Below, in pieces: positions 1-64,000 of a stretch of DNA of 64,000 nucleotides. The notes below the pieces were generated by a model that was not told the DNA's origin, did no database searches, and was given only the letters and a program-made list of their open reading frames with translations. Location: assembly GCA_029262635.1 (NCBI GenBank), contig JAJCZA010000005.1, positions 372,001-436,000 on the forward strand. Direction: 5' to 3'. Every line of letters starts with the position of its first letter. The first letter of the stretch is position 1. Origin of the DNA: Vampirovibrionales bacterium (GTDB lineage: Bacteria > Cyanobacteriota > Vampirovibrionia > Vampirovibrionales > Vampirovibrionaceae). A program made the translations under genes and the position numbers.

Positions 1-644
1 TTTTCAGGAATATCGGTTTCAAACGGAGGTTTATCGCTCACGGCCTTCAGTTTAATTTCATCTCGTTCTACTTCAACCCAAGTATCTTCTTTGTCTTCTC
101 GACGAATCAGCAATCGAACCGTGGTCCCTTTTTTACCCCGAATCATATTAGCCGCGTCCTTGACATCCATGCCTTTGGATTCCACGTCATCAATTTTGAC
201 GATTTCATCATCGGCTTTTAAACCAGCTCGAAACGCAGGCGTGTCTTCAATGGGTGCAATAATTAATAATTTGTTATCCCGATTACCAATCTGAATCCCA
301 ATCCCAAACAAAGTCGCTTTAATAGACCGCCCTTCCTCGGCAAATTCTTCTGGATCCAGAAAACGAGTATAACGATCATTCAAGCTTGCCAACATACTTT
401 CAATGGCCACATAAGCATCTTCATCGGTTTCAATGACCTCGTCGTATCGATGTCGCCAAATCTTCCAGTCCTGTCCATTTTTTTTGACATCCACAAACCG
501 AGAATTAATCAATTTCCACACATCATCATAAAGCGATTCGGGCGTATGGGCCAATGCCTCGGGCATAGCCATCGAAAGCGTCATAGCAGAAATCCCTATC
601 AGAAGGATCGTTCGTTTTAGATGAGTCCCAAGATTCAATATCAA
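1..644 (-). CDS. S41-family C-terminal processing protease, 3' part beyond window edge
   Basis: Reading leftward, the visible part encodes an N-terminal hydrophobic export segment, then a helical domain with GQDWKIWRHRYDEVIE and MLASLNDRYTRFLDPEE, then a PDZ domain (GIGIQIGNRDNKLLIIAP, DTPAFRAGLKADDEIVKID). This order is that of CtpA-type periplasmic serine proteases. The catalytic Ser/Lys part lies outside the window, so activity cannot be judged. No ATG fits the signal region. A TTG at 644 has an AAGAGG sequence 9 nt upstream, and TTG at 650 is an alternative. It is clearly paralogous to the S41 lipoprotein at 23829-25124, which has the same WRHRYDEVIE-type and SLNDxYTRFL motifs. The 110 bp upstream of it hold no gene. 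Confidence 0.8.
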   Translation of the reverse strand, partial: MILNLGTHLKRTILLIGISAMTLSMAMPEALAHTPESLYDDVWKLINSRFVDVKKNGQDWKIWRHRYDEVIETDEDAYVAIESMLASLNDRYTRFLDPEEFAEEGRSIKATLFGIGIQIGNRDNKLLIIAPIEDTPAFRAGLKADDEIVKIDDVESKGMDVKDAANMIRGKKGTTVRLLIRREDKEDTWVEVERDEIKLKAVSDKPPFETDIPE

Positions 645-754
645 TTTCAAAAGCCTCTTTCTCTTAATGCTTTGTATTTATGGCAAATAACGCCCCTATT
701 TTTTTATTATAACGAAAAAAACGAAACAAACCCATCGAGAGTTCGAGTGATTTT

Positions 755-1408
755 TCAAAATGTCATCCGCAGTAGATCCAGCATCCCTTGGGCAAAAGCG
801 CCCGCTATACCCCAAAAACTGATAAAAGGCAATGAAAAAATGAGAAACAAAAGAATAAATCCCCCGTTGCCCAGCTTACGATAAACCGGAATCAGTGACG
901 GAATAAAATCAGCAAGAACAGCATGTCCATCCAATGGCGGAACCGGCAACATATTAAACAAAAACGCCCCGGCATTAGCCCATGCACCAATCCAACAAAA
1001 ACGATAGGCCATTTCTTGCAGCGCCCCTTCCGCATAAACCTGTACCGGAAAAAAGGCCTCCAGAACAAACATAAAAATGACAAACGAACCCGCCAAAAAT
1101 AAATTAACCAACGGTCCGGCAAACGATACAATAGCATCGCTGTAACGCCGTCTAAAATTACGTTTTGTAACTGGGCACGCTCCCCAGCAAATTCCAAACA
1201 GTAAGAGAACAACCAAAGACACGGGTCCCATATGGACCATGGGATTCAACGTAAAATAGCCCAACTTTTTAGCCGTATCATCCCCTTCATAATACGCCGC
1301 CACCGCATGCCCTAGCTCATGTAAGCAAACAGAAAACACCATAATCACAATCCAGCTAGCAATAAAAAAAGGCTCGGAAACAATATCCAGAATAAACACA
1401 TGAAACAT
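755..1408 (-). CDS. Site-2-protease-like M50 membrane metalloprotease
   Basis: This is a polytopic membrane protein of 217 residues, the length of the compact Rv/YwhC-type M50 peptidases. HELGH at residues 30-34 lies in the first membrane helix and supplies two zinc ligands and the catalytic Glu. NMLPVPPLDG at 152-161 in a later helix supplies the third ligand, Asp160. The middle of the protein (residues 90-116) carries the SFAGPLVN motif usual between them. Both catalytic motifs are intact, so an active intramembrane protease is expected; its substrate is unknown. It lies 39 nt downstream of the dciA-like gene on the same strand and may be the last gene of the dnaN-recF transcript. Confidence 0.85.
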   Translation of the reverse strand: MFHVFILDIVSEPFFIASWIVIMVFSVCLHELGHAVAAYYEGDDTAKKLGYFTLNPMVHMGPVSLVVLLLFGICWGACPVTKRNFRRRYSDAIVSFAGPLVNLFLAGSFVIFMFVLEAFFPVQVYAEGALQEMAYRFCWIGAWANAGAFLFNMLPVPPLDGHAVLADFIPSLIPVYRKLGNGGFILLFLIFSLPFISFWGIAGAFAQGMLDLLRMTF

Positions 1409-1447
1409 AATGGAGGTATTATAGCATTCCCTTCCGGGAAGCCATCC

Positions 1448-1852
1448 CTAAACTGTTCCGACGCCCAGTTCAATACGTGTTAATTGAATACCCGTTTGAA
1501 CGGAAAATAGATTGATCCGGGCGGTTATCTCAGGTAAAGCAAAAGACAACTCGGACGCAATGGCACCATCCGAAACGATAACCTGTAAAACCCATTGCCC
1601 CGCTTGTTGCTTTAAGCGGAGAGGCCGTGTTTTTCCCTGATATTTAGATGAAATTTGTTGATGCCACAAGGCTAAAACGGCCATTTCCTGGGTTTTCTGT
1701 GCTAACCCCAACGCATCTCCCACTGCCGGCAAAATCGATTTTAATTCTGTAATGGCATGCGCTCCTCCTTCCCGCTTCCGCTGGATTTTCCGGCGGCCTT
1801 TTTGGCGAGAGGAGAAATAAGACGACGAAGACGAGTCACTCATCGAATACAC
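1448..1852 (-). CDS. dciA: DciA-like (DUF721) replication-associated protein
   Basis: This 134-residue protein has a basic, Ser-rich N-terminus (residues 1-30) followed by a small alpha/beta domain: LPAVGDALGLAQ, VLALWHQQISSKYQGKTRPLRL, GQWVLQVIVSDGAIASELSF. That pattern fits the DUF721 family, whose members such as DciA bind the replicative helicase in bacteria lacking DnaC. Its start overlaps the recF stop by 13 nt, so the two are translationally coupled. A recF-DUF721 neighbourhood next to dnaN is well known in other phyla and supports the call. Function as helicase operator is family-based inference. Confidence 0.7.
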   Translation of the reverse strand: MYSMSDSSSSSYFSSRQKGRRKIQRKREGGAHAITELKSILPAVGDALGLAQKTQEMAVLALWHQQISSKYQGKTRPLRLKQQAGQWVLQVIVSDGAIASELSFALPEITARINLFSVQTGIQLTRIELGVGTV

Positions 1853-3021
1853 CGTTTTTCCGGTTGAGCCTGAATCTGCCCAGCGGATACCTTAAAAATC
1901 GTTGAATTCCCTTCGCCCACATAGCGAGCAACCACCGGATTCAACTGGGCGTCCAAGTGTGTCGTCGTTAAAAAGACCTGGATTTCCGGCGGAATATGAT
2001 CAATAAGATATTGCTGACGCTCAGGATCTAATTCCGCCATTACATCGTCCAAAATTAAAATCGGAGGTTCCCCGGATGTTTGACTAAGCAATTCCAGTTC
2101 CGTTAGTTTAAGTGCCAAAACAAGGGTCCGCTGTTGCCCTTGACTCCCATAAGCACATACCTCTAACCCATTCAAATAAAACCGAATATCATCCCGATGA
2201 GGCCCCACTAAACAGACCCCTCGCTGTCGCTCCTCATTGATCCGATGATTGAGCAATGCCATATAAGCTTGCTCCAGATCTATATCCACCCTCGATTTAA
2301 ATGCCTTATTCGCTTCCTCCAATTGGGATTGATAAGAAAAATTTAAAGCCTCTTGTTGCCCGGACAACTCTAAATACCGAACCACCGATGGATCATACAA
2401 AAAACACAAGTAAGAAAGCCGAGATTGAAGCAATCGAGCGCCTGCTCGAGCCAGCTGTTCATTCCACACCGCTAAATGAGCAGGTGTACAAGCCATTCCC
2501 TGTTCTTTTAACAGGCGGCTTTTCTGTTTGCGAATCTTTTCATACTCAGCCACATAGGTAAAGTGACGCTTATCATATTGCGTTACAGCAGCGTCCAGCC
2601 AGCGACGTCTATCAGAGGGAGTTCCTCGCAACAAGGCCAGATCCGTATTAAAAAAGGAGACACTTGGTAAATGTCCCAGTAATTGAGAGCGATTTTTAAG
2701 TGGCGTACCATTTAACTTGAACACGGTTTTCAACCGCCCGGCCGTATCCCGTTTCATCTGAACATCCAAACGAATATCCGCCAGATACCCATGGGGCATC
2801 ATCACCAGAGAAACAGCCGCATAATCAGAACCCGCCATCAATAACTCCCGATCCAATGATGCTCGATGAGATCGGGAATGGGACAACAAGTACAAGGCTT
2901 CCAGTAAATTAGTTTTCCCCTGCCCGTTTTGACCTAGGATAATATTTTTTCCGGCTGAAAACGTGAGTTCCTGCTCGTGATAATTTCGATAATGCCTTAG
3001 AGCCAAAGACCGAATACGCAT
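1840..3021 (-). CDS. recF: DNA replication and repair protein RecF
   Basis: RecF is an SMC-like ATPase that helps load RecA at single-strand gaps. The 393 residues are slightly longer than the usual 360-370. The Walker A motif GQNGQGKT is at residues 30-37, the ABC-type signature is YGSQGQQRTL, and Walker B is PILILDDVMAELD, followed by the D-loop and a switch His (TTTHLD). The N-terminus MRIRSLALRHYRNY is typical. It sits 15 nt downstream of dnaN and overlaps the dciA-like gene, so dnaN-recF-dciA forms one leftward operon. Confidence 0.95.
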   Translation of the reverse strand: MRIRSLALRHYRNYHEQELTFSAGKNIILGQNGQGKTNLLEALYLLSHSRSHRASLDRELLMAGSDYAAVSLVMMPHGYLADIRLDVQMKRDTAGRLKTVFKLNGTPLKNRSQLLGHLPSVSFFNTDLALLRGTPSDRRRWLDAAVTQYDKRHFTYVAEYEKIRKQKSRLLKEQGMACTPAHLAVWNEQLARAGARLLQSRLSYLCFLYDPSVVRYLELSGQQEALNFSYQSQLEEANKAFKSRVDIDLEQAYMALLNHRINEERQRGVCLVGPHRDDIRFYLNGLEVCAYGSQGQQRTLVLALKLTELELLSQTSGEPPILILDDVMAELDPERQQYLIDHIPPEIQVFLTTTHLDAQLNPVVARYVGEGNSTIFKVSAGQIQAQPEKRCIR

Positions 3022-3036
3022 TCCATAACCTACCGG

Positions 3037-4164
3037 TTACTTTACCTGAACCGGCATGACCAGACACAGGAAGTTATTGTTCTCTTTGTCTTTGAACAAG
3101 GTCGGTGCCAAAGCGCCATTGGTTTCCATCCGAACATCATCCGATTCAATCACCCGAAGGGCGTCCAGCAAAAACTTATAGTTAAACGCAATGCTCAACG
3201 GCTCAGCCCCATGAAACGTCGCTTCAATCGTATCTTTAGAGTCCCCAATTTCCGGTGTATTGGCCGCCAAGCTTAGATTCCCATTTTCAAAACTTAGCTT
3301 AACCACATTGGTCCGTTCGTTGGCCATAACAGAGGTACGCTCTAATGAGGACATAAGGGACATTTTATTTGCAAAAGCCGTGATACTGTTATCATTCGGA
3401 ATCAATTGCTGGTACTGAGGATACTGCCCATCTAATAGGCGAGACACCACATACACATCCGACGTTCTAAATGAAATCTGTCCCTCTTGTATTGCCAGTC
3501 GAACCCGATCATCTGATTTTGCAGACGGACCCACCAACTTGACAAATTCCTGCAAAGCTTTCACCGGAATAATCGCAGCGATTTCTTCGTTCACATTTTC
3601 TGTCGTCACTTTTTCCTGACACCGTGCCAAACGTGACCCATCCGTTGCTGCCATCTCAAGCGATTCAGCCGTCAGCTTAAAATAAACGCCGCCCAACACA
3701 TTATTCGTCTCATAGCTTGCCGCCGCAAAAGCGGTTTGGTTCACGGCCCGAATGAGTGCTTTTAATTCCAGTTCAATATAATTTTCTTGATCCAAGGGTT
3801 TAATCACAGGAAATTCATCGGGTGGAAGGGTTCGAATATCAAACGAACTGGCACCACACTCAATTCGTGCGACTTGGGATTCGGAATCGATTTCAAACAA
3901 AATTTCGGATCCCGAAGGAAGTTTAGCCACAATTTCCGCCAGTTTTTTAGCAGAAAGGGTTGTTTTTCCCGGTTCAATAATCTGTCCCTGAACCCAGGTT
4001 TCGATACCAAAGTCCAAATCTGTTGCTGAAAGTTGCAATCGATTCGAATCCAAGGACTCAATGAGAATATTCGAGAGAATAGGCTGAATAACACGTGTTG
4101 CCGTTGCTCGTTGTGTCGATGAAACGGCTTGATGAAAAACATCCCGTTGCACTGTGAACTTCAT
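3037..4164 (-). CDS. dnaN: DNA polymerase III sliding clamp, beta subunit
   Basis: The 375-residue length and the three-fold clamp architecture fit DnaN. Visible landmarks are the start MKFTVQRDVFHQAVSSTQRA, LSNILIES, the second-domain stretch AFAASYETNNVLGGVYFK with ATDGSRLA, the third-domain QYPQYQQLIP, and the C-terminus LVMPVQVK (the usual end is LVMPxRL). The clamp tethers the replicative polymerase to DNA. An AAGGAG ribosome site precedes the ATG. It is the first gene of the dnaN-recF-dciA operon, with dnaA not in the window. The plus strand here is C-rich, unlike the neighbouring kdsA gene on the same strand. Confidence 0.97.
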   Translation of the reverse strand: MKFTVQRDVFHQAVSSTQRATATRVIQPILSNILIESLDSNRLQLSATDLDFGIETWVQGQIIEPGKTTLSAKKLAEIVAKLPSGSEILFEIDSESQVARIECGASSFDIRTLPPDEFPVIKPLDQENYIELELKALIRAVNQTAFAAASYETNNVLGGVYFKLTAESLEMAATDGSRLARCQEKVTTENVNEEIAAIIPVKALQEFVKLVGPSAKSDDRVRLAIQEGQISFRTSDVYVVSRLLDGQYPQYQQLIPNDNSITAFANKMSLMSSLERTSVMANERTNVVKLSFENGNLSLAANTPEIGDSKDTIEATFHGAEPLSIAFNYKFLLDALRVIESDDVRMETNGALAPTLFKDKENNNFLCLVMPVQVK

Positions 4165-4208
4165 AGTGCCCTGTCTCCTTCTATTCAGGTATTTGATGAT
4201 GCCACAAA

Positions 4209-4238
4209 ATCATACACGAATTTGTTGCATGACTGCAA
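4209..4238 (-). promoter_or_regulatory. Predicted sigma70-type promoter of dnaN-recF
   Basis: On the minus strand TTGCAG (4238-4233) and TATGAT (4214-4209) are separated by 18 nt, a good match to the -35/-10 consensus. Transcription would start about 38 nt upstream of the dnaN ATG, leaving room for the AAGGAG ribosome-binding site. Confidence 0.6.
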
Positions 4239-4357
4239 GAGAAACCCCATTATGTAACAGTGAGCTTCACACCGTGACCCGAGTCGGATCGTTGGGTGGG
4301 ATAAAGAGAGGTTTTAATAAAATAATTCATCTCTCTATCATCATAGGCTCTAAAATC

Positions 4358-4427
4358 TGTTTAAAAGTGGTTGTGGTTCTTTAGTTGCCTTTATTTTTCT
4401 TGTTTAAACCTTGTTCAAAAGCGGTTG
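4358..4427 (+). repeat. Pair of 16-bp direct repeats upstream of dnaN
   Basis: TGTTTAAAAGTGGTTG (4358-4373) and TGTTCAAAAGCGGTTG (4412-4427) match at 14 of 16 positions and lie 54 bp apart. A degenerate inverted copy (TTGAACCTTTTGAC) follows at 4434-4447. They could be protein-binding sites in the candidate origin or control region. The function is unknown. Confidence 0.45.
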
Positions 4428-4565
4428 ATGAATGTTGAACCTTTTGACAGGGGCTTTTAGATTTGGGATTGTTTTGCATCGTCACTCTCTATAATTGACA
4501 GATTTTTAGTCGGATTTTTGAACAGGTTTTGATCGAAGTGAGGACGTTACAATAAGATGCTTTGG

Positions 4566-5411
4566 TTACACGGGTAAGCGTGCTTGCCGGGTCACGATTT
4601 CATGAAGTTCCAGACACGTGGTCAACAAGGATTTCATCCAGTCCAGTGGGATCATATTGGGACCGTCGCAAAGGGCGGTATCCGGGGTGGGATGGGTTTC
4701 AAAAAAGAGGCCGTTGCAACCGGCTGCGACGGCGGCTCTTGCCAATGTTAAAGCGTATTCCCGTTGACCACCCGATGAGGACCCTTGACCTCCGGGAAGC
4801 TGAATACTGTGGGTGGCATCAAAAATCAGGGGGAGTCCATAGGACTGAACAATCGGAATTCCACGCATATCGACAACCAGATTATTATAGCCAAAGGAGG
4901 ATCCGCGTTCGGTGATATAAACCTCCTCGTTACCGGTGCTTTTTATTTTTTTAGCGGCGTGGCTAATATCATGAGGACTAAGAAATTGACCTTTTTTCAG
5001 ATTGACGGGTTTTCCTGCTTTTCCGGCGGCGATGAGTAAATCAGTTTGGCGGCTCAAAAAGGCGGGAATCTGGAGCATATCGGCTACTTGAGCAATTGGA
5101 GCCACTTCATCAACCTGATGAACATCCGTGACAATAGGCACCTGAACCGTCTCTTTAATATGTTGGAGCATTTTAGCTCCTTCGGTGACCCCAGGACCCC
5201 GGTAAGCATCAATTGATGTGCGATTGGCTTTATCGTAAGAGCTTTTGAAATAGTAGCGGATATTCCATTTTTTACCCAATTGATCCGTGAGTTCTTTTAA
5301 ATATTGAGCCGTCTTTAGGTTAATGGTGCCATCACCTTCCAAAACATCCGGTCCGGCCAAAATCGTAAACGGGATGTCCGGTGAAAGCAATGGGTTTTTA
5401 GGTATATCCAT
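4566..5411 (-). CDS. kdsA: 3-deoxy-D-manno-octulosonate 8-phosphate synthase
   Basis: KdsA condenses arabinose 5-phosphate with phosphoenolpyruvate to make KDO-8-phosphate for the LPS inner core. Hallmarks are KSSYDKANRTSIDAYRGPG, PAFLSRQTDLL, KKGQFLSPHD, TERGSSFGYNNLVVD, FDATHS and FFETHPTPD. The ATG at 5411 is chosen because AAGGAG precedes it by 9 nt; this gives 281 residues, the usual length. The sequence resembles metal-dependent KdsA, with the expected His, Glu and Asp ligands (DATHS, ETHP, LCDGP). The position that is Cys in metallo-enzymes (AGPC) and Asn in E. coli (GMN) is Asp22 here (AGPD). It appears to be a single-gene unit. Confidence 0.93.
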   Translation of the reverse strand: MDIPKNPLLSPDIPFTILAGPDVLEGDGTINLKTAQYLKELTDQLGKKWNIRYYFKSSYDKANRTSIDAYRGPGVTEGAKMLQHIKETVQVPIVTDVHQVDEVAPIAQVADMLQIPAFLSRQTDLLIAAGKAGKPVNLKKGQFLSPHDISHAAKKIKSTGNEEVYITERGSSFGYNNLVVDMRGIPIVQSYGLPLIFDATHSIQLPGGQGSSSGGQREYALTLARAAVAAGCNGLFFETHPTPDTALCDGPNMIPLDWMKSLLTTCLELHEIVTRQARLPV

Positions 5412-5552
5412 GAAAAAGAACTCCTTTGGGTTGGATTGAAATACTAGGGAGAGAACCCCCAATATGGGAAATAATGCGATAATAGGAAAGGAGAATCAAG
5501 CCTCAAGGGTTTGAGGATAAAGATGGTGGCCATTTTTTGATAGACGAGTTCG

Positions 5553-6368
5553 ATGAAAAGGCAGCATAAAAAACAGACACTGTGCCTAGGAAGGGCTCGA
5601 ATGGTTTTGGTTGGGCTTGTGGTTTTGGCCATGGTTTTAGTTTCGATAGAGGCAAGTGCTGAACAGCGGCTAACTCAACTAGACTCTCCGCTGACGGTTC
5701 AATTAAAAACCCCTCTTCAGGGAACGCTAAACCAATCGTTTGAGTCGGTTCTGACTGAAGAATATGTCTATAAAAAACAAACCCTGCCTGCTGGAACCCT
5801 GCTTCGGGGTCATGTGGCCCGAGTGCGAGAACCTCGGTATTTTCGTCGTTCCGGTTACCTCATCCTTTCTGTCGACGAAGCCCGCTTTCCTTCCGGGCAG
5901 GGTGTTAAATTTGTGGTGGGAGATCCGGTGTCGGCCCTTGGCGAGCCGACTCAAAAACTGAAGCGCGGAAAAAAGAAGGGTGATTTTAAACGAAAATTTT
6001 TCCGGTATACTTTGCCCATTACCGCTGTTGGCTTAACCACGAGTTTATCCCTTCGTTTTGGAACGGACTTACCCTTTATTGTAACGTATCCTATTACGAC
6101 CGCCGCTAAAATGACGGCTGGAACGACCCTTGAGTTTATTTATGATGACCATGACGAGGCTCGGCAGAAACTTCTATGGGGAATGTACCGTGGTAGTGGC
6201 CTGCCAACCCTGGTGGCTATCGGGAAAAAAGGGCAAGCCGTGCCAGCTTATCAAGCGGGTGATAATGTGGTCATTGAAATTCATCCAGATGGCATGGCCA
6301 AGCTGTTTTCTGCCGCCAATGGAGACTTTTTGCCACCCCCACCCCAATCGACGTTTCAATCCCAGTGA
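5553..6368 (+). CDS. Exported protein of unknown function
   Basis: The 271-residue product starts with a basic stretch and a hydrophobic signal segment (residues 15-36, ending SIEASAEQR, a plausible signal-peptidase site). The mature part contains a beta-rich stretch, PAGTLLRGHVARVREPRYFRRSGYLIL, that resembles the barrel-like repeats of VirB10/TrbI-type and capsule-assembly proteins, but the similarity is too weak for a family call. The C-terminus is Pro-rich (FLPPPPQSTF). It lies 70 bp before dprA on the same strand. Envelope location is inferred from the signal peptide. Confidence 0.6.
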   Translation: MKRQHKKQTLCLGRARMVLVGLVVLAMVLVSIEASAEQRLTQLDSPLTVQLKTPLQGTLNQSFESVLTEEYVYKKQTLPAGTLLRGHVARVREPRYFRRSGYLILSVDEARFPSGQGVKFVVGDPVSALGEPTQKLKRGKKKGDFKRKFFRYTLPITAVGLTTSLSLRFGTDLPFIVTYPITTAAKMTAGTTLEFIYDDHDEARQKLLWGMYRGSGLPTLVAIGKKGQAVPAYQAGDNVVIEIHPDGMAKLFSAANGDFLPPPPQSTFQSQ

Positions 6369-6437
6369 TAGCTTGGGGTCTCTTAATTTGAATTTTTAGA
6401 AATAAAAGCTTGCATTTAAACGAGCACTCGCCTCATC

Positions 6438-7646
6438 ATGAAAGGCATGGGTAACTCGATAAAATTGTCTAAGCCTCCCCTTTCCGAAAAGGAGGCCCTG
6501 TTGGGACTGACTCATATTAAAGGGGTTGGTCCAAAAACGTTGAAGACGATGCTGGGTTTGGGAAGTTGGTCTGTGGAAGAGTTGTGGCATGCTAAACCCG
6601 CTTTACTACGAACCCTTTTTAAGGGAAAACAAGCGGCTCGGATGGTTGAAGCGTGGGAAGTAGCTCAGAAAGAGGTGAATCCGGCCCGTTTACTGACCAT
6701 GTATGAAAAACTGGGCATTCAGGTGATCGCATATGGGGACCCGGTTTATCCTTCTTTATTAGGGCAAATTTACGCACCCCCGCTGATTCTCTATGTACGA
6801 GGAAAGGTAGATGCTTTGACCGGAAAAACCTTGGGGTTTGTAGGGACTCGAAAATGTTCTGCTTACGGGGAGCAGGTGGTTCAGCGAATGATTCAGGATC
6901 TGGTTCCGGCTCGGCCTAATATCATCAGTGGTCTGGCCGCTGGCGTGGATGGTCAAGCTCATCAGCAAGCGTTAAATTATGGACTTCCAACGGTCGCGGT
7001 TTTTGGTTGTGGGATTGATCAGATTTTCCCCAGACGCCATGAACGATTGGCACAACAGATACTGGAAGCCGACGGGGCGCTGGTCAGCGAATACGGGCTG
7101 GGAGTTGCTGGGAGTAAAAGCACCTTTCCTCAGCGTAACCGAATTATTGCCGGGTTGTCTTATGGGGTTGTGGTAGTGGAAGGTGGTGTTCGAAGTGGCT
7201 CTCTGATTACAGCCCGCTATGCGATGGAGGAAGGGCGCTCGGTGTTTGCGGTGCCGGGTAATATTTTTAGTCCGGGGAGCCAAGGCCCTTTAAAGTTGAT
7301 TCAAGAAGGAGCCGTCTTATTAAAAACCCCTGAAGATATTTTTCAGGAACTCAACTGGCTTGCGCCGCTCAAAATAGAAAAAGTAATAGAGACAAAAGAG
7401 AATGAAAAAGAAAATTCAGAGGCTTTTTCAACCGGTGATTCTAGTCTTCTTTTAAACCCGTCAAATTCGACGCTTTCCGATGAGGAAAGCCGCCTGTTGG
7501 CTTGCATTGAGTTTGAGCCCATGGCCGTTGAATCGTTGCAACAAAAATCCGGCTTGCCCATGGCAAAAATCAATACAACCTTGACCCTGCTGGCCTTAGA
7601 AGGCCACATCGCCCAACTCCCCGGCGCCAAAGTCTGCCGAACCTAA
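6438..7646 (+). CDS. dprA: DNA processing protein DprA
   Basis: DprA binds incoming single-stranded DNA and loads RecA during natural transformation. The 402 residues comprise an N-terminal helix-hairpin-helix-like segment (LTHIKGVGPKTLKTML), the Rossmann-fold core (YGDPVYPSLL, GFVGTRKCSAYG, IISGLAAGVDGQAH, VAVFGCGIDQIFPRRH, FPQRNRIIAGLS, EGGVRSGSLITARYAMEEGR, AVPG) and a C-terminal winged-helix segment from about residue 345. All core motifs are intact. A second ATG at 6447 is an alternative start. Confidence 0.95.
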   Translation: MKGMGNSIKLSKPPLSEKEALLGLTHIKGVGPKTLKTMLGLGSWSVEELWHAKPALLRTLFKGKQAARMVEAWEVAQKEVNPARLLTMYEKLGIQVIAYGDPVYPSLLGQIYAPPLILYVRGKVDALTGKTLGFVGTRKCSAYGEQVVQRMIQDLVPARPNIISGLAAGVDGQAHQQALNYGLPTVAVFGCGIDQIFPRRHERLAQQILEADGALVSEYGLGVAGSKSTFPQRNRIIAGLSYGVVVVEGGVRSGSLITARYAMEEGRSVFAVPGNIFSPGSQGPLKLIQEGAVLLKTPEDIFQELNWLAPLKIEKVIETKENEKENSEAFSTGDSSLLLNPSNSTLSDEESRLLACIEFEPMAVESLQQKSGLPMAKINTTLTLLALEGHIAQLPGAKVCRT

Positions 7647-7719
7647 TTTTTTAATCGTAAATAGGAATCTCTGTTTTGGGTAGAATGCAGGGAAAGCATC
7701 AAGAACAGAGAGAGCGGAT

Positions 7720-10656
7720 ATGAGCGAGCAGAATAAGAAAACCCTGATTTTAATCGATGGGCATTCATTGGCGTTTCGAGTGTATTACGGACTAGAGCGC
7801 ACGGGGATGTCCACATCGGATAAAACACCCACGTGGGCGGTGTATGGGTTTATTAACGCCATTTTTCGCTTACTGCAAAAAATTCAGCCGGACGCCATTG
7901 CCATGTCCTTTGACACGGGCCGGGAAACGTTTCGAACTCAGATGTATCCCGAGTACAAGGCCAACCGGGAATCCATGCCGGAAGAAATGCGCTCGCAGAT
8001 GGGGCTGATTCGGGAATCCGTTGAAAAGCTGGGGATTCCTATTTATGAGCTGAAAAATTACGAAGCTGATGATGTGATTGGTACTTTGTCCAAACAGGCT
8101 CGGGATGAAGGGTATTACGTCCAGATTTTAACCGGCGATCAGGATGCGTTTCAGTTGGTGGAAGACGATAAGGTGGAGGTGTTGATTCCGCCCCGAACAC
8201 CCAAGGATCAGATGAAGCTTTATAATCGGGAAGCCGTTTTTACCAAGATGGGGGTTTATCCAGAGCAGGTTATTGATTTTAAGGGACTCAAAGGGGATGC
8301 GTCGGATAATATTCCGGGTGTCCGAGGTGTGGGTGATAAAACCGCTAGTAAACTGTTGGCGGAATACCAGACGCTGGAAAATTTGTATGCCCATACAGAT
8401 GACATTAAGGGCAAGCTTCAGGAAAAACTGGTAGAAAACCGGGATATTGCTTTTTTGAGCAAAGAGTTAGCGACCATTGACCGGTCATCCCCTATTCAAG
8501 CAGAATTTGATCACTGTCATTTGTCGATTCCAGATGTGCAAGCGTTTTTGGATTTTTTGGAGCGGTTGGAGTTTCGAAATTTTAAAAAACAGGCGCCAGA
8601 ATTGCTGAAACCTTTTTTAAATGGATCCGCTTTAGAAATGGCGCCCTTCCAAGAATCAGAAAGTAATGGGACCACTTCAGCGGTTGATTTAAACGATTCG
8701 AGCGATGATTGTTCGAGTTCTAGCATTCCTTATACTTTGATCACTCAAACAATTCAGCTGGAGGTACTGGTTCGGGAGCTAAAGCAAGCAAGGGTGTTCG
8801 CGTTGGATATTGAAACGTCTGGACTGGATTATCTGAACGATCGGCTGGTGGGAATCTCTATGGCCTATTATCCAGATAAGCCTTGGCAGATGGAATCCCG
8901 AAAAGCGGTGAATCATTTAGGCTTAAAAGATTACCCAGCGAGTTTTCAGGCGTTGACGCTAAAAAGCAAAGGGGTATTTCAAACCAATCCACCGCAAACC
9001 GTCTACATTCCCGTTGGACACGAAGTGGACGTGGAGCATCAGTTGGATGTGAAGGAGGTTTTGTCGGCACTGCGTCCTTTGTTGGAGGATCCAGCAGTGG
9101 TTAAAATTGCTCACAATGCTAAGTTTGAGATGAATTTCTTTAAAACCGATGGTATTGAGTGGCAAGGGCTGGTCTACGATACCATGATCGCCAGTTACGT
9201 TCATGAGGCGGATCGACGCCATGGCCTGAAAGTTCTGGGACGGGATGTGCTGGGCATCGAAATGCAAGACATTAAGACCTTGATTGGTTCGGGGAAAAAA
9301 GAAATCCCTTTTAGTCAGGTACCATTAAAAGAAGGGGCAGACTATGGAGCATGTGATGCTTATGTGACTTTGAAACTGGCGGCCTATTTTGTAGAGCACA
9401 TGGACATGGATCGGGAAACCTTACTTTACGAAGTTGAATTACCGGTGGTTCATGTCTTGGCGGAAATGGAACGGGACGGGGTAAATCTTGATGTACCTTA
9501 CCTGAAAAATTTCAGTGAGGAGCTGGGTGAAAAGCTGGATGCCATTGAAAAAGATATTTATAAACTGGCGGGGTTGGAATTTAATATTAATTCGCCTAAA
9601 CAGGTGGGCGATGTGTTGTTTGAGCATCTGGGCATTGCGCCGCTTCGGAAAACGAAATCTAAATCCGGCTACAGCACTGACGCCAAGGTGTTGGAAAAAT
9701 TATCCGAGGAACACGCCGTGGTCCAAAGGATTTTGGACTATCGTCAGTTGTTTAAATTGAAGTCCACTTATATTGATAGTCTGCCCAATATGGTGAATCC
9801 GAAGACGGGACGAATCCATACGAGCTTTAATCAAACCATTGCGGCGACCGGCCGTTTATCCAGTAGTGAGCCTAATTTGCAAAATATTCCCATTCGAACG
9901 GAAGAAGGGCGAAAAATTCGAGCGGCGTTTATTCCGAGAAACGAGGGTGAGGTTCTTTTATCAGCGGATTATTCTCAGATTGAATTGCGGATGCTGGCTC
10001 ATACGTCTGAGGATCCTAATTTGTTGGAGGCTTTTAATCGGGGTGAGGATATCCATACGGCAACAGCGGCGCTGGTGTTTGGAATGCCGGTAGATAAGGT
10101 AACGAAAGAGCAGCGCTATAAAGCCAAAGCGGTTAATTTTGGTGTGATTTACGGGCAAACGGCCCATGGTTTGTCTCAACAATTGAGAATCCCCCGGGCG
10201 GAAGCGATGGCGTTTATTGACCGATATTTTCGGCAATATTCCCATGTCAAAATGATCATCGAAGCGGTTCAAGAACTGGCTCGGGAAACGGGCTACGTTA
10301 CCACCATTTGTGGCCGGGTGCGCAATCTGGACGAAGGGTTGAATAGCTCGAATAAAAGCATTCGGGAATTTTCTGAACGAGCGGCGTTTAATACGGTGCT
10401 TCAGGGATCCGCCGCGGATCTGATGAAAGTGGCCATGATCCGGGTAATGCGTATGTTGAAAGCGAAGCAACTGAAAAGCCGGATGATTCTACAAGTGCAT
10501 GATGAACTGGTTTTGGGTGTCCCGGAGGGTGAATTGGTTGAGGTTAAACAATTAGTTAAAGAAGCCATGGAACTGGATCAGCCTTTGAGAGTGCCGTTGG
10601 TGGTTGATATTGAAGTGGGAAAAAACTGGATGGATCAGCAAGCCGATTCTCTTTAA
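7720..10656 (+). CDS. polA: DNA polymerase I
   Basis: The 978-residue protein has the three Pol I domains. The 5'-nuclease domain (residues 1-290) has LIDGHSLAFRVYYGL, NYEADDVIGTL, GDQDAFQLV and GDASDNIPGVRGVGDKTA. The 3'-5' exonuclease domain (about 340-560) keeps its acidic residues in FALDIETSGLD, HNAKFEMNF and YGACD, so proofreading is expected. The polymerase domain has LSSSEPNLQNIP, SADYSQIELRMLAH, RYKAKAVNFGVIYG and LQVHDELV. It functions in Okazaki fragment maturation and repair. A purine-rich ribosome site (AGAGAGCGG) precedes the ATG. It is longer than the usual 880-930 residues, mostly in the linker at residues 295-335. Confidence 0.97.
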   Translation: MSEQNKKTLILIDGHSLAFRVYYGLERTGMSTSDKTPTWAVYGFINAIFRLLQKIQPDAIAMSFDTGRETFRTQMYPEYKANRESMPEEMRSQMGLIRESVEKLGIPIYELKNYEADDVIGTLSKQARDEGYYVQILTGDQDAFQLVEDDKVEVLIPPRTPKDQMKLYNREAVFTKMGVYPEQVIDFKGLKGDASDNIPGVRGVGDKTASKLLAEYQTLENLYAHTDDIKGKLQEKLVENRDIAFLSKELATIDRSSPIQAEFDHCHLSIPDVQAFLDFLERLEFRNFKKQAPELLKPFLNGSALEMAPFQESESNGTTSAVDLNDSSDDCSSSSIPYTLITQTIQLEVLVRELKQARVFALDIETSGLDYLNDRLVGISMAYYPDKPWQMESRKAVNHLGLKDYPASFQALTLKSKGVFQTNPPQTVYIPVGHEVDVEHQLDVKEVLSALRPLLEDPAVVKIAHNAKFEMNFFKTDGIEWQGLVYDTMIASYVHEADRRHGLKVLGRDVLGIEMQDIKTLIGSGKKEIPFSQVPLKEGADYGACDAYVTLKLAAYFVEHMDMDRETLLYEVELPVVHVLAEMERDGVNLDVPYLKNFSEELGEKLDAIEKDIYKLAGLEFNINSPKQVGDVLFEHLGIAPLRKTKSKSGYSTDAKVLEKLSEEHAVVQRILDYRQLFKLKSTYIDSLPNMVNPKTGRIHTSFNQTIAATGRLSSSEPNLQNIPIRTEEGRKIRAAFIPRNEGEVLLSADYSQIELRMLAHTSEDPNLLEAFNRGEDIHTATAALVFGMPVDKVTKEQRYKAKAVNFGVIYGQTAHGLSQQLRIPRAEAMAFIDRYFRQYSHVKMIIEAVQELARETGYVTTICGRVRNLDEGLNSSNKSIREFSERAAFNTVLQGSAADLMKVAMIRVMRMLKAKQLKSRMILQVHDELVLGVPEGELVEVKQLVKEAMELDQPLRVPLVVDIEVGKNWMDQQADSL

Positions 10657-10748
10657 GCGGGGTACGTTCATTGTCAGCATAGCTGATTTTACTTAGGGCT
10701 GGCTTCGCAAACACGAAAGGTTGACTCGCGATTTAAAAATCAATTTAA

Positions 10749-10778
10749 TTGATGAATGGACAGTGTCCTTGTTATGAT
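10749..10778 (+). promoter_or_regulatory. Predicted promoter of nadK with an internal 11-bp palindrome
   Basis: TTGATG (10749-10754) and TATGAT (10773-10778) are separated by 18 nt, and the nadK ATG follows 33 nt later. The spacer contains the perfect palindrome GGACA-G-TGTCC (10758-10768), a possible repressor site. Confidence 0.5.
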
Positions 10779-10811
10779 AGAGCTGAACGAGGTTAAAAGT
10801 AGGATCCTTTT

Positions 10812-11699
10812 ATGACCCAAATGGCGGCCAGTCAACCCCAGCTCAAAACCATTACGGTGGTTCATAACATTACGGCAGATCCGGCGGATGATTTTCGCAA
10901 TCAAATTCAGATGTTTCTTGAACAGCATGGGATTCAGGTTCACCTTTGTGTGGTGGAAGGCCGAGACGCCCCTTGTATTCCTGAGGGAGCGACCCGATCG
11001 GACATGGTGATTGTGATTGGCGGAGATGGGACGGTACTGCGAACAGCGCGTGTGTTTTCTGAAAAACAGGTGCCCATTGTGGCGGTCAATCGAGGAACCT
11101 TAGGCTTTTTAACCCGGATTGATCCAGAAAATCTGGAACAATCGCTAACCTTACTGATGGCAGGGGACTACATGGTAGAAACCCGAACCATGTTGAAAGT
11201 TAATATTCCCGGTTACCCAGAAGGTGAAGGAGAACTGGCCTTAAACGACGTGTTGATTAAAAACGCAAACCCCAGTCAGATGGGGTGTTTTGAGGTCTAT
11301 ATTAACAATACGGCTATTGCGTCTTATGATGCGGATGGGGTGATTGTCGCCACACCCACGGGCTCTACAGCCTATACACTTTCGGCGGGGGGGCCTGTGA
11401 TTTCACCGGAAGTCGATGCGTTTTCCATTACGCCCATTTGTCCCCATAGCTTATCGGCTAAACCGGTGGTGGTACCCGCAATCGAGAAAATCAGGATTAA
11501 ATCCAAGTCATCTCGGGCGAGTTTAGTGGTGGCGGTGGATGGTCAGGAAAGCGGCGTTTTAAAATATGATGAATGGGTCGACGTGGTAAAAGCGCCTTTT
11601 CCTATGAAATTTGTAACGTTTCGACCGGAAGAAGAGGATTTTTACCTGCTCCTTAAAAAGAAACTCCATTGGGGGATGAACCCCCGCTGGAAGTCGTAA
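10812..11699 (+). CDS. nadK: NAD kinase
   Basis: NadK phosphorylates NAD to NADP with ATP or polyphosphate. The 295 residues carry the family motifs VIGGDGTVLRTAR (GGDGT), NRGTLGFLTRID, ALNDVLI (NE/D motif), YDADGVIVATPTGSTAYTLSAGGPV and the late ICPHSLSAKPVVVP. The length is normal. It is 29 nt upstream of rlmH and probably co-transcribed with it. Confidence 0.95.
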   Translation: MTQMAASQPQLKTITVVHNITADPADDFRNQIQMFLEQHGIQVHLCVVEGRDAPCIPEGATRSDMVIVIGGDGTVLRTARVFSEKQVPIVAVNRGTLGFLTRIDPENLEQSLTLLMAGDYMVETRTMLKVNIPGYPEGEGELALNDVLIKNANPSQMGCFEVYINNTAIASYDADGVIVATPTGSTAYTLSAGGPVISPEVDAFSITPICPHSLSAKPVVVPAIEKIRIKSKSSRASLVVAVDGQESGVLKYDEWVDVVKAPFPMKFVTFRPEEEDFYLLLKKKLHWGMNPRWKS

Positions 11700-11728
11700 C
11701 GAAATAGGGTACAGGTGTTTGTAAGGCG

Positions 11729-12283
11729 ATGGAGATACAAATTTTAGCCGTTGGCCGGGTCAAAAGTGGATTTAAATATACTCAGACCGGGGTTGACGAA
11801 TACATTAAACGGCTAAAACCTTATGTGAAGGTTTCTATCACTGAGGTGGCGGATGAAACCATGGCCCCCTCGGTTACGTCAGAACAGGTCTTGGCTCGGG
11901 AAGCCATCCGGATTCAGGCTTATATGGATAAAGCAGGGTATACGGTTGCTTTATCCGAACGGGGCGAGGTTATGGATTCAGTCCAATTTGCCAAGCGGTT
12001 AGGAGAACGTCTGGGACTGGATTGTACGGGCATATCTTTGGGAAAATCCGGTGGTGGATCCGGTGTAAATCCACTAAACGGAGGTATGCGAAACCAGGCT
12101 TCAGGGCCTATGATGTTTATGGTTGGCGGGGCGCTTGGGTTAGCCCCAACGGTGTTAAACCAAGCTGATTGGGTCGTTTCTTTATCGCCCATGACCTACC
12201 CTCACCAACTGGTTCGATTGATTTTACTGGAACAACTGTATCGGGCGTTCCGTATTTTAAGAAACGAACCGTACCATAAGTAA
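11729..12283 (+). CDS. rlmH: 23S rRNA pseudouridine1915 N3-methyltransferase RlmH
   Basis: This SPOUT-family enzyme methylates pseudouridine 1915 in helix 69 of 23S rRNA using SAM. The start MEIQILAVGRVK, the SAM-site MFMVGGALGL and the C-terminal knot PHQLVRLILLEQLYRAFRILRNEPYHK are diagnostic. At 184 residues it is about 25 longer than usual RlmH. The extra length is a Gly-rich insertion (around residues 97-128, KSGGGSGVNPLNGG) just before the VGG SAM-binding loop. Confidence 0.93.
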   Translation: MEIQILAVGRVKSGFKYTQTGVDEYIKRLKPYVKVSITEVADETMAPSVTSEQVLAREAIRIQAYMDKAGYTVALSERGEVMDSVQFAKRLGERLGLDCTGISLGKSGGGSGVNPLNGGMRNQASGPMMFMVGGALGLAPTVLNQADWVVSLSPMTYPHQLVRLILLEQLYRAFRILRNEPYHK

Positions 12284-12444
12284 TAACCGATAGAACACAG
12301 GCCGAACAGGTCGTTCTGAGAAGAGAAGTTAAAAGAAGAGAAGTTGATAAAGAGAAGAGAGCAGTCGGACAAAAAGCCGACGATTCTCGTATGACCTGTC
12401 AATCGAAAAAATTTCATCATCATCAATGAGGAGTATGGGAAACG

Positions 12445-12876
12445 GTGAGTGAGCTCAAAAAACTAAAACGGACAGTTATGGTGGACGTTTGTTTCACCCA
12501 ATCGATGACCGGGTTTGACCCCGTTGAAATCGAGGAAGAATCATTAGGCTCCTTATATCAGGTGGATGATGACACCTATATTTTAGCCTTTGACACCGTG
12601 TTGGATGAGAAAAAAGTAACCACGACCGTTAAAGTGACGAACGGTAATTTATCCATTGTTAAAATCGGGGATGTGCATAGTCGGCAAACCTTTTCAGTGG
12701 ATGAATGGTACGCCAGCCAGTATTTTTATGGCGGCGGATCGGTGGTGTGCCGTAATTACACCAAAAAATTGGATTACGCACTCACGGAAGATGGTGGTAT
12801 AATTGAGGTGTTGTATGAGCTCTGGTCAGGAGATACCCATCTGGGCTTCTATAATCTGGAGTTTTTTATTCGATAA
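12445..12876 (+). CDS. DUF1934/YwiB-like beta-barrel protein
   Basis: The 143-residue cytoplasmic protein alternates beta-strands in the pattern of DUF1934 (B. subtilis YwiB): GSLYQVDDDTYILAFDTVLD, TTTVKVTNGNLSIVKIGDVHSRQTF, KKLDYALTEDGGIIEVLYELWSG. The family has a calycin-like barrel and no settled function. The start is GTG after a GAGGAG site; the ATG at 12435 is in another frame and stops at once. A terminator follows at 12907-12945. Assignment is by pattern only. Confidence 0.6.
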   Translation: MSELKKLKRTVMVDVCFTQSMTGFDPVEIEEESLGSLYQVDDDTYILAFDTVLDEKKVTTTVKVTNGNLSIVKIGDVHSRQTFSVDEWYASQYFYGGGSVVCRNYTKKLDYALTEDGGIIEVLYELWSGDTHLGFYNLEFFIR

Positions 12877-12906
12877 AAGTTTTTAGATTCCATGTATCCA
12901 CTGGAG

Positions 12907-12945
12907 AAGATGCCTTGTTCTGATGAATGGGGCATCTTTAATTTT
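12907..12945 (+). terminator. Rho-independent terminator after the DUF1934-like gene
   Basis: AAGATGCC (12907-12914) pairs with GGCATCTT (12931-12938) across a 16-nt loop, and TTAATTTT follows. Its position shows that the frame open from 12892 is not translated into the rhodanese gene. Confidence 0.6.
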
Positions 12946-12966
12946 GAAGGGACTTTGGGGTATAAT
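12938..12966 (+). promoter_or_regulatory. Predicted promoter of the rhodanese-methyltransferase pair
   Basis: A perfect TATAAT (12961-12966) stands 17 nt after TTAATT (12938-12943), a weak -35. The translation start at 13006 is 40 nt downstream. The promoter directly follows the terminator, so a new transcript begins here. Confidence 0.55.
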
Positions 12967-13005
12967 CAATCCCTGTTAAATGAAGATGAAAAAAGGGCGG
13001 TACGG

Positions 13006-13407
13006 ATGACACAAGCACGTCGTGGAAAAACCTTTCGAGATTTGGTCAATGAGGCGAAAGCCCGAGTTCAGGAAACCAACCCGGATGAAGTCCGTCAATG
13101 GATGAAAGAGAATCGCCCCATGATTCTGGTGGATGTCCGGGAATCATCGGATTACGCCAAAGCTCATATTGAAGGGGCCGTGTCGGTTCCGCGAGGGATT
13201 CTCGAACTGGAAATTGACGAATTGGTGCCCGATCAGGATGCCGTAGTGGTTGCTTATTGTGGCGGGGGTAGCCGTTCGGCTTTAGCGGCGGAGACCTTAC
13301 AGGAAATGGGTTATGAGAACGTCTTTTCGATGGCCGGTGGTTGGCGAGGGTGGAGTCAATCTCAACCGGATGCCGAGGCCACTTCCGGTTCGGCTTGCTC
13401 GCTTTAA
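13006..13407 (+). CDS. Rhodanese-domain sulfurtransferase
   Basis: This is a single rhodanese domain of 133 residues with an N-terminal helical lead-in. LVDVRESSDYAKAHIEGAVSVPRG is the first family motif, and the active loop VVAYCGGGSRSALAA carries the catalytic Cys in a Cys-Gly-Gly-Gly-Ser-Arg loop. The ATG at 13006 is chosen over the upstream ATG at 12892 because a terminator and promoter lie between them and AGGGCGG precedes it. It likely handles sulfane sulfur in the cytoplasm. The methyltransferase starts 5 nt downstream. Confidence 0.85.
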   Translation: MTQARRGKTFRDLVNEAKARVQETNPDEVRQWMKENRPMILVDVRESSDYAKAHIEGAVSVPRGILELEIDELVPDQDAVVVAYCGGGSRSALAAETLQEMGYENVFSMAGGWRGWSQSQPDAEATSGSACSL

Positions 13408-13412
13408 TTCGT

Positions 13413-14111
13413 ATGGTTCGTCAGTCTGTTTTAAATAAATTTGATCACTGGGCGGAGTCCGGTCGGGGCGATGCCATGGCGGAAGGGCACTGGCCTCGGA
13501 CGCGGCAAATTATTCAACGGATGGGACTAGCTCCTGACATGGCTGTACTGGATGTGGGTTGCGGTAATGGCTATGGGGTTCGGGCTATGCTGGATGAAAT
13601 AGGGTCGGGTGGCCGAGGGGTCGGGGTGGATATTTCACCGGCCATGGTTGCGTTGGCTCAGAAGCATTCGGATAACTATCCGAATGCCCGGTTTGAGACT
13701 ATTTCTTCGGAATCCATGCCCTTTGAAACGGGTACTTTCCATCGGGTGTTATCCGTGGAGGTCATTTACTATGCAGCGGATTTGCATCGGTTTTTGCAAG
13801 AAATCCATCGGGTGTTAAAACCAGGGGGATCCCTTTGGGTGATGTTGGACTATTATGAGGAAAATCCTTACTCGAAAAATTGGGCTGAGTTGTTGGGGTT
13901 TTCTTTGCACCGTTTAAGTGAACAAGCGTATCAGGATGCTTTTTTAAAAGCCGGCTTTCATTCGGTTGAAATGGCCCGCCTTCTGGATGAGCGGCCGCTC
14001 GATGAAACCGAAGCCTCGTTTAAGCCAGGTTGGGGGTTTGAGACCCTTGAGGACATAAAAACCTTTAGAACATCTATCGGTTCTCTGTTGGTTTCGGCCA
14101 TCAAGTTATAG
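13413..14111 (+). CDS. SAM-dependent methyltransferase (class I)
   Basis: The 232-residue protein has a Rossmann methyltransferase core: motif I VLDVGCGNGYG, motif II acidic residue in GVGVDISPAMV, MPFETGTFHRVLSVEVIYY, and HRVLKPGGSLWVMLDYY. It resembles UbiE/COQ5 and methyltransferase-11 proteins, but the substrate cannot be told. ATG at 13413 is preferred because the longer frame overlaps the rhodanese gene. The pairing with a rhodanese might suggest a thiol or sulfur-containing substrate, which is speculative. Confidence 0.8.
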   Translation: MVRQSVLNKFDHWAESGRGDAMAEGHWPRTRQIIQRMGLAPDMAVLDVGCGNGYGVRAMLDEIGSGGRGVGVDISPAMVALAQKHSDNYPNARFETISSESMPFETGTFHRVLSVEVIYYAADLHRFLQEIHRVLKPGGSLWVMLDYYEENPYSKNWAELLGFSLHRLSEQAYQDAFLKAGFHSVEMARLLDERPLDETEASFKPGWGFETLEDIKTFRTSIGSLLVSAIKL

Positions 14112-14127
14112 TTTAAGGATTTAGACT

Positions 14128-15348
14128 TCAGGTAACGGCTTTTTTAAGTGTTGGGTTGTCTGGGTTTTCGCCTTTAATGACGGCGAGGTAATAGCTGATT
14201 AATTGAAAGGTGACTAGCCCGACAAACAGGCTTTCAACCGTTGAAGCCGAAGGGAGGGTCAGAACTCTTTCATGGGTTGTATTTAAGCCCTCTAACAGCT
14301 TTTGAGGAATGGTCAGACTGTTTTCAAAGGCGATGAAAAAGACCCGATCCCCCTCAAAAGCAAGTTGATTGTTGTTATGGGAGGTTTTAGGGTCAAGCCA
14401 AAAATGGCTTTCAATATCCTTGTAAAGTTCACAGGCAAGGGCATCGATGGTTGGAACCAGGTAAATGGAGTTGGGGTGTTTTCCGTTAATGCCGGAAAGT
14501 ATGACTTTTGGGCCGTGTTTAAAGCTTTCGGAATTATCGGTATAGACAATATTGCTTGAGGTTTCGGTCAGTTTAAGACCAGCCTCCGATAAAACCAAGG
14601 TTAACGGACCTTTGGAGAGTAGAACAAAGTGGTTGACCTCGTCCAGTTTTTGGGTGAATCGAAAAATGGATTCCATGCGGGTGGGCTCCCACAAGCTTTC
14701 TAACCGATCCGAGATTCGCGCCAATTGGCGCTGAATGGTTATGCTAGAGCTTTTTTTCATGCGCTTCGTTTTTTCAGCCACGTGAAGCCCCCAAAGTAGA
14801 AGGGTCATGATGGTGGCGCTCAGGGTTTTGGTCGCGGCAATAGATTTTTCCGGACCCGCTCCGATGAACAGGTGGTGTGGGTAAGCTTGAGCCAGCTTTG
14901 ACCGGGCGTTATTTGTGATGGTAAGAATAGGGAGCGGTTCATCCAGGTATTGGGTCAGGGTTTCTAAGATTCGGAGGACACTGGCGGTTTTACCGGACTG
15001 AGAGACCACGATGAAATAAGCGTCCTTATAAATGGAAATGGAGTCTTTTTCGGTTAGATGGTCCTCGTACAAACGGGCAATGGTGAACTTTTCTTCGAGG
15101 GATTCGGGATCATGAACATAAATTGGCAGGCCAATCCATTCTTCGAGAAAAGGTGTTGCAATTTCCAGGGCGTGTTTACTGGAACCTTCGGCGATGGCGA
15201 TAATCCGAAGGTGTTTTTTTTCAGGTATTGGCAAGGAGGCCAACCGTTTTTCTTTCTGTTTTAAAAGAGCACGTAGTAGTTTGGCCTGCTCCTGAATTTC
15301 ATTGAGAAGGGTAATGGGGGTGTTACGGGGAGGTGGGGGTGTGGCCAT
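14128..15348 (-). CDS. Double-SIS-domain sugar-phosphate isomerase/deaminase (GlmS C-terminal-like)
   Basis: The 406 residues hold two SIS domains in the order seen in the isomerase half of GlmS but no glutaminase domain. The first has IIAIAEGSSKHALEIA, FIVVSQSGKTASVLRILETL and KSIAATKTLSATIMTLLLW. The second has FVLLSKGPLTLVLSEAGLKLTETSS, SFKHGPK and a C-terminal AVIKGENPDNPTLKKAVT that matches the GlmS tail (GxDVDxPRNLAKSVT). The likely reaction is isomerisation or deamination of glucosamine 6-phosphate, as in SIS-type NagB-II. With nagA at 21365 it could complete amino-sugar breakdown, which is inference. Confidence 0.75.
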   Translation of the reverse strand: MATPPPPRNTPITLLNEIQEQAKLLRALLKQKEKRLASLPIPEKKHLRIIAIAEGSSKHALEIATPFLEEWIGLPIYVHDPESLEEKFTIARLYEDHLTEKDSISIYKDAYFIVVSQSGKTASVLRILETLTQYLDEPLPILTITNNARSKLAQAYPHHLFIGAGPEKSIAATKTLSATIMTLLLWGLHVAEKTKRMKKSSSITIQRQLARISDRLESLWEPTRMESIFRFTQKLDEVNHFVLLSKGPLTLVLSEAGLKLTETSSNIVYTDNSESFKHGPKVILSGINGKHPNSIYLVPTIDALACELYKDIESHFWLDPKTSHNNNQLAFEGDRVFFIAFENSLTIPQKLLEGLNTTHERVLTLPSASTVESLFVGLVTFQLISYYLAVIKGENPDNPTLKKAVT

Positions 15349-15538
15349 CGGTGCTCAACACTTTTTCTTGACGTTCGTCTTCTCATTGTAGCGTTATTTA
15401 GGTACTTTTAACGTGCTTATTTAATTTTTTTATTGAGGCGAGCCGAGATCTCCTTTTATTTTTTCTATTTTTAGGTTAGATTATAAAGTGATGAAAGAGT
15501 AGACTGATGGGATTGGTAAACAAGTCAAAGGGGTATTA

Positions 15539-17851
15539 ATGCGAAAACTGGAAGGGTATTCATTGGGAGTGGGCCGGTTTCAAAACCCGGTACAAAGTCG
15601 ACCGCAAAAGCTGAATCCGTCAAAATATTCTCCTGCTCTTCGATTTGCGGGCGATCCCAATTTGAATGAAAAGCCGCCCGAAAAACCGAAGCGATCGCCT
15701 TGGTTTTGGCGAGGGATAGGGATTTTAGTGGGAGTGGGTTGGTTCGGTCTGCCTTTTTTCGTTGAGGAAAGCTCAATAGCCCCTCCGTTACTCGACAAAC
15801 GGCTTGGGCTAGAAAGTCAGAATAAGAGCCCTAGTACGGCGTTGGTAAAGTCGGGCAATTTCTTGGAAAGTGTGGACGAAGTGGTTAAGCTTAGTCGGCA
15901 AGGACACTTGAAGCGGTCGGCTCAATACGTCTATTATAAGGACGGCCCACCTTTATACCAATTCACGACTCAAGACGGAAAGACACTGTATTTACCCGAA
16001 CCCTCGCAAGGGGACAAGGAATGGATGATTCGAGAGCTTAAGGCCCCGGATCACCCTTACCCCGTTACCGTTTCCATGAAGCTCACCGAAGAGAATAATC
16101 CCTATTTAATGAAGGTGATAGACGTTCTGCCCCTTCTCCTGTTGATTGGTGTGGGAATCTATGGGTTTCGGAATGGAATGAGCTTTTTGAAATCGAGGAG
16201 TGGAATTGGCGGCACGGGGGAGGGAGGAAATGATCCGGTAACGCGTCCCAACACCCGGTTTAAAGATATTGGGGGATACCCTGAGGTGGTGAAGCAATTG
16301 GAAGAGGTCTTGCAATATATTGAGTATATAAAACAAGATTCAATACAAGCTTCTGAAGTCTCGCCCAAGGCTCAGACTGAGGAAAGGCAGGATGACATAA
16401 AGGACAGTCTGTTGGAAGATGGGCTTGTCAGAAAAGAGGCAACAAAAAAACAAACAAGACCAGCAAAATCCGCACCGAAACGGAAACTTTCATGGCCGGA
16501 TCCGCCAAAGGGGATTCTGTTGACGGGCCCATCAGGCACCGGAAAAACCTACATGGCTAGTGCGATTGCAGGAGAAGCGGGGATTCCCTTTATTAATAAA
16601 GCGGGATCGAGTTTTGTGGAAATGTTTGTGGGAAATGGGGCCAAGAAAGTAAGGGAACTGTTTGAGCAAGCACGCAAATTAGCCGCAGAACATGGGGCCT
16701 GTATTATTTTTATTGATGAAATTGATGCTCTTGGTAAGGCGCGTGAGGGGATGGGAGGCGTTAGAAGTGGTGGAAGCAATGACGAGCGGGAACAAACTCT
16801 GAATCAATTGCTGGTCGAAATGGATGGGCTTGAAAAAGAAGGTGTCAATAATGTTATTTTGATTGGAGCCACCAACCGGCCGGGTGTTTTGGATCCGGCA
16901 TTGGTGCGAGCCGGTCGGTTTGAGATGAAAGTTGAGATTCCCCTCCCGGTTACACCGGAACAACGGAAAGACATTCTGGAAAAACATTGTGAGGCTAAGG
17001 GGCTGGATTTAATCTCAGGCGATGAGCCGGTGGACTTAATGGAACTGGCTCTTTTAACACCGGGAACGTCGGGGGCTGACTTAGAATTGATTGTTAAAAA
17101 AGCGAAATCGACTCGGTGGCAGGAAGTGATTAAGGCCAAGGGCCAAGGTGATTCGGCTCAGGTGAAAGCTTATCACTTTCGAGAGGCCATTCAAGACATC
17201 GCCATGGGACCTCGTCGGAACTATAAATTACCGGAAAAAGATCGTCGTACGGTTGCCATCCATGAAGTGGGAGGCCATGGTTTGGTGGGGCAGGCTGCCG
17301 GTATTCCTTCCTTGGTTATCTCCATGGTGGCCCGCAATAAATCTATGGGACATGTGATCCCCGATCCCCGGGCCATGAGTTCGACTTTCTCTGGGCTGGA
17401 CGATGACTTAAAGCGGCTGTTATTCATGATGGGCGGGCAAGCGGCGGAATCCGTGATGAATGGACCCCATAAAATTACAAAAGGTGCGAGCCAAGACTAT
17501 AAGCAAGCACGAGGAGTATTAGTTGACATGCTGAATTCGGGCATGTTTGAAGACTTTAATATGTCCGATTACCAGTATGCGGATCAGCCCTTTGAAAAAG
17601 AGGATCGAGCGTTTATGAACGCGATACTGAAAAACGGGCTTGCGACGGCTGTTAAAATTATAGAACAAGTGCCAAAAAAGGAGTGGGAAAAACTGTTGGA
17701 AGCCAGTATTAAAGCCGGTGAGCTTCAGGGCAAAGAGGCCATGATGTTTTACAAAAACACCCTCGGCCCAACGTTTGACTGGGCACCTTTAGAGAAACTG
17801 GTTCAGGCCTTCATTGAGGATCCGACAGGCGCTTTAAAAAAGGATAGTTAG
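15539..17851 (+). CDS. FtsH-like AAA+ membrane protein with altered zinc motif
   Basis: The 770-residue protein has two membrane segments (about residues 59-80 and 195-212), an AAA+ domain and an M41 peptidase-like domain. Walker A GPSGTGKT is at 330-337. The pore-loop region [17 protein letters not shown], Walker [13 protein letters not shown] and [18 protein letters not shown] are intact, so ATPase activity is expected. The zinc motif, HEAGH in FtsH, reads HEVGGH at residues 575-580: one extra Gly separates the two His ligands. The later acidic region (GASQDYKQA) is present. A charged insertion of about 50 residues (270-320) precedes Walker A. It looks like a chaperone-type pseudoprotease paralogue of FtsH. 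Confidence 0.85.
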
Positions 17852-17853
17852 GG

Positions 17854-18426
17854 TTAATCTGTTGTTGAAGCAGTGGGCTCGCTGGGTTTGGACTGGAGGT
17901 AGGTCAGACTACTCATGAGCAAGGCCAAACCAACGGCAACGTTGACGAGACCGCGCCAGAATGGATCGGCACCGAACCAGGTGAGAGAGGCGCTAATCAG
18001 CAACATGATTTCGATAATGATCCAGCTTTTTACGCTGTAGACCTGAATCAGTTTAGCAGGCAGAGCCAGTGTCTGGAGGCGTTCAATATTGCGTTTGGAG
18101 GTTTTAGATAACACAAATCGCCCTTTGGCCAGACCAATGGCGACGGCGATAATAAGACCAATACCCAGCACCATAAAGTCGCCGTTATGGGCGTCCATAG
18201 CTTCGGTCAGACGTTTAGCACCCACAATGGTGAGCGCGATACCCCCGATGAGCCAGAATAAAAAGGCCATGGTCATTAAGGGTTTTTGGCCGACTCGAAT
18301 GGGTAAAAGCCAGAAAATTAATGCCACAATGGGGGTCGCGAAGGTGCGGATAATGGAGCTGTTGACGATCATATAGGTGGACTCTTTTCTGTTTGAAGAA
18401 GATAAAATAGGGGCAAACTTAAACAT
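17854..18426 (-). CDS. Polytopic membrane protein of unknown function
   Basis: The 190-residue product has five or six hydrophobic helices (for example FATPIVALIFWLLPI, MAFLFWLIGGIALTIVGA, FMVLGIGLIIAVAIGLAKG, IIIEIMLLISASLTWFG, LVNVAVGLALLMSSLTYL) and short charged loops. No family motif was recognised. It converges with the FtsH-like gene, 2 nt from its stop. The start ATG at 18426 gives a leader of 20 mostly polar residues; the ATG 54 nt downstream (MIVNSSIIRTF) is an alternative. Confidence 0.65.
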   Translation of the reverse strand: MFKFAPILSSSNRKESTYMIVNSSIIRTFATPIVALIFWLLPIRVGQKPLMTMAFLFWLIGGIALTIVGAKRLTEAMDAHNGDFMVLGIGLIIAVAIGLAKGRFVLSKTSKRNIERLQTLALPAKLIQVYSVKSWIIIEIMLLISASLTWFGADPFWRGLVNVAVGLALLMSSLTYLQSKPSEPTASTTD

Positions 18427-18492
18427 AGCCCTTGGTGTTATTCTAAGGGTTTGTCAATAATGGGCTCTCTTTTTATTGATTAGGTTGCTTTT

Positions 18493-18714
18493 TTAGGAAT
18501 GCTTTGAAAGCATATTATGACTCGGTTCGCCAATGGTTTCCAGCAGTTGTTCAACGGCCAGATACATTTTACAATCGTAGGGGCGATCCGAGAAAAAATG
18601 CTTGTAATAGCACCCTTCGCAATCCGCTTTGCGTAGGTAGCACTCAACGGCTGAAGAACTCCAGCGCTTAAATGTACCAACGACAAGATGGTCTGTTTCG
18701 AAAGGGTCAGACAT
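18493..18714 (-). CDS. Small cysteine-containing protein
   Basis: The 73-residue frame encodes CYLRKADCEGCYYKHFFSDRPYDCKMY, with Cys spacing C-x7-C-x2-C-x12-C, followed by a helix (LAVEQLLETIGE). The four Cys could hold zinc or an iron-sulfur cluster. AGGAG lies 13 nt upstream of the ATG. An overlapping frame on the same strand (18480-18686) has no such pattern and is taken as spurious. The family is not recognised. Confidence 0.5.
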   Translation of the reverse strand: MSDPFETDHLVVGTFKRWSSSAVECYLRKADCEGCYYKHFFSDRPYDCKMYLAVEQLLETIGEPSHNMLSKHS

Positions 18715-19197
18715 AACGAACTCTAAACTCCTCTACCCTATCCACAAATAGTTATATAACTTGATTTCGATTGATGTTAATCAATTTAAAATACATCCAA
18801 TGGAGATGTGGCCTGATTATAACAAGCACATGGCGAGTCTTGTAATAAAAATCAATCTTTTTTCCATGTCAACCCTGAAAAATAGGTCAAGAGGGTGTCT
18901 TGATACCGTTACAAAACTCCATATAAATCCAAATCAATATTCAAACATGAGTAGTTTTTATAAAAATGAGACGGATTTGCTTTGAATCAAGCTTTTTACT
19001 TTTTCTTTGCCCTTTCTCTAAAATAATGAACAGGTTATGATGGTCCTCCATTGATGCTTAATACGATGGGTATTGATATTTTAGGTTTCCGCCCCGACTT
19101 TAATGAATTGTTTAAAAAAAGATAATGATTAATTTTAGTCCTTTTGTTAAACTGATTTCAATTCAGTGGGACCATCGTGCGAGTGGGGAAATAAAAT
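18715..19197. other. 480-bp AT-rich intergenic region
   Basis: No frame with coding character, tRNA or clear hairpin was seen between the divergent Cys-containing and HEAT-repeat genes. CTATCCACA at 18738-18746 is one mismatch from a DnaA box but stands alone. The region presumably holds the two divergent promoters, neither of which matches consensus well. Confidence 0.4.
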
Positions 19198-20259
19198 GTG
19201 TCCAAGCGTGTTGATATAGAGTATAAAGATTCATACAGGACGACCGACCTTAAAAAACAGGAGTCTCGAGACCAGTTTCCGATGGCTAACTCATTGCCTG
19301 ACACAATTGATGAATTGATTGCGCTTCTTGAAACGGATGCGGAGCTTTCGGATGAGCTTCGGATTCAGGCGATTACAATGCTAGGTAATCTCCTATTGGA
19401 CAAGAAGGGTGATTTGGCCGGTGTTCGAGCTATTTCCTGTTTGGTGAGTCGGGTGAAAACAGAGAGGAACCCTCGTATTCTGAGCCACTGCATCAGCGTG
19501 TTGGGACGAGTAAAGGCCTTGGGCGCGGTGATGGTGATTATAGATATTGCCATGGGCACGGGGATTACTTTATTGAATGAAGCAGACGCTGGTTTTTTAG
19601 AGACGGATGAGTGTCTTCGGTTGCGTTGCACAGCGGTTCAGGCTTTAGGCCAATTACGGGATGAACGTTCGGTGATTCCACTGATGAGCATTCTGAATGA
19701 TAAAGCCGCTAATTATCGTTTACGAATGAAAGCAGCGGAAAGTTTGGGAAAGGCGGGCGATACCCATGCGTTGGGCTCGTTGATGGAGATTCTGGAAGAT
19801 GAGCGGGAAAAATCGGTTTATTTGAAAGAATCTACGGCTAAGGCGTTAGGTATGTTGGGAGATATTCGAGCCATGGATGCGCTGCTCAATGTGCTGGAAT
19901 CTAAACAAGGGATTCGGGATAAGTTTGATTTCCTGAAAGAGCGGGCCATTGAGTCTATTAGCCGATTGATGGGAGAAGGGAATGAAAATTCTGATAAAGT
20001 GACCGAGAGTCTACTTAGAGCCTTAAAAGACGAGGCTTCCTCCATTCGCTTGGCGGCGGTAGAAGCGATTGGTGAATTTGATGAAGATGAATTTATCGAA
20101 CCCTTAAAGGCCATGGTCCGTGACTCGGCGGATGATGTAGCCATTGCGGCGATTCATGCTGTTTTCCGACTGGGCGGCGAAACAGCTATTCGGGATTTGT
20201 TAACTTTGGACAACCTGCCCCAATTCCTCCGGGATGAAATGGAATCTTATATCCCTTAG
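19198..20259 (+). CDS. HEAT-repeat (PBS-lyase-like) scaffold protein
   Basis: The 353-residue protein is built of about seven alpha-helical HEAT-like repeats. Typical units are CLRLRCTAVQALGQLRDERSVIPLMSILND, YRLRMKAAESLGKAGDTHALGSLMEILED and SIRLAAVEAIGEFDEDEFIEPLKAMVRD. These repeats form an elongated superhelix for protein binding; in cyanobacteria related repeats occur in phycobilin lyases, but no catalytic assignment is possible here. The GTG at 19198 gives the longest form; ATG at 19282 (MANSLPDTIDELIALLE) is a plausible shorter start. Confidence 0.75.
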   Translation: MSKRVDIEYKDSYRTTDLKKQESRDQFPMANSLPDTIDELIALLETDAELSDELRIQAITMLGNLLLDKKGDLAGVRAISCLVSRVKTERNPRILSHCISVLGRVKALGAVMVIIDIAMGTGITLLNEADAGFLETDECLRLRCTAVQALGQLRDERSVIPLMSILNDKAANYRLRMKAAESLGKAGDTHALGSLMEILEDEREKSVYLKESTAKALGMLGDIRAMDALLNVLESKQGIRDKFDFLKERAIESISRLMGEGNENSDKVTESLLRALKDEASSIRLAAVEAIGEFDEDEFIEPLKAMVRDSADDVAIAAIHAVFRLGGETAIRDLLTLDNLPQFLRDEMESYIP

Positions 20260-20620
20260 GGAGTGAGGAGGATGAGACGACAAGGACAAGAATAAGTGAC
20301 TCTTTTTTTTAAGGTTTCAGTGGGGAAAATGATCGTTTGAATCAAGAGTCCGTTTACGTCAATCTTTGGACTGAATACCATGTCACCCAAATCGGTTAAA
20401 CAAGTGATGGGTGTTGTGGATCTGGTTGATGGCATAATGAGCAGTACCCCTGAAGAACGATACTTGAGCAAGGCCGCTCTCAGACAAAAATCTACAGTGG
20501 CTTGGGCAGGTGCTAGGAGTGACGAGCCGATTCTATGATACAGAATAGGCATTCGTTTTAATCCATGATTTTATTTATGATTGAATAGGACTGACGTAAA
20601 AAATAACTTGATTGGGCTAC
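20260..20620. other. 360-bp region between HEAT gene and queC with a possible gene remnant
   Basis: A 52-codon plus-strand frame at 20380-20538 begins MSPKSVKQVMGVVDLVDGI and has reasonable codon use but no ribosome site. The opposite strand is open for 98 codons at 20256-20552 with little coding character. Either may be a remnant of a lost gene. No riboswitch-like fold was recognised upstream of queC. Confidence 0.3.
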
Positions 20621-21346
20621 ATGATGTCTCAAGACCTTCCTTTACCTGTTCAGTCCACTAAGGCTATTGTCCTGTTATCGGGAGGGCTGGACTCGGTGGT
20701 GGCATTGGTTGAGGCGCGAGAGGTTTATGATGTAGTCCGAGTATTGACGTTTGATTATGGACAACGAGCTCGTTTTAAGGAATTGTCGGTAAGCCGGGCC
20801 ATTGCCGACTACTACAATTTGCCTCATGAGGTGGTTTCCTTACCATGGCTGGAAAGCCTTTTGCCTAAGGCAATGGCTTCTTCAGATGTGTTAGAAGTGG
20901 GAAAAACGTGGAAGGAACCGGTGGTTCCTAATCGAATAAGTGGGGTCTCCGATGAAACGGCGTTGGTCTGGGTGCCGAATCGAAATGGGGTGTTTCTGAA
21001 CATTGCCGCCGCGTTTGCTGAAGCCTTAGGGGCGCCGGTGGTGGTGTATGGTGCTAATGAGGAAGAGGGGCGGACGTTTCCGGATAACACGCTTGCTTAC
21101 CGGGAATGCCTTACTGAGGGCTTTGCTTTATCGACGCTGAATCGGGTCCGAGTGGAAACGCCGGTGGGTCATTTGAATAAAGAAGCGATTGTCCGTCGAG
21201 GGATTGAACTGGATGCCCCGTTAAGCCGGATCTGGAGTTGTTATAACGCGGGGCCAACGCATTGCGGAGTTTGCCCGTCCTGCCGATTGCTTCAACAAGC
21301 GTTAGCGTTTCCGGAGGGTGAGAAAATCGCTTCGCTTCTTTTTTGA
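20621..21346 (+). CDS. queC: 7-cyano-7-deazaguanine synthase
   Basis: QueC converts 7-carboxy-7-deazaguanine to preQ0 with ATP and ammonia, en route to queuosine. The PP-loop VLLSGGLDSVVAL is at the N-terminus, followed by FDYGQRARFKEL, VPNRNGVFLNIAAAFAEALGA, TFPDN and the C-terminal zinc-binding C-x8-C-x2-C-x2-C cluster (CYNAGPTHCGVCPSC). All are intact. The ATG at 20621 (or 20624) is preferred to the TTG at 20612. No other queuosine gene is nearby. Confidence 0.93.
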   Translation: MMSQDLPLPVQSTKAIVLLSGGLDSVVALVEAREVYDVVRVLTFDYGQRARFKELSVSRAIADYYNLPHEVVSLPWLESLLPKAMASSDVLEVGKTWKEPVVPNRISGVSDETALVWVPNRNGVFLNIAAAFAEALGAPVVVYGANEEEGRTFPDNTLAYRECLTEGFALSTLNRVRVETPVGHLNKEAIVRRGIELDAPLSRIWSCYNAGPTHCGVCPSCRLLQQALAFPEGEKIASLLF

Positions 21347-21364
21347 AGAAGATGAGCCCGAGGC

Positions 21365-22609
21365 TTAAGCCGGTTGCTCACTCGGTTGCTGGCCGGTTTT
21401 TTTAGTGTAAACCTGTTTACCTTCAATCCATGTGGCTTCAACGGTCAAAGTGTCTTTATTCCAGAGAACCAGATCGGCAATGCACCCTTCCGCGATTTTT
21501 CCCAGTTTATGTTCACCTAAAAACTGGGCTGGAATTTGAGAGGCGAGTTGAATGGCGTGTTCAAAGGGCAGGATTTTCCATTGAACCAGATTACGAACCC
21601 CTTCACCCAGCAGAGCTGATGACCCGGCAATGTGGCCACTGGTGTTGACGACTTGATTGCTATCCATGAGGGTGACCTGCTGTCCGGCAAACTGACAGGA
21701 GGTTCCTTGCGGGAGTCCGGCCAGTTCCATGGCGTCGGAGACGAGGATAGTTTTCCCCATTCCTTTGGCGTTTAAGGCCATTTTAATCGACTCTGGGTGG
21801 ACGTGGATTCCGTCGGCGATGATCTCTGCATACAAATGGGGATTGCCCAGAGTAACGCCAATAACACCAGGGTTCCGGTGGTGAAAAGGTTTTACGGCAT
21901 TAAACAGATGAGTGGCTCCCAGGAGTCCGCAGTCAACGGCGTGATACATCTCTTCAGTCGTGGCAGCAGAGTGTCCGGCAAGCGTTTTAATCCCCTTTTC
22001 GGCCAAGAGCTGAATGATTGCGCCTTGAGGATCTTTCTCAGGGCAAAGGGTCATGAGTTTTAAGCTGGGGGAGAGAAAGGATTCCAATTCGTCGAGTTGG
22101 ATGCGATCCCGGATGTGTTTGACGGGATGGGCGCCTGGGTAATCTTTGTTGAGGTAGGGGCCTTCAAGATGAATACCAAGAATTTGAGTGTCCTGCGGGC
22201 GTTTGAGGTGAATCACCTCTTCGATGGTCTGGATAGCCTGGAGCATGTCTGGATGGGATGCGGTAATTAAGGTTGGTAAGATACGGGTGATGCCAAAAGT
22301 GGGGAGTTGTTGGAGAGTGTTTCGAACCTCCGTAAGAGAGCCCTGATTAAAGTCGCACCCTAACGCGCCATTAATGTGTTGATCAATCATTCCGGGCGAA
22401 AGAATATGCCCGTTGCCGTCGAAGAGTTCAATCTCGTGATCTAAAAAGAGTTGTCCGGGACTTTTCTCGGTGATTTTCTCGATATCTTGGCCTTTAATGA
22501 TGACGGATTCCCGAGTCAGATCGCCATTGGGTTTAACAATGGAAACATTGTGAATGACTTGAAGGGGGATGGAACGGCTCATCAGTGTATTTGTGTTTCC
22601 GTTTTTCAT
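21365..22609 (-). CDS. nagA: N-acetylglucosamine-6-phosphate deacetylase
   Basis: NagA removes the acetyl group from GlcNAc-6-phosphate, feeding amino sugars from murein recycling to GlcN-6-phosphate. The 414-residue amidohydrolase has GMIDQHINGALGCDF, metal-site LEGPYL, GAHP, AGHSAATTEEM, THLFNAVKPFHHRNPGVIG, DGIHVHP and catalytic LVSDAM. The length is slightly above the usual 380-400. It is a single leftward gene convergent with queC. The double-SIS protein at 14128-15348 could act on its product. Confidence 0.93.
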   Translation of the reverse strand: MKNGNTNTLMSRSIPLQVIHNVSIVKPNGDLTRESVIIKGQDIEKITEKSPGQLFLDHEIELFDGNGHILSPGMIDQHINGALGCDFNQGSLTEVRNTLQQLPTFGITRILPTLITASHPDMLQAIQTIEEVIHLKRPQDTQILGIHLEGPYLNKDYPGAHPVKHIRDRIQLDELESFLSPSLKLMTLCPEKDPQGAIIQLLAEKGIKTLAGHSAATTEEMYHAVDCGLLGATHLFNAVKPFHHRNPGVIGVTLGNPHLYAEIIADGIHVHPESIKMALNAKGMGKTILVSDAMELAGLPQGTSCQFAGQQVTLMDSNQVVNTSGHIAGSSALLGEGVRNLVQWKILPFEHAIQLASQIPAQFLGEHKLGKIAEGCIADLVLWNKDTLTVEATWIEGKQVYTKKTGQQPSEQPA

Positions 22610-22840
22610 TGAAACCGGTAAGAAAGCAAACGATCCGGCTAGACCTTTTATTATAAGGAACCTCTCTGATTAAGACCACTGTTTCTTATTTTTTACTTAT
22701 AAGATTTATTAGAGGGAGGGTGGTAAAATAGAATGACTTTATCTACTTTTTGATGTTATTTGCCTTTTATGTGAACATTAAATTCATAGTAGAAAGTCGC
22801 CAAGGCGAATCGTTTATTCGACGTGGAGTGATGGATTACA

Positions 22841-23824
22841 GTGGCCATTCAGCATGTTTTTGACCCATTAAAATTAAATGAACTGAAGCTAAGGCTAAAG
22901 ATGGCTTTTTTGCAGACACGCTCTAAAGAGAAGGGGTCGGTTTCGAAAGCGGCCAGAGAGCGTTTTGAGTTGTCGTTTGATGATTTAATTCAGACGTTGC
23001 CCCTTGATTTTAACGAGAGTGCCGATCGAATCATTCAGGAAATTGTGGCTAATTTTCACCTGAATCCCTCGACTTCAGAGGAAGGCAATGAATCGGAAGA
23101 GCCTAAAAACAAAGACTTTGTTGCGTTAGAGTATGGACGCCTCTCAGAGAAGCCTCCCTCTGAAACAAAAAAAGCGGTAAAAAATGATGCAAAAAAAAAT
23201 TTAGATGTTACACTGTCCAGAGCGATTCTAAAAAAGAGACCGCTCAAAGTATTTAAGAACACATTATTAAAAGATAAAAAGATTGCGGGAGGAAGCATGC
23301 AAGACTTATCTGGATACAAAGACCTTTCTAAGCCACCGGTTGTAGGAGAGGAAGAAGATTCTGGCTTTTCTGGCTCCTCAACAACAACGAGCACCGTGTT
23401 GCCTTCGTCATCGACAGGCTTTACTACGGTCCCTGCCCTGTCTCCTGATTTCGGTGATTCAGGTATAGAGATCGATGCGGAATTTAGCAGCAATGTACGG
23501 ACGTTGATTCGTCTGGTCAACGATCTACCGGAAGGTGTGACCAAGCAAACGGGTGCGCAAATTATCCGTTTGACCATGGAAGCCATGGGTATTTCGATGG
23601 AAGATGTGTTGACCGAGGCGCAATCGGCTCAGTCAGAGATGTTAGATGCGGTTCGCGCTAATATTAAAAAGATTGAAGAATACAAAACGGTCATTCGGCG
23701 TCTTGAGTCGGATATTAAGTATTATCAGGGCAAGGCCAACGAATTGTCTGAGATTATTGACCTGTTTATTCTTTCTAATACCTCACCACAGGTACCTAAT
23801 GTTGATGCTTTAACCCGCGAGTAA
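22841..23824 (+). CDS. Hypothetical protein with C-terminal coiled coil
   Basis: The 327-residue product is not recognised. Residues 1-70 are helical. Residues 70-205 are low-complexity, Lys/Ser/Thr-rich and probably disordered. Residues 205-327 form a conserved-looking helical domain (NVRTLIRLVNDLPEGVTKQTGAQIIRLTMEAMGI) ending in a coiled coil (MLDAVRANIKKIEEYKTVIRRLESDIKYYQGK). The GTG start follows a GGAGTG site; ATG at 22832 is out of frame. It lies 4 nt before the S41 lipoprotein gene and is probably co-transcribed with it and cdd. Confidence 0.6.
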   Translation: MAIQHVFDPLKLNELKLRLKMAFLQTRSKEKGSVSKAARERFELSFDDLIQTLPLDFNESADRIIQEIVANFHLNPSTSEEGNESEEPKNKDFVALEYGRLSEKPPSETKKAVKNDAKKNLDVTLSRAILKKRPLKVFKNTLLKDKKIAGGSMQDLSGYKDLSKPPVVGEEEDSGFSGSSTTTSTVLPSSSTGFTTVPALSPDFGDSGIEIDAEFSSNVRTLIRLVNDLPEGVTKQTGAQIIRLTMEAMGISMEDVLTEAQSAQSEMLDAVRANIKKIEEYKTVIRRLESDIKYYQGKANELSEIIDLFILSNTSPQVPNVDALTRE

Positions 23825-23828
23825 ACTG

Positions 23829-25124
23829 TTGCGGCGCTCTCCGAACAAGTTAAATGACAAGAAAGCCACTTCAACGCTGTTGTGGCTTCTCTTTGTTTTG
23901 CCGGTTATGGGTTGTCTGGCCGGGTGTTCACTTTTTTCTTCGGAAGCGCTCAAACCACCTGCTTCGATTGATCCAACGTCGCCCAAGGGGCAAGCCTTAA
24001 TGGTCTATAATGAGGCTTGGCAGACGGTAAAATATGAATACGTGGACGATACGTTTAATGGACAAGATTGGACTCGCTGGGAACATCGTTATGATGAGGT
24101 GATTGAAGAGCCAGAGGACGCTTATGTGGCAATTCAAACCATGCTCGCTAGTTTGAATGACGATTATACCCGCTTTCTTCCACCTCGAGACATGTCGGAG
24201 CAGACCATGCAAATTGACGCTAAGGTGTACGGGGTTGGCATTCAGATCACAGTGAAAGATAAAAAACTGACCGTGGTCTCCACGTTGGATGAGACTCCGG
24301 CAGCGGAAGCCGGGTTGGAACCCAAGGATGTGATCACCCATATTGAAGGGGAGTCGACGGCAGGCATCACGGTTCAGGAGGCGGCGGATCGGATTCGAGG
24401 GGAGTTGGGTACGCTGGTCCATTTAACCCTTCAGCGAGGTAGTGAATCGTTTGACGTGGCTGTCCGTCGAGCAGAGATCAAAATCCAGACCGTGTTTGTA
24501 CGGGAACTGGAAGCGCAAAAAGAGATTGGCTATATTCGACTGAATTCTTTTATTAGCGAAAATGCCGCTTTGGAAATGCGGGATGCCATGAAGAAAATGG
24601 TCAATAAAAAAGCGTTGATTCTGGATCTTCGGGGAAATTATGGTGGTCTGTTTAAAAACGCAGTTGATATTTCGGATATGTTCTTATCGGATGGGGCCAT
24701 TGTGTTAATCAAAGGACGAACCAAAGAGCGGGATCGGAAAGAATTTGCCCATCAAGGCGATGACGTGGATTTACCGTTGGTGGTTCTGATTGATGGCGGA
24801 AGTGCCAGCGCCAGTGAAATTGTGAGTGGGGCCTTGAAAGATCATAAGCGCGGCGTGCTGATCGGCACTCGAACGTTTGGTAAAGGCTTGGTGCAAAAAA
24901 TTAACCCGCTGGAGGACGGCTCAGGGTTAAACATTACGATTTCCAAGTATTTGACCCCAAGCGGTCTGGACATTCACCATAAAGGGATTGAGCCAAATAT
25001 TGAGGTGCCTTACACCCGTAAGGATTGGAAGACGAACAATGATCCTCAGTTGGATGCAGCAATCGACTATCTGGTAAAGAAAGGTCACTTAGCCCCAAGG
25101 AAGGCTTTGTCTAAGGCGTCATGA
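23829..25124 (+). CDS. S41-family C-terminal processing protease, lipoprotein
   Basis: The 431-residue protein is a periplasmic CtpA-type serine protease anchored by lipid. A hydrophobic segment ends in the lipobox LAGC with Cys33. A helical domain (WRHRYDEVIE-type motif, SLNDDYTRFLPPRD), a PDZ domain (GVGIQITVKDKKLTVVS, AAEAGLEPKDVITHIEG) and the peptidase domain follow. Catalytic Ser lies in DGGSASASEIVSGAL and Lys in GTRTFGKGLVQ. It starts at TTG 5 nt after the preceding stop. It is a paralogue of the truncated gene at 1-644. Confidence 0.9.
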   Translation: MRRSPNKLNDKKATSTLLWLLFVLPVMGCLAGCSLFSSEALKPPASIDPTSPKGQALMVYNEAWQTVKYEYVDDTFNGQDWTRWEHRYDEVIEEPEDAYVAIQTMLASLNDDYTRFLPPRDMSEQTMQIDAKVYGVGIQITVKDKKLTVVSTLDETPAAEAGLEPKDVITHIEGESTAGITVQEAADRIRGELGTLVHLTLQRGSESFDVAVRRAEIKIQTVFVRELEAQKEIGYIRLNSFISENAALEMRDAMKKMVNKKALILDLRGNYGGLFKNAVDISDMFLSDGAIVLIKGRTKERDRKEFAHQGDDVDLPLVVLIDGGSASASEIVSGALKDHKRGVLIGTRTFGKGLVQKINPLEDGSGLNITISKYLTPSGLDIHHKGIEPNIEVPYTRKDWKTNNDPQLDAAIDYLVKKGHLAPRKALSKAS

Positions 25125-25552
25125 GTGTTTCGTTAACACCGGGTCAGAATCATGATTTGCTGAATGCGGCGATTGAAGCGGCAGACTCCTGTTATGCGCC
25201 CTACTCGGAATTTCCGGTGGGAGCGGCAGTACTCACGGCATCGGGTGAGGTGATTACGGGAGCCAATGTTGAAAACGTCAGTTATGGGCTAACCCTCTGT
25301 GCTGAACGAGTGGCAGTACTCAAGGCGATTACCGAAGGGCACCGAAAATTGGTGGCATTGGCTGTGTGGGCCAGGAAACTGCCAAATGGGGGAATTACCC
25401 CTTGCGGCGCATGTCGGCAGGTGATGTTGGAATTTATGTCGCCGGAAGCTCCGATTTTATTTATGCACCCGGAAACGGGTGTCATTCAGAGCTTACCGTT
25501 AGGAGAACTTTTGCCGGTGGCTTTTGGCTTCGCTGATCATGCTGATCATTAA
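25121..25552 (+). CDS. cdd: Cytidine deaminase
   Basis: The 143-residue zinc enzyme deaminates cytidine and deoxycytidine for pyrimidine salvage. The motifs are YAPYSEFPVGAAVLT, TGANVENVSYGLTLCAERVAVLKAI with the zinc Cys and catalytic Glu, and PCGACRQVMLEF with the other two zinc Cys. The form is the tetrameric, single-domain type. Its ATG overlaps the stop of the S41 gene (ATGA), indicating translational coupling. Confidence 0.95.
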   Translation: MSVSLTPGQNHDLLNAAIEAADSCYAPYSEFPVGAAVLTASGEVITGANVENVSYGLTLCAERVAVLKAITEGHRKLVALAVWARKLPNGGITPCGACRQVMLEFMSPEAPILFMHPETGVIQSLPLGELLPVAFGFADHADH

Positions 25553-25570
25553 GAAGAGTCTTTTTAAAAT

Positions 25571-26569
25571 CTAGGTGTGTAAATAACAGCGTATTTTATG
25601 ACCAGGGTTGTCTTGAATGGCATGCTCCGGGGGGAAGGATTCGATGCACTGAGGCATATGATCCTTGCACCGAGGTTCAAAGGCACATCCTGATGGAATC
25701 GCTGAGATAGATGGCGGTTGGCCGTCAATAGGCTCCAATCGACGTCGATTGACAGTGGGCAAAGAGTTAAGCAGACCTTGGGTATAAGGGTGCATGGGTG
25801 ATTTGAATAAATCATGTACGGGCGCTTCTTCCACAATGCGTCCAGCATACATGACGGCCACCTGTTCACATGTTTCAGCGACCACGCCCAGATCATGGGT
25901 AATTAGAAGGATGGCCGCATTGTTTTCTTGCTGGATGTCTCGCATGAGTTGAAGAATCTGCGCTTGAACGGTAACATCCAGTGCGGTGGTAGGTTCGTCG
26001 GCAATGAGAAGCGTCGGGGCACAGCTAAGAGCCATCGCAATCATCACTCTCTGACGCATGCCACCGGAAAATTGGTGGGGATAATCTTTAATGCGTTCTT
26101 TGGCATGGGGCAGGCGGACCTGATCCAGAAGTTCGATGGCTTTTTTTTCGGCGGCTTCACCAGAAAGCCCTTGGTGGAGAGAAAGAACTTCGATGATCTG
26201 AGCGCCGATGGTATAAACCGGGTTAAGAGAGGTGAGTGGATCTTGGGGAATAATAGCGATCTTTGCGCCTCTGATTTTTCGGATAAGCGGGGTGGGTAAA
26301 GAAATCAGATTTGTTTTGGGTAAGTCTTTGATGTCCGGGTGGGTTTGATTAAAATAAACTTCTCCGGTGGTGATTTGGCCGGGCTGAGGGATTAAGTTGA
26401 GAATAGCGAGGCTGGTTAGGCTTTTTCCACAGCCCGATTCGCCGACAAGGCCCATGATGCTCCCCTCGTTCAAGGTGAGGTTTAGTTCGTGGACAGCGGT
26501 TGCCATTCCGGATTCGGTAGGAAACTGGATGGTCAGGTTTTTAATGGAAAGGAGAGGGCGGCTTGTCAT
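25571..26569 (-). CDS. OppD/DppD-type peptide ABC transporter ATP-binding protein
   Basis: The 332-residue ATPase has Walker A GLVGESGCGKS, the Q-loop IPQDPLTSLNPV, the signature FSGGMRQRVMIAMALS, Walker B LLIADEPTTALDVT and H-loop LLITHDLGVVAETC. The C-terminal oligopeptide-type extension (IPSGCAFEPRCKDHMPQC) has the Cys cluster of OppD/DppD proteins. No permease, OppF or binding protein is adjacent, so it must work with partners encoded elsewhere. Confidence 0.9.
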   Translation of the reverse strand: MTSRPLLSIKNLTIQFPTESGMATAVHELNLTLNEGSIMGLVGESGCGKSLTSLAILNLIPQPGQITTGEVYFNQTHPDIKDLPKTNLISLPTPLIRKIRGAKIAIIPQDPLTSLNPVYTIGAQIIEVLSLHQGLSGEAAEKKAIELLDQVRLPHAKERIKDYPHQFSGGMRQRVMIAMALSCAPTLLIADEPTTALDVTVQAQILQLMRDIQQENNAAILLITHDLGVVAETCEQVAVMYAGRIVEEAPVHDLFKSPMHPYTQGLLNSLPTVNRRRLEPIDGQPPSISAIPSGCAFEPRCKDHMPQCIESFPPEHAIQDNPGHKIRCYLHT

Positions 26570-26601
26570 GAGCCTATTATAACGGACTTTTTTATTTTCG
26601 A

Positions 26602-27360
26602 TTAGTTATCTTCTTCGATAATAACAGCATCTTCGACATCGCTACTATGCTCTGTTTTTGTCGCTACAGGTTCAGTCTCTCGAATGAGCTCGTTGGCTTC
26701 ATCAACCTCTCCTTTTGAAAAAGCTTCGGCAATGGGCTTGATTTGTTCTGAGGCTAGTTGGGCTAGTTTGTTCAAATTGTTCTCGTTTGAAATGAGTTGA
26801 TACAATTCCCCCTTTGTATCATCCGAATGATGAGAGGTTTCAATCAGATGCTGAATGAAAGGTTGATCCCCAAGACGAGGGAATTGGGGTGTTTTTAAGA
26901 GGCCGGGGAACTCTTGAAGAACGGAATCATAGAGTTGAAACAGAAGCGTTTGGCTTTCTGGACTGGGGGTTTCTTCGCTTTCAATTAAGGTCTTATGGAA
27001 CTGGCTATAAGCCAATGTACCGATGGTTCGTGTACGAGCCTCAGGGGAGCTTTCAGGATTCGCCTTTAGGAGGATTTCATTAGTGCTAAGTCCTTGGGAA
27101 ACAACTTTAAAAGCTTGTCCAACCCCTTTAAGAGCGATTTGAAATTGTCCGGAAATTGCTAAAAAAAGTTCGCCAATCGCTTGCTTAATTTCAGTGATCA
27201 TCTTTTTGAAAGTTGATGCCATATCATCTTTGATATTCTCGGTGGGCCCGGTTTGATTCCCAAACAAGGGAGAACCTATGGGGTGTTGAGCCTTTGAAGG
27301 GTAAGCCGAACTCGTCGGAAGTACCGGCGCAGGAGACGTTGGGAAGGATAAAGCATTCAT
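26602..27360 (-). CDS. Hypothetical helical protein with acidic C-terminus
   Basis: The product (252 residues from ATG 27360) is not recognised. A Pro/Ser/Thr-rich N-terminus is followed by amphipathic helices (MASTFKKMITEIKQAIGELFLAISGQFQIALKGVGQAFK) and ends in an acidic tail (DVEDAVIIEEDN). No signal peptide or membrane helix is evident. ATG 27360 is preferred over 27420 because AGGAGG lies 13 nt upstream. It is divergent from the respiratory locus, and the two share about 250 bp of control region. Confidence 0.5.
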   Translation of the reverse strand: MNALSFPTSPAPVLPTSSAYPSKAQHPIGSPLFGNQTGPTENIKDDMASTFKKMITEIKQAIGELFLAISGQFQIALKGVGQAFKVVSQGLSTNEILLKANPESSPEARTRTIGTLAYSQFHKTLIESEETPSPESQTLLFQLYDSVLQEFPGLLKTPQFPRLGDQPFIQHLIETSHHSDDTKGELYQLISNENNLNKLAQLASEQIKPIAEAFSKGEVDEANELIRETEPVATKTEHSSDVEDAVIIEEDN

Positions 27361-27545
27361 TTGAACGGACAGACCTCCTATTGGGGAAGATGAGTGTGGA
27401 TAAACACATGATTGAACCATGTCTTATCGTTTATAGAAACACCGGTCAAGAGAAAAAGTTGCTAAAAAGATCAACCAATTAAGAAAAATAGGTCAGGTTG
27501 GCTGTGTTTACGCATAGAGTTAAAGGGGTGCTGTGAATATGATAG

Positions 27546-27573
27546 GGGTTAGTATATTAAGTTAAACTAACCC
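27546..27573. promoter_or_regulatory. Inverted repeat upstream of the respiratory locus
   Basis: GGGTTAGT (27546-27553) and ACTAACCC (27566-27573) are perfect 8-bp arms around a 12-nt AT-rich centre. A TATGAT -10 candidate (27538-27543) lies just upstream without a good -35, so the repeat would overlap the transcription start. This suggests a repressor operator or a 5'-leader hairpin. It does not match the FNR/CRP consensus. Confidence 0.5.
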
Positions 27574-27614
27574 TTGTGTGACTGTAAAAGGATGTGGAGG
27601 CTGACAAAGCCGAT

Positions 27615-29021
27615 ATGAATATCATTCAAAATATTTGTAGTGAGCTTTTAAGTGACAAGCCCTACAGCGCCAGTAGGAACTTTATCATTTCGGGAGTTTT
27701 CTGGTTGTTGATTGGAACCAGTTTAGGGCTATTGGCGGCGGCACTGATGACTTGGCCGGATATTATTGTGAATGTCCCTCAAATGTCTTTTGGTCGCGTG
27801 CGGCCTGCCCATATTAATGTGGTGGCTATCGGCTGGTTGAGTATGGGGTATTTGGGCGCTTATTTTTATATCTTACCGGTCTTGGTTGGTCGAAAAGGGG
27901 TTTGGAATGAACGTTTGGCTAACTTAACGTGTTTGGTGTTTAACTTGCTGGTGTTTACGGGCGTTCTCTCTATTCTTAATGGCTATACAGAGGCTCGTGA
28001 GTATGCGGAATTGAATGGGATTTTTGATTATATTGTCTTGGTTGGTTTGTTTTTGTCGGGGTTAATTGGTTTTAAGACGGTACTGACGGGCCCTGAAAAG
28101 AAATGGTATGTGTCTATTTGGTATATTCTGGGGTCTCTGTTCTGGTTTCCGATTGTGTATGTTATTGGTAACCGGGCGTTCGTTGCGTTTGAGGGTTTGA
28201 ATGATGCGATCGCAGGTTGGTTTTATGGGCATAACATCTTGGGAATGTGGTTCACGGTTGGTGGGATTGGTATTTTGTATTACCTTCTGCCTCGGTTTAC
28301 GGGCAATCCGCTTTATAGCCATACGTTGTCCATGATTGGCTTTTGGACGATTGGGATGTTCTATGCGCCGACGGGAACCCACCATATCCTTCAGTCGCCG
28401 GTTCCGGAATGGTTGAAGGCGATTGCGGTTATTTCCAGTGTATTTCTGTTGGTCCCTGTGTTAACGGTTTTGACTAACTTTTTTATGACGATGAAGGGCA
28501 AATGGAGCTTGGCTGCCGAGCATATTCCTCTTCGCTTTGTTATTGTGGCCAGTATTGGTTATTTGTTAACCTGTATGCAAGGGCCGTTTCAGGCAACGCG
28601 AGCCATTAACTGGTATATCCATTTCACCAATTGGGTTGTTGGGCATGCGCATATGGCCCTTTTGGCGACCTTTACGTTTATCGTGTTTGCGGCCATTTAT
28701 TACATTATCCCTAAAGTGACCGGGCGGAAGATTTACAGCAAAAAAATGGCCGTCTGGCATTTCTGGCTTAGTTTGTATGGTGTGGCGATTATGATGATTA
28801 TCTTGACCTGTGCAGGCCTGGTTCAGGCGGCAGGTTGGCATTTCGCAATTCCGGTGGATCAATGGTCAGTCGAAATGTATCCTTACATGTTTATCCGTTT
28901 TCTTTCGGGTGTCATGATTGTATTGGGTCAATTAATTTTTATCTTTAATATTTATAAAACGGTGTTCAGTAAGGAGGCGGAGCCCGCTCCAAATTCTCCC
29001 ACCGGTATTGCTTTTGTGTAA
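27615..29021 (+). CDS. ccoN: cbb3-type cytochrome c oxidase subunit I
   Basis: CcoN is the catalytic, membrane-embedded subunit that reduces oxygen at a heme b3/CuB centre. About 12 membrane helices are visible in some 468 residues. The ligand His are present: RPAHINVVAIGW (low-spin heme), GWFYGHN and GTHHILQSPVPEWL (CuB), and VVGHAHMALL (hemes). GTG 27594 is an alternative start seven codons upstream; ATG 27615 gives MNIIQNICSELL. GGAGG lies 14 nt before that ATG. It is the first gene of the respiratory locus that runs to 36735. Confidence 0.93.
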   Translation: MNIIQNICSELLSDKPYSASRNFIISGVFWLLIGTSLGLLAAALMTWPDIIVNVPQMSFGRVRPAHINVVAIGWLSMGYLGAYFYILPVLVGRKGVWNERLANLTCLVFNLLVFTGVLSILNGYTEAREYAELNGIFDYIVLVGLFLSGLIGFKTVLTGPEKKWYVSIWYILGSLFWFPIVYVIGNRAFVAFEGLNDAIAGWFYGHNILGMWFTVGGIGILYYLLPRFTGNPLYSHTLSMIGFWTIGMFYAPTGTHHILQSPVPEWLKAIAVISSVFLLVPVLTVLTNFFMTMKGKWSLAAEHIPLRFVIVASIGYLLTCMQGPFQATRAINWYIHFTNWVVGHAHMALLATFTFIVFAAIYYIIPKVTGRKIYSKKMAVWHFWLSLYGVAIMMIILTCAGLVQAAGWHFAIPVDQWSVEMYPYMFIRFLSGVMIVLGQLIFIFNIYKTVFSKEAEPAPNSPTGIAFV

Positions 29022-29061
29022 TGGTAGTCGGATTTAAAGCAGGAAAGGGTTCAAGAAGCGA

Positions 29062-30042
29062 ATGAAATCCAATGTTAATTATCTGGTCGCAGCCGTTTTT
29101 GTTGCTCTGATCTTTTTTACCATTATTTATGTAACGGCAATTTTGCCGGCAACCACGTTTACGCCAAACAAGTCAGATGTTGCTTGGGAATATTCCAGTA
29201 GTGAGAAGCGGGGGCGGGATGTATATCGCCGAGAAGGTTGTTTCTATTGCCACACTCAGTTTGTCCGCTATCAGGATCGAGAAATGGGTGAGATGGTTAA
29301 AGCGGGTGACTACGTGTTTGAAACCCCCCATTTGCTCGGAACGGAAAGAACCGGCCCGGATCTCTCTAATATTGGCGGTAAATACCCAGACGCTTGGCAT
29401 TGGGCCCATCACACCAACCCCCGTGCGGTTAAGCCGGGATCCATTATGCCATCGTTTAGCTACTTGAGTAATCAGGATATGACGGATTTGGTTGCTTATC
29501 TTCAGACCATTGGCCAAAAGCGGGTTCAACCTCGTTGGATTGTGGCGCCCCAAGAGTTTCGGGATAAGTTCCATGGGGTTGCAGAAAAGACGGATGTGAA
29601 TGCATCATCGTTTGCCAATGCGGGTCGAGGTATTTATATGCAGAACTGTGCCCAGTGCCATGGGGTGACGGGCAAGGGCAATGGCTCGGTCAGTATGACG
29701 ATGCAGAAGAAGCCTGCGAATTTCACACGACCTTTTTATGCTGGGTATGATGACGCGACTTGGTACTGGCGAATCTCAGAAGGGGTCCCGGGGACCCGGA
29801 TGCCTCGTTGGGCAAAAACCTTGAGTGATGAGGACATGGCTTATCTCGTCGCCTTCTTGAAAACGTTGCCTAAGCCGCCTTCGGCGAAAGCAGGAGACAT
29901 TTCGGTTACAGACTACGCGGCTTTGGACCAGCCGGAAGAAATGAACCAGAACTTCTGGGAAATAGAAGCTCAGAAACATGGTTCGGGTGAAAGTGATCCA
30001 TTTACCGCTTATTCTGAAGAGACAAAAGGAGCGCATGAATGA
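29062..30042 (+). CDS. ccoO: CcoO fused to a second cytochrome c domain
   Basis: The 326-residue protein has an N-terminal membrane anchor (residues 7-30), a CcoO-type monoheme domain with GRDVYRREGCFYCHTQFVRY (residues 51-71), and a second c-type domain with CAQCHGVTGKGNG near residue 198. In usual cbb3 oxidases the second kind of domain belongs to a separate diheme CcoP. Here one fused CcoO-c subunit may replace CcoO plus part of CcoP, passing electrons to CcoN from the periplasmic side. The C-terminus is acidic. Its stop overlaps the next small gene (ATGA). Confidence 0.88.
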   Translation: MKSNVNYLVAAVFVALIFFTIIYVTAILPATTFTPNKSDVAWEYSSSEKRGRDVYRREGCFYCHTQFVRYQDREMGEMVKAGDYVFETPHLLGTERTGPDLSNIGGKYPDAWHWAHHTNPRAVKPGSIMPSFSYLSNQDMTDLVAYLQTIGQKRVQPRWIVAPQEFRDKFHGVAEKTDVNASSFANAGRGIYMQNCAQCHGVTGKGNGSVSMTMQKKPANFTRPFYAGYDDATWYWRISEGVPGTRMPRWAKTLSDEDMAYLVAFLKTLPKPPSAKAGDISVTDYAALDQPEEMNQNFWEIEAQKHGSGESDPFTAYSEETKGAHE

Positions 30043-30212
30043 TTTGTCCAAGCTGTTTATCTGGCGGGTTAAGTACAGGCTATGTTGTTGCTTTTGCCAT
30101 TTGTGCCCTCTTTTTTATTGTTGCTTTTGTCACCCTGTTATGGGCATCGCGTAGCGGGCGGCTGGATAACCTGGAAGACACCAAGTTTAATATGTTAAAG
30201 GACGAAGAGTAA
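30039..30212 (+). CDS. ccoS: CcoS-like cbb3 oxidase assembly protein
   Basis: This 57-residue protein has one membrane helix (STGYVVAFAICALFFIVAFVT) followed by LLWASRSGRLDNLEDTKFNML. That matches the CcoS/FixS signature FxWAxxxGQFDDLE, found in small proteins needed for metal or heme insertion into the cbb3 oxidase. Two Cys precede the helix (CPSC). The ATG overlaps the ccoO stop by 4 nt. Confidence 0.7.
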   Translation: MICPSCLSGGLSTGYVVAFAICALFFIVAFVTLLWASRSGRLDNLEDTKFNMLKDEE

Positions 30213-30218
30213 GGCATT

Positions 30219-30398
30219 ATGGTTGAAGAATCCACAACGACACGGGCACAGCAGGAGGACGCTTCGGAGGTTCCTCAGGAACGTCCTTACGCGGAGTTTG
30301 AAGTCGGTGAACATCAGGTTCCTTGGTTTCTCTGGCTGTTTTTTGTTTTGTTAATTTGTTGGGCGTCTGTTTCCTGGATGCCTATGTTTGGTTATTAA
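30219..30398 (+). CDS. Small single-helix membrane protein of the oxidase locus
   Basis: The 59-residue product has a hydrophilic N-terminus (PYAEFEVGEHQVPW) and one membrane helix (FLWLFFVLLICWASVSW) near the C-terminus. It lies 6 nt after the CcoS-like gene in the same operon. The position and the topology suggest an accessory subunit of the cbb3 oxidase, comparable to CcoQ/CcoP anchors, but no family is recognised. Confidence 0.65.
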   Translation: MVEESTTTRAQQEDASEVPQERPYAEFEVGEHQVPWFLWLFFVLLICWASVSWMPMFGY

Positions 30399-30441
30399 GT
30401 TATTTTATGTATGAAATAAGATTGCTGAGGCAAGAATTATA

Positions 30442-31584
30442 ATGAACGCATCGGGTCATCTACAACAATCCCATTCATTGTCTAGAATGTTAACGCTAGG
30501 CGGCTGCCTGCTTTTGCTTGTGGTCTTAATGGCTACGACAGGGTGCAGTGGACAGGCAAACTTAACGCCTGAATCAGGTCTGGGTTCAGTGCCGGTGCTG
30601 GACGAGCAAGCGCACGGGCTTAATTTTGACTACCCTTCCAAACCACCGTCTTTAAAGCAGGGTAAAGAAGTCTTCTCTAAGAATTGTGCCACATGCCATT
30701 CAGGCAACTATTTTAAGCAGCGGAAGGTTCAGAATAACCTGTTGTATTCGACCCCGATTGATTTGTATGTCATGTTAAATACAGGAAAGCCCCCGGTTTT
30801 GACAGCGGAAGCTAAAGAATCAGGCATTCGTCGGCAGATTGTGTTTTCGGGCGAAAAGGCTCATCCAAACTATCGAAATGAGCTAAATCGAGATGAAATT
30901 TGGGCTTCGTTATTTTATGCGCGGTATTTGGCGGGCGCCAATGACATTGGAACGAAACAGTCTGGCGCAGCGACAGCGGATGCGGTGGCGTCTATTTATG
31001 GTGGAAACTGTGCCGTTTGTCATGGAACGAATGGAGAAGCGGACGGCTTTTTGCACACAGGGCATTCAACCAGTCATGAGTTAGCCAATTCGCCGGTTCA
31101 TGGAGGGGTTCTTATCCCGGCTCCGGCTCGGTTCTCTCAGTATGATCGGATGTTAAATCGAACCGATGCCCAGCTTTTCAAATATATTTCCGAAGGCATT
31201 TATCCGTCGGCCATGCCGGCCTGGCTGGGTAATGTGGATAAAGACAAAGGGTTTAAGTTTGATGAGACGCTGATTTGGGCGCTGGTTAAGCATGTTCGAA
31301 CCTTGGCGATGGACAAGGGAGAGATGAAGGCGTTGAGAGGTGGTTATCACCCGAAAGGCCTGGACTCAACGACCGCAGATCAACCGCCCTTGAATCTGCA
31401 GATTCCGCCGGTTATGCCTTATAATCCAGCCTCTTACACGGGTGGAAAAGAGGTTAAGTCTATTTCCGAGTTTCGTGATATTGAGGTGACGGGTTCAAAA
31501 ATGCCTTTATTAAAGAAAGCCCCTGTCGCCTTGCAGACCCCGTCGCCGAAAACGGAGACGATGGTTGAGGAGGCAGGCGAATGA
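30442..31584 (+). CDS. Diheme cytochrome c lipoprotein
   Basis: The 380-residue protein begins with a lipoprotein signal (LLLLVVLMATTGC, lipidation at the Cys). Two c-type heme sites follow: CATCHSGN and CAVCHGTNGEADG, each in a class-I cytochrome c fold. It lies between the cbb3 genes and the Rieske gene and overlaps the Rieske start by 4 nt. A periplasmic electron shuttle from the Rieske/cytochrome b complex to the oxidase is the natural role. The last 70 residues are Pro-rich and unstructured. Confidence 0.88.
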   Translation: MNASGHLQQSHSLSRMLTLGGCLLLLVVLMATTGCSGQANLTPESGLGSVPVLDEQAHGLNFDYPSKPPSLKQGKEVFSKNCATCHSGNYFKQRKVQNNLLYSTPIDLYVMLNTGKPPVLTAEAKESGIRRQIVFSGEKAHPNYRNELNRDEIWASLFYARYLAGANDIGTKQSGAATADAVASIYGGNCAVCHGTNGEADGFLHTGHSTSHELANSPVHGGVLIPAPARFSQYDRMLNRTDAQLFKYISEGIYPSAMPAWLGNVDKDKGFKFDETLIWALVKHVRTLAMDKGEMKALRGGYHPKGLDSTTADQPPLNLQIPPVMPYNPASYTGGKEVKSISEFRDIEVTGSKMPLLKKAPVALQTPSPKTETMVEEAGE

Positions 31585-32240
31585 ACCGACGATTCTTTTT
31601 AAAGTTAATCCTGAGCGTTCCTGTGTTGGGAGCTTTGGCTTTGTTTATCTCTCCTTTTGTTCGTTTTCTACGACCGACCGTTGGACCGATTACACAAACG
31701 GGTTTGAAGACGGGGAAAGGGCTTCAGGATTTCGAAACTTGGAACGGCAAAGGCGGTTTATTTACACCGCCTGATATGCCGGAACGAGAGTCTGATGTTA
31801 GTTTTGATTTGTCAGAATTCCCTTCACCATGGTCGTTTAAGACGTTTACGTTCGGGCAAAAAAGTCGGGAATATAGCTTTAAGCAGTTCCAGTCGATCCG
31901 CATCCCTGGCTTTGTCGTTCGTTTGCCCGGTACGGATGAAGGGGGCATGCCGAAGTTTATTGCTGTCAGTCGAATTTGCCCTCATATGGGATGCGTTTTT
32001 AACTTTATTGATAAAGAAAAAGCGGTTGAATATAACTATCATCAGGCAGAAAACAACCTGTTTGCCTGCCCCTGTCACTTAAGTGTGTTTGACCCCTTGA
32101 GAGATCAGAACGTGGATGGGGAGCGGAAACTGGGTAAAGTGGTTAGTGGGCCGGCGCCGCGGCCCCCTCGGAGTTTTGAGAAGACCATTGAAAATGGCAA
32201 ATTAATTATCACGGCCGTTGAAGCTGGAGGAATTAGCTAG
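31581..32240 (+). CDS. Rieske iron-sulfur protein of a cytochrome bc-type complex
   Basis: The 219-residue protein has a twin-arginine-type N-terminus (NRRFFLKLILSVPVLGALALF) that serves as membrane anchor. The [2Fe-2S] ligands lie in CPHMGCVF and CPCHLSVFDP, each with the Cys and His required. The spacing and the His-Leu-Ser box fit menaquinol-type (QcrA) Rieske proteins. It accepts electrons from quinol at the Qo site of the cytochrome b encoded 3 nt downstream and passes them to cytochrome c. Confidence 0.93.
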   Translation: MNRRFFLKLILSVPVLGALALFISPFVRFLRPTVGPITQTGLKTGKGLQDFETWNGKGGLFTPPDMPERESDVSFDLSEFPSPWSFKTFTFGQKSREYSFKQFQSIRIPGFVVRLPGTDEGGMPKFIAVSRICPHMGCVFNFIDKEKAVEYNYHQAENNLFACPCHLSVFDPLRDQNVDGERKLGKVVSGPAPRPPRSFEKTIENGKLIITAVEAGGIS

Positions 32241-32242
32241 CG

Positions 32243-33793
32243 ATGGAGCAAGCCATTAACTTGGGTAAAAACGCATTCGCCACCGTGTGGAACTTTGTGG
32301 TGGACCGATGGAAAAAGGGCGATGTGTTCGATGAGACAAAGGCTGATTTGATTAAGGAATCACCGTGGTACCAATTGGGCGGTATTTATTATGTGTCTTG
32401 GATGGTGGTGCTGTTTACCGGAGTGCTTTTGATTGCTGTTTATTTGCCAACGACAGCATTGGCTTACAACTCCGTTGATTTGCTGTCAGAAAATATTTTG
32501 GGCTCTATCCTCCGGGGTATGCATAAGTATGCCGGAGATGCCATGATTATTGCGGCGACCCTTCGGGTCTACCGGATGTGGTTTAATGCCGAGTATAAAA
32601 ATAAGGGTGAATTTGCTTTTCTGTTATCCATTCTGATTTTGGTTATTGCCATGTATTCTGGTTTGAGTGGTTATTTGTTGATCTGGAACCAGCGAGCGTT
32701 TTGGGCGACCAAAGTCTTTGCCACTTTCCCCACCTATTTGGATATGGTGCCAAAAGCCTGGTACTGGCCGTGGGAGTCGGGGTTGGATGGTTTGATCGTT
32801 AATAAAAACACTTGGTTCCTTCCGAACCTGATTGGTATGGGAACAAAAATTGTGGGCGATTGGACTCACCAGGGAATGACCACCTCACAGATCTTGTTGG
32901 GAGGCAGTTCGATTGGGCAGGCGACTTTAACTCGATTCTTTTCTCTGCATTTTGCCTTGTCTTTAGTGATGCTGGTTGCTACGGAGCTGTATTTCTATAA
33001 AAATCGACTGAAACGAATCAACTTGGGAAAAGGCGGTGTCTGGCTTATTTTAGCTATGATTCTGCTTTCAGCCATTGTGTTTCCCGCAGAAAGTGGCTCG
33101 CGTTCCAATCCAGAAGTGACTCCCTTGCCAATTCTTTCGGACTGGTATTTCTTGGCGATGTACCAGATGTTAAAATATATGGATCCCTATTGGGCAACCA
33201 TTTGGACACTCGGTGTCCCGTTCTTAACCATTGGGTTAACCTTCTTGGATGTTGGCCCTGAGCGCGATCCTTGGAAGCGGCCAATTTTCACCTGTATTGG
33301 GATTATGGGCGCTGTTCACTTTCTTGCCTTCTCCATGTTGATTATTGCCAACCAGGCTAACATTGATCAGGATCCGCCTTATTGGTATGGCAGTATGTTT
33401 TTAACGTTAACCATTGGTATGTTCTGGCACTGGGCTCAGTACAAACAGAAAAACGTGTTGATGAGTTATATGGTAATGACGTTTGTTATTGCGGCTTTCT
33501 ATCTGTTCTTCTGGCACTGGCAGGCAGGCCCCTGGCTGTCTGTCTGGTATAACACCGTTGTGCTGGGTAATGCAGCGTTTACGGTACCCGACGCTCAGGG
33601 GTTATATTCTGGTTTGACCGTTCTGACCAATTACCACGGTATTGAGGCCAACTATAATGAGATCCGCCCGGTGGAAGGGTTTAACTGGACGAACCTTTAC
33701 TGGAATTTTATTTGGCTGGGTTATGCTGTTGTTCAAGGCATGATTGCTTTTTTCTTGATTCTGCAACATGATAAAAAAGAGGGGGCGGTCTGA
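32243..33793 (+). CDS. Cytochrome b subunit lacking the two heme bH ligands
   Basis: The 516-residue protein joins the b6-like four-helix N-terminal part to a subunit-IV-like C-terminal part with extra helices. In helix B, His94 (RGMHKYAGDA) is present but the position 14 residues later is Arg108. In helix D, His236 (FFSLHFALS) is present but the position 14 later is Tyr250 and 15 later is Phe. Normal cytochrome b has His at all four. The remaining pair correspond to the bL (p-side) heme ligands; the bH pair is missing. The Qo motif PEWY reads SDWY (299-302). It directly follows the Rieske gene. Confidence 0.88.
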   Translation: MEQAINLGKNAFATVWNFVVDRWKKGDVFDETKADLIKESPWYQLGGIYYVSWMVVLFTGVLLIAVYLPTTALAYNSVDLLSENILGSILRGMHKYAGDAMIIAATLRVYRMWFNAEYKNKGEFAFLLSILILVIAMYSGLSGYLLIWNQRAFWATKVFATFPTYLDMVPKAWYWPWESGLDGLIVNKNTWFLPNLIGMGTKIVGDWTHQGMTTSQILLGGSSIGQATLTRFFSLHFALSLVMLVATELYFYKNRLKRINLGKGGVWLILAMILLSAIVFPAESGSRSNPEVTPLPILSDWYFLAMYQMLKYMDPYWATIWTLGVPFLTIGLTFLDVGPERDPWKRPIFTCIGIMGAVHFLAFSMLIIANQANIDQDPPYWYGSMFLTLTIGMFWHWAQYKQKNVLMSYMVMTFVIAAFYLFFWHWQAGPWLSVWYNTVVLGNAAFTVPDAQGLYSGLTVLTNYHGIEANYNEIRPVEGFNWTNLYWNFIWLGYAVVQGMIAFFLILQHDKKEGAV

Positions 33794-34116
33794 TGAATGT
33801 GGAAAAAACGACCCCGACGGTCGGCTTGCACTTTTTGATTTGGTGGACATTGTTCGCTGGAACGACTTATGCATTCTCTCTGCTACTACAAGCCTTTAAA
33901 ACTTATACCTTGACCCCTGACTGGAGTCACGGTTTTGCTTTGGTGGGTTCGTTTGCCTTGGTTCTGGTGACGCTGGCAGGCTTGGTTTACGACAGTTATG
34001 CGAAGGAAAAAGTCAAAGGGAATATTGTAAAGCCTTTTACGCCTTTTGAATGGCTTTTTTCAATTCAATATAAAACATTAGACAAAGGAGTGGATCCTCA
34101 TGCCTCAGTCCTTTAA
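33793..34116 (+). CDS. Small membrane protein of the respiratory locus
   Basis: The 107-residue product has two or three hydrophobic helices (LHFLIWWTLFAGTTYAFSLLLQ, GFALVGSFALVLVTLAGLVY) and no cofactor motif. Its ATG overlaps the cytochrome b stop (TGATG), and its end overlaps the next gene. A structural subunit of the bc-type complex is the likeliest role. No family recognised. Confidence 0.7.
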   Translation: MNVEKTTPTVGLHFLIWWTLFAGTTYAFSLLLQAFKTYTLTPDWSHGFALVGSFALVLVTLAGLVYDSYAKEKVKGNIVKPFTPFEWLFSIQYKTLDKGVDPHASVL

Positions 34117-34426
34117 AAACCTTCTGGCAATAGTTTTTCTGGTGGCCTCACTGGGTATTGGAATCCCCATGGTGTTGCAAGGGGATTCTAACGTGGATTT
34201 TAATTTAGGTGATACTGCCAGTGCCGAGAAAATGGCCGTGATTTACGAGATTCCTTCCACAAAAATTCAGGAGATGAGTAATATTCGTCATATGGTTGAC
34301 GACGGTTTAAAACCCTACTTTTTAGGCATGGGCTTAATTTTTCTGCTGGTTTCCATTGCGTTTATCTTGATGGATGGTGAGGAAAAGCTGGTGTCTTTAA
34401 AAAGCGGTGAACAGGAGAAAGGCTGA
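34100..34426 (+). CDS. Small two-helix membrane protein of the respiratory locus
   Basis: The 108-residue product has an N-terminal helix (NLLAIVFLVASLGIGIPMVLQG) and a C-terminal helix (YFLGMGLIFLLVSIAFILM) flanking a soluble loop of about 50 residues. The loop, GDTASAEKMAVIYEIPSTKIQEM, has no Cys or His pairs. AAAGGAG precedes the start, which overlaps the previous gene by 17 nt. Unknown family; coupled position implies a complex subunit. Confidence 0.7.
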   Translation: MPQSFKNLLAIVFLVASLGIGIPMVLQGDSNVDFNLGDTASAEKMAVIYEIPSTKIQEMSNIRHMVDDGLKPYFLGMGLIFLLVSIAFILMDGEEKLVSLKSGEQEKG

Positions 34427-34430
34427 TCCG

Positions 34431-35585
34431 ATGTATATCGAACCGATTCAAAAAAATATTGTATTGCCACTGGAGAAAGGGCTGAATGCCCTTTTTACTC
34501 AGCGGTATAATCCTTTCTACTACCATGGAGCCCTACCCAACCTGTTTCTCTGGGTGTTGTTTTTAACAGGGCTCTTGTTGTTGGTTTATTATCAGCCTAC
34601 ATTGGCCACGGCCTATCCGTCCATGAAGTTTATTACCTATGAAGCGCCTTTTGGGAATGCTATGCGTTCGCTTCACCGGTATGCGGCAGATGGGATGATG
34701 ATTTTTGTGTTGATTCATCTCTGCCGGGTCTGGTTCACGGATCGTTTTCGTGAATACCGAATTATTCCTTGGCTTTCCGGAATTGTCTTGTTGATTGCTC
34801 TTTTCGTTGTAGGTTTAACCGGGTATATGCTGATTTGGGATCAGGATGCCGTGGCGCTGACGAACATGACTCTTTCTGGTATTCAATCCTTGCCGTTTGT
34901 AGGGCCTGCGATGGCTAGTTTTCTGATGGGTACGTGGATCAGTGGGGAGTCGATTATTACCAACTATACGGTGACTAGTATTTTGGTTTTCCATTTAGGC
35001 TTGCCATTATTGATGATGTTTCTTTTGTGGTGGCACTATCTACGGATTACCCGACCGGTCACCGATCCACCGCTGGCTCTTATGTTTATGTTGTTAGGAG
35101 GCCTCTTCCTGACAGCGGGCCTTTCTCCAGTAATTCTTGGTGATCAGGCCCCGTCGGATTTGAATGTGGTGAGCGGAAAACTGGATTTTGATCTTCTGTT
35201 TACCTTCCCACAATATTTGGTAACAGCCTTAGGTTGGGACGTGGCAGTTGCCTGGTTGTTTGTTCTGGGTATTCCGGTCTTGCTGTTGGCGTTGCCTTAC
35301 CTTCAGAAAAAGGCTATGCGAGGTCAATATGCCCATGTGGTGTTTGAGAACTGTACAGGGTGTTCTCTTTGCTATAATGATTGTCCCTATGAAGCCATCA
35401 CTATGGTGGCTCGGGAGAAAAATGATGGTACCCGCTTTAAGCGAATGGCAATGGTTGATCCGGGGCGTTGCGCCAATTGCGGTTTATGTGTTGGCGCTTG
35501 TGCCTTCAAGGCCATTGATATTCCACGGTGCGAGTCACCTGATGTCCTTCAAGAAATTGAGCGATCACTGAGCGCAAGTTTATAA
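34431..35585 (+). CDS. Cytochrome b fused to a 2[4Fe-4S] ferredoxin domain
   Basis: From ATG 34431 (after AGGAGAAAGG) the 384-residue protein begins with a cytochrome b6-like region. All four heme ligands are present: His82 and His96 in helix B (SLHRYAADGMMIFVLIHL), His188 and His202 in helix D (VFHLGLPLLMMFLLWWHY). Two to three more helices follow. Residues 300-365 form a bacterial ferredoxin domain with C308-x2-C311-x2-C314-x3-C318 and C347-x2-C350-x2-C353-x3-C357. The ferredoxin would lie in the cytoplasm, near heme bH. With the MvhD-like gene next to it, this looks like an electron gate between the quinone pool and a soluble carrier. Confidence 0.9.
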   Translation: MYIEPIQKNIVLPLEKGLNALFTQRYNPFYYHGALPNLFLWVLFLTGLLLLVYYQPTLATAYPSMKFITYEAPFGNAMRSLHRYAADGMMIFVLIHLCRVWFTDRFREYRIIPWLSGIVLLIALFVVGLTGYMLIWDQDAVALTNMTLSGIQSLPFVGPAMASFLMGTWISGESIITNYTVTSILVFHLGLPLLMMFLLWWHYLRITRPVTDPPLALMFMLLGGLFLTAGLSPVILGDQAPSDLNVVSGKLDFDLLFTFPQYLVTALGWDVAVAWLFVLGIPVLLLALPYLQKKAMRGQYAHVVFENCTGCSLCYNDCPYEAITMVAREKNDGTRFKRMAMVDPGRCANCGLCVGACAFKAIDIPRCESPDVLQEIERSLSASL

Positions 35586-35597
35586 GGGAAATGTAAC

Positions 35598-36026
35598 ATG
35601 GTTGCTAATGAGATTAAATTAATTGGAATCGTTTGTGAGCGTAGCGTGGATTTGACGGATCGCTTGGACGAAAATGGTTGTTTGAAAGAGGATGCTACGG
35701 TTAAGATTATTCAGGTACCCTGTAGCGGCTTAATCCAACCGATTATGATGGAGACCGCTTTAAAAAATGGGGCTCAAGGTTGCTTTGCAACAGGGTGTCG
35801 TATGGGTGACTGTCATTATCGGGATGGGAACCGATTCCTTCAACATCGACTTGAAGGCACTCGTATGCCTAAGCTAAAGCCTTCGGTGGATAAGGAGCGG
35901 GTAGAGGCTTACTGGTTATCAGCCCTTGAATATGAGAAGTTAAAGCATTTAATTGATGAATTTAGAAGCACGACAGATAAATTAGGTCTTCCAGAGAAAA
36001 AAATGGCGAACGCTTCAGCAAGTTAA
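35598..36026 (+). CDS. MvhD/FrhD-like [2Fe-2S] electron-transfer protein
   Basis: The 142-residue protein matches the MvhD family (delta subunit of F420-nonreducing hydrogenase; also fused to HdrA-type proteins). The conserved Cys are in VPCSGLIQPIMM and GAQGCFATGCRMGDCHYRDGN. MvhD carries a [2Fe-2S] cluster and passes electrons between soluble dehydrogenases and heterodisulfide-reductase-like partners. It is 12 nt downstream of the cytochrome b-ferredoxin fusion, so the two probably interact at the cytoplasmic face. No hydrogenase or HdrA gene is in the window. Confidence 0.85.
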   Translation: MVANEIKLIGIVCERSVDLTDRLDENGCLKEDATVKIIQVPCSGLIQPIMMETALKNGAQGCFATGCRMGDCHYRDGNRFLQHRLEGTRMPKLKPSVDKERVEAYWLSALEYEKLKHLIDEFRSTTDKLGLPEKKMANASAS

Positions 36027-36090
36027 ATTTTTGATTGCAGGCTAGCGGGAATAATGAAATAAAGTTATATTAAATAAGGAAGAAAATGCC

Positions 36091-36204
36091 ATGGAAAAAC
36101 ATAACGAACAAATCAGCATGTTCATGAAAAATGTGTGGTTTTACCTGTTATTTTTTATCCTCTTAATGGCCATGGCGAGTTACGGACTCATTGCGGAGTC
36201 CTAA
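36091..36204 (+). CDS. 37-residue single-helix membrane protein
   Basis: The product has a short polar N-terminus (MEKHNEQISMFMKN) and one membrane helix (VWFYLLFFILLMAMASYGLIA). TAAGGA precedes the ATG at a normal distance. It resembles the tiny structural subunits of respiratory and b6f complexes in shape only. It lies between the MvhD-like gene and a four-helix protein of the same orientation. Confidence 0.55.
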   Translation: MEKHNEQISMFMKNVWFYLLFFILLMAMASYGLIAES

Positions 36205-36252
36205 AGAAAATATAGCCTAAAAGAGAATATAGATAGAGGAGCAAAAGGGCTG

Positions 36253-36735
36253 ATGACAACAGAACATGAGAACAATCACGAACAAGAGCATGGTCGTGTG
36301 GCTGATTTTTTTCACCACCATGGGGTCACCTTCTTTTTTGGCTGCCTGTTTTTACTAATGATGGTTTTTGGGTTGATCATGAGTGGTGCGGTCGATGTGC
36401 CTGCGGGTGCTGAAGGGGGCTATACACAAGTACCCGTGAATGCGTTGTTTATTTTGCTTGCTTTTGGGGGCGCGATGGCATTTACGTTCCTCTGGCCACG
36501 GTGGATGGGCCTCTATTTGATTGTGATTCTGGTGATGGCCTTTGCTTTTCAATCGTCCTTTGAATTTGCAACAGAGGCTGCTAATACGCAAACACAGGCA
36601 CCGGGAAACCATTCACCGGCTCCATTTTTGTCTATGGTTTATCTGTTGTTTGCCATTTATGGTACTTTTTTCATGTTTTCCGGCCCGTTGAAAGAAGCTC
36701 TGTTTGGCGCATCAGAGGATGTATCGGACGAGTAA
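36253..36735 (+). CDS. Four-helix membrane protein of the respiratory locus
   Basis: The 160-residue product has a His-rich N-terminus (ENNHEQEHGRVADFFHHHGV) followed by four hydrophobic helices (TFFFGCLFLLMMVFGLIM, ALFILLAFGGAMAFTFLW, GLYLIVILVMAFAF, FLSMVYLLFAIYGTFFMF). No family recognised. The His cluster could bind metal or heme. It is the last gene of the respiratory run; rpsP follows after 141 bp. Confidence 0.65.
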   Translation: MTTEHENNHEQEHGRVADFFHHHGVTFFFGCLFLLMMVFGLIMSGAVDVPAGAEGGYTQVPVNALFILLAFGGAMAFTFLWPRWMGLYLIVILVMAFAFQSSFEFATEAANTQTQAPGNHSPAPFLSMVYLLFAIYGTFFMFSGPLKEALFGASEDVSDE

Positions 36736-36876
36736 CCGAGAGTCCTGCTGAGGTTCTATTTTGAGTTGATCATCATGGATGGCTTGCCAGTGTGATTGGC
36801 TTTGTGCTACAACTGAGGCTCACTTATGATTTGTAATTAATGTGCGATAAACTGATTTTGTAGGAGAAAGCACCGA

Positions 36877-37263
36877 ATGGTTAAGATCCGCTTAAAGCGC
36901 CTAGGCCGTAAAAAAAGACCCTTTTACCGTATTGTAGTCACTGATATTCGTAATCGACGCGATGGAAAGCCTTTGGCTGAATTAGGTTACTATAACCCTC
37001 TGAGTAAAGAATTGAAACTGGATAAAATCACCGCATTAGACTGGGTATCAAAAGGGGCTCAGCCTTCTGACACGGTAAAGCGTTTAATTGATAAAGCGCC
37101 AGAGTCAGGCGAATTGATTACGCTGGAGAAAGCTCAAAAAGAGCGTGTTTCGAAAAAGGTCAAGGCCAAACAACAGGCTGAAGCTGAAGCGAAAAAAGAA
37201 GCCGAAGCGGCGGCTAAGGCGTCTGAAGAAGTTCCGGCTGAAGAGGCAACCGCTGAAGCTTAG
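36877..37263 (+). CDS. rpsP: 30S ribosomal protein S16
   Basis: The N-terminal 80 residues are a standard bS16: [54 protein letters not shown]. The remaining 45 residues are an Ala/Glu/Lys-rich extension, probably disordered, absent from E. coli S16. TAGGAG precedes the ATG. A strong terminator follows at 37292. The usual neighbours rimM and trmD are absent. Confidence 0.96.
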
Positions 37264-37291
37264 GACGCGGCTCGATTTCTTTTAATGTAAT

Positions 37292-37331
37292 AAAAAACAC
37301 CTTTTTTGTGAAAAGCGAGAAAGGTGTTTTT
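37292..37331. terminator. Bidirectional rho-independent terminator
   Basis: AAAAACACCTTT pairs with AAAGGTGTTTTT across a purine-rich loop, giving a U-run on either strand. It serves rpsP and the convergent gene ending at 37351. Confidence 0.8.
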
Positions 37332-37350
37332 ACGTGAATGCTTTGTTCTT

Positions 37351-38640
37351 TTATTTCCGGGCGCTTTGGCTCCGGGTCTTTTCCAGAGCAACCAGTGCAT
37401 CACCGCCCACCAGTAATCCAAGGTGATCTCGGGCGCTAATGTAATGACGGTGTGCATTTTCTTCCTGAAGTAAAATACTGTTGTAAAGAGCATCCAACAC
37501 TGGTTGCAAGGCGTCGTTTATGTTGGGCGTGTTGGAGGCTGTTGCTATTTCTTCTGGTGAGCCTGCTGGATCGGTTGATATCACTTCTGGAGTGGAGAGG
37601 GCATACTGTTCCGCATAGTATTTGCCCAGGTTGTGTTTGGACTCCCGTGCCAGCTTCCATTGGGCTTCTTTATGGCGATAGCTATAATAGGCTTCAATTA
37701 CACTGGTTTGAAGCCTTTCCACCTCTTTAGCGAGAATCAACATGTCCGCATCGGTGACTCGACTCATGGCGGATACAGAGGGGTCGCCATCCATCAAATC
37801 CTGCACCAACCCGCCGCCCAAAACACCGGCAGGGGTACCTGTCCAGATTGATGCGGCAGTTCCGGTGAGTTGAGTTAGGTTTTGGAATAAACGCTTGGTA
37901 AAAGAGACCTGATCAACAGGCTGTCCTGTCGCACTTCGTCGGGAGAGCTTTTCGATGGCAAATCGAATGGAGCCACTGCGCTCAATAGCAGCTTGCCAGA
38001 GCATGGTAATGTCGTTGAGTGCTAATTCTTCGTCATCTCGTAGTTCGTTGAAAATGGCCTGATGTTCCCGATGGAGTCCTTGGGTGAGTTTTTCTACTTC
38101 CTGCCGAAGCTCAGGACTTAGGCTAGCGAGAAAATCCTCGGCTGAAGGCTTTTTGGAGGCTTCCAGATCGTCAGACAAATCTTCAATAAGTTTGTCTGAG
38201 GGGAGATGAGAGGTTGTTTCTTCGGACTGCGACGTTTCAGAAGGAGGGCTTTGACTTTCTGTCGTGGGGAGGATTGGAAGCTCACTCGTTTCAACGGTCG
38301 TTTCTGTTTTTACAGATGTGCTTACGATGGGTGTATTTATGGAAGGTAAGGTCGACTGGAACGTCTCAGGTAAACTCTTTTCGTTTCCAGAGGGTGTGAG
38401 TTCCGGCGGGGCGGTTTCAAAAGAAGGCGTGGTTTCTAGTGTATCGATCTGAAGTCTCGTAGTGGGCAAGCCAGCGGATGTACCGGATTCTGGAGGTGAA
38501 GCGTGGTTGTTTTCCGTTAGAAGTTCCGGGGGGGTTTCAATAATGGAGGGAAGCACCGCATGAGACAAGGAAGCGTTGGAAAATGTCATACTCAAGGCAA
38601 GGCCGAGTGCTAGCATACGGATGTTTCGGAGAGGATGCAT
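37351..38640 (-). CDS. Exported TolC-like helical protein (paralogue of upstream gene)
   Basis: From ATG 38640 the 429-residue product starts with a signal peptide (MLALGLALSMTFSNASLSHA). A Thr/Ser/Pro/Glu-rich region of about 170 residues follows. The rest is helical: LNDITMLWQAAIERSGSIRFAIEKL and LQTSVIEAYYSYRHKEAQWKLARESKHNLGKYYAEQYALS, the alternating pattern of TolC-type outer-membrane efflux proteins. No beta-barrel strands are obvious. ATG 38640 lies one base after the preceding stop and follows GGAGG, so the pair is coupled. The same core is seen in the upstream gene. Confidence 0.65.
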   Translation of the reverse strand: MHPLRNIRMLALGLALSMTFSNASLSHAVLPSIIETPPELLTENNHASPPESGTSAGLPTTRLQIDTLETTPSFETAPPELTPSGNEKSLPETFQSTLPSINTPIVSTSVKTETTVETSELPILPTTESQSPPSETSQSEETTSHLPSDKLIEDLSDDLEASKKPSAEDFLASLSPELRQEVEKLTQGLHREHQAIFNELRDDEELALNDITMLWQAAIERSGSIRFAIEKLSRRSATGQPVDQVSFTKRLFQNLTQLTGTAASIWTGTPAGVLGGGLVQDLMDGDPSVSAMSRVTDADMLILAKEVERLQTSVIEAYYSYRHKEAQWKLARESKHNLGKYYAEQYALSTPEVISTDPAGSPEEIATASNTPNINDALQPVLDALYNSILLQEENAHRHYISARDHLGLLVGGDALVALEKTRSQSARK

Positions 38641-38641
38641 G

Positions 38642-39772
38642 TTATAGGTTTTCCTCCGGTGATTCCTTCTTAAGGTGTTTGCCTGTGTTCGTATTGTTCG
38701 GTAATGCATCATTGAGTCTGGGTTCAGGTGGAGCCGGGGCCAGTCGAGCGGGTTTTGTGGCAATGGGTTGACTGCTGGCCCCTTCAGCCATTCTTTTTTG
38801 AAATTCTGGGCTGAAAGCCACGGTTAGCTTTAGGTTAGAAACCGAATCAGCACCCGCTAGACGTTCTAGCTTGATGCGTTGGAGTTTAGCCTCTTGGCGG
38901 AGCCGGGTTTCGTCCATCAGTGCCTTGTAGTAAGCGGTGCCTGAAGCGAGAATCGCAATTTGGTTTTGAGAGCCCAGTGCCATCGAATAGCGGACGTTAT
39001 TTTGAACCGTATTCTGGTGGGCGTTGGCCAGAGTGGCCAGGGTGCGTTTATAGTTATGGTAGGTTTCAATTAAGCTGGCTTGTAGTTCGTCAATCAGGCC
39101 TGCTAGTTGAATTTTTTCGGTGGCAGAAAGTAAGGTGTCGGGCATGACTTGGGGACCTAAGGTCAGGTTCCGAGTGGCGTCGCCTACGGCCATGGCCCCA
39201 ATATTTCGGTAAGAGCCACCACCGGGGATCATGGTGGTGGCCATGGTGATGCCTGTGATGAGCGTGTTCAGGGTTTTTCTCATGAACAGGCTGGATTGTT
39301 TTTGATGGAGCTCCACCGGTGCATGAACTTTCTCAAGAGAGAATTGAATCACCGGGTTCCTTTCCACGGTGGATTTCCAAAGGTTATCCAAATCGGCGTT
39401 GTCCAGATCGTCCTGTACTGTTCGCAGGGTCTGGTAGTCTTTAGAACTTTCCCGAATGCCCAGATCCGTATCAAGCTGGGTTATTTTGGGGCTGGCTTTT
39501 AGAACACTGGGAGTAACGGCTGGCATCATAACCACTTCATCAATGCCTTCTTCCTCTAATTCCAGTGCGTCAGGTTCGATAATAGGGTTAATGGTGGCGA
39601 CGGGAGGTAAGAAATTCCGTTGGGGCAAGCTGACAGCTTGATCCGTTCCCTTTTTCCAGAACGCATGGCTGAGGCTGTCTTGAGCAAGGCCGAAGGTGAC
39701 GAAGCCCGTCAAAAGGAGGGCTAGATTGCGGCGAGCAAAGGAAATGAAAAGATCTCGAGTAAAAATCATCAT
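38642..39772 (-). CDS. Exported TolC-like helical protein
   Basis: The 376-residue product has a signal peptide (RNLALLLTGFVTFGLAQDSLSHA). Its helical core contains LDNLWKSTVERNPVIQFSLEKV, matching the TolC-family start (LxxAxxxNPxIxxA), a Gly-rich hydrophobic stretch (TMIPGGGSYRNIGAMAVG), and a long helical hairpin (LQASLIETYHNYKRTLATLANAHQNTVQNNVRYSMALGS). The order of elements is the same as in the next gene, so the two arose by tandem duplication. A role in an envelope-spanning export channel is inferred; no ABC or RND partner is adjacent. Confidence 0.65.
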   Translation of the reverse strand: MMIFTRDLFISFARRNLALLLTGFVTFGLAQDSLSHAFWKKGTDQAVSLPQRNFLPPVATINPIIEPDALELEEEGIDEVVMMPAVTPSVLKASPKITQLDTDLGIRESSKDYQTLRTVQDDLDNADLDNLWKSTVERNPVIQFSLEKVHAPVELHQKQSSLFMRKTLNTLITGITMATTMIPGGGSYRNIGAMAVGDATRNLTLGPQVMPDTLLSATEKIQLAGLIDELQASLIETYHNYKRTLATLANAHQNTVQNNVRYSMALGSQNQIAILASGTAYYKALMDETRLRQEAKLQRIKLERLAGADSVSNLKLTVAFSPEFQKRMAEGASSQPIATKPARLAPAPPEPRLNDALPNNTNTGKHLKKESPEENL

Positions 39773-39969
39773 ATGAAAGTGCCTTTTCGAGTAAGAAGTT
39801 GGATTTATTAAAGGGATCTAAAGGTTAATGACTCGAAAGCCTTCTAATAAGTTCCCTAAAATGATGTAGGGAGTATCTCATGGTGAGAAAGGCATCGGTC
39901 CAGGAAAAATTGTGGGATAAGCGGGGAAAAGTCCGCATTGGTTTATAAATTTTAACATATTCAGACTGA

Positions 39970-40695
39970 CTAGTATTGGGTGATTTCCTCCTCCGCTTGA
40001 ACCGGCCGGTGATCGGCTAGATCGAAAGCGTAATAGTTCCCCGGCGTGATGGCCCCTTCGGTAGAATATCCTTTTTGTTCCCAGAATCCAGCTTGAACCT
40101 GATCTTCGCTGATAAAAGCCAGTCTGGAAAGCTGACTCAGCCCTTTGTAATTGAACCGGTCAAAGACCATAAACCAGAGCGGACCACCGTAAAGAGGGGG
40201 AAGAAAGGCTTCCTGTGTTTTATAACAAAGCAAGGCTTGGCTGGCGAGTGCGGTGTTTAGTGGGAGGTATTCGACATGTCCGGATAGATTGGTCTGTTTG
40301 ATCCAGGTGGCTTCGGGCTTGAGCGTTATTTTTTCGAGCAGAGTGGCGAGTGTCACCCCCTGCCAGGACGTTTTGTACGTCCAGCCCTGAGCTGAAACGG
40401 TTCGTCGTTCCTGTGTGACTTGGGGTAAGGCCAATAGCTCGTCCCAACTTAAGGTTAAATAGTTTTTAGGTGGCGGTGGTGGGGTGTTAACGTCAACTTC
40501 ACCTTCTAAAAACGGATCTTTCTCCTTGGGTTGCGGCACTTCAATTTTTCCAGAGAGATGAAGGGTGTAGGGCTTGTTTTCAATGGGCATGATTTGAGTG
40601 TATGTGGCGGGCCATGGCAGAACCGTCGTGTTATCGACGTGGTGTTTTTGAGGGGAAAGCTGGTTGCCGAACCGTTGGTAAAGGGCTTGAAACAC
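39970..40695 (-). CDS. Sulfite-oxidase-fold protein without the molybdenum Cys
   Basis: The 241-residue protein shows the oxidoreductase molybdopterin-binding (SUOX) pattern: LTLSWDELLALPQVTQERRTV, GWTYKTSWQGVTLATLLEKI, GPLWFMVFDRFNYKGLSQLSRLAF and GFWEQKGYS (matching PGFWExxGY). In catalytic members a Cys three residues before the Gly-Trp binds molybdenum. Here that position is Ser101 (SAQGW). No signal peptide is seen. It may be a non-catalytic or differently liganded member. It stands alone on the minus strand. Confidence 0.75.
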   Translation of the reverse strand: MFQALYQRFGNQLSPQKHHVDNTTVLPWPATYTQIMPIENKPYTLHLSGKIEVPQPKEKDPFLEGEVDVNTPPPPPKNYLTLSWDELLALPQVTQERRTVSAQGWTYKTSWQGVTLATLLEKITLKPEATWIKQTNLSGHVEYLPLNTALASQALLCYKTQEAFLPPLYGGPLWFMVFDRFNYKGLSQLSRLAFISEDQVQAGFWEQKGYSTEGAITPGNYYAFDLADHRPVQAEEEITQY

Positions 40696-40925
40696 GAAAG
40701 AAACTCCTGATCGTTTTTTTTCGTCTAAAATTAGTAAGAATGTTAGGGCATTCTAACACGAGCAGAACGCTTTACCCCTCTCATCGTTTCTGGGACGAAG
40801 GGAACCTGCTGTTTGATTCGTCGTCTTTTTGGAAGTACCATAGGAAGTCCCCTTGGCGACTGCTATTTATGGTATCTTTGGGCAGGAATCATGTTAACCC
40901 TGATCGGCTTTGAACATAAAGGTAA

Positions 40926-42119
40926 ATGGAATTCATGGTTATGTTTGTGAAATTTGGCTCTTTTCTACAATGGCGGCCTTTGGGGCGGCTTTTGGCCGGG
41001 CTCTTAGCGGCCTTTTTCTTGATGGGCCTTGCTATGGGGTTGGCACGGGCTCAATCCTCTCCGGCGACGGCTAATGGGGTTGCTGTTCGCCAGGTTAATA
41101 TTTCAGCAGATAAGCAATCGTTTGATGAAGAAGGCCGGACACACTTTTCTGGAAACGTGGATGTGCGGTACAAAAAAATTAAAATCACCACGAATTTAGC
41201 GACTCTGGAAATGAATGCTGTGGGTGAAGCGGATGTGGCCACGTTTTTTAACCGGCCTCATGCCATCCGAACCGAAGATAATGGGATGGAAGATCTGGTG
41301 GATGGGGATGTGATGAAGATTTTCATTAACGAAAATCGCTTTACGGCTGAAGGGGATTCTATTTCGCACATTACGACAGTGGCGCAAAACCCGGTGACCA
41401 TTCAAGCAGACTTGCAAGAATTTGATAACGAGGAAAAAACGGTTAGAGCTAATGGTAGTGTGGCAGTGGATTATGCGGAGACCAAAATTTTTAGTCCCAA
41501 GGCTATTCTGTGGATGGATGAAGCCGGTAAAGCGAAACGTGTTGTCTTTACGGGAGGCTCCCGTGCCGAAAAAGAACAAAGCGTTATTCTGAGTGAAAAA
41601 CTGACGATTATGGTGGAATCGGGCAATCTGTTGGCGGAAAAAAATGTAAAAACAAACGTGAAGACAGAAGGTAAAGACGCTTCTACGCCGCCTCGCGTGT
41701 ATATTGATTCCGATTTTCAACAGTATGATAAGGCGTCGGATACCATGCTGGCCAGTGGCAACGTTAAAATCCTGTACGGCGATTATAAAGCGTTTGGTCC
41801 GAAGGCTACGTTCCGAATGAAGAATGGGCAGGTGGATAAAATCTTTATTGCCGGACGAGGGACGATTATTACAAACGGCCGACAAGTGACGGCTGATAAA
41901 ATTGTGATTACTACCACTCCCCGGCATTTTGATGCATTGGGTAATGTGAAGAGCAAGTTTCTGACGAAAAAGTCGGTGGAAGAATCGGCTTCAGCACCGG
42001 CATCACCCTCTGGAAAGCCCGCTTTAGCCGGTGGTAGCAACGGAGGCAAGCCCAAAACAACTGGAACTACGGGAGAGAGTCCTAAAAAGAAACTACCAAA
42101 AGACGATTATCTGGATTGA
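40926..42119 (+). CDS. LptA/OstA-like LPS transport protein with three OstA repeats
   Basis: The 397-residue protein has a signal peptide (LLAGLLAAFFLMGLAMGLARA-QSS). Three OstA-type beta-jellyroll repeats follow: VNISADKQSFDEEGRTHFSGNVDVRY, TIQADLQEFDNEEKTVRANGSVAVDY and VYIDSDFQQYDKASDTMLASGNVKILY. The last 50 residues are a Ser/Gly/Lys-rich tail. E. coli LptA has one such domain; this one is longer and could span more of the periplasmic bridge. It sits 43 nt upstream of lptB and an lptF/G-type gene, so an LPS export operon is clear. Confidence 0.88.
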   Translation: MEFMVMFVKFGSFLQWRPLGRLLAGLLAAFFLMGLAMGLARAQSSPATANGVAVRQVNISADKQSFDEEGRTHFSGNVDVRYKKIKITTNLATLEMNAVGEADVATFFNRPHAIRTEDNGMEDLVDGDVMKIFINENRFTAEGDSISHITTVAQNPVTIQADLQEFDNEEKTVRANGSVAVDYAETKIFSPKAILWMDEAGKAKRVVFTGGSRAEKEQSVILSEKLTIMVESGNLLAEKNVKTNVKTEGKDASTPPRVYIDSDFQQYDKASDTMLASGNVKILYGDYKAFGPKATFRMKNGQVDKIFIAGRGTIITNGRQVTADKIVITTTPRHFDALGNVKSKFLTKKSVEESASAPASPSGKPALAGGSNGGKPKTTGTTGESPKKKLPKDDYLD

Positions 42120-42162
42120 TTAAAACGGCTTTTAAAAGCTGGAGGAGAGCTGAGCGAAGACC

Positions 42163-42882
42163 ATGGCGTTAAGTATTGAGCACCTTGTAAAAACGTATTC
42201 CGGCCGACCGGTCGTCAATGACATTTCATTTTCTATTGAGCCTGGCGAAGTGGTGGGCCTGTTAGGCCCTAACGGTGCTGGGAAGACCACATCGTTTTAT
42301 TCGGTGGTGGGTATTATTCAGCCGGATCAGGGCCATGTGATTCTGGATGGCCAGCCGATGAAAGGGTTGCCCATCCATGAGCGGGCCCGTGCCGGTATTG
42401 GCTACTTGCCTCAAGAAACCTCGGTGTTCCGAAAACTGACGGTTGAGGAGAATCTAAAGCTGGTTTTGGAGTTTCAGGATTTGACTCCGGAGCAACAAGC
42501 GGATCGAATTAATGAGCTGTTGCATGACTTTGGGTTAACCCGATTGCGTCACACACCGTCGATTCAACTGTCTGGCGGTGAGCGCCGCCGGGTGGAAATT
42601 GCTCGCGCCATTGCCGCTAACCCGTCCTACCTTCTGTTGGACGAACCCTTTACCGGGATCGATCCTATCGCCATTCAGGATATTCAGAAACTGATTGGGA
42701 TTCTGAAACATCGCGGGTTGGGTATTTTATTGACAGATCATAATCCTAAAGCGACGTTAGCGATTGTGGACCGGGCGTATATTATCCATGATGGAAAAGT
42801 GATTTTTTCTGGAACGAATCGAGAAGTGGCTGAGGAGCCGTTGGTTCGCCAGAGTTATTTAGGGGTGGATTTTGTTCTCTAA
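42163..42882 (+). CDS. lptB: LPS export ABC transporter ATPase LptB
   Basis: The 239-residue ATPase powers LPS extraction from the inner membrane. Motifs are GLLGPNGAGKTTSFY, the Q-loop YLPQETSVFRKLTVEENL, the signature LSGGERRRVEIARAIA, LLLDEPFTGIDPIAIQDI and the H-loop ILLTDHN, all as in LptB. Its stop overlaps the start of the permease gene. Confidence 0.95.
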   Translation: MALSIEHLVKTYSGRPVVNDISFSIEPGEVVGLLGPNGAGKTTSFYSVVGIIQPDQGHVILDGQPMKGLPIHERARAGIGYLPQETSVFRKLTVEENLKLVLEFQDLTPEQQADRINELLHDFGLTRLRHTPSIQLSGGERRRVEIARAIAANPSYLLLDEPFTGIDPIAIQDIQKLIGILKHRGLGILLTDHNPKATLAIVDRAYIIHDGKVIFSGTNREVAEEPLVRQSYLGVDFVL

Positions 42883-44020
42883 GTTTTCTAAGCCGACTGT
42901 GACCTTGTTGGATCGCTATGTGGCCAAACAGTTGATTTTGATGGTGCTGTTCGGGTTGTTGATGTTTACGGTTATCTGGTTGGCACCGGAGACCCTGTTT
43001 AAGTTGACGCAAGCGTTGATGTCTGGAAAAATTACCCTGTGGCAGTTTGGGCAGATGGTTTTGTACGACCTGCCCGAAACCTTAGAAAATTCGATCCCTA
43101 TGGCGGTCTTGTTTGCGGCGATTCTGCTGTTTCGTCGTTTGAGTCTGGATTTGGAGTTGATCACGTTTTTAAACGCTGGTGTAAGTCCGGCTCGATTGAT
43201 GGTGCCAGTGGTTGCTGTGGGAGTTTTGTTTGCGGGGCTTCATTTTGTTGTTCAGGAGTTGATCACTCCGGTGACGGCTCCGTTATATGACCATATGCAA
43301 CAAGAAGCCGGTTTAAAAAGTGTTAAAAACAGCAATTTCACCTTCGTGGAGAAAAACCGGGATAATGAGTGGGATAAGTTTATGGTCATTGGCCAGATTC
43401 AGGACTTTCCCCACGAGCTACGAGATTTTGTCATCCTGTACTATTCACGGGATAATATGGGAGGTCTGTATATTTCCCGTATCCTTCGTTCGAATACCGG
43501 TCGCTGGGACCCTGAACGGAAAGTTTGGTTTCTCTATGATGGGATTGATCATGAACTTAGTGAGGATGGGGTTTATCATGAAAACCAAACGTTTAAGGAA
43601 CAATTGGTGAGTATGAGCAAATATCCGTACCAGCTACTGCGGTTTAGCTTGAAGAATCCGATGGACATGGGACAGGCTAAGTTGTCCCAGTATATCCACC
43701 TGTTGAAAGAGGGAGGCCAGCTTCAGGATGTGGGATTTTATGCGGTGCGCTTACAGCAGAAAATAGCCTTTCCTCTGGCGGCGGTTTTCTTCGCACTGGT
43801 TGGGGCGTTTTTGGGGATCGAAAAGACCCGGAGTCGGAATCATTACGCACTCACCTTTGGGGCGATTCTGCTGTTTGTCTATAGTATTTCCGTGCCCTTT
43901 ACCACCAATTTGGGAAGCCTTGAGGTTTTACCTTCCTTTGTTGTTGCCTGGATTCCCATGGGGCTTTCGCTGGGCGTGGCTTGGGTGTTGGTTCAGTTTC
44001 GGCGGTTGGTGGAAGGATAA
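42872..44020 (+). CDS. LPS export permease, LptF/LptG (YjgP/YjgQ) family
   Basis: The 382-residue protein has the family layout: N-terminal LLDRYVAKQLILMVLFGLLMFTVIWLAPE, helices 2-3 (IPMAVLFAAILLFRRLSLDLELITFLNAG, LMVPVVAVGVLFAGLHFVVQEL), a periplasmic jellyroll of about 170 residues, and three C-terminal helices. Only one LptF/G gene is present in the operon, as in many cyanobacteria; it may form a homodimer or pair with one elsewhere. The frame opens at TTG 42872, overlapping lptB; GTG 42899 is an alternative. Confidence 0.9.
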   Translation: MFSKFSKPTVTLLDRYVAKQLILMVLFGLLMFTVIWLAPETLFKLTQALMSGKITLWQFGQMVLYDLPETLENSIPMAVLFAAILLFRRLSLDLELITFLNAGVSPARLMVPVVAVGVLFAGLHFVVQELITPVTAPLYDHMQQEAGLKSVKNSNFTFVEKNRDNEWDKFMVIGQIQDFPHELRDFVILYYSRDNMGGLYISRILRSNTGRWDPERKVWFLYDGIDHELSEDGVYHENQTFKEQLVSMSKYPYQLLRFSLKNPMDMGQAKLSQYIHLLKEGGQLQDVGFYAVRLQQKIAFPLAAVFFALVGAFLGIEKTRSRNHYALTFGAILLFVYSISVPFTTNLGSLEVLPSFVVAWIPMGLSLGVAWVLVQFRRLVEG

Positions 44021-44135
44021 GACAAAGGATAAGAATAGCGGTCAGCACTTTTCTGCGTGGTCTGGTTTTTTCTGGTGTCCTGATTAAAATCGGCTAGAAT
44101 AATAATAAAGACAAAATGTGCCGCGTTTGGATGTT

Positions 44136-45275
44136 ATGGGCAAATTTAAAGATTATTATAAAATGCTGGAGATTGAACCGTTTTCGACCCTGGAATCGGT
44201 GAAGTCTGCTTATCGTCAGTTGGCTCGTCAGTATCACCCCGACTTAAACGGGGGAAACAAACAGGCTGAGGAGCGGTTTAAGCAGATTAATGAAGCCTAC
44301 GATACCCTCAATGATGTGGATAAAAAACAGACGTACGATCAGTCTCTGCGGATTATGATGCAGGGTCGACCGGTGGGAAAAAAGCCCGAACCGCCACCCT
44401 CGAAGCCCAAGCGAAAACAGGCGCCCCAAACCGAAAAGCGGGGAGTTGATCAGAACCCTCCGAAAGCAAAGGGAAAACCGGTCTCGGAATCTACTTCCAC
44501 GCCTGTGAATGAATTGTTTGAGTCGTTTTTGAAGCGAGGGTTTGCCTCTCAAAAAAATGTTTCAGCTAAAAAAGTGTCGGAAACGTTTTCGGAACGGAAA
44601 ACCGTAAAAGAAAGTACTCGACGAAAGCATTCGTCTTCCTCCTCCTCATCGACTGAAACGACAGGAAAACGTCGTAAAGGAGAGGATGTGACGGTAGAAT
44701 CAGCCATTACTCCGTTTGAAGCCGAACATGGGGTGGTTAAAACGGTTAACGTTCAGCACAATGAACTCTGTAAGCGCTGCAGTGGGACAGGGCGTGTTAA
44801 TGGGTTGGTTTGTACGGTTTGCCATGGCGATAAAATTCAGGTGCGTTTGAAGAAGCTGGATGTCCGAATTCCTGCTGGCGTTAAAAACGGGTCGAAGGTT
44901 CGTGTTTCTGGTGAAGGAGGTCGAGGGATTGCAGGCGGGGAAGAGGGTGATTTATTTCTGCTGATTAAAGTGGATGTCCATTCGGCGCTACGCATTGAAG
45001 GGCTTGATGTGTATTGCGATTTTTCCCTGACCATTACCGACGCGGTGCTGGGAGCCGAGGTGGATGTGCCCACACTGGACGGAACGGTTAAAATGCGAGT
45101 GCCCCCCCAGACGTCGTCGGGTAAGGTCTTTCGTTTGAAGGATCAGGGTGCTCGAAGCGGACAAAATCGGGGCGATCAATACGTCACAGTTTATCTTGTT
45201 TCGCCATCATCGCTCACGCCTCGTGAAAAGAAGCTTTATGAGGAATTGGCTCGGATTCAGGCTAGTAAACAATAG
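44136..45275 (+). CDS. DnaJ-type co-chaperone with a half zinc-finger domain
   Basis: From ATG 44136 the 379-residue protein has an N-terminal J domain (residues 1-70) with the HPD motif in RQYHPDLNGG. A long basic, Ser-rich linker (about 75-190) replaces the usual Gly/Phe region. The Cys-rich region has only two CxxCxG motifs (CKRCSGTG and CTVCHGD) instead of four, so one zinc site. The C-terminal substrate-binding domain is complete (VRIPAGVKNGSKVRVSGEGG, DLFLLIKVDVH, PPQTSSGKVFRLKDQG). It should stimulate a DnaK partner. The GTG at 44118 is a less likely start. Confidence 0.88.
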   Translation: MGKFKDYYKMLEIEPFSTLESVKSAYRQLARQYHPDLNGGNKQAEERFKQINEAYDTLNDVDKKQTYDQSLRIMMQGRPVGKKPEPPPSKPKRKQAPQTEKRGVDQNPPKAKGKPVSESTSTPVNELFESFLKRGFASQKNVSAKKVSETFSERKTVKESTRRKHSSSSSSSTETTGKRRKGEDVTVESAITPFEAEHGVVKTVNVQHNELCKRCSGTGRVNGLVCTVCHGDKIQVRLKKLDVRIPAGVKNGSKVRVSGEGGRGIAGGEEGDLFLLIKVDVHSALRIEGLDVYCDFSLTITDAVLGAEVDVPTLDGTVKMRVPPQTSSGKVFRLKDQGARSGQNRGDQYVTVYLVSPSSLTPREKKLYEELARIQASKQ

Positions 45276-45453
45276 AGTTTAGGCTGATTGCCTGGGAAGA
45301 CAAGCGCCAAGGTGGGCCAGCTTGGTGTCTCCGAAAGCGGTCACAAGCAACGTGATGACGTAAGGTATACGGATCGAGGTCTTGATTTTCCGCTTGTTTT
45401 CGGCGTTTTTCTCTATGTTTTTTCTTGTTGAATAATGAAATTTAAAACGGAGG

Positions 45454-45485
45454 GGGCTCTCGAGGGGACGAATCCTCAAGAGCCC
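45454..45485. other. Strong hairpin of unknown role
   Basis: GGGCTCT-C-GAGG (45454-45465) pairs with CCTC-A-AGAGCCC (45474-45485) across an 8-nt loop, with a single C-A mismatch. No U-run follows on either strand, so it is not a standard terminator. It may terminate the dnaJ-like transcript weakly or be a leader RNA element. Confidence 0.45.
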
Positions 45486-45637
45486 AAAAAGGGGTTATTC
45501 ACTCAACAGTTAGCCTCCGTGACTCATGTATGCCCCGATTAGCCAGAGGGTAAACTTGAAGAGGGCTATTTTGTTATATTTCTCAATACTCTGGTCATTT
45601 TGCTAGATTGGACTCATCACTCTCTTCTCATATTTCA

Positions 45638-45667
45638 TAGGCTGATCGGGGGGTCTAGGCTGATCGG
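45638..45667 (+). repeat. Two 12-bp direct repeats upstream of fliP
   Basis: TAGGCTGATCGG occurs at 45638-45649 and 45656-45667, 18 bp apart. A partial copy, TAGGCTGATTG, is at 45280-45290. The paired copies lie about 70-100 bp before fliP and could be activator or repressor sites. Confidence 0.5.
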
Positions 45668-45735
45668 TCGATGCTTCAAACCGGGTAAACCTTGATAATA
45701 GAAAGGAGAATACGGGAAAAAACGAATGTGGTGCG

Positions 45736-46554
45736 ATGAGCGTGGTTAAGGATTCGATTCAGCAGACTGATCCGATGACTAACCTTCTGAAGAGAAGGGG
45801 CTTTTTAGTGGGTTTGACCGGCGTGCTTTTGTTCGCTATTTTTTCGTGTATTGCCCCAGAGGCTATGGCACAAAATGTGGGTCTGCCGACGCTGGATATT
45901 AAAGTGGGTTCTGCCGGGTCGCCGCAGGATGTCAGTAATGGACTCCAAATCTTAGTTTTGTTGACGGTGCTGACGTTGGCCCCGGCAATTTTAATTATGG
46001 CCACGGCGTTTACTCGGATTGTTATCGTGTTATCATTGACCCGACAGGCGATGGGAACCCCTCAGCTTCCACCGAACCAGATTATTGTTGGATTAGCGTT
46101 GATTTTAACTTTTTTTGTTATGTCGCCGACGTTTAACCAGATCAATACGGAGGCACTTCAACCGTATTTGAAAGGCACGATTGTTCAAGAGAGCGCGTTG
46201 AAAAAAGCCATTGAACCGGCCCGAGCATTTATGTTTAAGCAAGTGGCAGAAAAGGATTTGGAACTTTTCTTAGGGTTGGCGAAACTGCCCCGTCCGAAAA
46301 ATACGTTGGGTGTGCCCACCCATGTGTTGTTGCCCGCGTTTATTATTAGTGAGCTGAAAACGGCGTTTCAGTTGGGATTTATTATTTTCCTACCGTTTCT
46401 TATTATTGATGTTGTGGTTTCCAGTGTGCTGGTATCCATGGGGATGCTGTTCTTGCCACCAACCACCATTTCGTTACCCTTTAAGATTGTTTTGTTCGTT
46501 CTGGTCGATGGATGGCATTTAATTACTCGGGCATTGGTTTCGGGGTTTAATTAA
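45736..46554 (+). CDS. fliP: Flagellar export gate protein FliP
   Basis: FliP forms the pentameric core of the flagellar type III export gate. The 272-residue product has a cleavable signal segment (FLVGLTGVLLFAIFSCIAPEAMA), typical of flagellar FliP, then ILVLLTVLTLAPAILIMATAFTRIVIVLSLTRQAMGTPQLPPNQIIVGLALILTFF, and the C-terminal LPAFIISELKTAFQLGFIIFLPFLIIDVVVSSVLVSMGM. ATG 45775 is a possible later start. First gene of fliP-fliQ-fliR-flhB-flhA. Confidence 0.95.
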   Translation: MSVVKDSIQQTDPMTNLLKRRGFLVGLTGVLLFAIFSCIAPEAMAQNVGLPTLDIKVGSAGSPQDVSNGLQILVLLTVLTLAPAILIMATAFTRIVIVLSLTRQAMGTPQLPPNQIIVGLALILTFFVMSPTFNQINTEALQPYLKGTIVQESALKKAIEPARAFMFKQVAEKDLELFLGLAKLPRPKNTLGVPTHVLLPAFIISELKTAFQLGFIIFLPFLIIDVVVSSVLVSMGMLFLPPTTISLPFKIVLFVLVDGWHLITRALVSGFN

Positions 46555-46593
46555 TTTTGAAGGGTGTGATTGCCCAAAGGAGATAGGACACGG

Positions 46594-46863
46594 ATGACAC
46601 AAGCTGAACTGGTCGATTTGATGGCTCAAACGGTGTGGCTGATTATTCTTTTGGCTTCTCCCATTTTGATTGCGAGCTTGGTATTGGGCTTGGGTATTTC
46701 CATCTTTCAAGCGGTCACCCAAATTCAGGAACAAACCCTGACGTTTGTGCCGAAGATTATGGTGTCGTTTCTGGTGTTTATTCTCGCCGCCCCTTGGTTG
46801 ATTGATATTCTCGTGAATTATTCAGAAACCCTGTTTAATTCGCTGGTTGAATTTGCCCGGTAA
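46594..46863 (+). CDS. fliQ: Flagellar export gate protein FliQ
   Basis: The 89-residue protein has two membrane helices and the FliQ core (ASPILIASLVLGLGISIFQAVTQIQEQTLTFVPKI). ATG 46594 is chosen because AAAGGAG lies 11 nt upstream. It sits between fliP and fliR. Confidence 0.95.
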   Translation: MTQAELVDLMAQTVWLIILLASPILIASLVLGLGISIFQAVTQIQEQTLTFVPKIMVSFLVFILAAPWLIDILVNYSETLFNSLVEFAR

Positions 46864-46902
46864 AAATGAAAGCCCTGTAACAAAGAGGCGTTTCTCCAAA
46901 TT

Positions 46903-47685
46903 ATGGATTTATCCTTACTCTCCATACCCACTATTCTGACGTTTGTGCTGATTTTAACCCGGATCAGCGGGATTTTTGTTGGCTCGCCTCTGTTGGGTGC
47001 CGGAGGGATTCCTCGTCAGATTAAAATCGGGATGGCATTGGTGATTGCGTTGATTCTGTTTCCCTTGCATGCGGGCGCCGAGGCGTTTCAGATTCCTCTA
47101 AATTTAATCCAGTTTTCGGTGCTGGCCGTTCAAGAATTTGCCATTGGGGTGTTGATTGGTTTTACTGCCGAACTGATTTTTGCTGGTGTGCGTATGTCGG
47201 GTGAATATCTGGCGGTTCAGATGGGAATGTCGATTTCCAGTGTGCTGGATCCCATGACGGGAATCCAGACGCCGATTATTGGTCAGTTTTATTATATTTT
47301 CGCCTTCTTGCTGTTCTTAATTTTAAATGTCCATCATGCGCTGATCGTTGCGTTGGATCGTAGTTTCCATTGGATTCCGTTGGGCGATGGCTTTCATCAT
47401 TGGGGGGTGTTAACCCAGAAATTTATTTTGATGGGAGGCGAAATGTTTGTGGTGGCCTTGTTGGTAGCCATGCCGGTGATGGCCGTGTTGATGTTGACCG
47501 ATACGGCCATGGCTTTTATGGCCAAAGTCATGCCGCAGATGAATATTTTTATTGTGGGCTTACCCTTAAAGTCTGCTGTCGGCTTACTTGTCGTGATGGT
47601 TACTCTGCCACTGCTCGCCAGTTTCCTATCCGATCAATATGCGGAATTGGTTCAACGTTTGCTGGGTCTGTATAAAGGGGTTTAA
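46903..47685 (+). CDS. fliR: Flagellar export gate protein FliR
   Basis: FliR completes the FliPQR gate. The 260-residue protein has about six helices, with LILTRISGIFVGSPLLGAGGIPRQIKIGMALVIAL, QEFAIGVLIGFTAELIFAGVRMSGEYLAVQMGMSISSVLDP and ALLVAMPVMAVLMLTDTAMAFMAKVMPQMNIFIVGLPLK. The length and motif order are normal. Confidence 0.95.
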   Translation: MDLSLLSIPTILTFVLILTRISGIFVGSPLLGAGGIPRQIKIGMALVIALILFPLHAGAEAFQIPLNLIQFSVLAVQEFAIGVLIGFTAELIFAGVRMSGEYLAVQMGMSISSVLDPMTGIQTPIIGQFYYIFAFLLFLILNVHHALIVALDRSFHWIPLGDGFHHWGVLTQKFILMGGEMFVVALLVAMPVMAVLMLTDTAMAFMAKVMPQMNIFIVGLPLKSAVGLLVVMVTLPLLASFLSDQYAELVQRLLGLYKGV

Positions 47686-47715
47686 TCCGCTTAGTTAAAT
47701 AATAAGGAGTCGTGA

Positions 47716-48795
47716 GTGTCCGGTTCATCTGCCAACAAAACAGAACGCCCTACGCCGAAGAAGCTGGAAGATGCGCGTAAGCAAGGACAGGTGGCTAAAA
47801 GTAATGATCTGAATAGTGCGGTGGTGTTGACGACGGCGACTGTTTTATTGGCTATTGTTGGTCCTTATACTTATGAAACGCTGTATGCTATCGCTCGGCG
47901 CACTTTTTCCGACATGTTGCTTCAAGCCACTTCCTATGATGGGTTTATTCAGATGACCACCAGCATGGTGGAAAGCGTGGTTTGGTTGATTCTTCCCTTT
48001 TTTCTCGGGATTTTGGTAATGGCGATTCTGGGGAACCTGGTGCAGATTAAACCCATGGTTAGTCCTGAGGCAATTAAGCCGAAGTTTGACAAGCTAAATC
48101 CGGTACAAGGCTTTAAGCGGCTTTTTTCTCTGCGCTCCATGGTAGAGACAGGGAAATCGATATTAAAAATGTTGGTCGTGGGGTTGTGTGCGGTTTTTAT
48201 TTTAATGGCCAATGAGGATCGACTTAAAGGGCTTAGTCACCTGGATCCAGCCATTTCAGTTCAGGTAATGCTGGGTGTGATGGGTGCTATTGCCGCCGTG
48301 GCGTGTTTTATCTTTTTAATTATGGGATTGGCGGACTTTTTCTATCAGAAGTACGAAATGGAAAAACAGCTTCGGATGACCAAACAAGAAGTGAAGGACG
48401 AACGGAAGAATATGGAAGGGAACCCAGAAATTAAGCGTCGGATAAGGGAAATTGGGATCCAGATGTCTCGTAAGCGCCAGTTGAGCGCTATACCCACGGC
48501 GGATGTTATTGTCACTAACCCTACCCATTTTTCTGTGGCGATTAAATACGACCCGGACGTGAGTCCGGCGCCGATGGTGGTGGCCAAGGGGCAAGATCAC
48601 TTCGCATTTAAGATCCGGGAAGTGGCCACGGAACACGGCGTCCCTGTTATCGAAAACAAGGCGGTGGCAAGAACTTTGTATTCGGTGTGTGAGGTGGACC
48701 ATATGATTCCGCCAGAATTGTTTGTAGCGGTGGCAGAAGTGTTGGCGTTGGTTTTTTCGAAACGAAAAGGTCGAAAACTCCATGGTCAACGTTAA
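47716..48795 (+). CDS. flhB: Flagellar export switch protein FlhB
   Basis: FlhB sets substrate specificity of the export apparatus by self-cleavage. The 359-residue protein starts at GTG (TERPTPKKLEDARKQGQVAKSNDLNSAV), has four membrane helices, and the cytoplasmic domain carries the cleavage motif NPTH in DVIVTNPTHFSVAIKYDP. AAGGAG precedes the start. Confidence 0.95.
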   Translation: MSGSSANKTERPTPKKLEDARKQGQVAKSNDLNSAVVLTTATVLLAIVGPYTYETLYAIARRTFSDMLLQATSYDGFIQMTTSMVESVVWLILPFFLGILVMAILGNLVQIKPMVSPEAIKPKFDKLNPVQGFKRLFSLRSMVETGKSILKMLVVGLCAVFILMANEDRLKGLSHLDPAISVQVMLGVMGAIAAVACFIFLIMGLADFFYQKYEMEKQLRMTKQEVKDERKNMEGNPEIKRRIREIGIQMSRKRQLSAIPTADVIVTNPTHFSVAIKYDPDVSPAPMVVAKGQDHFAFKIREVATEHGVPVIENKAVARTLYSVCEVDHMIPPELFVAVAEVLALVFSKRKGRKLHGQR

Positions 48796-48853
48796 CTTCC
48801 GGCTCACTTTGGAATAAAAGTATGATTGATAAATACAAGAGGTTGAATGGATT

Positions 48854-49078
48854 ATGTCTTTAAAATTATGTCACGCAGCACCGGTTCTGTTGAAAGATCA
48901 GTTGGAACGAGCTGAAAAAACAAAGGAAGAGGTTCGGGAGTATTTGCGGGAAAGTGCTTTGGGTCGCTTTCTGGGAACGACGCTTCGTAAAAAGGAGAAG
49001 GGAGAGGTGCTCGGCATGGCAAACTCCAACGGACGGAGGAGGTTGAGGGTTACGGATCAACGCTATAATCAGGGATAA
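48854..49078 (+). CDS. Small basic protein between flhB and flhA
   Basis: The 74-residue frame encodes a charged helical protein (LLKDQLERAEKTKEEVREYLRESALGRFLG) with a basic C-terminus. AGAGG lies upstream but 12 nt away. Its position inside the export operon and the shortness of the surrounding gaps favour a real gene, but no family is recognised. Confidence 0.4.
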   Translation: MSLKLCHAAPVLLKDQLERAEKTKEEVREYLRESALGRFLGTTLRKKEKGEVLGMANSNGRRRLRVTDQRYNQG

Positions 49079-49105
49079 CGAGGAAATTGTGATGGATCAT
49101 CCAGA

Positions 49106-51223
49106 ATGAGTGCGCCCGAAAATAAATTGGGTTGGAAACAACTGTTAAAGCACAACGATGTGGTGCTAGCCGTTGGTATGGTGCTTATCGTTGGCATGAT
49201 GTTGATCCCTGTGCCCTCGGAGATGCTGGACGTTCTACTCACCCTGAACATTGCGCTGGCGTTGACGGTTTTGCTGGTGACGGTATATACCAACGAACCC
49301 CTTCAGTATTCTACGTTTCCAACGGTTCTGCTGGTGGCTACCCTGTTTCGGCTGGGGCTAAACGTTAGTTCTACTCGGCTAATCCTTTCTCAAGGTGAGG
49401 CGGGTAGTGTCATCGATTCGTTTGGCGGGTTTGTTATCGCAGGTAATTATGTGGTGGGCTTGCTGATTTTTATTATCCTCGTAGTCATTAACTTCATTGT
49501 TATTACCAATGGTGCAGGCCGGGTATCGGAAGTGGCTGCCCGATTTACATTAGACGCCATGCCGGGGAAGCAATTGAGTATTGACGCCGATTTAAACGCT
49601 GGTTTGATTGACGATAAAGAGGCCAAACAGCGTCGGCAGGATATTCAGCGGGAAGCGGATTTTTACGGCACCATGGATGGTGCGAGTAAGTTTGTAAAAG
49701 GGGATGCCATTGCCGGAATTATTATCACGGTGATTAACATTATCGGCGGGTTGATTATCGGTGTGGCGCAGATGAAGATGTCTCTAGTGGACTCCGCCGC
49801 CACGTTTACGGTGTTGACGGTTGGGGATGGTTTGGTCTCACAGATTCCGGCGCTGGTTATTTCTAGTGCGACGGGTATTTTGGTAACTCGGGTGGTTTCC
49901 ACGGATAAAGACGTGTCGCTGGGCGATAACATCGGTATTGAGATGTTTCAGAATCCTAAAATATTGGGTATTGTTGGTGGGTTGATGTTGTCAATGGCTT
50001 TGATTCCAGGTATGCCAACGATTCCGTTTATGGGGATGGGAATATTAGCGGGATTAGGCTCATTTTTCACTCTGAATAATCAGAAAAAGAAAGAAGTGCA
50101 ACGGGTTCAGGCTGAGGTTGATAAAAAAACGCAGACTAAGAAAAAGGCTACGACCGAGAATGTGATGGAACTGCTTCAGGTGGAAGTGCTGGAGTTAGAA
50201 ATTGGTTACCGGTTAGTGCCATTGATTGAAACCGATTCGGGTGGCGATCTATTGGAGCGGATTTCTCAGCTTCGTCGGCAGATGGCATTAGATTTTGGTT
50301 ATGTTTTACCTTCTGTTCGGGTGCGAGATAATCTCCAGTTGCCGCCGAGCCATTATAATATTAAACTACGCGGTGTGACCATTGATTCGGGCGAGATTAT
50401 GGCGGATATGCTGTTGGCCATGTGTTCGGATCCTGAGTTGGCCGAGCCAATTCCTAGTGCCATTGAAACCAAAGAGCCTGCTTTTGGGTTGCCTGCCTTG
50501 TGGATTCATGAAGACCATAAGGAAGATGCGGAAGTCGGGGGGTATACGGTTGTCACGGCCTCGGCGGTACTCTCGACCCATCTGGCCGAGGTGTTGAAAC
50601 GTTATGCGGCGGATATTTTAAGTCGAGCGGATGTTCAGTCGCTTCTGGATAATGTGAAGCGTAAAAACGAATCATTGGTTAATGACTTGATACCCGATGA
50701 ACTTTCCGAAGCAGAAATTCAGGTGGTTTTGCAGAATTTATTGCGAGAAAAAGTGTCAATTCGGGATTTGACCACGATTCTGGAAGCGCTAAGTTATCAC
50801 GTCCGAGTGAAGAAAACGCCTGACTATCTGACGGAACACTGTCGTGTGGCGCTGTCTCGTTCGATTTGCAAGCAGAATATGGATTCGGCATCAGGTCAGC
50901 TTCCGGCAGTGACCTTGGCACCCGAAGTGGAAGAGGAAATGGCCAATGGCTTGATGGAAGACGGTGGGCTAGCGTTGAGTCCCATGTTTACCCAAGCCTT
51001 ACTGAAGGCGCTTAATCAGGAAGTGGAAAAAGCCATATCTGCAGTGGGTATGCAACCAGTTATCTTGTGTAATTCTCAGTTACGGCTTCCCTTTCGGCGC
51101 TTAATTGAGCGAACCCTCCCGCAAATTTCAGTTCTCTCCTATAATGAAATTGGCCCTACGATTCGAGTGAACTCGGTGGGGGTTGTTCGTGTTGGCGTGA
51201 GTCAACAACCGATGGTTCAATAA
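49106..51223 (+). CDS. flhA: Flagellar export protein FlhA
   Basis: FlhA forms the cytoplasmic ring of the export apparatus and docks chaperone-substrate complexes. The 705-residue protein has eight N-terminal helices (TLNIALALTVLLVTVYTNEPLQYSTFPTVLLVATLFRLGLNVSSTRLIL), the FHIPEP region (GRVSEVAARFTLDAMPGKQLSIDADLNAGLIDDKEAKQRR) and a C-terminal domain of about 350 residues (LEIGYRLVPLI, LLREKVSIRDLTTILEAL). Length is normal. Confidence 0.96.
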   Translation: MSAPENKLGWKQLLKHNDVVLAVGMVLIVGMMLIPVPSEMLDVLLTLNIALALTVLLVTVYTNEPLQYSTFPTVLLVATLFRLGLNVSSTRLILSQGEAGSVIDSFGGFVIAGNYVVGLLIFIILVVINFIVITNGAGRVSEVAARFTLDAMPGKQLSIDADLNAGLIDDKEAKQRRQDIQREADFYGTMDGASKFVKGDAIAGIIITVINIIGGLIIGVAQMKMSLVDSAATFTVLTVGDGLVSQIPALVISSATGILVTRVVSTDKDVSLGDNIGIEMFQNPKILGIVGGLMLSMALIPGMPTIPFMGMGILAGLGSFFTLNNQKKKEVQRVQAEVDKKTQTKKKATTENVMELLQVEVLELEIGYRLVPLIETDSGGDLLERISQLRRQMALDFGYVLPSVRVRDNLQLPPSHYNIKLRGVTIDSGEIMADMLLAMCSDPELAEPIPSAIETKEPAFGLPALWIHEDHKEDAEVGGYTVVTASAVLSTHLAEVLKRYAADILSRADVQSLLDNVKRKNESLVNDLIPDELSEAEIQVVLQNLLREKVSIRDLTTILEALSYHVRVKKTPDYLTEHCRVALSRSICKQNMDSASGQLPAVTLAPEVEEEMANGLMEDGGLALSPMFTQALLKALNQEVEKAISAVGMQPVILCNSQLRLPFRRLIERTLPQISVLSYNEIGPTIRVNSVGVVRVGVSQQPMVQ

Positions 51224-51264
51224 TTCGGTAAAATAAAAAAGCAAGAAAGTTATTATTAGAGCGT

Positions 51265-51714
51265 ATGTCCATTAAACTATCCTATAAATTAGCAGGTGTT
51301 TTTGCTACCGGAGCTTTCGTTCTGGTGGGTTTGACCACTTACGCAGGCTCCATGGATCCAGTTAAGTTGATTATGGCGCTCATCAGTTCGATTCAGTATC
51401 TTATTGATTATTTTTCCGGCAATGTGGAGTCCACCGGAGTGAGCCATCTGGATACGTCACTCAGCAATCCGATGAAGGTGATTCAGTGGGGCGCACCGGG
51501 GGCATTGGTTGGCGGGGTTATTGGTTATTATATTGGAGATATTTTTTCCAACCCGAAAGGGGGTGAGAAAAAGAGAGTCGACTCATCTTTGACTTCTTCC
51601 CCGTATAACGATATAGAAATGGAGGCCGAGGGTGAGGCGCTAACTGGCAACGAAACGTTTTTGGACGATGTGGAGGATGAGTCGATTACACCGGATGAAG
51701 ACGTCAAAAGCTAG
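51265..51714 (+). CDS. Two-helix membrane protein with acidic tail, downstream of flhA
   Basis: The 149-residue product has an N-terminal hydrophobic segment (LAGVFATGAFVLVGLTTYA), a second Gly-rich helix (GAPGALVGGVIGYYIGDIF) and an acidic, probably disordered C-terminus (LDDVEDESITPDEDVKS). The family is unknown. It follows flhA by 41 nt and may be the last gene of the flagellar run. Confidence 0.6.
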   Translation: MSIKLSYKLAGVFATGAFVLVGLTTYAGSMDPVKLIMALISSIQYLIDYFSGNVESTGVSHLDTSLSNPMKVIQWGAPGALVGGVIGYYIGDIFSNPKGGEKKRVDSSLTSSPYNDIEMEAEGEALTGNETFLDDVEDESITPDEDVKS

Positions 51715-51729
51715 AAGGCGTTAAAGGCC

Positions 51730-51757
51730 TTTATTTTGAACGAAAATGCGTTATAAT
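51730..51757 (+). promoter_or_regulatory. Predicted promoter of the CDF-CBS fusion gene
   Basis: A perfect TATAAT (51752-51757) lies 16 nt after TTTATT (51730-51735), a weak -35. The gene starts at 51898, so the leader would be about 130 nt. Confidence 0.35.
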
Positions 51758-51897
51758 GGACTGTATACCCGTGTCGACAAATGTGTTTTATCAAGCTTTA
51801 AAGTTTCGTAAGGTTTGTCCGATAGGGGTATTAGGTGTTCGGGTCTATAATTGCTTGAGTACCTTTTCATTGTTAGCGACGGGTTAATTTAAACCGT

Positions 51898-53775
51898 ATG
51901 AATTCAACAGAACCTCCCCCTGAACGGTCTCAAGTGGGGCATCCCAATATCAAAAGTATCGGCTTGGTCGAAAAATCGAGCAATGGGGGAGTGGAGAGTC
52001 ATGCGCTAACGACCGTGTTTAGCGGGATGGCGGTCAACTTTATTTTGGGTACTTTAAAGCTAATGGTTTGGCTTTTGTCGACCCATAAAAGCGCCGCGCT
52101 GTTTAGCGAGGTGCTTCACTCGTTTGGAGACGGCTTGAACAGTATTATTCTGGTGGTGGCCGCAGTCCGAGGTGGGAGGAAGCCGGATCGAACCCATCCG
52201 TTCGGCTATGGCTTGGAATCTAACTTTTGGTCCTTGTTTGCCAGTATTGTTCTGTTTGTTATTGCCAGTTGGGCGTTTATGGAGGGTTTAACTCGTTTTG
52301 GGCATCCTTATGTTCCTGAAGATACGTTCTGGCCGGTGGTCGTTTTGGTGGTTAGTATGGTGTTTGAACTGTTTGCCATCTGGTTGGCCTCCAGAGGCGT
52401 GTTGGCGGAGCTGAATGTAGAAGCCAACTTTTTTACGATGATCCCTAAAGGGTATTATTATGCCCATCAAGCCAAGGTACCGACCACTCGATTTGTCTTT
52501 TTTGAGGATACGCTGGCCTTTTTGGGTGCGTTTGTGGCGTGTCTGACCATTTTTGGGAGTCAGTATTTTGTGGTGTGGGGCTGGCTCCGACCGGAGCAAG
52601 CCCATTATCCAGACGCCATTGCATCGATTCTGATTTCGTTTATGCTGTTGGCCCTTTCGTTGCACCTGTTTTTGGATAACAAAAGTGTGTTGTTGGGCTC
52701 ATCCGCTTCTGCTAAGGAAGAAGAGGCGATTAAAAATACGGTGTTAAGCATTCATGGAGTATCTCAAATCCATGATATTAAAACCATTAATAAGGGTCAC
52801 TCGGGGCTGGTGATTCACCTGACGGTTGAAGTGGAGCCGGAGACACCGGTTAAGGATGTGGATGATCTAACTGATCATATTAAGGCCAAGCTTTCAGAAC
52901 GGTTCCCAAATGTGTTTCAAGAGCAGGTCTTTATTGAAGTGCTGGCGGATGAGACGGAAGTCGAGTGGAGTGCTAAATTTGAAGCTTTGGTAGAAGAAGG
53001 CCGCCGAGAAGGGGTTTTAAAGCCTCGAGATGAGCATCTGTTGCGTCGGGCGTATGATTTTACCGAGCTGGTGGTGCGAGATGTGATGGTGCCCCGGACG
53101 GATGTCGACTTTGTTAACCTAGAGACCTCTTTGGAGGAGCTGGCCGAGCAGATGATTGAAACGGGCCATACCCGCTACCCGGTGTTTCGGGAGAATGTGG
53201 ATGATCTGATGGGGATTGTTCATTCGAGAGATGTGTTTATGCAATGGCGTCTGGGGCGAACGGATATCTCGCTGGCCGAAATTATTCGGGAAATCGATAT
53301 TTATCCAGAAAATAAGCCTGTTAGCGATTTACTGGAAGAATTTAAGCGGAAAAAGCTCCGAATGGCGGCTGTGGCTGATGAACATGGCGGGTTTGCGGGT
53401 ATTGTGACCATTGAAGATTTGATGGAAGAAATCGTGGGCGAGATTTGGGACGAGCATGAAGACGAGGAGCTGATGCTCCAGTTCTTGAGTCCGTACCGTA
53501 TTTTAGTTAGTGGAAAATACAACATTGAGGATATTAATGATCAACTAGATCTGATGATTCCCAATGATGAATTTTTAACCATTGGCGGATTTGTGTTTGG
53601 CCGGTTGGGGCGGGAGCCGATAAAAGAAGATCGGGTGGGTTTTGAAGATTTGACCCTGACCGTGGATCAGGTGGATGGCCCTCGAATTGTGACTCTGATA
53701 ATCGAGTCGCCCCATCCGTTTGAGGATAAGCGAACGGCTCTGGAGCGAGAAAAATCAAGAACCTATGGGGGTTAA
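51898..53775 (+). CDS. CDF cation transporter fused to CBS pair and CorC/HlyC domain
   Basis: The 625-residue protein joins two usually separate modules. Residues 36-265 form a cation diffusion facilitator membrane domain with about six helices, HSFGD (75-79) in the second helix and HPFGYGLESNFW. Residues 275-350 are the CDF cytoplasmic dimerisation domain (SIHGVSQIHDIKTI, HLTVEVEP). Residues 390-515 are a CorC-type CBS pair (VRDVMVPRTDVDFVN, TRYPVFREN, AAVADEHGGFAGIVTIEDLMEEIVGEIWDE). Residues 530-615 are the CorC_HlyC domain. In known proteins this CBS-CorC unit follows a DUF21/CNNM membrane domain. Nucleotide-gated divalent metal export is the likely role. Confidence 0.88.
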   Translation: MNSTEPPPERSQVGHPNIKSIGLVEKSSNGGVESHALTTVFSGMAVNFILGTLKLMVWLLSTHKSAALFSEVLHSFGDGLNSIILVVAAVRGGRKPDRTHPFGYGLESNFWSLFASIVLFVIASWAFMEGLTRFGHPYVPEDTFWPVVVLVVSMVFELFAIWLASRGVLAELNVEANFFTMIPKGYYYAHQAKVPTTRFVFFEDTLAFLGAFVACLTIFGSQYFVVWGWLRPEQAHYPDAIASILISFMLLALSLHLFLDNKSVLLGSSASAKEEEAIKNTVLSIHGVSQIHDIKTINKGHSGLVIHLTVEVEPETPVKDVDDLTDHIKAKLSERFPNVFQEQVFIEVLADETEVEWSAKFEALVEEGRREGVLKPRDEHLLRRAYDFTELVVRDVMVPRTDVDFVNLETSLEELAEQMIETGHTRYPVFRENVDDLMGIVHSRDVFMQWRLGRTDISLAEIIREIDIYPENKPVSDLLEEFKRKKLRMAAVADEHGGFAGIVTIEDLMEEIVGEIWDEHEDEELMLQFLSPYRILVSGKYNIEDINDQLDLMIPNDEFLTIGGFVFGRLGREPIKEDRVGFEDLTLTVDQVDGPRIVTLIIESPHPFEDKRTALEREKSRTYGG

Positions 53776-53778
53776 TGT

Positions 53779-54444
53779 TTAAGTGGTTTTAAATAGGCCG
53801 TTTAAAATCGTTTGAAGTTGGGCCATAATTTCTTGATGCAGAAACTCTTTCGTTTTTAATGCCTCCATTACCCGAAAGCGATCGGGCTCGTTGGTGGCAA
53901 TCGCTCGATAACCTTGAGCGGTCTTTTCAAAAAAGTTCAGCTTTTCTTGTTCCAGCCGATCGGTTTCGCCTCGTTGGTCCACTCGTGTCAATAGAACCGC
54001 CGGGTTACCATCAAGCAGGAAGGTCAGATCTGGCTTTCTGTTCCCAGTGGCCATGTCGTTGAGTTGCTGAATCATGGCTTTGTCCAGATTCCGGCCATAA
54101 CCTTGATAAGCCATGGTGGAATCAATATGACGGTCGCAGAGGATAATGGTCCCTTTGGCTAGAGCCGGTAAAATGACTTCATCCATGTGTTGAGCCCGGT
54201 CGGCAATATAAAGAAGCAGTTCGCACCGGGGGGATACGTAACCGGGGTGGTGGAGAAGAATTTTTCGAATACCTTGTCCGAGGTTTGTTCCGCCGGGGTT
54301 TCGGGTAATCAGAACGGTGTAACCGGCTTTCTCTAGTGCCTGTTGACAAAGAGCCATTTGGGTTGACTTGCCGGAACCATCAATGCCTTCAAAAGTGATG
54401 AATAAGCCGTTGGTCGGTGTGTTAGCAGAGGAAAGGGGAGTCAT
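53779..54444 (-). CDS. tmk: Thymidylate kinase
   Basis: Tmk phosphorylates dTMP to dTDP. The 221-residue protein has the P-loop FEGIDGSGKST, the DRH/DRx substrate motif CDRHIDSTMAYQGYGR and a LID region (RGETDRLEQEKLNFFEKTAQGY). All are intact. Its start overlaps the R3H/AAA gene stop by 4 nt, and it stops 4 nt from the convergent CDF-fusion gene. Confidence 0.95.
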   Translation of the reverse strand: MTPLSSANTPTNGLFITFEGIDGSGKSTQMALCQQALEKAGYTVLITRNPGGTNLGQGIRKILLHHPGYVSPRCELLLYIADRAQHMDEVILPALAKGTIILCDRHIDSTMAYQGYGRNLDKAMIQQLNDMATGNRKPDLTFLLDGNPAVLLTRVDQRGETDRLEQEKLNFFEKTAQGYRAIATNEPDRFRVMEALKTKEFLHQEIMAQLQTILNGLFKTT

Positions 54445-56093
54445 GATGACTGGGTCTCGAGTTCTTCTGTTTTCTGGGTAATGTCCTTTTTAACGTCAGT
54501 TCGGTCGCTGTTTTCGGTGGCCTTTGGGGGAAGGATTTTAATATGCCGGTTGGGCTCATCGCCCACGCTGATGCTAATGAGTTCACTTTTTTCGATTAGT
54601 TCGTGTTGCAGGCGACGAATGAACGAGCGTCGAGGAGCCAGTTCAATAATTTCGCCCTTTTCTAAAATCTGCTCAATGGCTTCTCGTGCCTCCTGAAGAG
54701 CCAGCTCTGTTTCGTTTTCCTGACCCTCTTCTACTAAAAGGTCGGTAAAGGCCCCGTCCTTGGTCTGAAGAGCCTCTCGCATGACGCGCTGGATTTGGGG
54801 CATGGTGTTGGTTTTTACGATATAGACGGGTACTTCGTAATCTTCGGCGAGCTGTACAATTTTTGAACCCGGTCGGGCACTGCCTCGAAGAGCAATAATA
54901 GCATTGGCATCGTGAATATGGTTGGTGGTGGTTACGTTCTTTAGGTGTAGGCGTTGGATAATGCGATCCACATAGGCGCGGTTGACGGAATACAGGAAAA
55001 TCCGAAAGTCAGCAGCCTGATTGATGCTTGGGCTGGGGTGATGGTATTGATTCTTTTCGATGCTCTCGGCAATTTCGTTGGCCTGAATTTCTTCGTTAAT
55101 CACATCGGGCAGGGCTTTGACATCGCTCTGAAGAATACGAACGGTACCGGTTTTATCATCGACTCGACGAACTTCCGGGAAAATGGTCCAACCTCGGAGA
55201 ATGTGATCCACGGCTTCAGCCACGTCCGGGTAAACAGCCATGGTAGAGTGGTCGCGCATTTCCACACAAATATCAAAGGTGGGTTTGTTCTCTCGTTCAA
55301 GAACCGTTTTCTGAGAAGCGCGGCGTTTGGCTTCGTCATCGCCCAAAGTCACGGTTTGGACTCCGCCAATGAGATCCGAGAGCATTGGGTTTTTGATTAG
55401 GCTTTCTAGCGTACTGCCGTGGGCCGTAGCGATAAGAATGACCCCTCGTTCAGCGATGGTTCGAGAGGCTAAGGCTTCGGCCTCGGTTCCAATTTCATCC
55501 ACGATAATCACTTCGGGTGTGTGGTTTTCCACGGCTTCAATCATGACTTCTTTTTGCTTTTCTGGTGAACTAACTTGCATTCGGCGACTTCGACCGACGG
55601 CAGGGTGGGGGATATCTCCGTCCCCAGCAATCTCATTTGAGGTATCGACGATAACCACTCGCTTTTTCTGGTCATCGGCGAGCAATTTAGCAATTTCCCG
55701 AAGTTTCGTGGTTTTCCCCATGCCGGGCGGGCCAAGAATTAAAAGGCTTTTTCCGGATTCGACTAAATCTTTGATGCATTCAATGGTACCGGTGATAACC
55801 TTCCCAACCCGGCAGGTCAGGCCAACAACTTCGCCCTGACGGTTTCGGAGAGCGCTAATTCGGTGAAGGGTTCGAGGGATCCCGGCCCGGTTATCCGAGG
55901 TGAAGTGGCCAATGTGTTTGATGACATGGTTTAGATCATTATGGGTGATTTGTTGGTTGCCGAGAAGCTCGAACCGTTTTTTCCGGAAGCGGCCCTCGGG
56001 TAATCGGCCTAAATCCATAACCACTTCAATCAGGTTTTCTAAATCGTGTTGGACGAGGGCTTGACGGACAGCCTCCGGGAGGATATCAATCAA
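54441..56093 (-). CDS. Ycf45-like AAA ATPase with R3H domain
   Basis: The 550-residue protein has an ATPase core similar to the SpoIIIAA/Ycf45 family: Walker A LILGPPGMGKTTKLREIA, RVVIVDTSNEIAGDGDIPHPAVGRSRRMQV, Walker B PEVIIVDEIGTEAEA and ATAHGSTLESLIKNPMLSDLIGGVQTVTLGDDEA. A middle segment of unknown fold (HDANAIIALRGSARPGSKIVQLAEDYEVPVYIVKT) follows, then a C-terminal R3H nucleic-acid-binding segment (APRRSFIRRLQHELIEKSELISISVGDEPNRHIKI). This architecture is typical of Cyanobacteria and plastids. The only in-frame start is TTG at 56093. It is coupled to tmk. Confidence 0.88.
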   Translation of the reverse strand: MIDILPEAVRQALVQHDLENLIEVVMDLGRLPEGRFRKKRFELLGNQQITHNDLNHVIKHIGHFTSDNRAGIPRTLHRISALRNRQGEVVGLTCRVGKVITGTIECIKDLVESGKSLLILGPPGMGKTTKLREIAKLLADDQKKRVVIVDTSNEIAGDGDIPHPAVGRSRRMQVSSPEKQKEVMIEAVENHTPEVIIVDEIGTEAEALASRTIAERGVILIATAHGSTLESLIKNPMLSDLIGGVQTVTLGDDEAKRRASQKTVLERENKPTFDICVEMRDHSTMAVYPDVAEAVDHILRGWTIFPEVRRVDDKTGTVRILQSDVKALPDVINEEIQANEIAESIEKNQYHHPSPSINQAADFRIFLYSVNRAYVDRIIQRLHLKNVTTTNHIHDANAIIALRGSARPGSKIVQLAEDYEVPVYIVKTNTMPQIQRVMREALQTKDGAFTDLLVEEGQENETELALQEAREAIEQILEKGEIIELAPRRSFIRRLQHELIEKSELISISVGDEPNRHIKILPPKATENSDRTDVKKDITQKTEELETQSS

Positions 56094-56136
56094 TAGCTGA
56101 AGTTCATCTTCGATGGCGGAATCCTCTTCTTCTCAT

Positions 56137-57264
56137 TTATTTGACGGGGTTGTTCAAGGTTACTCCCAGTCCTGAGGGTATGATGGGAGCCGTTTGGTCT
56201 GCCTTTATTATAACCGATTTTTTCCGGTGCTGAAAAGGGGTAATCAATCGTTGGGCGATGTGTTGGGCATGAGGGGAGAGGCTTCCCTCTTCCGTTGGCT
56301 TTAGGTGATGCCAGACAGCTTGTCGGGCGACCGTACCCATACCGACCCCGGCGATAAACTGGTATTGAGGCTGATTCAGGTAGTCGGCTGTTTGGGCGTT
56401 GACGCCGCCGGAGAGGGTGATAAACGGGAATTGGTCTTGGGTTTGAGCTTTAAATGCCATGGCGGCCCGAAGCACCGGGAGTGACGTGTCTGCTTGATCG
56501 GAACCGGACATGGGGGCGCCGTCAATCTGGATAATTAGGGGGAAATCGGGGCTGATCGTTTGGGCAAACGATTGTATTTGGGTTAAAAAGGAAAGCCATT
56601 GGGCGGGTTTCACCGTGTCTGGGCGAAAGCATACGGAAAGTGCTTTTTTCTTAAGAGCCAACTGGAATGGCTTTAGAAAGTCAGAAAGCATATAAGGATC
56701 CGCAAAACGGGTGTGGATTTCAACGGCTCCGACGAGCGGATGAGATAACAAACGGTTCAGTTTTTCTGGATTTTGATGGAAGGGGCGAAGTATCAGTGCT
56801 TGTGTCGGGCAGGTGGTTACGCATCGACCACAACCATAACAAAGGGGCTGGATAATGTTGAGCCGGGCTTTATCGGAAGATAGTTCGATGGCGTTGGTGG
56901 GACAGATGGGGATGCAAGCGTTGCATAAAATGCAATCAGGTTCCTGAAGGTCGATTTTTCGGAAATGAGGATCCGGGTCGAGGGGAATGGACACCATGAT
57001 TAACGGGTGGGGCATCTCGTTGGGGAGTGAGGTTAGTCCGGTTGCGACGGCCTGTAAAACCGCTTCATCGGGGGCAATATCAATAGCATGACACCCGGCT
57101 TTAGCATAGATAGCCGTAAGCTGACTGACTTTGTCTGTTTCGGTAAAACTTCCGCCACAAATGAGTTTGAAAAACCGGTGGTCTTCCAGTGCGGTGCGGG
57201 CGCGGTGTTGGGCGGGTGTCAATGAGTGTTTCATGGATGCGACTAAAGTAGCGTAGTCGGTCAT
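56137..57264 (-). CDS. LdpA-like iron-sulfur protein
   Basis: From ATG 57264 the 375-residue protein begins with a domain matching the cyanobacterial LdpA start (RFFKLICGGSF, YAKAGCHAIDIAPDEAVLQA). Two [4Fe-4S] motifs follow: C111-x2-C114-x2-C117-x3-C121 and C142-x2-C145-x2-C148-x3-C152. The C-terminal region (LPLIIQIDGAPMSGSD, FITLSGGVNAQTADYL) resembles a TIM-barrel-like LdpA C-terminal domain. LdpA links redox state to the circadian clock in Synechococcus. The frame is open up to 57381 but overlaps the tRNA, so the later ATG is used. Confidence 0.75.
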   Translation of the reverse strand: MTDYATLVASMKHSLTPAQHRARTALEDHRFFKLICGGSFTETDKVSQLTAIYAKAGCHAIDIAPDEAVLQAVATGLTSLPNEMPHPLIMVSIPLDPDPHFRKIDLQEPDCILCNACIPICPTNAIELSSDKARLNIIQPLCYGCGRCVTTCPTQALILRPFHQNPEKLNRLLSHPLVGAVEIHTRFADPYMLSDFLKPFQLALKKKALSVCFRPDTVKPAQWLSFLTQIQSFAQTISPDFPLIIQIDGAPMSGSDQADTSLPVLRAAMAFKAQTQDQFPFITLSGGVNAQTADYLNQPQYQFIAGVGMGTVARQAVWHHLKPTEEGSLSPHAQHIAQRLITPFQHRKKSVIIKADQTAPIIPSGLGVTLNNPVK

Positions 57265-57354
57265 GGGATTCAATAGGTTGGTCTGATTCCTTCTTTTTAA
57301 AGGATTGTAATTCCGTTTGATCTTGGGTATAAAAAGGGCAGAGAAATTAAGGAT

Positions 57355-57430
<76 letters not shown>

Positions 57431-57739
57431 CTATATCAAGGGTTTTCAGGTTTAGACTGAAGGCTCTTTTTTAGTCTTGTATAATTCTTGTGTAAGAGTG
57501 TGGGAAATGTTTGTTTTTTTGATTCTTTTTTCGTTGAAGTTTAGATTTTTTCTGCCTGTGATCGGAAAAACGAGGGTGCGTTCTGGAGCAAAAAGGTGAA
57601 CCTAGGAACCGGCACTTTCGTTTTTCGAATATCTGATGATTTAATTAACAGAACTCTTTTAGAGAATTCAAACGTTAGAGACACCCCTTGACGTGATCCC
57701 AATAATCGGTAAATGTACTTCAGTAGCCTAAGTGGTCGT
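57431..57739. other. Intergenic region downstream of the tRNA
   Basis: Beyond the possible tRNA terminator, this 309-bp stretch has no recognised gene, integrase fragment or repeat of the tRNA 3' end. An 82-codon minus-strand frame (57541-57789) overlaps the papain-like gene and has no coding character. Confidence 0.4.
57445..57472 (+). terminator. Possible terminator of tRNA-Thr
   Basis: TTCAG (57445-57449) and CTGAA (57457-57461) form a short stem, followed after a few bases by a six-T run (57467-57472). Confidence 0.35.
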
Positions 57740-59797
57740 TTATTTCCAGGTATAGGTACGGCCCCAGCTTTCTTTGGCCAGTGTTTCAATTTCTCTCACA
57801 ACCTGAGTAGGAACGGCGAATCCGTCTCCCTCTTCATAAGGGTTGTAGTGAAATGCGTAAAGACGTGAAACAAACTGATTAAAAGGCAACGATGACTCCC
57901 CTTCCTCTTCACCGTTTTCATAAACAGAAGGCTGTATCTCTTGTCCCCAATCTTGACGCCCTTCATTATTGGGGTTGTAAAAATAAATTCGAAGCTGACC
58001 TTTTGGATCTTGGCTGATTCGTTGAATTGAAACAGCATGCATTCCTAATAAATCCGCATGGGTGTTGGTAATCAGTAATCCGACAGGATTAGGGTACATG
58101 AGTTCGTAGCCATCGTTGAATGTGGGGTGATGGGTAGAAAAGAATCGACGAACAAAATCTTCATAGTTTGCCACTTGACCTTGCAAGTCGAAAACAGAAG
58201 AGAATCCTGAAGAAACCCAGCGACCATATAAAGCCGGATTGACCCATTTATGGCCATCTTCGTTGCGCAGGGCAACCTGCACCATTAAAGCACTATAGAC
58301 TCGGTCCAAATGGGGGACCAATACCAAAGATACGGGATCCAGGTCCAAATCGATGGTTGTCATTAACCCATTTTCTAATTGATTGGATTGAATGGTTGTC
58401 CCTTCAAACGGTACTTCAATTAAACCATCGCGAGCAGCACTGACTAATAATTCAATAAGATAACCTGGTGCATGTTGGCTCCAGAGACTAATTCCACGGG
58501 CCGACTGACACGTTGGGTTTTTACCTTGGCCAATCCCCAAAGGCTGACCCAAAACCATAATTAAACCCGCCACTAAAATCGAATTCGCCGTGACACCGTC
58601 TTGAGATGGGCGCTGGGCTAAAAGAGTTTGTCTGGCCTCTGAACAAATATCCAAATCAATAAGCCGGTTAATACCGCTAATAATTTCAGTACGTGAAAAT
58701 AAACTACGTTCCAGCATAACGGCGAGGCCATAAATCGCCCTGAATGTTGAGGGTAAAATAGCGAAACGAATGAGTTGATGAACAAATTTCTCGTTCTCAG
58801 CCAACTCAGCCTGACCGGATTCATTGAGACCGAGAGATTTTGCAATCAGCTCGGGGGCCTGTCGTCTTAAAAAACGGACCAAAATAGCATGGTTTGGGCT
58901 GGAAAGACCTGTCGTTCGAAGTATGTCGCCAAAATGTTCTGCTTCTGCTTCTAAAGCCGATATATCGGCGTTTTGAAGCGCTTGCCGGTAGGAGGCGAAA
59001 TCTTTACAATCTTGACTCAGTGGACTAATCCCATGAATCGCCGTAGAGAAGTGATCCAGTTTTTTATGCGTTTCATCAGGGGTTTTGGGGGGTGGAATTT
59101 TACTCGCCATTTCAATCATTTTACGCACGTTTTCCGTCATGATTGGACGCTGCATGATAACTTGTTCAATTTCAGAAACCACATCTTCTCGCAAGCTCTC
59201 TAAAGAAAGCTCTGAAGCGAGTAAAGTGAATAACCGCTCATTACTCTCTTGATTTGGGTTTCCCTGAATTCTTTGTTGTTCGGTTCCCCCCGTAGGAAAG
59301 ACAAATTCAAAATTTAAAGCAATCACTTTTTCTAAAAAGCGGGTGGCGTCTTTCGTATCGACTTTAGCGTTTTTTGCGTGTCCTTTTGCAATCGCCAGCA
59401 TGCGGAGCTCGCTTAAGCTTTCGAGTGTTGGATAAACCCCGATAGCCAACAAACTTCCTTTAACCAATTCTGGCCGGAGTTTTTCGGGGTGTTCCCAAGA
59501 TCCGCCGTAGAATACCCCGTAAGGACCAAAAAGGTGTGCTCGAGTGTACAGTGCCCGTAAACCTTCATTACTTTCTAGCAGAACTTGGGCCAGCTGAAAA
59601 ATAGTGTCCTGATAGGGTCCCTTAGCAAAAGGCTTCGCCTGATTTAAAGATTCTAGAGCCGAATCAAACTTTTCAGCCATTCGGGCAATTTTTGAGGGAA
59701 CAGTGGCATCATACGTTTGAGGTGAATGACCTGATAGTGCATTCATCTTATTTTTCTCCCTGCTTAATATCGATTTTAATTGTCCTAGAATACTCAT
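57740..59797 (-). CDS. Large protein with predicted papain-like Cys-His-Asn domain
   Basis: The 685-residue protein matches no family I know. Residues 1-400 are mainly helical (LESLSELRMLAIAKG, FLRRQAPELIAKSLGL). The C-terminal 270 residues resemble a papain/transglutaminase-type hydrolase. Cys430 lies at a helix start after a Gly-rich loop (GIGQGKNPTCQSARGISLWS), His587 precedes a strand (LLGMHAVSI), and Asn608 follows the next strand (LRIYFYNPNNEGRQDWG). Spacing and local context fit a Cys-His-Asn triad. No signal peptide or membrane helix is visible. Its start overlaps the ATP-grasp stop by 4 nt, so the two products probably act together. Catalysis is inferred only. Confidence 0.6.
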   Translation of the reverse strand: MSILGQLKSILSREKNKMNALSGHSPQTYDATVPSKIARMAEKFDSALESLNQAKPFAKGPYQDTIFQLAQVLLESNEGLRALYTRAHLFGPYGVFYGGSWEHPEKLRPELVKGSLLAIGVYPTLESLSELRMLAIAKGHAKNAKVDTKDATRFLEKVIALNFEFVFPTGGTEQQRIQGNPNQESNERLFTLLASELSLESLREDVVSEIEQVIMQRPIMTENVRKMIEMASKIPPPKTPDETHKKLDHFSTAIHGISPLSQDCKDFASYRQALQNADISALEAEAEHFGDILRTTGLSSPNHAILVRFLRRQAPELIAKSLGLNESGQAELAENEKFVHQLIRFAILPSTFRAIYGLAVMLERSLFSRTEIISGINRLIDLDICSEARQTLLAQRPSQDGVTANSILVAGLIMVLGQPLGIGQGKNPTCQSARGISLWSQHAPGYLIELLVSAARDGLIEVPFEGTTIQSNQLENGLMTTIDLDLDPVSLVLVPHLDRVYSALMVQVALRNEDGHKWVNPALYGRWVSSGFSSVFDLQGQVANYEDFVRRFFSTHHPTFNDGYELMYPNPVGLLITNTHADLLGMHAVSIQRISQDPKGQLRIYFYNPNNEGRQDWGQEIQPSVYENGEEEGESSLPFNQFVSRLYAFHYNPYEEGDGFAVPTQVVREIETLAKESWGRTYTWK

Positions 59798-61116
59798 GAA
59801 ATAACAGGTTCGGCAAACGATTCAGAGACATAAAAATCGACTTCTTGATCATAATAAACCAGAAGATCACGCATTTTATCCGGGTCATCACCATAAAAGA
59901 AAACGGTGCCGTAATGGTCTCCAAAAGCGACTCGGTCAGCTACTTTTAAACTGGCAGGAATAAATAAATTATGGTGGTCATAATAGGGATGCTCTAAAAG
60001 AGCGTCCGGGACGTTGACGTTGTTCACTATTTTTTGTTTCGGGTACACCATCACACAACCGGCATAACCCTGACGGTCTTTTGCGTCGGTTGGGAAGAAT
60101 TTATTTAATTCTTCTTCAGGTGTGTTGGGATTTGCACAAAGTGCAAACCCTAGATACGGATCAAACCCATAAGCTTTCTGGATTAGGTCAAAAATATGTC
60201 CCCCAGGGATTCGGGCAGCGACTTCTCCAAAACTTATTTTTTTATCGGGTGTGATGAAAAATTCGGGGTGAATCATGCCATATTCAATCCCAAAGGCTTC
60301 AATCAATTGTTCCACTGCTGCGTGAATCAGAGGACGGTCGTTTTCTAAAGCTGGAGAAGCCGGAATAAAATTGGTATGACCAAGACGTATATATTCAGTA
60401 ATATTGAGGAACTGTATTTTTCCTTTATGAATAAACACTTCGCAGGAAAACTCCTGGCCTGCCAGATGACTTTCCATCAAGCAAGGGAAATCATCATCAC
60501 CGAGTTTTTTCTCAATATCGTCTTTACTGCGAATCATCACATGGCCCATTGAACCTGCCGCAGAGGTTGGCTTTACATGAATGGGCTCCATGTCTTCGCC
60601 TTCAAGTTTTAATAGAGCGCCATTGACCCGTTGAAAGAATTTATAAACGTCATTTATATTATCAGCCTCTTCGAACACACCAATACGGATACCATGCATT
60701 TGGGCTTTTCGCTTCATCATGGCTTTATCCCTGAAAAGAAAATAGCGATTAAACAGCCGGACGTCACTTCTGATTTGAGCATTGATGGAACCGGCCCACT
60801 CAACCGTTTCTTCATACAAGGGCACAGCGACCTCGACACCCGCTTCTGCTAATGTGTTGTATAAGCTCTGAGATTGGTCATTCACTTTATCAAACTGCCA
60901 CAACACATGAGGGATCTGATGGAGAAGCATGTATTCACTAAATTCTGGAGGAACAACCGCTACAAACGATTGATTGGCTTTATCCAATGATTCCATCATC
61001 GCTAAACTATAGCCTAACAGTGCCGTTTTTAAAGGATGAGCGGGCTTACAGTGAATTTGAGGCTTCCCTTCTGGGAGATCGGTTGCTTCTGTGGATGTTG
61101 TCATTCTATCTGTCAT
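59794..61116 (-). CDS. ATP-grasp carboxylate-amine ligase
   Basis: The 440-residue protein has an N-terminal Rossmann-like part (KTALLGYSLAMMES) and an ATP-grasp domain. Visible motifs are VKPTSAAGSMGHVMI (glycine-rich nucleotide loop), MESHLAGQEFSCEVFI, and the metal-binding segment MIHPEFFIT with FGEVAARIPGGHIFDLIQKAYGFD. Such enzymes activate a carboxylate as acyl phosphate and join it to an amine or amino acid. The substrate is unknown. GAGAGG lies 10 nt upstream of ATG 61116. It is coupled to the papain-like gene and follows the MarR-GNAT gene by 87 nt. Confidence 0.85.
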   Translation of the reverse strand: MTDRMTTSTEATDLPEGKPQIHCKPAHPLKTALLGYSLAMMESLDKANQSFVAVVPPEFSEYMLLHQIPHVLWQFDKVNDQSQSLYNTLAEAGVEVAVPLYEETVEWAGSINAQIRSDVRLFNRYFLFRDKAMMKRKAQMHGIRIGVFEEADNINDVYKFFQRVNGALLKLEGEDMEPIHVKPTSAAGSMGHVMIRSKDDIEKKLGDDDFPCLMESHLAGQEFSCEVFIHKGKIQFLNITEYIRLGHTNFIPASPALENDRPLIHAAVEQLIEAFGIEYGMIHPEFFITPDKKISFGEVAARIPGGHIFDLIQKAYGFDPYLGFALCANPNTPEEELNKFFPTDAKDRQGYAGCVMVYPKQKIVNNVNVPDALLEHPYYDHHNLFIPASLKVADRVAFGDHYGTVFFYGDDPDKMRDLLVYYDQEVDFYVSESFAEPVIS

Positions 61117-61203
61117 CTAAAGTTTACCTCTCAAATGGTTGACTCAATAAGCGAGTCATAAACGGTTCCGGCTTTATTTTACACTGAATATCTATATATC
61201 CTA

Positions 61204-62301
61204 CTAAAAGGTGTAGTGGAACAAATGAAACCCCTCTTCATAGTAGGGTTTAAGCACGCCATCTTCCCATTCTAAAATAGCGGATTTATCCGTTAAAAGG
61301 GTTTTAAAGCCAAACTTCTCGTAGGCACGAACAGCCCAAGTTGCTTCAGGGTGTGAAATCAAAACCATGCCCTTTAGACGGCGTTCTCGCGCCAGTTGTT
61401 CGGTAAAATTCATTAAAATTTGACCGTAGCGTTTGCCGACATGTTTTTTATCCAGATAGATATAGCCCAGATAAGCATAGTTCTCGAATTGCTGCATTGA
61501 AATGGTTCCAATGGGCTCATGATTATTATGGCTGATAAAAAACTCCCGCCGTTCAAAATTTATCTTTTTCCACTCATCGTCCACTTCATGCTCAGCCATG
61601 TCTTTTTCATCGGCAAAGGGGCGGTACCACTCGGCCGTTGAGCGAATAAAACCGGCAATGGTTTCCATATCTTCCCACTCGGCAGGACGGATGTTAAATC
61701 CTCTGTACCCGACATTGGAATGCTTTTGCTCCTTCGTGGTGATAGCCAGGGTGTCGGCATAAAGCTTTTCGCCGGGATGTTGTAGAGCGTTTACGTTTGG
61801 CATTAATATGGGAGACGCATCTTGTTCTTCAATACCCATTAGGTGAACAATGGTTTCTAAAGAGTGCACAATTGTATTCTGTGTTTCTTGTGGCAGAATG
61901 TCCAACCCCTCGATTAATTTTTCTTGAATCGGAGGAGGGGCACTATCAACCAAGGCTTTACCTTGCTCAGTCATCTGTACACTCACGATACGCCGATCAT
62001 TAGACTGGCGTATCCGCCGGAGTAATCCCCTTTTTTCAAGGCGATCCACAATACCAACGACCGTACTCGGGCTTAAATGAACCCGTTTTGCCAGATCTGA
62101 AACCGATAAAGAGTCTTCCTGACCAAGGTTTAGCAAGCAAAGCTGTTGAGGTGTTGTTAATCCGTAACGGTTTTGTAGTGCCTTAGAGTGCCTATCCGTC
62201 GCACGGATACACCTTCTTAAAAGCTGTAATACTTGATAAATAGGACTATCTTTATCTTGTAAGAAGGGTTTTGAGACGGGCTTCTGAAGGGTCGTTTCCA
62301 A
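61204..62301 (-). CDS. MarR-type regulator fused to a GNAT acetyltransferase
   Basis: Residues 1-150 of this 365-residue protein are a MarR winged-helix domain (YGLTTPQQLCLLNLGQEDSLSVSDLAKRVHLSPSTVVGIVDRLEKRGLLRRIRQSNDRRIVSVQMTEQGKALV). Residues 195-365 are a GNAT domain (IRPAEWEDMETIAGFIRS, IGTISMQQFENYAYLGYIYLDKKHVGKRYGQILM, VRAYEKFGFKTL), whose Gly-Lys-Arg-Tyr-Gly loop is the acetyl-CoA site. It is first in the leftward arm and divergent from the deacetylase gene, so autoregulation and control of both arms is likely. The acetyl group acceptor is unknown. Confidence 0.88.
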   Translation of the reverse strand: METTLQKPVSKPFLQDKDSPIYQVLQLLRRCIRATDRHSKALQNRYGLTTPQQLCLLNLGQEDSLSVSDLAKRVHLSPSTVVGIVDRLEKRGLLRRIRQSNDRRIVSVQMTEQGKALVDSAPPPIQEKLIEGLDILPQETQNTIVHSLETIVHLMGIEEQDASPILMPNVNALQHPGEKLYADTLAITTKEQKHSNVGYRGFNIRPAEWEDMETIAGFIRSTAEWYRPFADEKDMAEHEVDDEWKKINFERREFFISHNNHEPIGTISMQQFENYAYLGYIYLDKKHVGKRYGQILMNFTEQLARERRLKGMVLISHPEATWAVRAYEKFGFKTLLTDKSAILEWEDGVLKPYYEEGFHLFHYTF

Positions 62302-62368
62302 AATAAAATACCTTTCTTGTTGAAGTGATTTGATGTGAAATTAGTTTATTGAAAACAAAAACTGATGT

Positions 62369-62385
62369 CAAAGTGCCTAACTTTG
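62369..62385. promoter_or_regulatory. Palindrome in the divergent MarR-GNAT/deacetylase control region
   Basis: CAAAGT-N5-ACTTTG is a perfect inverted repeat of 17 bp. It lies 68 bp from the MarR-GNAT start and 43 bp from the deacetylase start, directly before TATATGATG, a plausible -10. Size and position fit a MarR-family operator. Confidence 0.55.
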
Positions 62386-62428
62386 TATATGATGAGTTCG
62401 TATCCACGTGTTTTACTTGGAGTTATTT

Positions 62429-63472
62429 ATGGCACCTTACCAAATCCCGGTTTACTTCCACCCCAATCAGCTATTGTTTCACCCTAAAAAGGACTGGGAT
62501 CAAAAAGGACTGCTTGAACACCCGGAAGTTCCTGAGCGAGCAGAGTCTATTTTAAAAGTGTTAAAAACCGCACCTGACGATTTTTTAATACACAAACCCG
62601 CTCGGGTGCCACTGACAGCTATTCAGCAAGTTCATCGTTTGGGCATGCTTCAGCTGTATCAGACCGCTTCCAAATTGTCAAAAGACCAACCTTTTTATCC
62701 GACTCATTTTCCAAAAGTTCATCAGAGAAAAGCCGATCCTAATAATATTCACCATGCTGGCTTTTACTGCATTGATACCAGCACACCATTATACAAAAAG
62801 ACCTGGACCTCAGCGTCGTGGAGTGCTGCCAGTGCGTATGAAGCGGCTCGCTCTTTAATTAGCGGTGAAAATAGGCTAACCTATGGGCTTTGCCGTCCTC
62901 CGGGTCACCATGCTGATCATAAATATTTTGGCGGCTTTTGCTATATCAACAATGCGGCGGTGGCGGCTCAAGCTTTAGGGGAGAAAGGTACCGTTGCTAT
63001 TTTAGACATCGACTACCACCACGGGGATGGCACCCAATCCATATTCTATTATGACAACAAGGTGTTGTACGTTTCTGTCCATGCGGATCCTGTAGACGAA
63101 TATCCATACTACAGTGGCCATGCACTTGAGCAAGGCTTAGAGGTCGGTGCGGGTTACACACTCAATATTCCCTTACCAAAAGGAACCAACGGTAGCGCTT
63201 ATCTAGCCGCCATCAAAGAACAGGTTCTTCCCAAGCTTCTGCAGTTTGAACCCACCTACCTGATTATTTCAGCTGGAATGGATATATATAGCCATGATCC
63301 TGTTGGGACGTTTAAGCTGGAGGTTGAGGATTTTTTCAAAACGGGTGAAACCATTGGTTCTCTAAACATCCCGACGGTCGTTGTTCAGGAAGGGGGCTAT
63401 TGTGTTCACGATTTGGGCTCCTGTGTTCAATCGCTTCTCTATGGATTACGCAGTGGAATGCAGTTGAAATAG
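62429..63472 (+). CDS. Acetylpolyamine amidohydrolase/HDAC-family deacetylase
   Basis: From ATG 62429 (GGAG 6 nt upstream) the 347-residue zinc enzyme has all class-defining residues: PPGHHADH (catalytic His pair), FGGFCYINNAAVAAQAL, LDIDYHHGDGTQSIFYY (zinc Asp and His), ISAGMDIYSHDPVG (second zinc Asp) and QEGGYCVHDLG (catalytic Tyr). SVHADPVDEYPYYSGHALEQG resembles acetylpolyamine amidohydrolase of Mycoplana more than AcuC or eukaryotic HDACs. It should remove acetyl from an amine such as an acetylpolyamine. It is followed 19 nt later by the antiporter gene. Confidence 0.87.
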   Translation: MAPYQIPVYFHPNQLLFHPKKDWDQKGLLEHPEVPERAESILKVLKTAPDDFLIHKPARVPLTAIQQVHRLGMLQLYQTASKLSKDQPFYPTHFPKVHQRKADPNNIHHAGFYCIDTSTPLYKKTWTSASWSAASAYEAARSLISGENRLTYGLCRPPGHHADHKYFGGFCYINNAAVAAQALGEKGTVAILDIDYHHGDGTQSIFYYDNKVLYVSVHADPVDEYPYYSGHALEQGLEVGAGYTLNIPLPKGTNGSAYLAAIKEQVLPKLLQFEPTYLIISAGMDIYSHDPVGTFKLEVEDFFKTGETIGSLNIPTVVVQEGGYCVHDLGSCVQSLLYGLRSGMQLK

Positions 63473-63491
63473 AATCTATCTTCAGGGAGGC

Positions 63492-64000
63492 ATGATGGGT
63501 AGAGCAGGCTTCTATGACACAAAAATATTCTATTTTGGCGTGTCTGCCATCGTGCTGGTATTGGTTGGATTGGCCGTTATTACACCCCAAAATGCCGCGA
63601 ATGCTTACTGGTATAGCTTGGTTCCTCCTTTATTTGCCATCGTTCTGGCCTCACTTAGCAAACGCCTAATTTTTAGCCTGTTCATGGGTGTTCTTACCGG
63701 TGGTCTTCTGGCCGTTATCCCTGTTGAAGGATTTGGATCGATTGTTCCGGGCCTGGTGGCTGGACCGAGTTATATGTTTAAATCGGTAGCGAATACCAGT
63801 AATCTGAGAATTCTTTTCTTTATTACTTGTGTATTGATGATGATCGCCATGATTATGGTTAGTGGAGGATTCCAGGCTGTTGTGGTCTATCTTAAACCCT
63901 TCGCAAAAGGTCCTTATTCAACCAAGCTGATTACAGCTTTGATGGGAGTTGTGTTGTTTATAGATGACTATGCCAACACGTTAATTATCGGTAATGCTAT
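63492..64000 (+). CDS. NhaC-family Na+/H+ antiporter, 3' end beyond window
   Basis: The 169 visible residues contain four or five membrane helices (IFYFGVSAIVLVLVGLAVI, WYSLVPPLFAIVLASL, LIFSLFMGVLTGGLLAVIPV, ILFFITCVLMMIAMIMV) and the family motif LFIDDYANTLIIGNA. NhaC-type proteins exchange sodium and protons, and some relatives move amino acids. AGGGAGG lies just upstream; ATG 63495 is an equally good start. Cotranscription with the deacetylase suggests it moves the substrate or product, which is inference. Confidence 0.85.
   Translation, partial: MMGRAGFYDTKIFYFGVSAIVLVLVGLAVITPQNAANAYWYSLVPPLFAIVLASLSKRLIFSLFMGVLTGGLLAVIPVEGFGSIVPGLVAGPSYMFKSVANTSNLRILFFITCVLMMIAMIMVSGGFQAVVVYLKPFAKGPYSTKLITALMGVVLFIDDYANTLIIGNA

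Follow-up and report, generated by a model that had tools for sequence, protein, structure and literature searches.

How is a cytochrome b that bears an iron-sulfur arm, and behind which an MvhD-type protein is encoded, put to use in the middle of an oxidase gene cluster? This question is raised by a stretch of 64,000 nucleotides (here called the window; contig JAJCZA010000005.1, positions 372,001 to 436,000) from the 3.0 Mb genome of a Vampirovibrionales bacterium whose fusion protein resembles most, among named relatives, that of a Vampirovibrionales MAG (71% identity) and that of Vampirovibrio chlorellavorus (about 62%), in keeping with membership in that family of Melainabacteria. An earlier note on this DNA had placed the unit of fusion and MvhD-type protein inside an oxidase locus, and ccoN and ccoO fused to a cytochrome c indeed lie upstream in the same run of genes (Table 1), which has the order ccoN - ccoO/cytochrome c - diheme cytochrome c - Rieske - cytochrome b - two small membrane proteins - fusion - MvhD. 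Between 30442 and 36026 neighbouring genes either overlap or are separated by no more than about a dozen bases, which makes a single transcript probable, and the two small ORFs behind ccoO likely encode small subunits of the oxidase. The 160-aa membrane protein closes the run ahead of rpsP (ribosomal protein S16, identified from its sequence, begins at 36877). As expected for a Rieske/cytochrome b complex, the Rieske protein of the window carries a CxHxGC and a CxCH box, here CPHMGC and CPCH, and both boxes are conserved across 21 loci. Since the genome also encodes, elsewhere, a canonical cytochrome b that is joined to a cytochrome c and has a PEWY motif and all four histidines (L137), the pair of cytochromes b described here belongs to a second complex and is not the sole complex III; the run is best explained as a second, specialised Rieske/cytochrome b complex that is coupled to the cbb3 oxidase.

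Table 1. Genes of the oxidase and Rieske/cytochrome b run (positions within the window).
Feature	Position	Strand	Evidence and remarks
CcoN-like catalytic subunit, cbb3 (C-type) heme-copper oxidase	27594..29021	+	PF00115 3.2e-80; TIGR00780 3e-76, under its equivalog cut-off
CcoO fused to CcoP-like cytochrome c domain	29062..30042	+	PF02433 2e-36, PF00034 3.5e-22
Two small ORFs, 57 and 59 aa	30039-30212, 30219-30398	+	One hydrophobic stretch each, by eye
Diheme cytochrome c, at the place of cytochrome c1/f	30442..31584	+	PF13442 in two stretches, PF00034
Rieske [2Fe-2S] protein, one N-terminal membrane helix	31581..32240	+	PF00355 8.3e-5, above cut-off
Cytochrome b 1, 516 aa	32243..33793	+	Rieske-side cytochrome b
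Small membrane protein, two predicted helices	33793..34116	+	Recognisable in some relatives
Small membrane protein, two predicted helices	34100..34426	+	Recognisable in close relatives only
Cytochrome b 2 fused to 2x[4Fe-4S] ferredoxin domain	34431..35585	+	Pfam, alignment, model
MvhD/FlpD-type protein, no membrane helix	35598..36026	+	PF02662 5.4e-23
37-aa single-helix ORF, possible small subunit, membership uncertain	36091..36204	+	No Pfam match
160-aa membrane protein, four predicted helices, membership uncertain	36253..36735	+	Weakly recognisable in some close relatives

The fusion starts with an ATG at 34431 that is preceded by the stretch AGGAGAAAGG, and an in-frame GTG at 34407 offers a longer alternative start. 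Pfam recognises both of its parts (Cytochrome_B 9.5e-27, Fer4_7 3.8e-10), and the residues agree with what had been claimed for it, namely a cytochrome b with four heme ligands and two C-terminal [4Fe-4S] motifs: H82, H96, H188 and H202 provide two bis-histidine sites, and the cysteines of the two motifs are C308/311/314/318 and C347/350/353/357. The heme histidines are invariant in the 21 class sequences, and cysteine C318 is missing in one of these. A hydropathy scan gives five hydrophobic blocks, and the AlphaFold model, which matches the cytochrome b of complex III and b6, has six helices of membrane-spanning length at a mean pLDDT of 66.9. In the standard cytochrome b topology heme bN lies at the cytoplasmic side, and an even number of membrane crossings should place the ferredoxin domain on this side as well. 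The model has little confidence in this domain (block means of 31-45 pLDDT), too little for distances to be measured. A further histidine, H32, is present in 16/16 fusions and in none of the canonical, cytochrome b 1 or one-chain sequences of the same alignment; that it binds an extra inner-side heme is no more than a conjecture.

The protein encoded directly behind the fusion had been described as MvhD-type, which is borne out by a PF02662 (FlpD/MvhD) match of 81.8 bits against a curated cut-off of 22.3 and by the solved structure closest to it, which is MvhD from the Hdr-Mvh complex (5odc_D, 2.8e-18). Four cysteines (C13, C42, C67, C72) are kept in 29/29 aligned sequences, enough for one putative [2Fe-2S] cluster. 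The ferredoxin and MvhD parts match residues 570-639 and 671-774 of HdrA2 in the same order, and their cysteines are retained across two phyla. According to the available part of one study, the C-terminal ferredoxin domain of HdrA takes electrons from MvhD in the Hdr-Mvh complex (PMC9012536); given this transfer and the HdrA2-like order found here, a soluble partner probably docks at MvhD.

The earlier note overlooked that the two cytochromes b of the run are unequal, and this inequality alters the mechanism more than does the presence of MvhD. Heme ligands were compared in an alignment of 21 cytochromes b 1 and 21 fusions, taken from the window and from 20 of the 57 other class genomes that have the fusion, together with 10 canonical cytochromes b of the same class that had been chosen by their PEWY motif. 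By analogy with bc1 and b6f, we take the first histidine in each of helices B and D to bind bP and the second to bind bN. The four ligand columns read HHHH in 10/10 canonical cytochromes b and in 21/21 fusions. Cytochrome b 1 of the window keeps the bP ligands H94 (32522-32524) and H236 (32948-32950) and has R108 (32564-32566) and Y250 (32990-32992) at the bN positions; across its 21 sequences bP is histidine throughout, and the bN positions are arginine (18) or lysine (3), followed by tyrosine in every case. In three operons from Acidobacteriota the first of these positions is R, R and K and the second is R in all three, and the fusions there have four histidines (3/3), so that both bN positions are altered in 24/24 cytochrome b 1 sequences. 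Two bis-histidine hemes as in bc1 and b6f are hence not provided by cytochrome b 1 alone, only by the pair together. Lysine (3/21) and tyrosine at the lost positions could in principle serve as ligands. The Qo motif is distributed the other way round: PEWY in 10/10 canonical sequences, SDWY in 21/21 cytochromes b 1 (residues 299-302 in the window), and absent or degenerate (DWFY-like) in the fusions. Q44 of cytochrome b 1 aligns with the helix A cysteine of b6, which holds heme cn, and unlike b6f the protein thus has no cysteine for a covalent heme cn; the fusion, too, is free of cysteine ahead of residue 98. The AlphaFold model of cytochrome b 1 has a mean pLDDT of 67.1.

The genes are closely linked across the class. 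Among 97 Melainabacteria-class genomes, the fusion was found in 58, cytochrome b 1 in 57 and MvhD (PF02662) in 57, and genomes that lack the fusion have neither of the other two. MvhD lies directly downstream of the fusion on the same strand in 57/57 cases with 24-259 bases between the matched parts, and the sole fusion without it ends at a contig edge (G064). Cytochrome b 1 is encoded upstream on the same strand in 56/57 genomes and on another contig in the remaining one; in the only fusion genome that lacks it, G061, the contig starts 433 bases before the fusion. A fusion that is split over two contigs (G080) was counted once. A survey of the order Rieske-cytochrome b-fusion-MvhD had been proposed, and the full order ccoN-ccoO-cytochrome c-Rieske-cytochrome b-fusion-MvhD recurs in 21/21 class loci (the window and 20 of the 57 other genomes). 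A chance arrangement is ruled out by this recurrence together with that in the three Acidobacteriota loci.

A pattern scan of contigs had suggested a system that is restricted to this class: 67 of its 69 loci are titled as the class, uninformatively or probably wrongly (L091 as 'Chloroflexi', L113 as 'Proteobacteria'), and two are weak ferredoxin-only matches. This view was dropped after a survey of 247 Acidobacteriota genomes, 8 of which contain fusion-like matches at E below 1e-60. Three of their loci (L163-L165) hold the complete operon, and in five genomes (L166-L170) cytochrome b, two [4Fe-4S] motifs and MvhD form one chain, which argues strongly for a joint function of cytochrome b-ferredoxin and MvhD. 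The earlier note had held that an MvhD-like gene conserved independently of the fusion would speak against a joint unit; no such gene was seen in the 97 relatives, and the one-chain forms contradict such independence as well. No Rieske or cytochrome b 1 match was found in the examined flanks of the one-chain fusions, so that the module with its iron-sulfur arm can exist in the absence of that partner. A COX1/COX2 oxidase adjoins the one-chain fusion in four of the five loci (Pfam matches support COX2, COX1 and SCO1 for L166 and COX1 for L167, and the other oxidase assignments were made by eye from translations), and in L170, where the fusion lies at a contig edge, no oxidase is visible. Across the phylum, 13 of 386 sampled genomes have PF02662 (one under the cut-off), two of the 13 being from another family; one of these two, G101, the only one viewed with its flanks, has an HdrA-like gene near MvhD.

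In a tree of 186 columns and 49 sequences after thinning, cytochrome b 1 (support 100), the one-chain fusions (100), the fusions (77) and the canonical cytochromes b (93) form clades, and the main split, with a support of 100, separates canonical cytochromes b and cytochrome b 1 from fusions and one-chain fusions. The idea that cytochrome b 1 and the fusion are sister duplicates is rejected by this split. The arm-bearing cytochrome b would thus constitute a separate family, joined by recruitment to a partner of the canonical cytochrome b type, and the Acidobacteriota sequences, which stand among class sequences on both sides of the tree, suggest that the operon was transferred as a unit. By this phylogeny the two cytochromes b are not recent duplicates, a point that counts against reading them as a heterodimer, as does the existence of one-chain modules apart from a Rieske partner.

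We infer that the core of the complex is nonetheless most likely a heterodimer of cytochrome b 1 and the fusion, and the best overall explanation, to which we assign a probability of roughly 0.55, is such an unequal pair of cytochromes b combined with electron exchange through the iron-sulfur arm, the direction of the exchange being left aside. Cytochrome b 1 would form the Qo site together with the Rieske protein and hold heme bP only; the fusion, in which no Qo motif can be recognised, would hold both bP and bN and carry two [4Fe-4S] clusters, with MvhD docking at the cytoplasmic side. Quinol would be oxidised at cytochrome b 1, from where the first electron would pass via the Rieske protein and the diheme cytochrome c to the cbb3 oxidase and O2. 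With bN lost, the second electron would halt at bP of cytochrome b 1 and a Q-cycle could not be completed by this protein alone, so that the electron must cross from bP to bP to reach the cytoplasmic side. The hemes bP (bL) of a bc-type dimer are neighbours, and the electron may accordingly move from bP of cytochrome b 1 to bP and then to bN of the fusion. There it would meet the iron-sulfur arm, whose counterpart in electron exchange would be a soluble carrier of low potential, ferredoxin being the most likely candidate. The more specific picture of a natural asymmetric heterodimer with an obligatory bP-bP crossing, in which quinone- and ferredoxin-derived electrons are joined or split at one inner-side site, has in our view an even chance of being right.

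Which soluble partner could be served by the arm? The earlier note had proposed a search for HdrA-like or NADH-oxidising partners, and neither HdrA nor the NADH-binding module was detected. For HdrA only matches of ferredoxin domains with 28 bits or less were obtained in the genome of the window, and it was therefore discarded as partner of MvhD, the controls having worked (the query scores 1313 bits in its own genome, G101, and 375 bits in G545); at E 1e-30 it was found in 0/97 relatives, in a search that had no positive control. Complex I is present in the genome of the window, and its NADH-binding module was not detected by a search that was positive in 7/14 control genomes. According to the available part of one study, most Melainabacteria investigated have a partial complex I similar to one that lacks NuoEFG (PMC6349859). 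The undetected HdrA, the undetected NADH-binding module and the presence of complex I together point to ferredoxin as the likely carrier, with which the arm probably exchanges electrons. A single-chain PFOR was considered as a source of ferredoxin and gave only a 25-bit match, below the cut-off. A Pfam scan of ten operon proteins gave neither a flavin nor an NAD(P) domain.

Because the iron-sulfur part should face the cytoplasm, it is natural to read the unit as exchanging electrons between the membrane and a soluble carrier, and to this extent the proposed link between the quinone pool and a soluble donor or acceptor stands for a unit in an oxidase locus; bifurcation is only one of several possible options for the direction of flow. 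If the architecture is as described, the chances are about balanced that the arm serves as an input, cytoplasmic electrons joining the Qo electron in the reduction of quinone at the inner side. An output, i.e., bifurcation towards the soluble partner that is driven by O2, is under the same premise somewhat less likely, and a side branch or a regulatory role is rather improbable. Input is slightly favoured over output since it is energetically downhill and fits the one-chain relatives.

The output direction deserves to be weighed as an explanation in its own right, in which O2-driven bifurcation of quinol would send the low-potential electron via the fusion to cytoplasmic ferredoxin or NAD(P). 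In architecture it is a sub-case of the preferred heterodimer; it is also the idea of the earlier note and the scheme proposed for anammox bacteria. We consider it unlikely, although a cytochrome b 1 that has lost bN would drive all low-potential electrons of the Qo site to the half that bears the arm, and a proposal of this kind exists for Kuenenia, whose complexes include an NAD(P) oxidoreductase as subunit and have Rieske potentials that exceed +300 mV, in the available part of that report (PMC12954380). By Pfam, the operon proteins are devoid of flavin and NAD(P) domains, HdrA was not detected in the genome, and the relatives of the module that stand apart from a Rieske partner adjoin oxidases. 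Moving an electron inward against the membrane potential while lowering its own potential is moreover demanding. It is similarly doubtful that fusion and MvhD form a separate soluble-carrier:quinone reductase, or a transmembrane conduit, which is merely co-expressed with a homodimer of cytochrome b 1 that has one b heme in each half. This would agree with the one-chain modules of the five Acidobacteriota loci, whose flanks show neither Rieske protein nor cytochrome b 1 and four of which stand beside a COX1/COX2 oxidase, and with the clustering of the fusion with these forms in the tree; however, a Rieske/cytochrome b homodimer devoid of bN has no outlet for the second quinol electron, and cytochrome b 1 is confined to genomes with the fusion (57/57).

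Far less credit is due to an ordinary complex III with a normal Q-cycle, in which ferredoxin and MvhD are structural or regulatory and cytochrome b 1 binds its second heme through other ligands. It corresponds to the reading of earlier genome papers, in whose available parts the genes appear as complex III or b6f beside a cbb3/C-type oxidase (PMC6349859, PMC4451040), but it is at odds with the change of both bN positions in 24/24 sequences and with the retention of the ferredoxin and MvhD cysteines in two phyla. Hardly credible at all is a role in oxidase biogenesis, the module moving cytoplasmic electrons outward to thiols or copper sites: SCO1-like and COX2 genes do adjoin one-chain fusions in Acidobacteriota, yet the linked Rieske protein and cytochrome b 1 with their complementary heme loss (24/24 loci) would be left unexplained, and no oxidase is seen at L170, though the contig ends there.

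Compared with known systems, the heterodimer that we prefer combines familiar with unfamiliar features. It shares with bc1 and b6f the Rieske protein with both boxes, the four-helix cytochrome b core with bP ligands, an acidic WY motif at the putative Qo site, a c-type cytochrome and the oxidase genes alongside. Unlike these complexes it has two dissimilar cytochromes b, one lacking heme bN and the other the Qo motif, SDWY in place of PEWY, a diheme cytochrome c in place of c1/f, and cytoplasmic ferredoxin and MvhD parts. The pair looks like a natural counterpart of engineered cross-inactivated bc1 dimers, to judge from its residues. In the available part of the relevant study, such dimers are fused cytochromes b of R. 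capsulatus and R. sphaeroides in which Qo is disabled in one half and bH in the other, and electrons pass between the monomers from bL to bL on the catalytic timescale (PMC4330944). Here, too, the putative Qo half is devoid of a bH ligand, the bH half probably has no working Qo and only bL-bL would connect them; unlike the engineered forms the pair is natural, its halves are distant homologues, and the half that keeps bN has an iron-sulfur arm. Two anammox complexes (Kuste4569-4574, Kustd1480-1485) likewise unite Rieske/cytochrome b with a cytoplasmic redox module, which is proposed to receive the low-potential electron, as far as the available part of the report describes them (PMC12954380). 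They differ, in that same part, by an NAD(P) oxidoreductase with FAD, multiheme cytochromes c and a cytochrome b dimer modelled as symmetric (PMC12954380), whereas in the window a ferredoxin is fused to the second cytochrome b, MvhD is added and no FAD/NAD(P) subunit is found in the operon. With HdrA2 and HdrABC-MvhADG of methanogens the locus shares a ferredoxin domain followed by MvhD at recognisable sequence similarity; unlike HdrABC-MvhADG, the operon has no HdrA flavin core, HdrB/C or hydrogenase, and its ferredoxin domain sits on a membrane cytochrome b.

In the same group of organisms, a C-type oxidase beside petB/petC-like genes has been described before, and in the available parts of these accounts the genes are taken for complex III accompanied by an oxidase of the cbb3 or C type, the ferredoxin fusion, MvhD and the heme loss going unmentioned there (PMC6349859, PMC4451040, PMC4040986). 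In the accessible portion of another study, melainabacterial complexes III and IV were placed nearest to non-cyanobacterial taxa, in agreement with our finding of the operon in Acidobacteriota (PMC8235220). A search of the open-access literature yielded no recognised description of a natural heterodimeric Rieske/cytochrome b complex, of a cytochrome b-ferredoxin-MvhD protein or of this heme loss. Two candidate precedents were set aside: PMC6606698, the heterodimeric cytochrome of which is cytochrome bd, and PMC3578206, which concerns a split b6-type complex in Nitrospina that is different from this pair.

The passage of electrons between the two halves of bc1-type dimers has long been argued over, and lopsided enzymes made by engineering have supplied the direct kinetic evidence, according to the available part of one paper (PMC4330944). 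If our reading is true, the absence of bN from one half of a natural complex would make the transfer between the halves obligatory and open to a direct test. Such a complex would also illustrate how, in aerobes, a soluble low-potential carrier can be connected to a Rieske/cytochrome b complex. Wiring to a low-potential carrier is also discussed for cyclic electron flow around b6f. Such wiring is usually discussed for anammox bacteria; here it would be found in non-photosynthetic relatives of the cyanobacteria, whose complex III has hitherto been read as ordinary.

The histidine at position 32 (H32) of the fusion of cytochrome b 2 with a ferredoxin domain is conserved in all 16 fusions aligned, while no counterpart was found in the canonical, cytochrome b 1 (Rieske-side) or one-chain cytochrome b-ferredoxin-MvhD sequences of the same alignment. 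Within the full complex, H32 may serve as a ligand of quinone or of an additional heme. Two of the Acidobacteriota one-chain proteins, those of L166 and L170, have an additional C-terminal hydrophobic stretch and a domain without assigned kind, and in the loci L168 and L169 separate small proteins adjoin the fusion, which may be the counterparts of this extension.

Features in the window and in compared loci
Feature	Position	Strand	Basis or remark
H32 of the fusion	window 34524-34526		near inner end of helix A; alignment
Molybdopterin-binding oxidoreductase domain protein	window 39970-40695	-	PF00174 2.4e-13
Single chain with cation efflux, CBS and CorC_HlyC domains	window 51898-53775	+	
LdpA-like Fe-S protein	window 56137-57381	-	PF12617 6e-13, PF25160 3e-10
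One-chain cytochrome b-ferredoxin-MvhD protein	L166:8736-10829		
One-chain cytochrome b-ferredoxin-MvhD protein	L170:6917-8827		
Fusion of a canonical cytochrome b with cytochrome c domains	L137:8963-10876 (G000 contig C2)		637 aa

The LdpA-like protein is the second-best ferredoxin-domain match to the HdrA query in the window's genome; its family is named "light dependent period A", and the host is a non-photosynthetic cyanobacterial relative. The query's source genome (G101), from another family of the phylum and outside the class, carries at L147 an HdrA-like gene with a ferredoxin domain and a PF02662 match nearby. The PF00174 protein lies near the respiratory operon. Elsewhere in the window's genome, the cytochrome b of L137 contains the PEWY motif and four heme histidines, and this cytochrome b-cytochrome c protein is a subunit of a second, canonical complex III.

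Follow-up and report, generated by a model that had tools for sequence, protein, structure and literature searches.

The GNAT acetyltransferase, the ATP-grasp ligase and the papain-like protein (PAP) encoded near the end of the window, the 64,000-nucleotide stretch of DNA analysed here, very probably form a conserved unit in which a deacetylase (HDAC) is an optional member. Since the ATP-grasp-PAP pair recurs in at least seven phylum-level groups, mostly with GNAT and in about half of the cases with the deacetylase, we suggest an uncharacterised route for making and recycling a small acetylated compound. These genes very probably belong to one pathway. Our best explanation, to which we give a probability of about 0.5, is that this pathway serves the synthesis and turnover of an N-acetylated amide in the shape proposed below; the marginal kinship of the Bacillota GNAT, the missing HDAC in some phyla and the weak domain model of PAP count against it. 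Any particular substrate, taken singly, is rather unlikely to be the right one.

All five ORFs described in a previous sequence-only reading are present at 57740-64000 in the ORF list, and Pfam supports the ATP-grasp, MarR, Acetyltransf_1 and Hist_deacetyl domains of the cluster:

57740-59797, minus strand: PAP, 685 aa (ORF), helical over roughly its first 400 aa, then a predicted papain-like domain at the C-terminus
59794-61116, minus strand: ATP-grasp ligase of the L-amino-acid-ligase type, 440 aa (ORF, Pfam, RizA match)
61204-62301, minus strand: MarR-GNAT fusion, 365 aa (ORF, Pfam, GNAT alignment)
62302-62428, no strand: intergenic, separating the divergent MarR-GNAT and HDAC genes
62408-63472, plus strand: HDAC of the acetylpolyamine-amidohydrolase type, 354 aa as listed (Pfam, PDB matches)
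63492-64000, plus strand: N-terminal part of an Na+/H+ antiporter of NhaC/Tet(35) type, starting 19 nt downstream of HDAC and continuing beyond the window

The ATP-grasp and PAP ORFs share 4 nt (59794-59797), both on the minus strand, in agreement with the coupled leftward pair of that reading, and judging from this overlap the ATP-grasp gene appears to be translationally coupled to PAP.

Recurrence of the neighbourhood elsewhere had been set beforehand as a test, and ATP-grasp and PAP are indeed adjacent in Cyanobacteriota-like loci and in loci of Planctomycetota, Bdellovibrionota, Gemmatimonadota, Bacteroidia, Bacillota and Halomonas. Among the sampled genomes, the GNAT type of the window is present in 13 of the 14 non-Bacillota ones with PAP and in none of the 45 without it (Fisher 3e-12, the genomes not being independent); a Bacteroidia genome has the ATP-grasp-PAP pair and lacks this GNAT type. 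Bacillota contain a different GNAT, encoded divergently from the ATP-grasp gene, and its kinship with the window GNAT is marginal (hhalign probability of 39%).

GNAT, HDAC and the ATP-grasp-PAP pair are combined differently from phylum to phylum. Planctomycetota show a GNAT-ATP-grasp-PAP arrangement (L004, L070), and GNAT is linked to PAP in L071. HDAC adjoins the same GNAT type at a second locus of G335 (MarR-GNAT-HDAC), at a second locus of G338 and on a separate contig of G337, it adjoins PAP in G533 (ATP-grasp-PAP-HDAC) and lies beside a truncated PAP in G460, and its subtype is found in 7 of the 14 sampled non-Bacillota genomes with PAP versus 1 of the 45 without it. These associations argue against two independent units, in which ATP-grasp-PAP (with GNAT) would be one pathway and HDAC plus NhaC an unrelated unit for catabolism and transport of acetyl compounds that landed alongside. 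We consider such a split improbable, although it would fit the sampled core-bearing Gemmatimonadota and Bacillota, where HDAC was not found, the genome G548, which has HDAC and no PAP, and the position of NhaC, seen beside the core in the window only. The gene set goes beyond a chance neighbourhood, yet it is not a five-gene unit. When the proposed co-occurrence was checked across genomes, ATP-grasp, PAP and GNAT held together over the phyla, with HDAC in about half of the non-Bacillota genomes, but NhaC and the MarR fusion did not.

The antiporter is complete in the assembly (563 aa, L002 10493-12184), and in NCBIfam it scores best, though under the cut-off, with the model for Tet(35)-type Na+/H+ antiporters, followed by NhaC. 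Since it adjoins the gene set only in the window, considering all neighbourhoods read, and its homologues are frequent in genomes without PAP, NhaC is probably a chance local neighbour and we do not retain it as a member of the system; a weak enrichment in genomes with PAP persists.

The fused protein matches the Pfam families MarR (2e-17) and Acetyltransf_1 (5e-13), with the GNAT half beginning at about residue 200, after a linker that starts at 180 (alignment A3). The fused form also occurs in G335 and is confined to the window's own family; that the fusion travels with the set across phyla is not supported. From these comparisons, the conserved partner appears to be the GNAT half, the MarR half being local. 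We were not able to find a convincing MarR operator palindrome in 62302-62428, where promoter-like sites lie on both strands in a number no higher than expected by chance.

The ATP-grasp protein scores above the Pfam ATP-grasp_4 cut-off (34.4 bits; cut-off 27) and matches RizA (4wd3) both by its profile (6.6e-9) and by its model (E 4.6e-25). K182, E285, E298 and R302 are unchanged in seven aligned rows, and the fold, the conserved Lys and the acidic metal residues are those of an L-amino-acid ligase. With RizA, BL00235 and BacD/YwfE, which work in dipeptide antibiotic pathways, it shares the ATP-grasp fold and a full-length structural match (TM 0.63-0.70), although the identity in the structural alignments is just 14-19%. 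Sequence and model alike point to L-amino-acid ligases such as RizA as its nearest known relatives, which makes a dipeptide-like amide product at least as likely as a polyamine one. To our knowledge, these ligases have no link to any PAP-like protein.

HDAC matches Pfam Hist_deacetyl (2.5e-71), and its best PDB matches are acetylpolyamine amidohydrolases. The enzymes of Mycoplana, Burkholderia and Pseudomonas align over nearly the whole length (E about 1e-64 to 1e-67) and have the same catalytic and metal residues; HDAC keeps H167/H168, D202/H204, D292 and Y331, with the zinc ligands and the catalytic Tyr of the arginase-deacetylase fold. It differs from them in forming its own subgroup, with 45-50% identity across phyla and linked to GNAT and PAP. 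The ATG at 62429, preceded by a GGAG at 6 nt, is more likely its start than the listed GTG at 62408.

A polyamine is a possible substrate. In such a cycle GNAT and HDAC would acetylate and deacetylate a polyamine, ATP-grasp would couple the polyamine with a peptide or amino acid, and PAP would cut the conjugate, in the manner of the ATP-grasp and CHAP halves of the glutathionylspermidine synthetase/amidase (GspSA). The PDB matches of HDAC favour this, together with PaiA as the best PDB match of the GNAT profile (2.6e-7) and a spermidine synthase homologue in the window genome (3.5e-68). Nevertheless, GNAT reaches 13.7 bits with the NCBIfam PaiA model (cut-off 250), below what defines a curated PaiA/spermidine acetyltransferase, and its matches to the NCBIfam spermidine acetyltransferases are far under the cut-off. 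HDAC has a Ser where E117 of MrAPAH, the polyamine-binding acidic residue, aligns, although another annotated acetylpolyamine amidohydrolase also has no Glu there. Finally, 8 of the 17 genomes with PAP have no spermidine-synthase-family match, including G335 and every sampled PAP-containing member of the Gemmatimonadota, and one further genome has a match below threshold only. Spermidine thus has no obligatory link to the gene set, and we hold a polyamine-conjugate cycle to be unlikely.

PAP has no match in Pfam, NCBIfam, PHROG, PADLOC or PDB, so the term "papain-like" comes from motif and topology and not from a homology match. Q424-x5-C430, H587 and N608 are invariant across a diverse alignment (A4, 17 rows), and in the model, of low confidence in this C-terminal domain, C430 lies at a helix start, H587 within a strand and N608 after the next strand, which is the papain-like order of oxyanion Gln, Cys at helix start, His and Asn. 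The fold search returned helical-repeat proteins only (E > 0.05), and no similarity to a known papain-like family was found in Pfam, PDB profiles or the fold search, leaving direct papain homology unsupported. The hydrolase of the sequence-only reading therefore stands as regards motif residues and element order but not as regards a profile or fold match, and a papain-like fold is predicted from the invariant pattern and the low-confidence model. PAP is an unnamed family with catalytic-looking residues and conserved enzymatic partners in distant phyla, and the gene linkage makes this anonymous protein a testable pathway step.

The long helical N-terminal region modelled for PAP could bind a protein, and known protein-tagging systems use ATP-grasp and papain-like enzymes. 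Both points would suit a protein-directed system, with reversible acetylation of a lysine on a protein by GNAT and HDAC and with an amino-acid or peptide tag that ATP-grasp puts on and PAP takes off. We find it very unlikely, since the neighbourhoods read show no recurring small modifier or dedicated target gene, ATP-grasp is nearest to free amino-acid ligases and HDAC belongs to the ApaH type, which acts on small molecules.

In the small-molecule pathway that we prefer, GNAT would acetylate an amino acid or diamine at a free amine, e.g. the one on a lysine or ornithine side chain or on a polyamine. ATP-grasp, as expected from its fold, would convert a carboxylate to an acyl phosphate and ligate it to an amine, and PAP, through its predicted Cys-His-Asn site, would hydrolyse the amide or transfer the acyl group to an acceptor. 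Where present, HDAC, whose family is established, would strip the acetyl group and regain the amine. The window's MarR domain, fused to GNAT, is a probable repressor both of the operon that encodes it and of the divergent one with HDAC and NhaC.

The window set has likenesses to the synthesis of the osmolyte NAGGN and to the glutathionylspermidine cycle, and belongs to neither. Ngg is of ATP-grasp type, and the ligase half of GspSA is an ATP-grasp amide ligase. P. aeruginosa has a solute system of GNAT, ATP-grasp and peptidase under MarR control, the NAGGN (N-acetylglutaminylglutamine amide) osmolyte system being encoded by asnO-ngg-peptidase, with the MarR regulator PA3458 divergent in Pseudomonas (PMC8070244). 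Common to both are an acetyltransferase, ligation of the ATP-grasp dipeptide type and a gene for a hydrolase, and in Pseudomonas the divergently encoded MarR regulator adds to the likeness. However, NAGGN uses one Ngg protein as synthetase whereas the window has GNAT and ATP-grasp on separate ORFs, and instead of an amide made by the asparagine-synthase-like AsnO and an aminopeptidase as hydrolase, the window has PAP and HDAC. No AsnO amidotransferase or aminopeptidase was recognised among the window and extended neighbours, and NAGGN proteins, Ngg included, are absent among the NCBIfam matches listed for the window proteins; the likeness is a functional analogy and not homology. GspSA, in turn, has a papain-fold (CHAP) amidase acting on an amine conjugate (PMC10318531), and its ATP-grasp ligase and amidase parallel the window pair, with PAP as the predicted counterpart. 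Both halves are in one protein in GspSA, in contrast to two proteins, plus GNAT and deacetylase partners, in the window, and neither PAP nor ATP-grasp matches the CHAP or glutathionylspermidine synthase Pfam families. By analogy with NAGGN synthesis, the purpose would most likely be to store amines or to supply a metabolite of the stress or compatible-solute kind.

An acetyltransferase-ligase-papain-like set was not described in the open papers searched, in line with the earlier statement that no known system has these genes; the amidoligase survey of Iyer et al. 2009, outside that scope, may mention it. Defence or phage origin was rejected, as PADLOC gave only generic winged-helix matches and PHROG gave none for either PAP or ATP-grasp, and so was a lysine riboswitch or other RNA element, tRNAs being the sole Rfam matches in L002, L031 and L032. 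Plasmid spread finds a single PAP record (Halomonas, 1.8-Mb replicon) and GNAT in none. More tentatively, we propose a metabolic system not described before, which would have spread horizontally over seven or more phylum-level groups. Its mark would be a new papain-like enzyme family, paired with an L-amino-acid-ligase-type ATP-grasp, a GNAT and often a deacetylase, and it would make and recycle a novel solute, an acetylated one of peptide-like or diamine nature. Behind the PAP gene set, whose holders include culturable Bacillota and Halomonas, there may be a compatible solute, or a compound for storing amines, that is new.

All open reading frames proposed by the sequence-only reading are present in the window, which belongs to a genome of 3.0 Mb:

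57740-59797, minus strand: 685-aa predicted papain-like protein (PAP)
59794-61116, minus strand: 440-aa ATP-grasp ligase
61204-62301, minus strand: 365-aa fusion of MarR with a GNAT acetyltransferase
62408-63472, plus strand: acetylpolyamine-amidohydrolase-type deacetylase (HDAC)
from 63492, plus strand: NhaC-type Na+/H+ antiporter, full-length beyond the window edge

The reading frames of PAP and ATP-grasp share 4 nt; both lie downstream of MarR-GNAT, across a gap of 87 nt, so the three appear as a single leftward operon. In the rightward arm, HDAC and the antiporter are 19 nt apart.

Relatives of PAP were found at eight loci of the genome collection and on one Halomonas replicon. Among sampled groups, they occur in Planctomycetota (4 from 199 genomes), Bdellovibrionota (1 from 241), Gemmatimonadota (5 from 200) and the Lysinibacillus order (35 from 250), query genomes included; all searches covered samples of genomes rather than a full survey. 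ATP-grasp adjoins PAP in nearly every main copy read. The exceptions are extra PAP copies (loci L007 and L037, and 607-aa copies in Bacillota) and genome G460, where ATP-grasp is about 4 kb away on the opposite strand. Absent neighbours are weak evidence, because MAG contigs are short. The pair may have been described earlier, e.g. in the amidoligase literature. In the Bdellovibrionota loci L005 and L006, identity to the proteins of the window is 62-64% for ATP-grasp and just 44-45% for PAP, which indicates that the coupled genes diverged at unequal rates.

Outside Bacillota, the window's GNAT type (E < 1e-30) is present in 13 of 14 genomes with PAP and in none of 45 without it, and the HDAC subtype in 7 of 14 (one a contig-end fragment) versus 1 of 45. 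Fisher tests gave 3e-12 for GNAT and 7e-5 for HDAC, on genomes that are not independent; about ten negatives from the window's own family or order were scored by ATP-grasp, not by PAP. The GNAT association recurs in four phylum-level groups. Linkage varies: GNAT-ATP-grasp-PAP at L004 and L070, GNAT-PAP at L071, ATP-grasp-PAP-HDAC in genome G533, MarR-GNAT-HDAC at a site away from the pair in G335, and GNAT-HDAC in G338 (likewise distant from the pair) and in G337 (on a different contig). On contig C114 of G460 (L113/L119), about 130 aa of a truncated PAP lie between a second GNAT and an HDAC; this looks like another copy of the set that has decayed or was misassembled. This varied linkage supports the same grouping of GNAT, HDAC, ATP-grasp and PAP. 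The GNAT of Bacillota is of another type and usually lies divergently to ATP-grasp; the one member scanned matched only EctA in NCBIfam, weakly.

Of the five genes expected to travel together, ATP-grasp, PAP, GNAT and, in part, HDAC co-occur or are linked in the genomes sampled; NhaC and the MarR fusion do not follow them there. NhaC homologues are found in many genomes without PAP, and none lies beside the set at the other loci read; being weakly enriched in genomes with PAP, NhaC may have a supporting role. The MarR fusion was seen in the window genome and G335 only, the latter apparently the same genome as G292, a member of the window's family.

The analysis establishes to which enzyme classes GNAT, ATP-grasp and HDAC belong, and that the genes are linked. 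ATP-grasp matches ATP-grasp_4 in Pfam, its seven-row profile retrieves RizA and other L-amino-acid ligases, and its structure model (pLDDT 81) is closest to RizA, BL00235 and BacD. HDAC has acetylpolyamine amidohydrolases as best PDB matches, nearly full length, and retains the metal and catalytic residues. The GNAT forms a distinct orthologous group (alignment A3); its profile has PaiA as best PDB match, but the GNAT itself scores far under the curated polyamine acetyltransferase cut-off.

PAP matches nothing in Pfam, NCBIfam, PADLOC, PHROGs or PDB. In a 17-row alignment that takes in Halomonas, Bacteroidia and Bacillota second copies, Q424-x5-C430, H587 and N608 are invariant. In the model, a helix begins at C430, H587 is part of a strand and N608 comes after the next one, the same order as in papain. 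The putative papain-like domain has low confidence and the whole model gave only weak helical-repeat matches in the fold search, so the papain-like assignment is a prediction. Some Bacillota carry, in tandem with the first, a second PAP of about 607 aa that shares 35% identity with the PAP of the window, keeps the Cys, His and Asn and lacks the C-terminal tail:

L080, 10725-12548: shorter second PAP
L081, 7092-8915: shorter second PAP
L082, 6873-8699: shorter second PAP
L087, 10663-12486: shorter second PAP

A cycle for an acetylated polyamine or short peptide had been proposed. Such a set would acetylate an amine and carry out a ligation, with processing by PAP and salvage by HDAC. Among working systems, the nearest analogue is the synthesis of N-acetylglutaminylglutamine amide, in which acetylation and ligation yield a compatible solute and a divergent MarR repressor governs the operon (PMC8070244); for the pairing of a ligase with a papain-fold amidase, it is the glutathionylspermidine cycle (PMC10318531). 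The defining parts of neither match. A spermidine substrate is not obligatory, since the spermidine synthase family has no match in 8 of 17 genomes with PAP and only a sub-threshold one in another.

Horizontal gain of the cluster is plausible. The window's PAP groups with that of G335 and then with Planctomycetota, and among nine other genomes sampled from the family, only G292 gave an ATP-grasp match. The GC content is 42-46% in the cluster versus about 50% in the two genes to its left, and at this boundary, just past the end of PAP, lies a tRNA-Thr gene (cgt anticodon, 57355-57430), a possible integration site. Also in the window, two neighbouring genes hint at a cyanobacterial lineage: an LdpA-like ferredoxin-domain gene (56137-57381) adjoins one for a 550-aa protein (54441-56093) with Spore_III_AA-type ATPase and R3H domains and a PTPase-model match.
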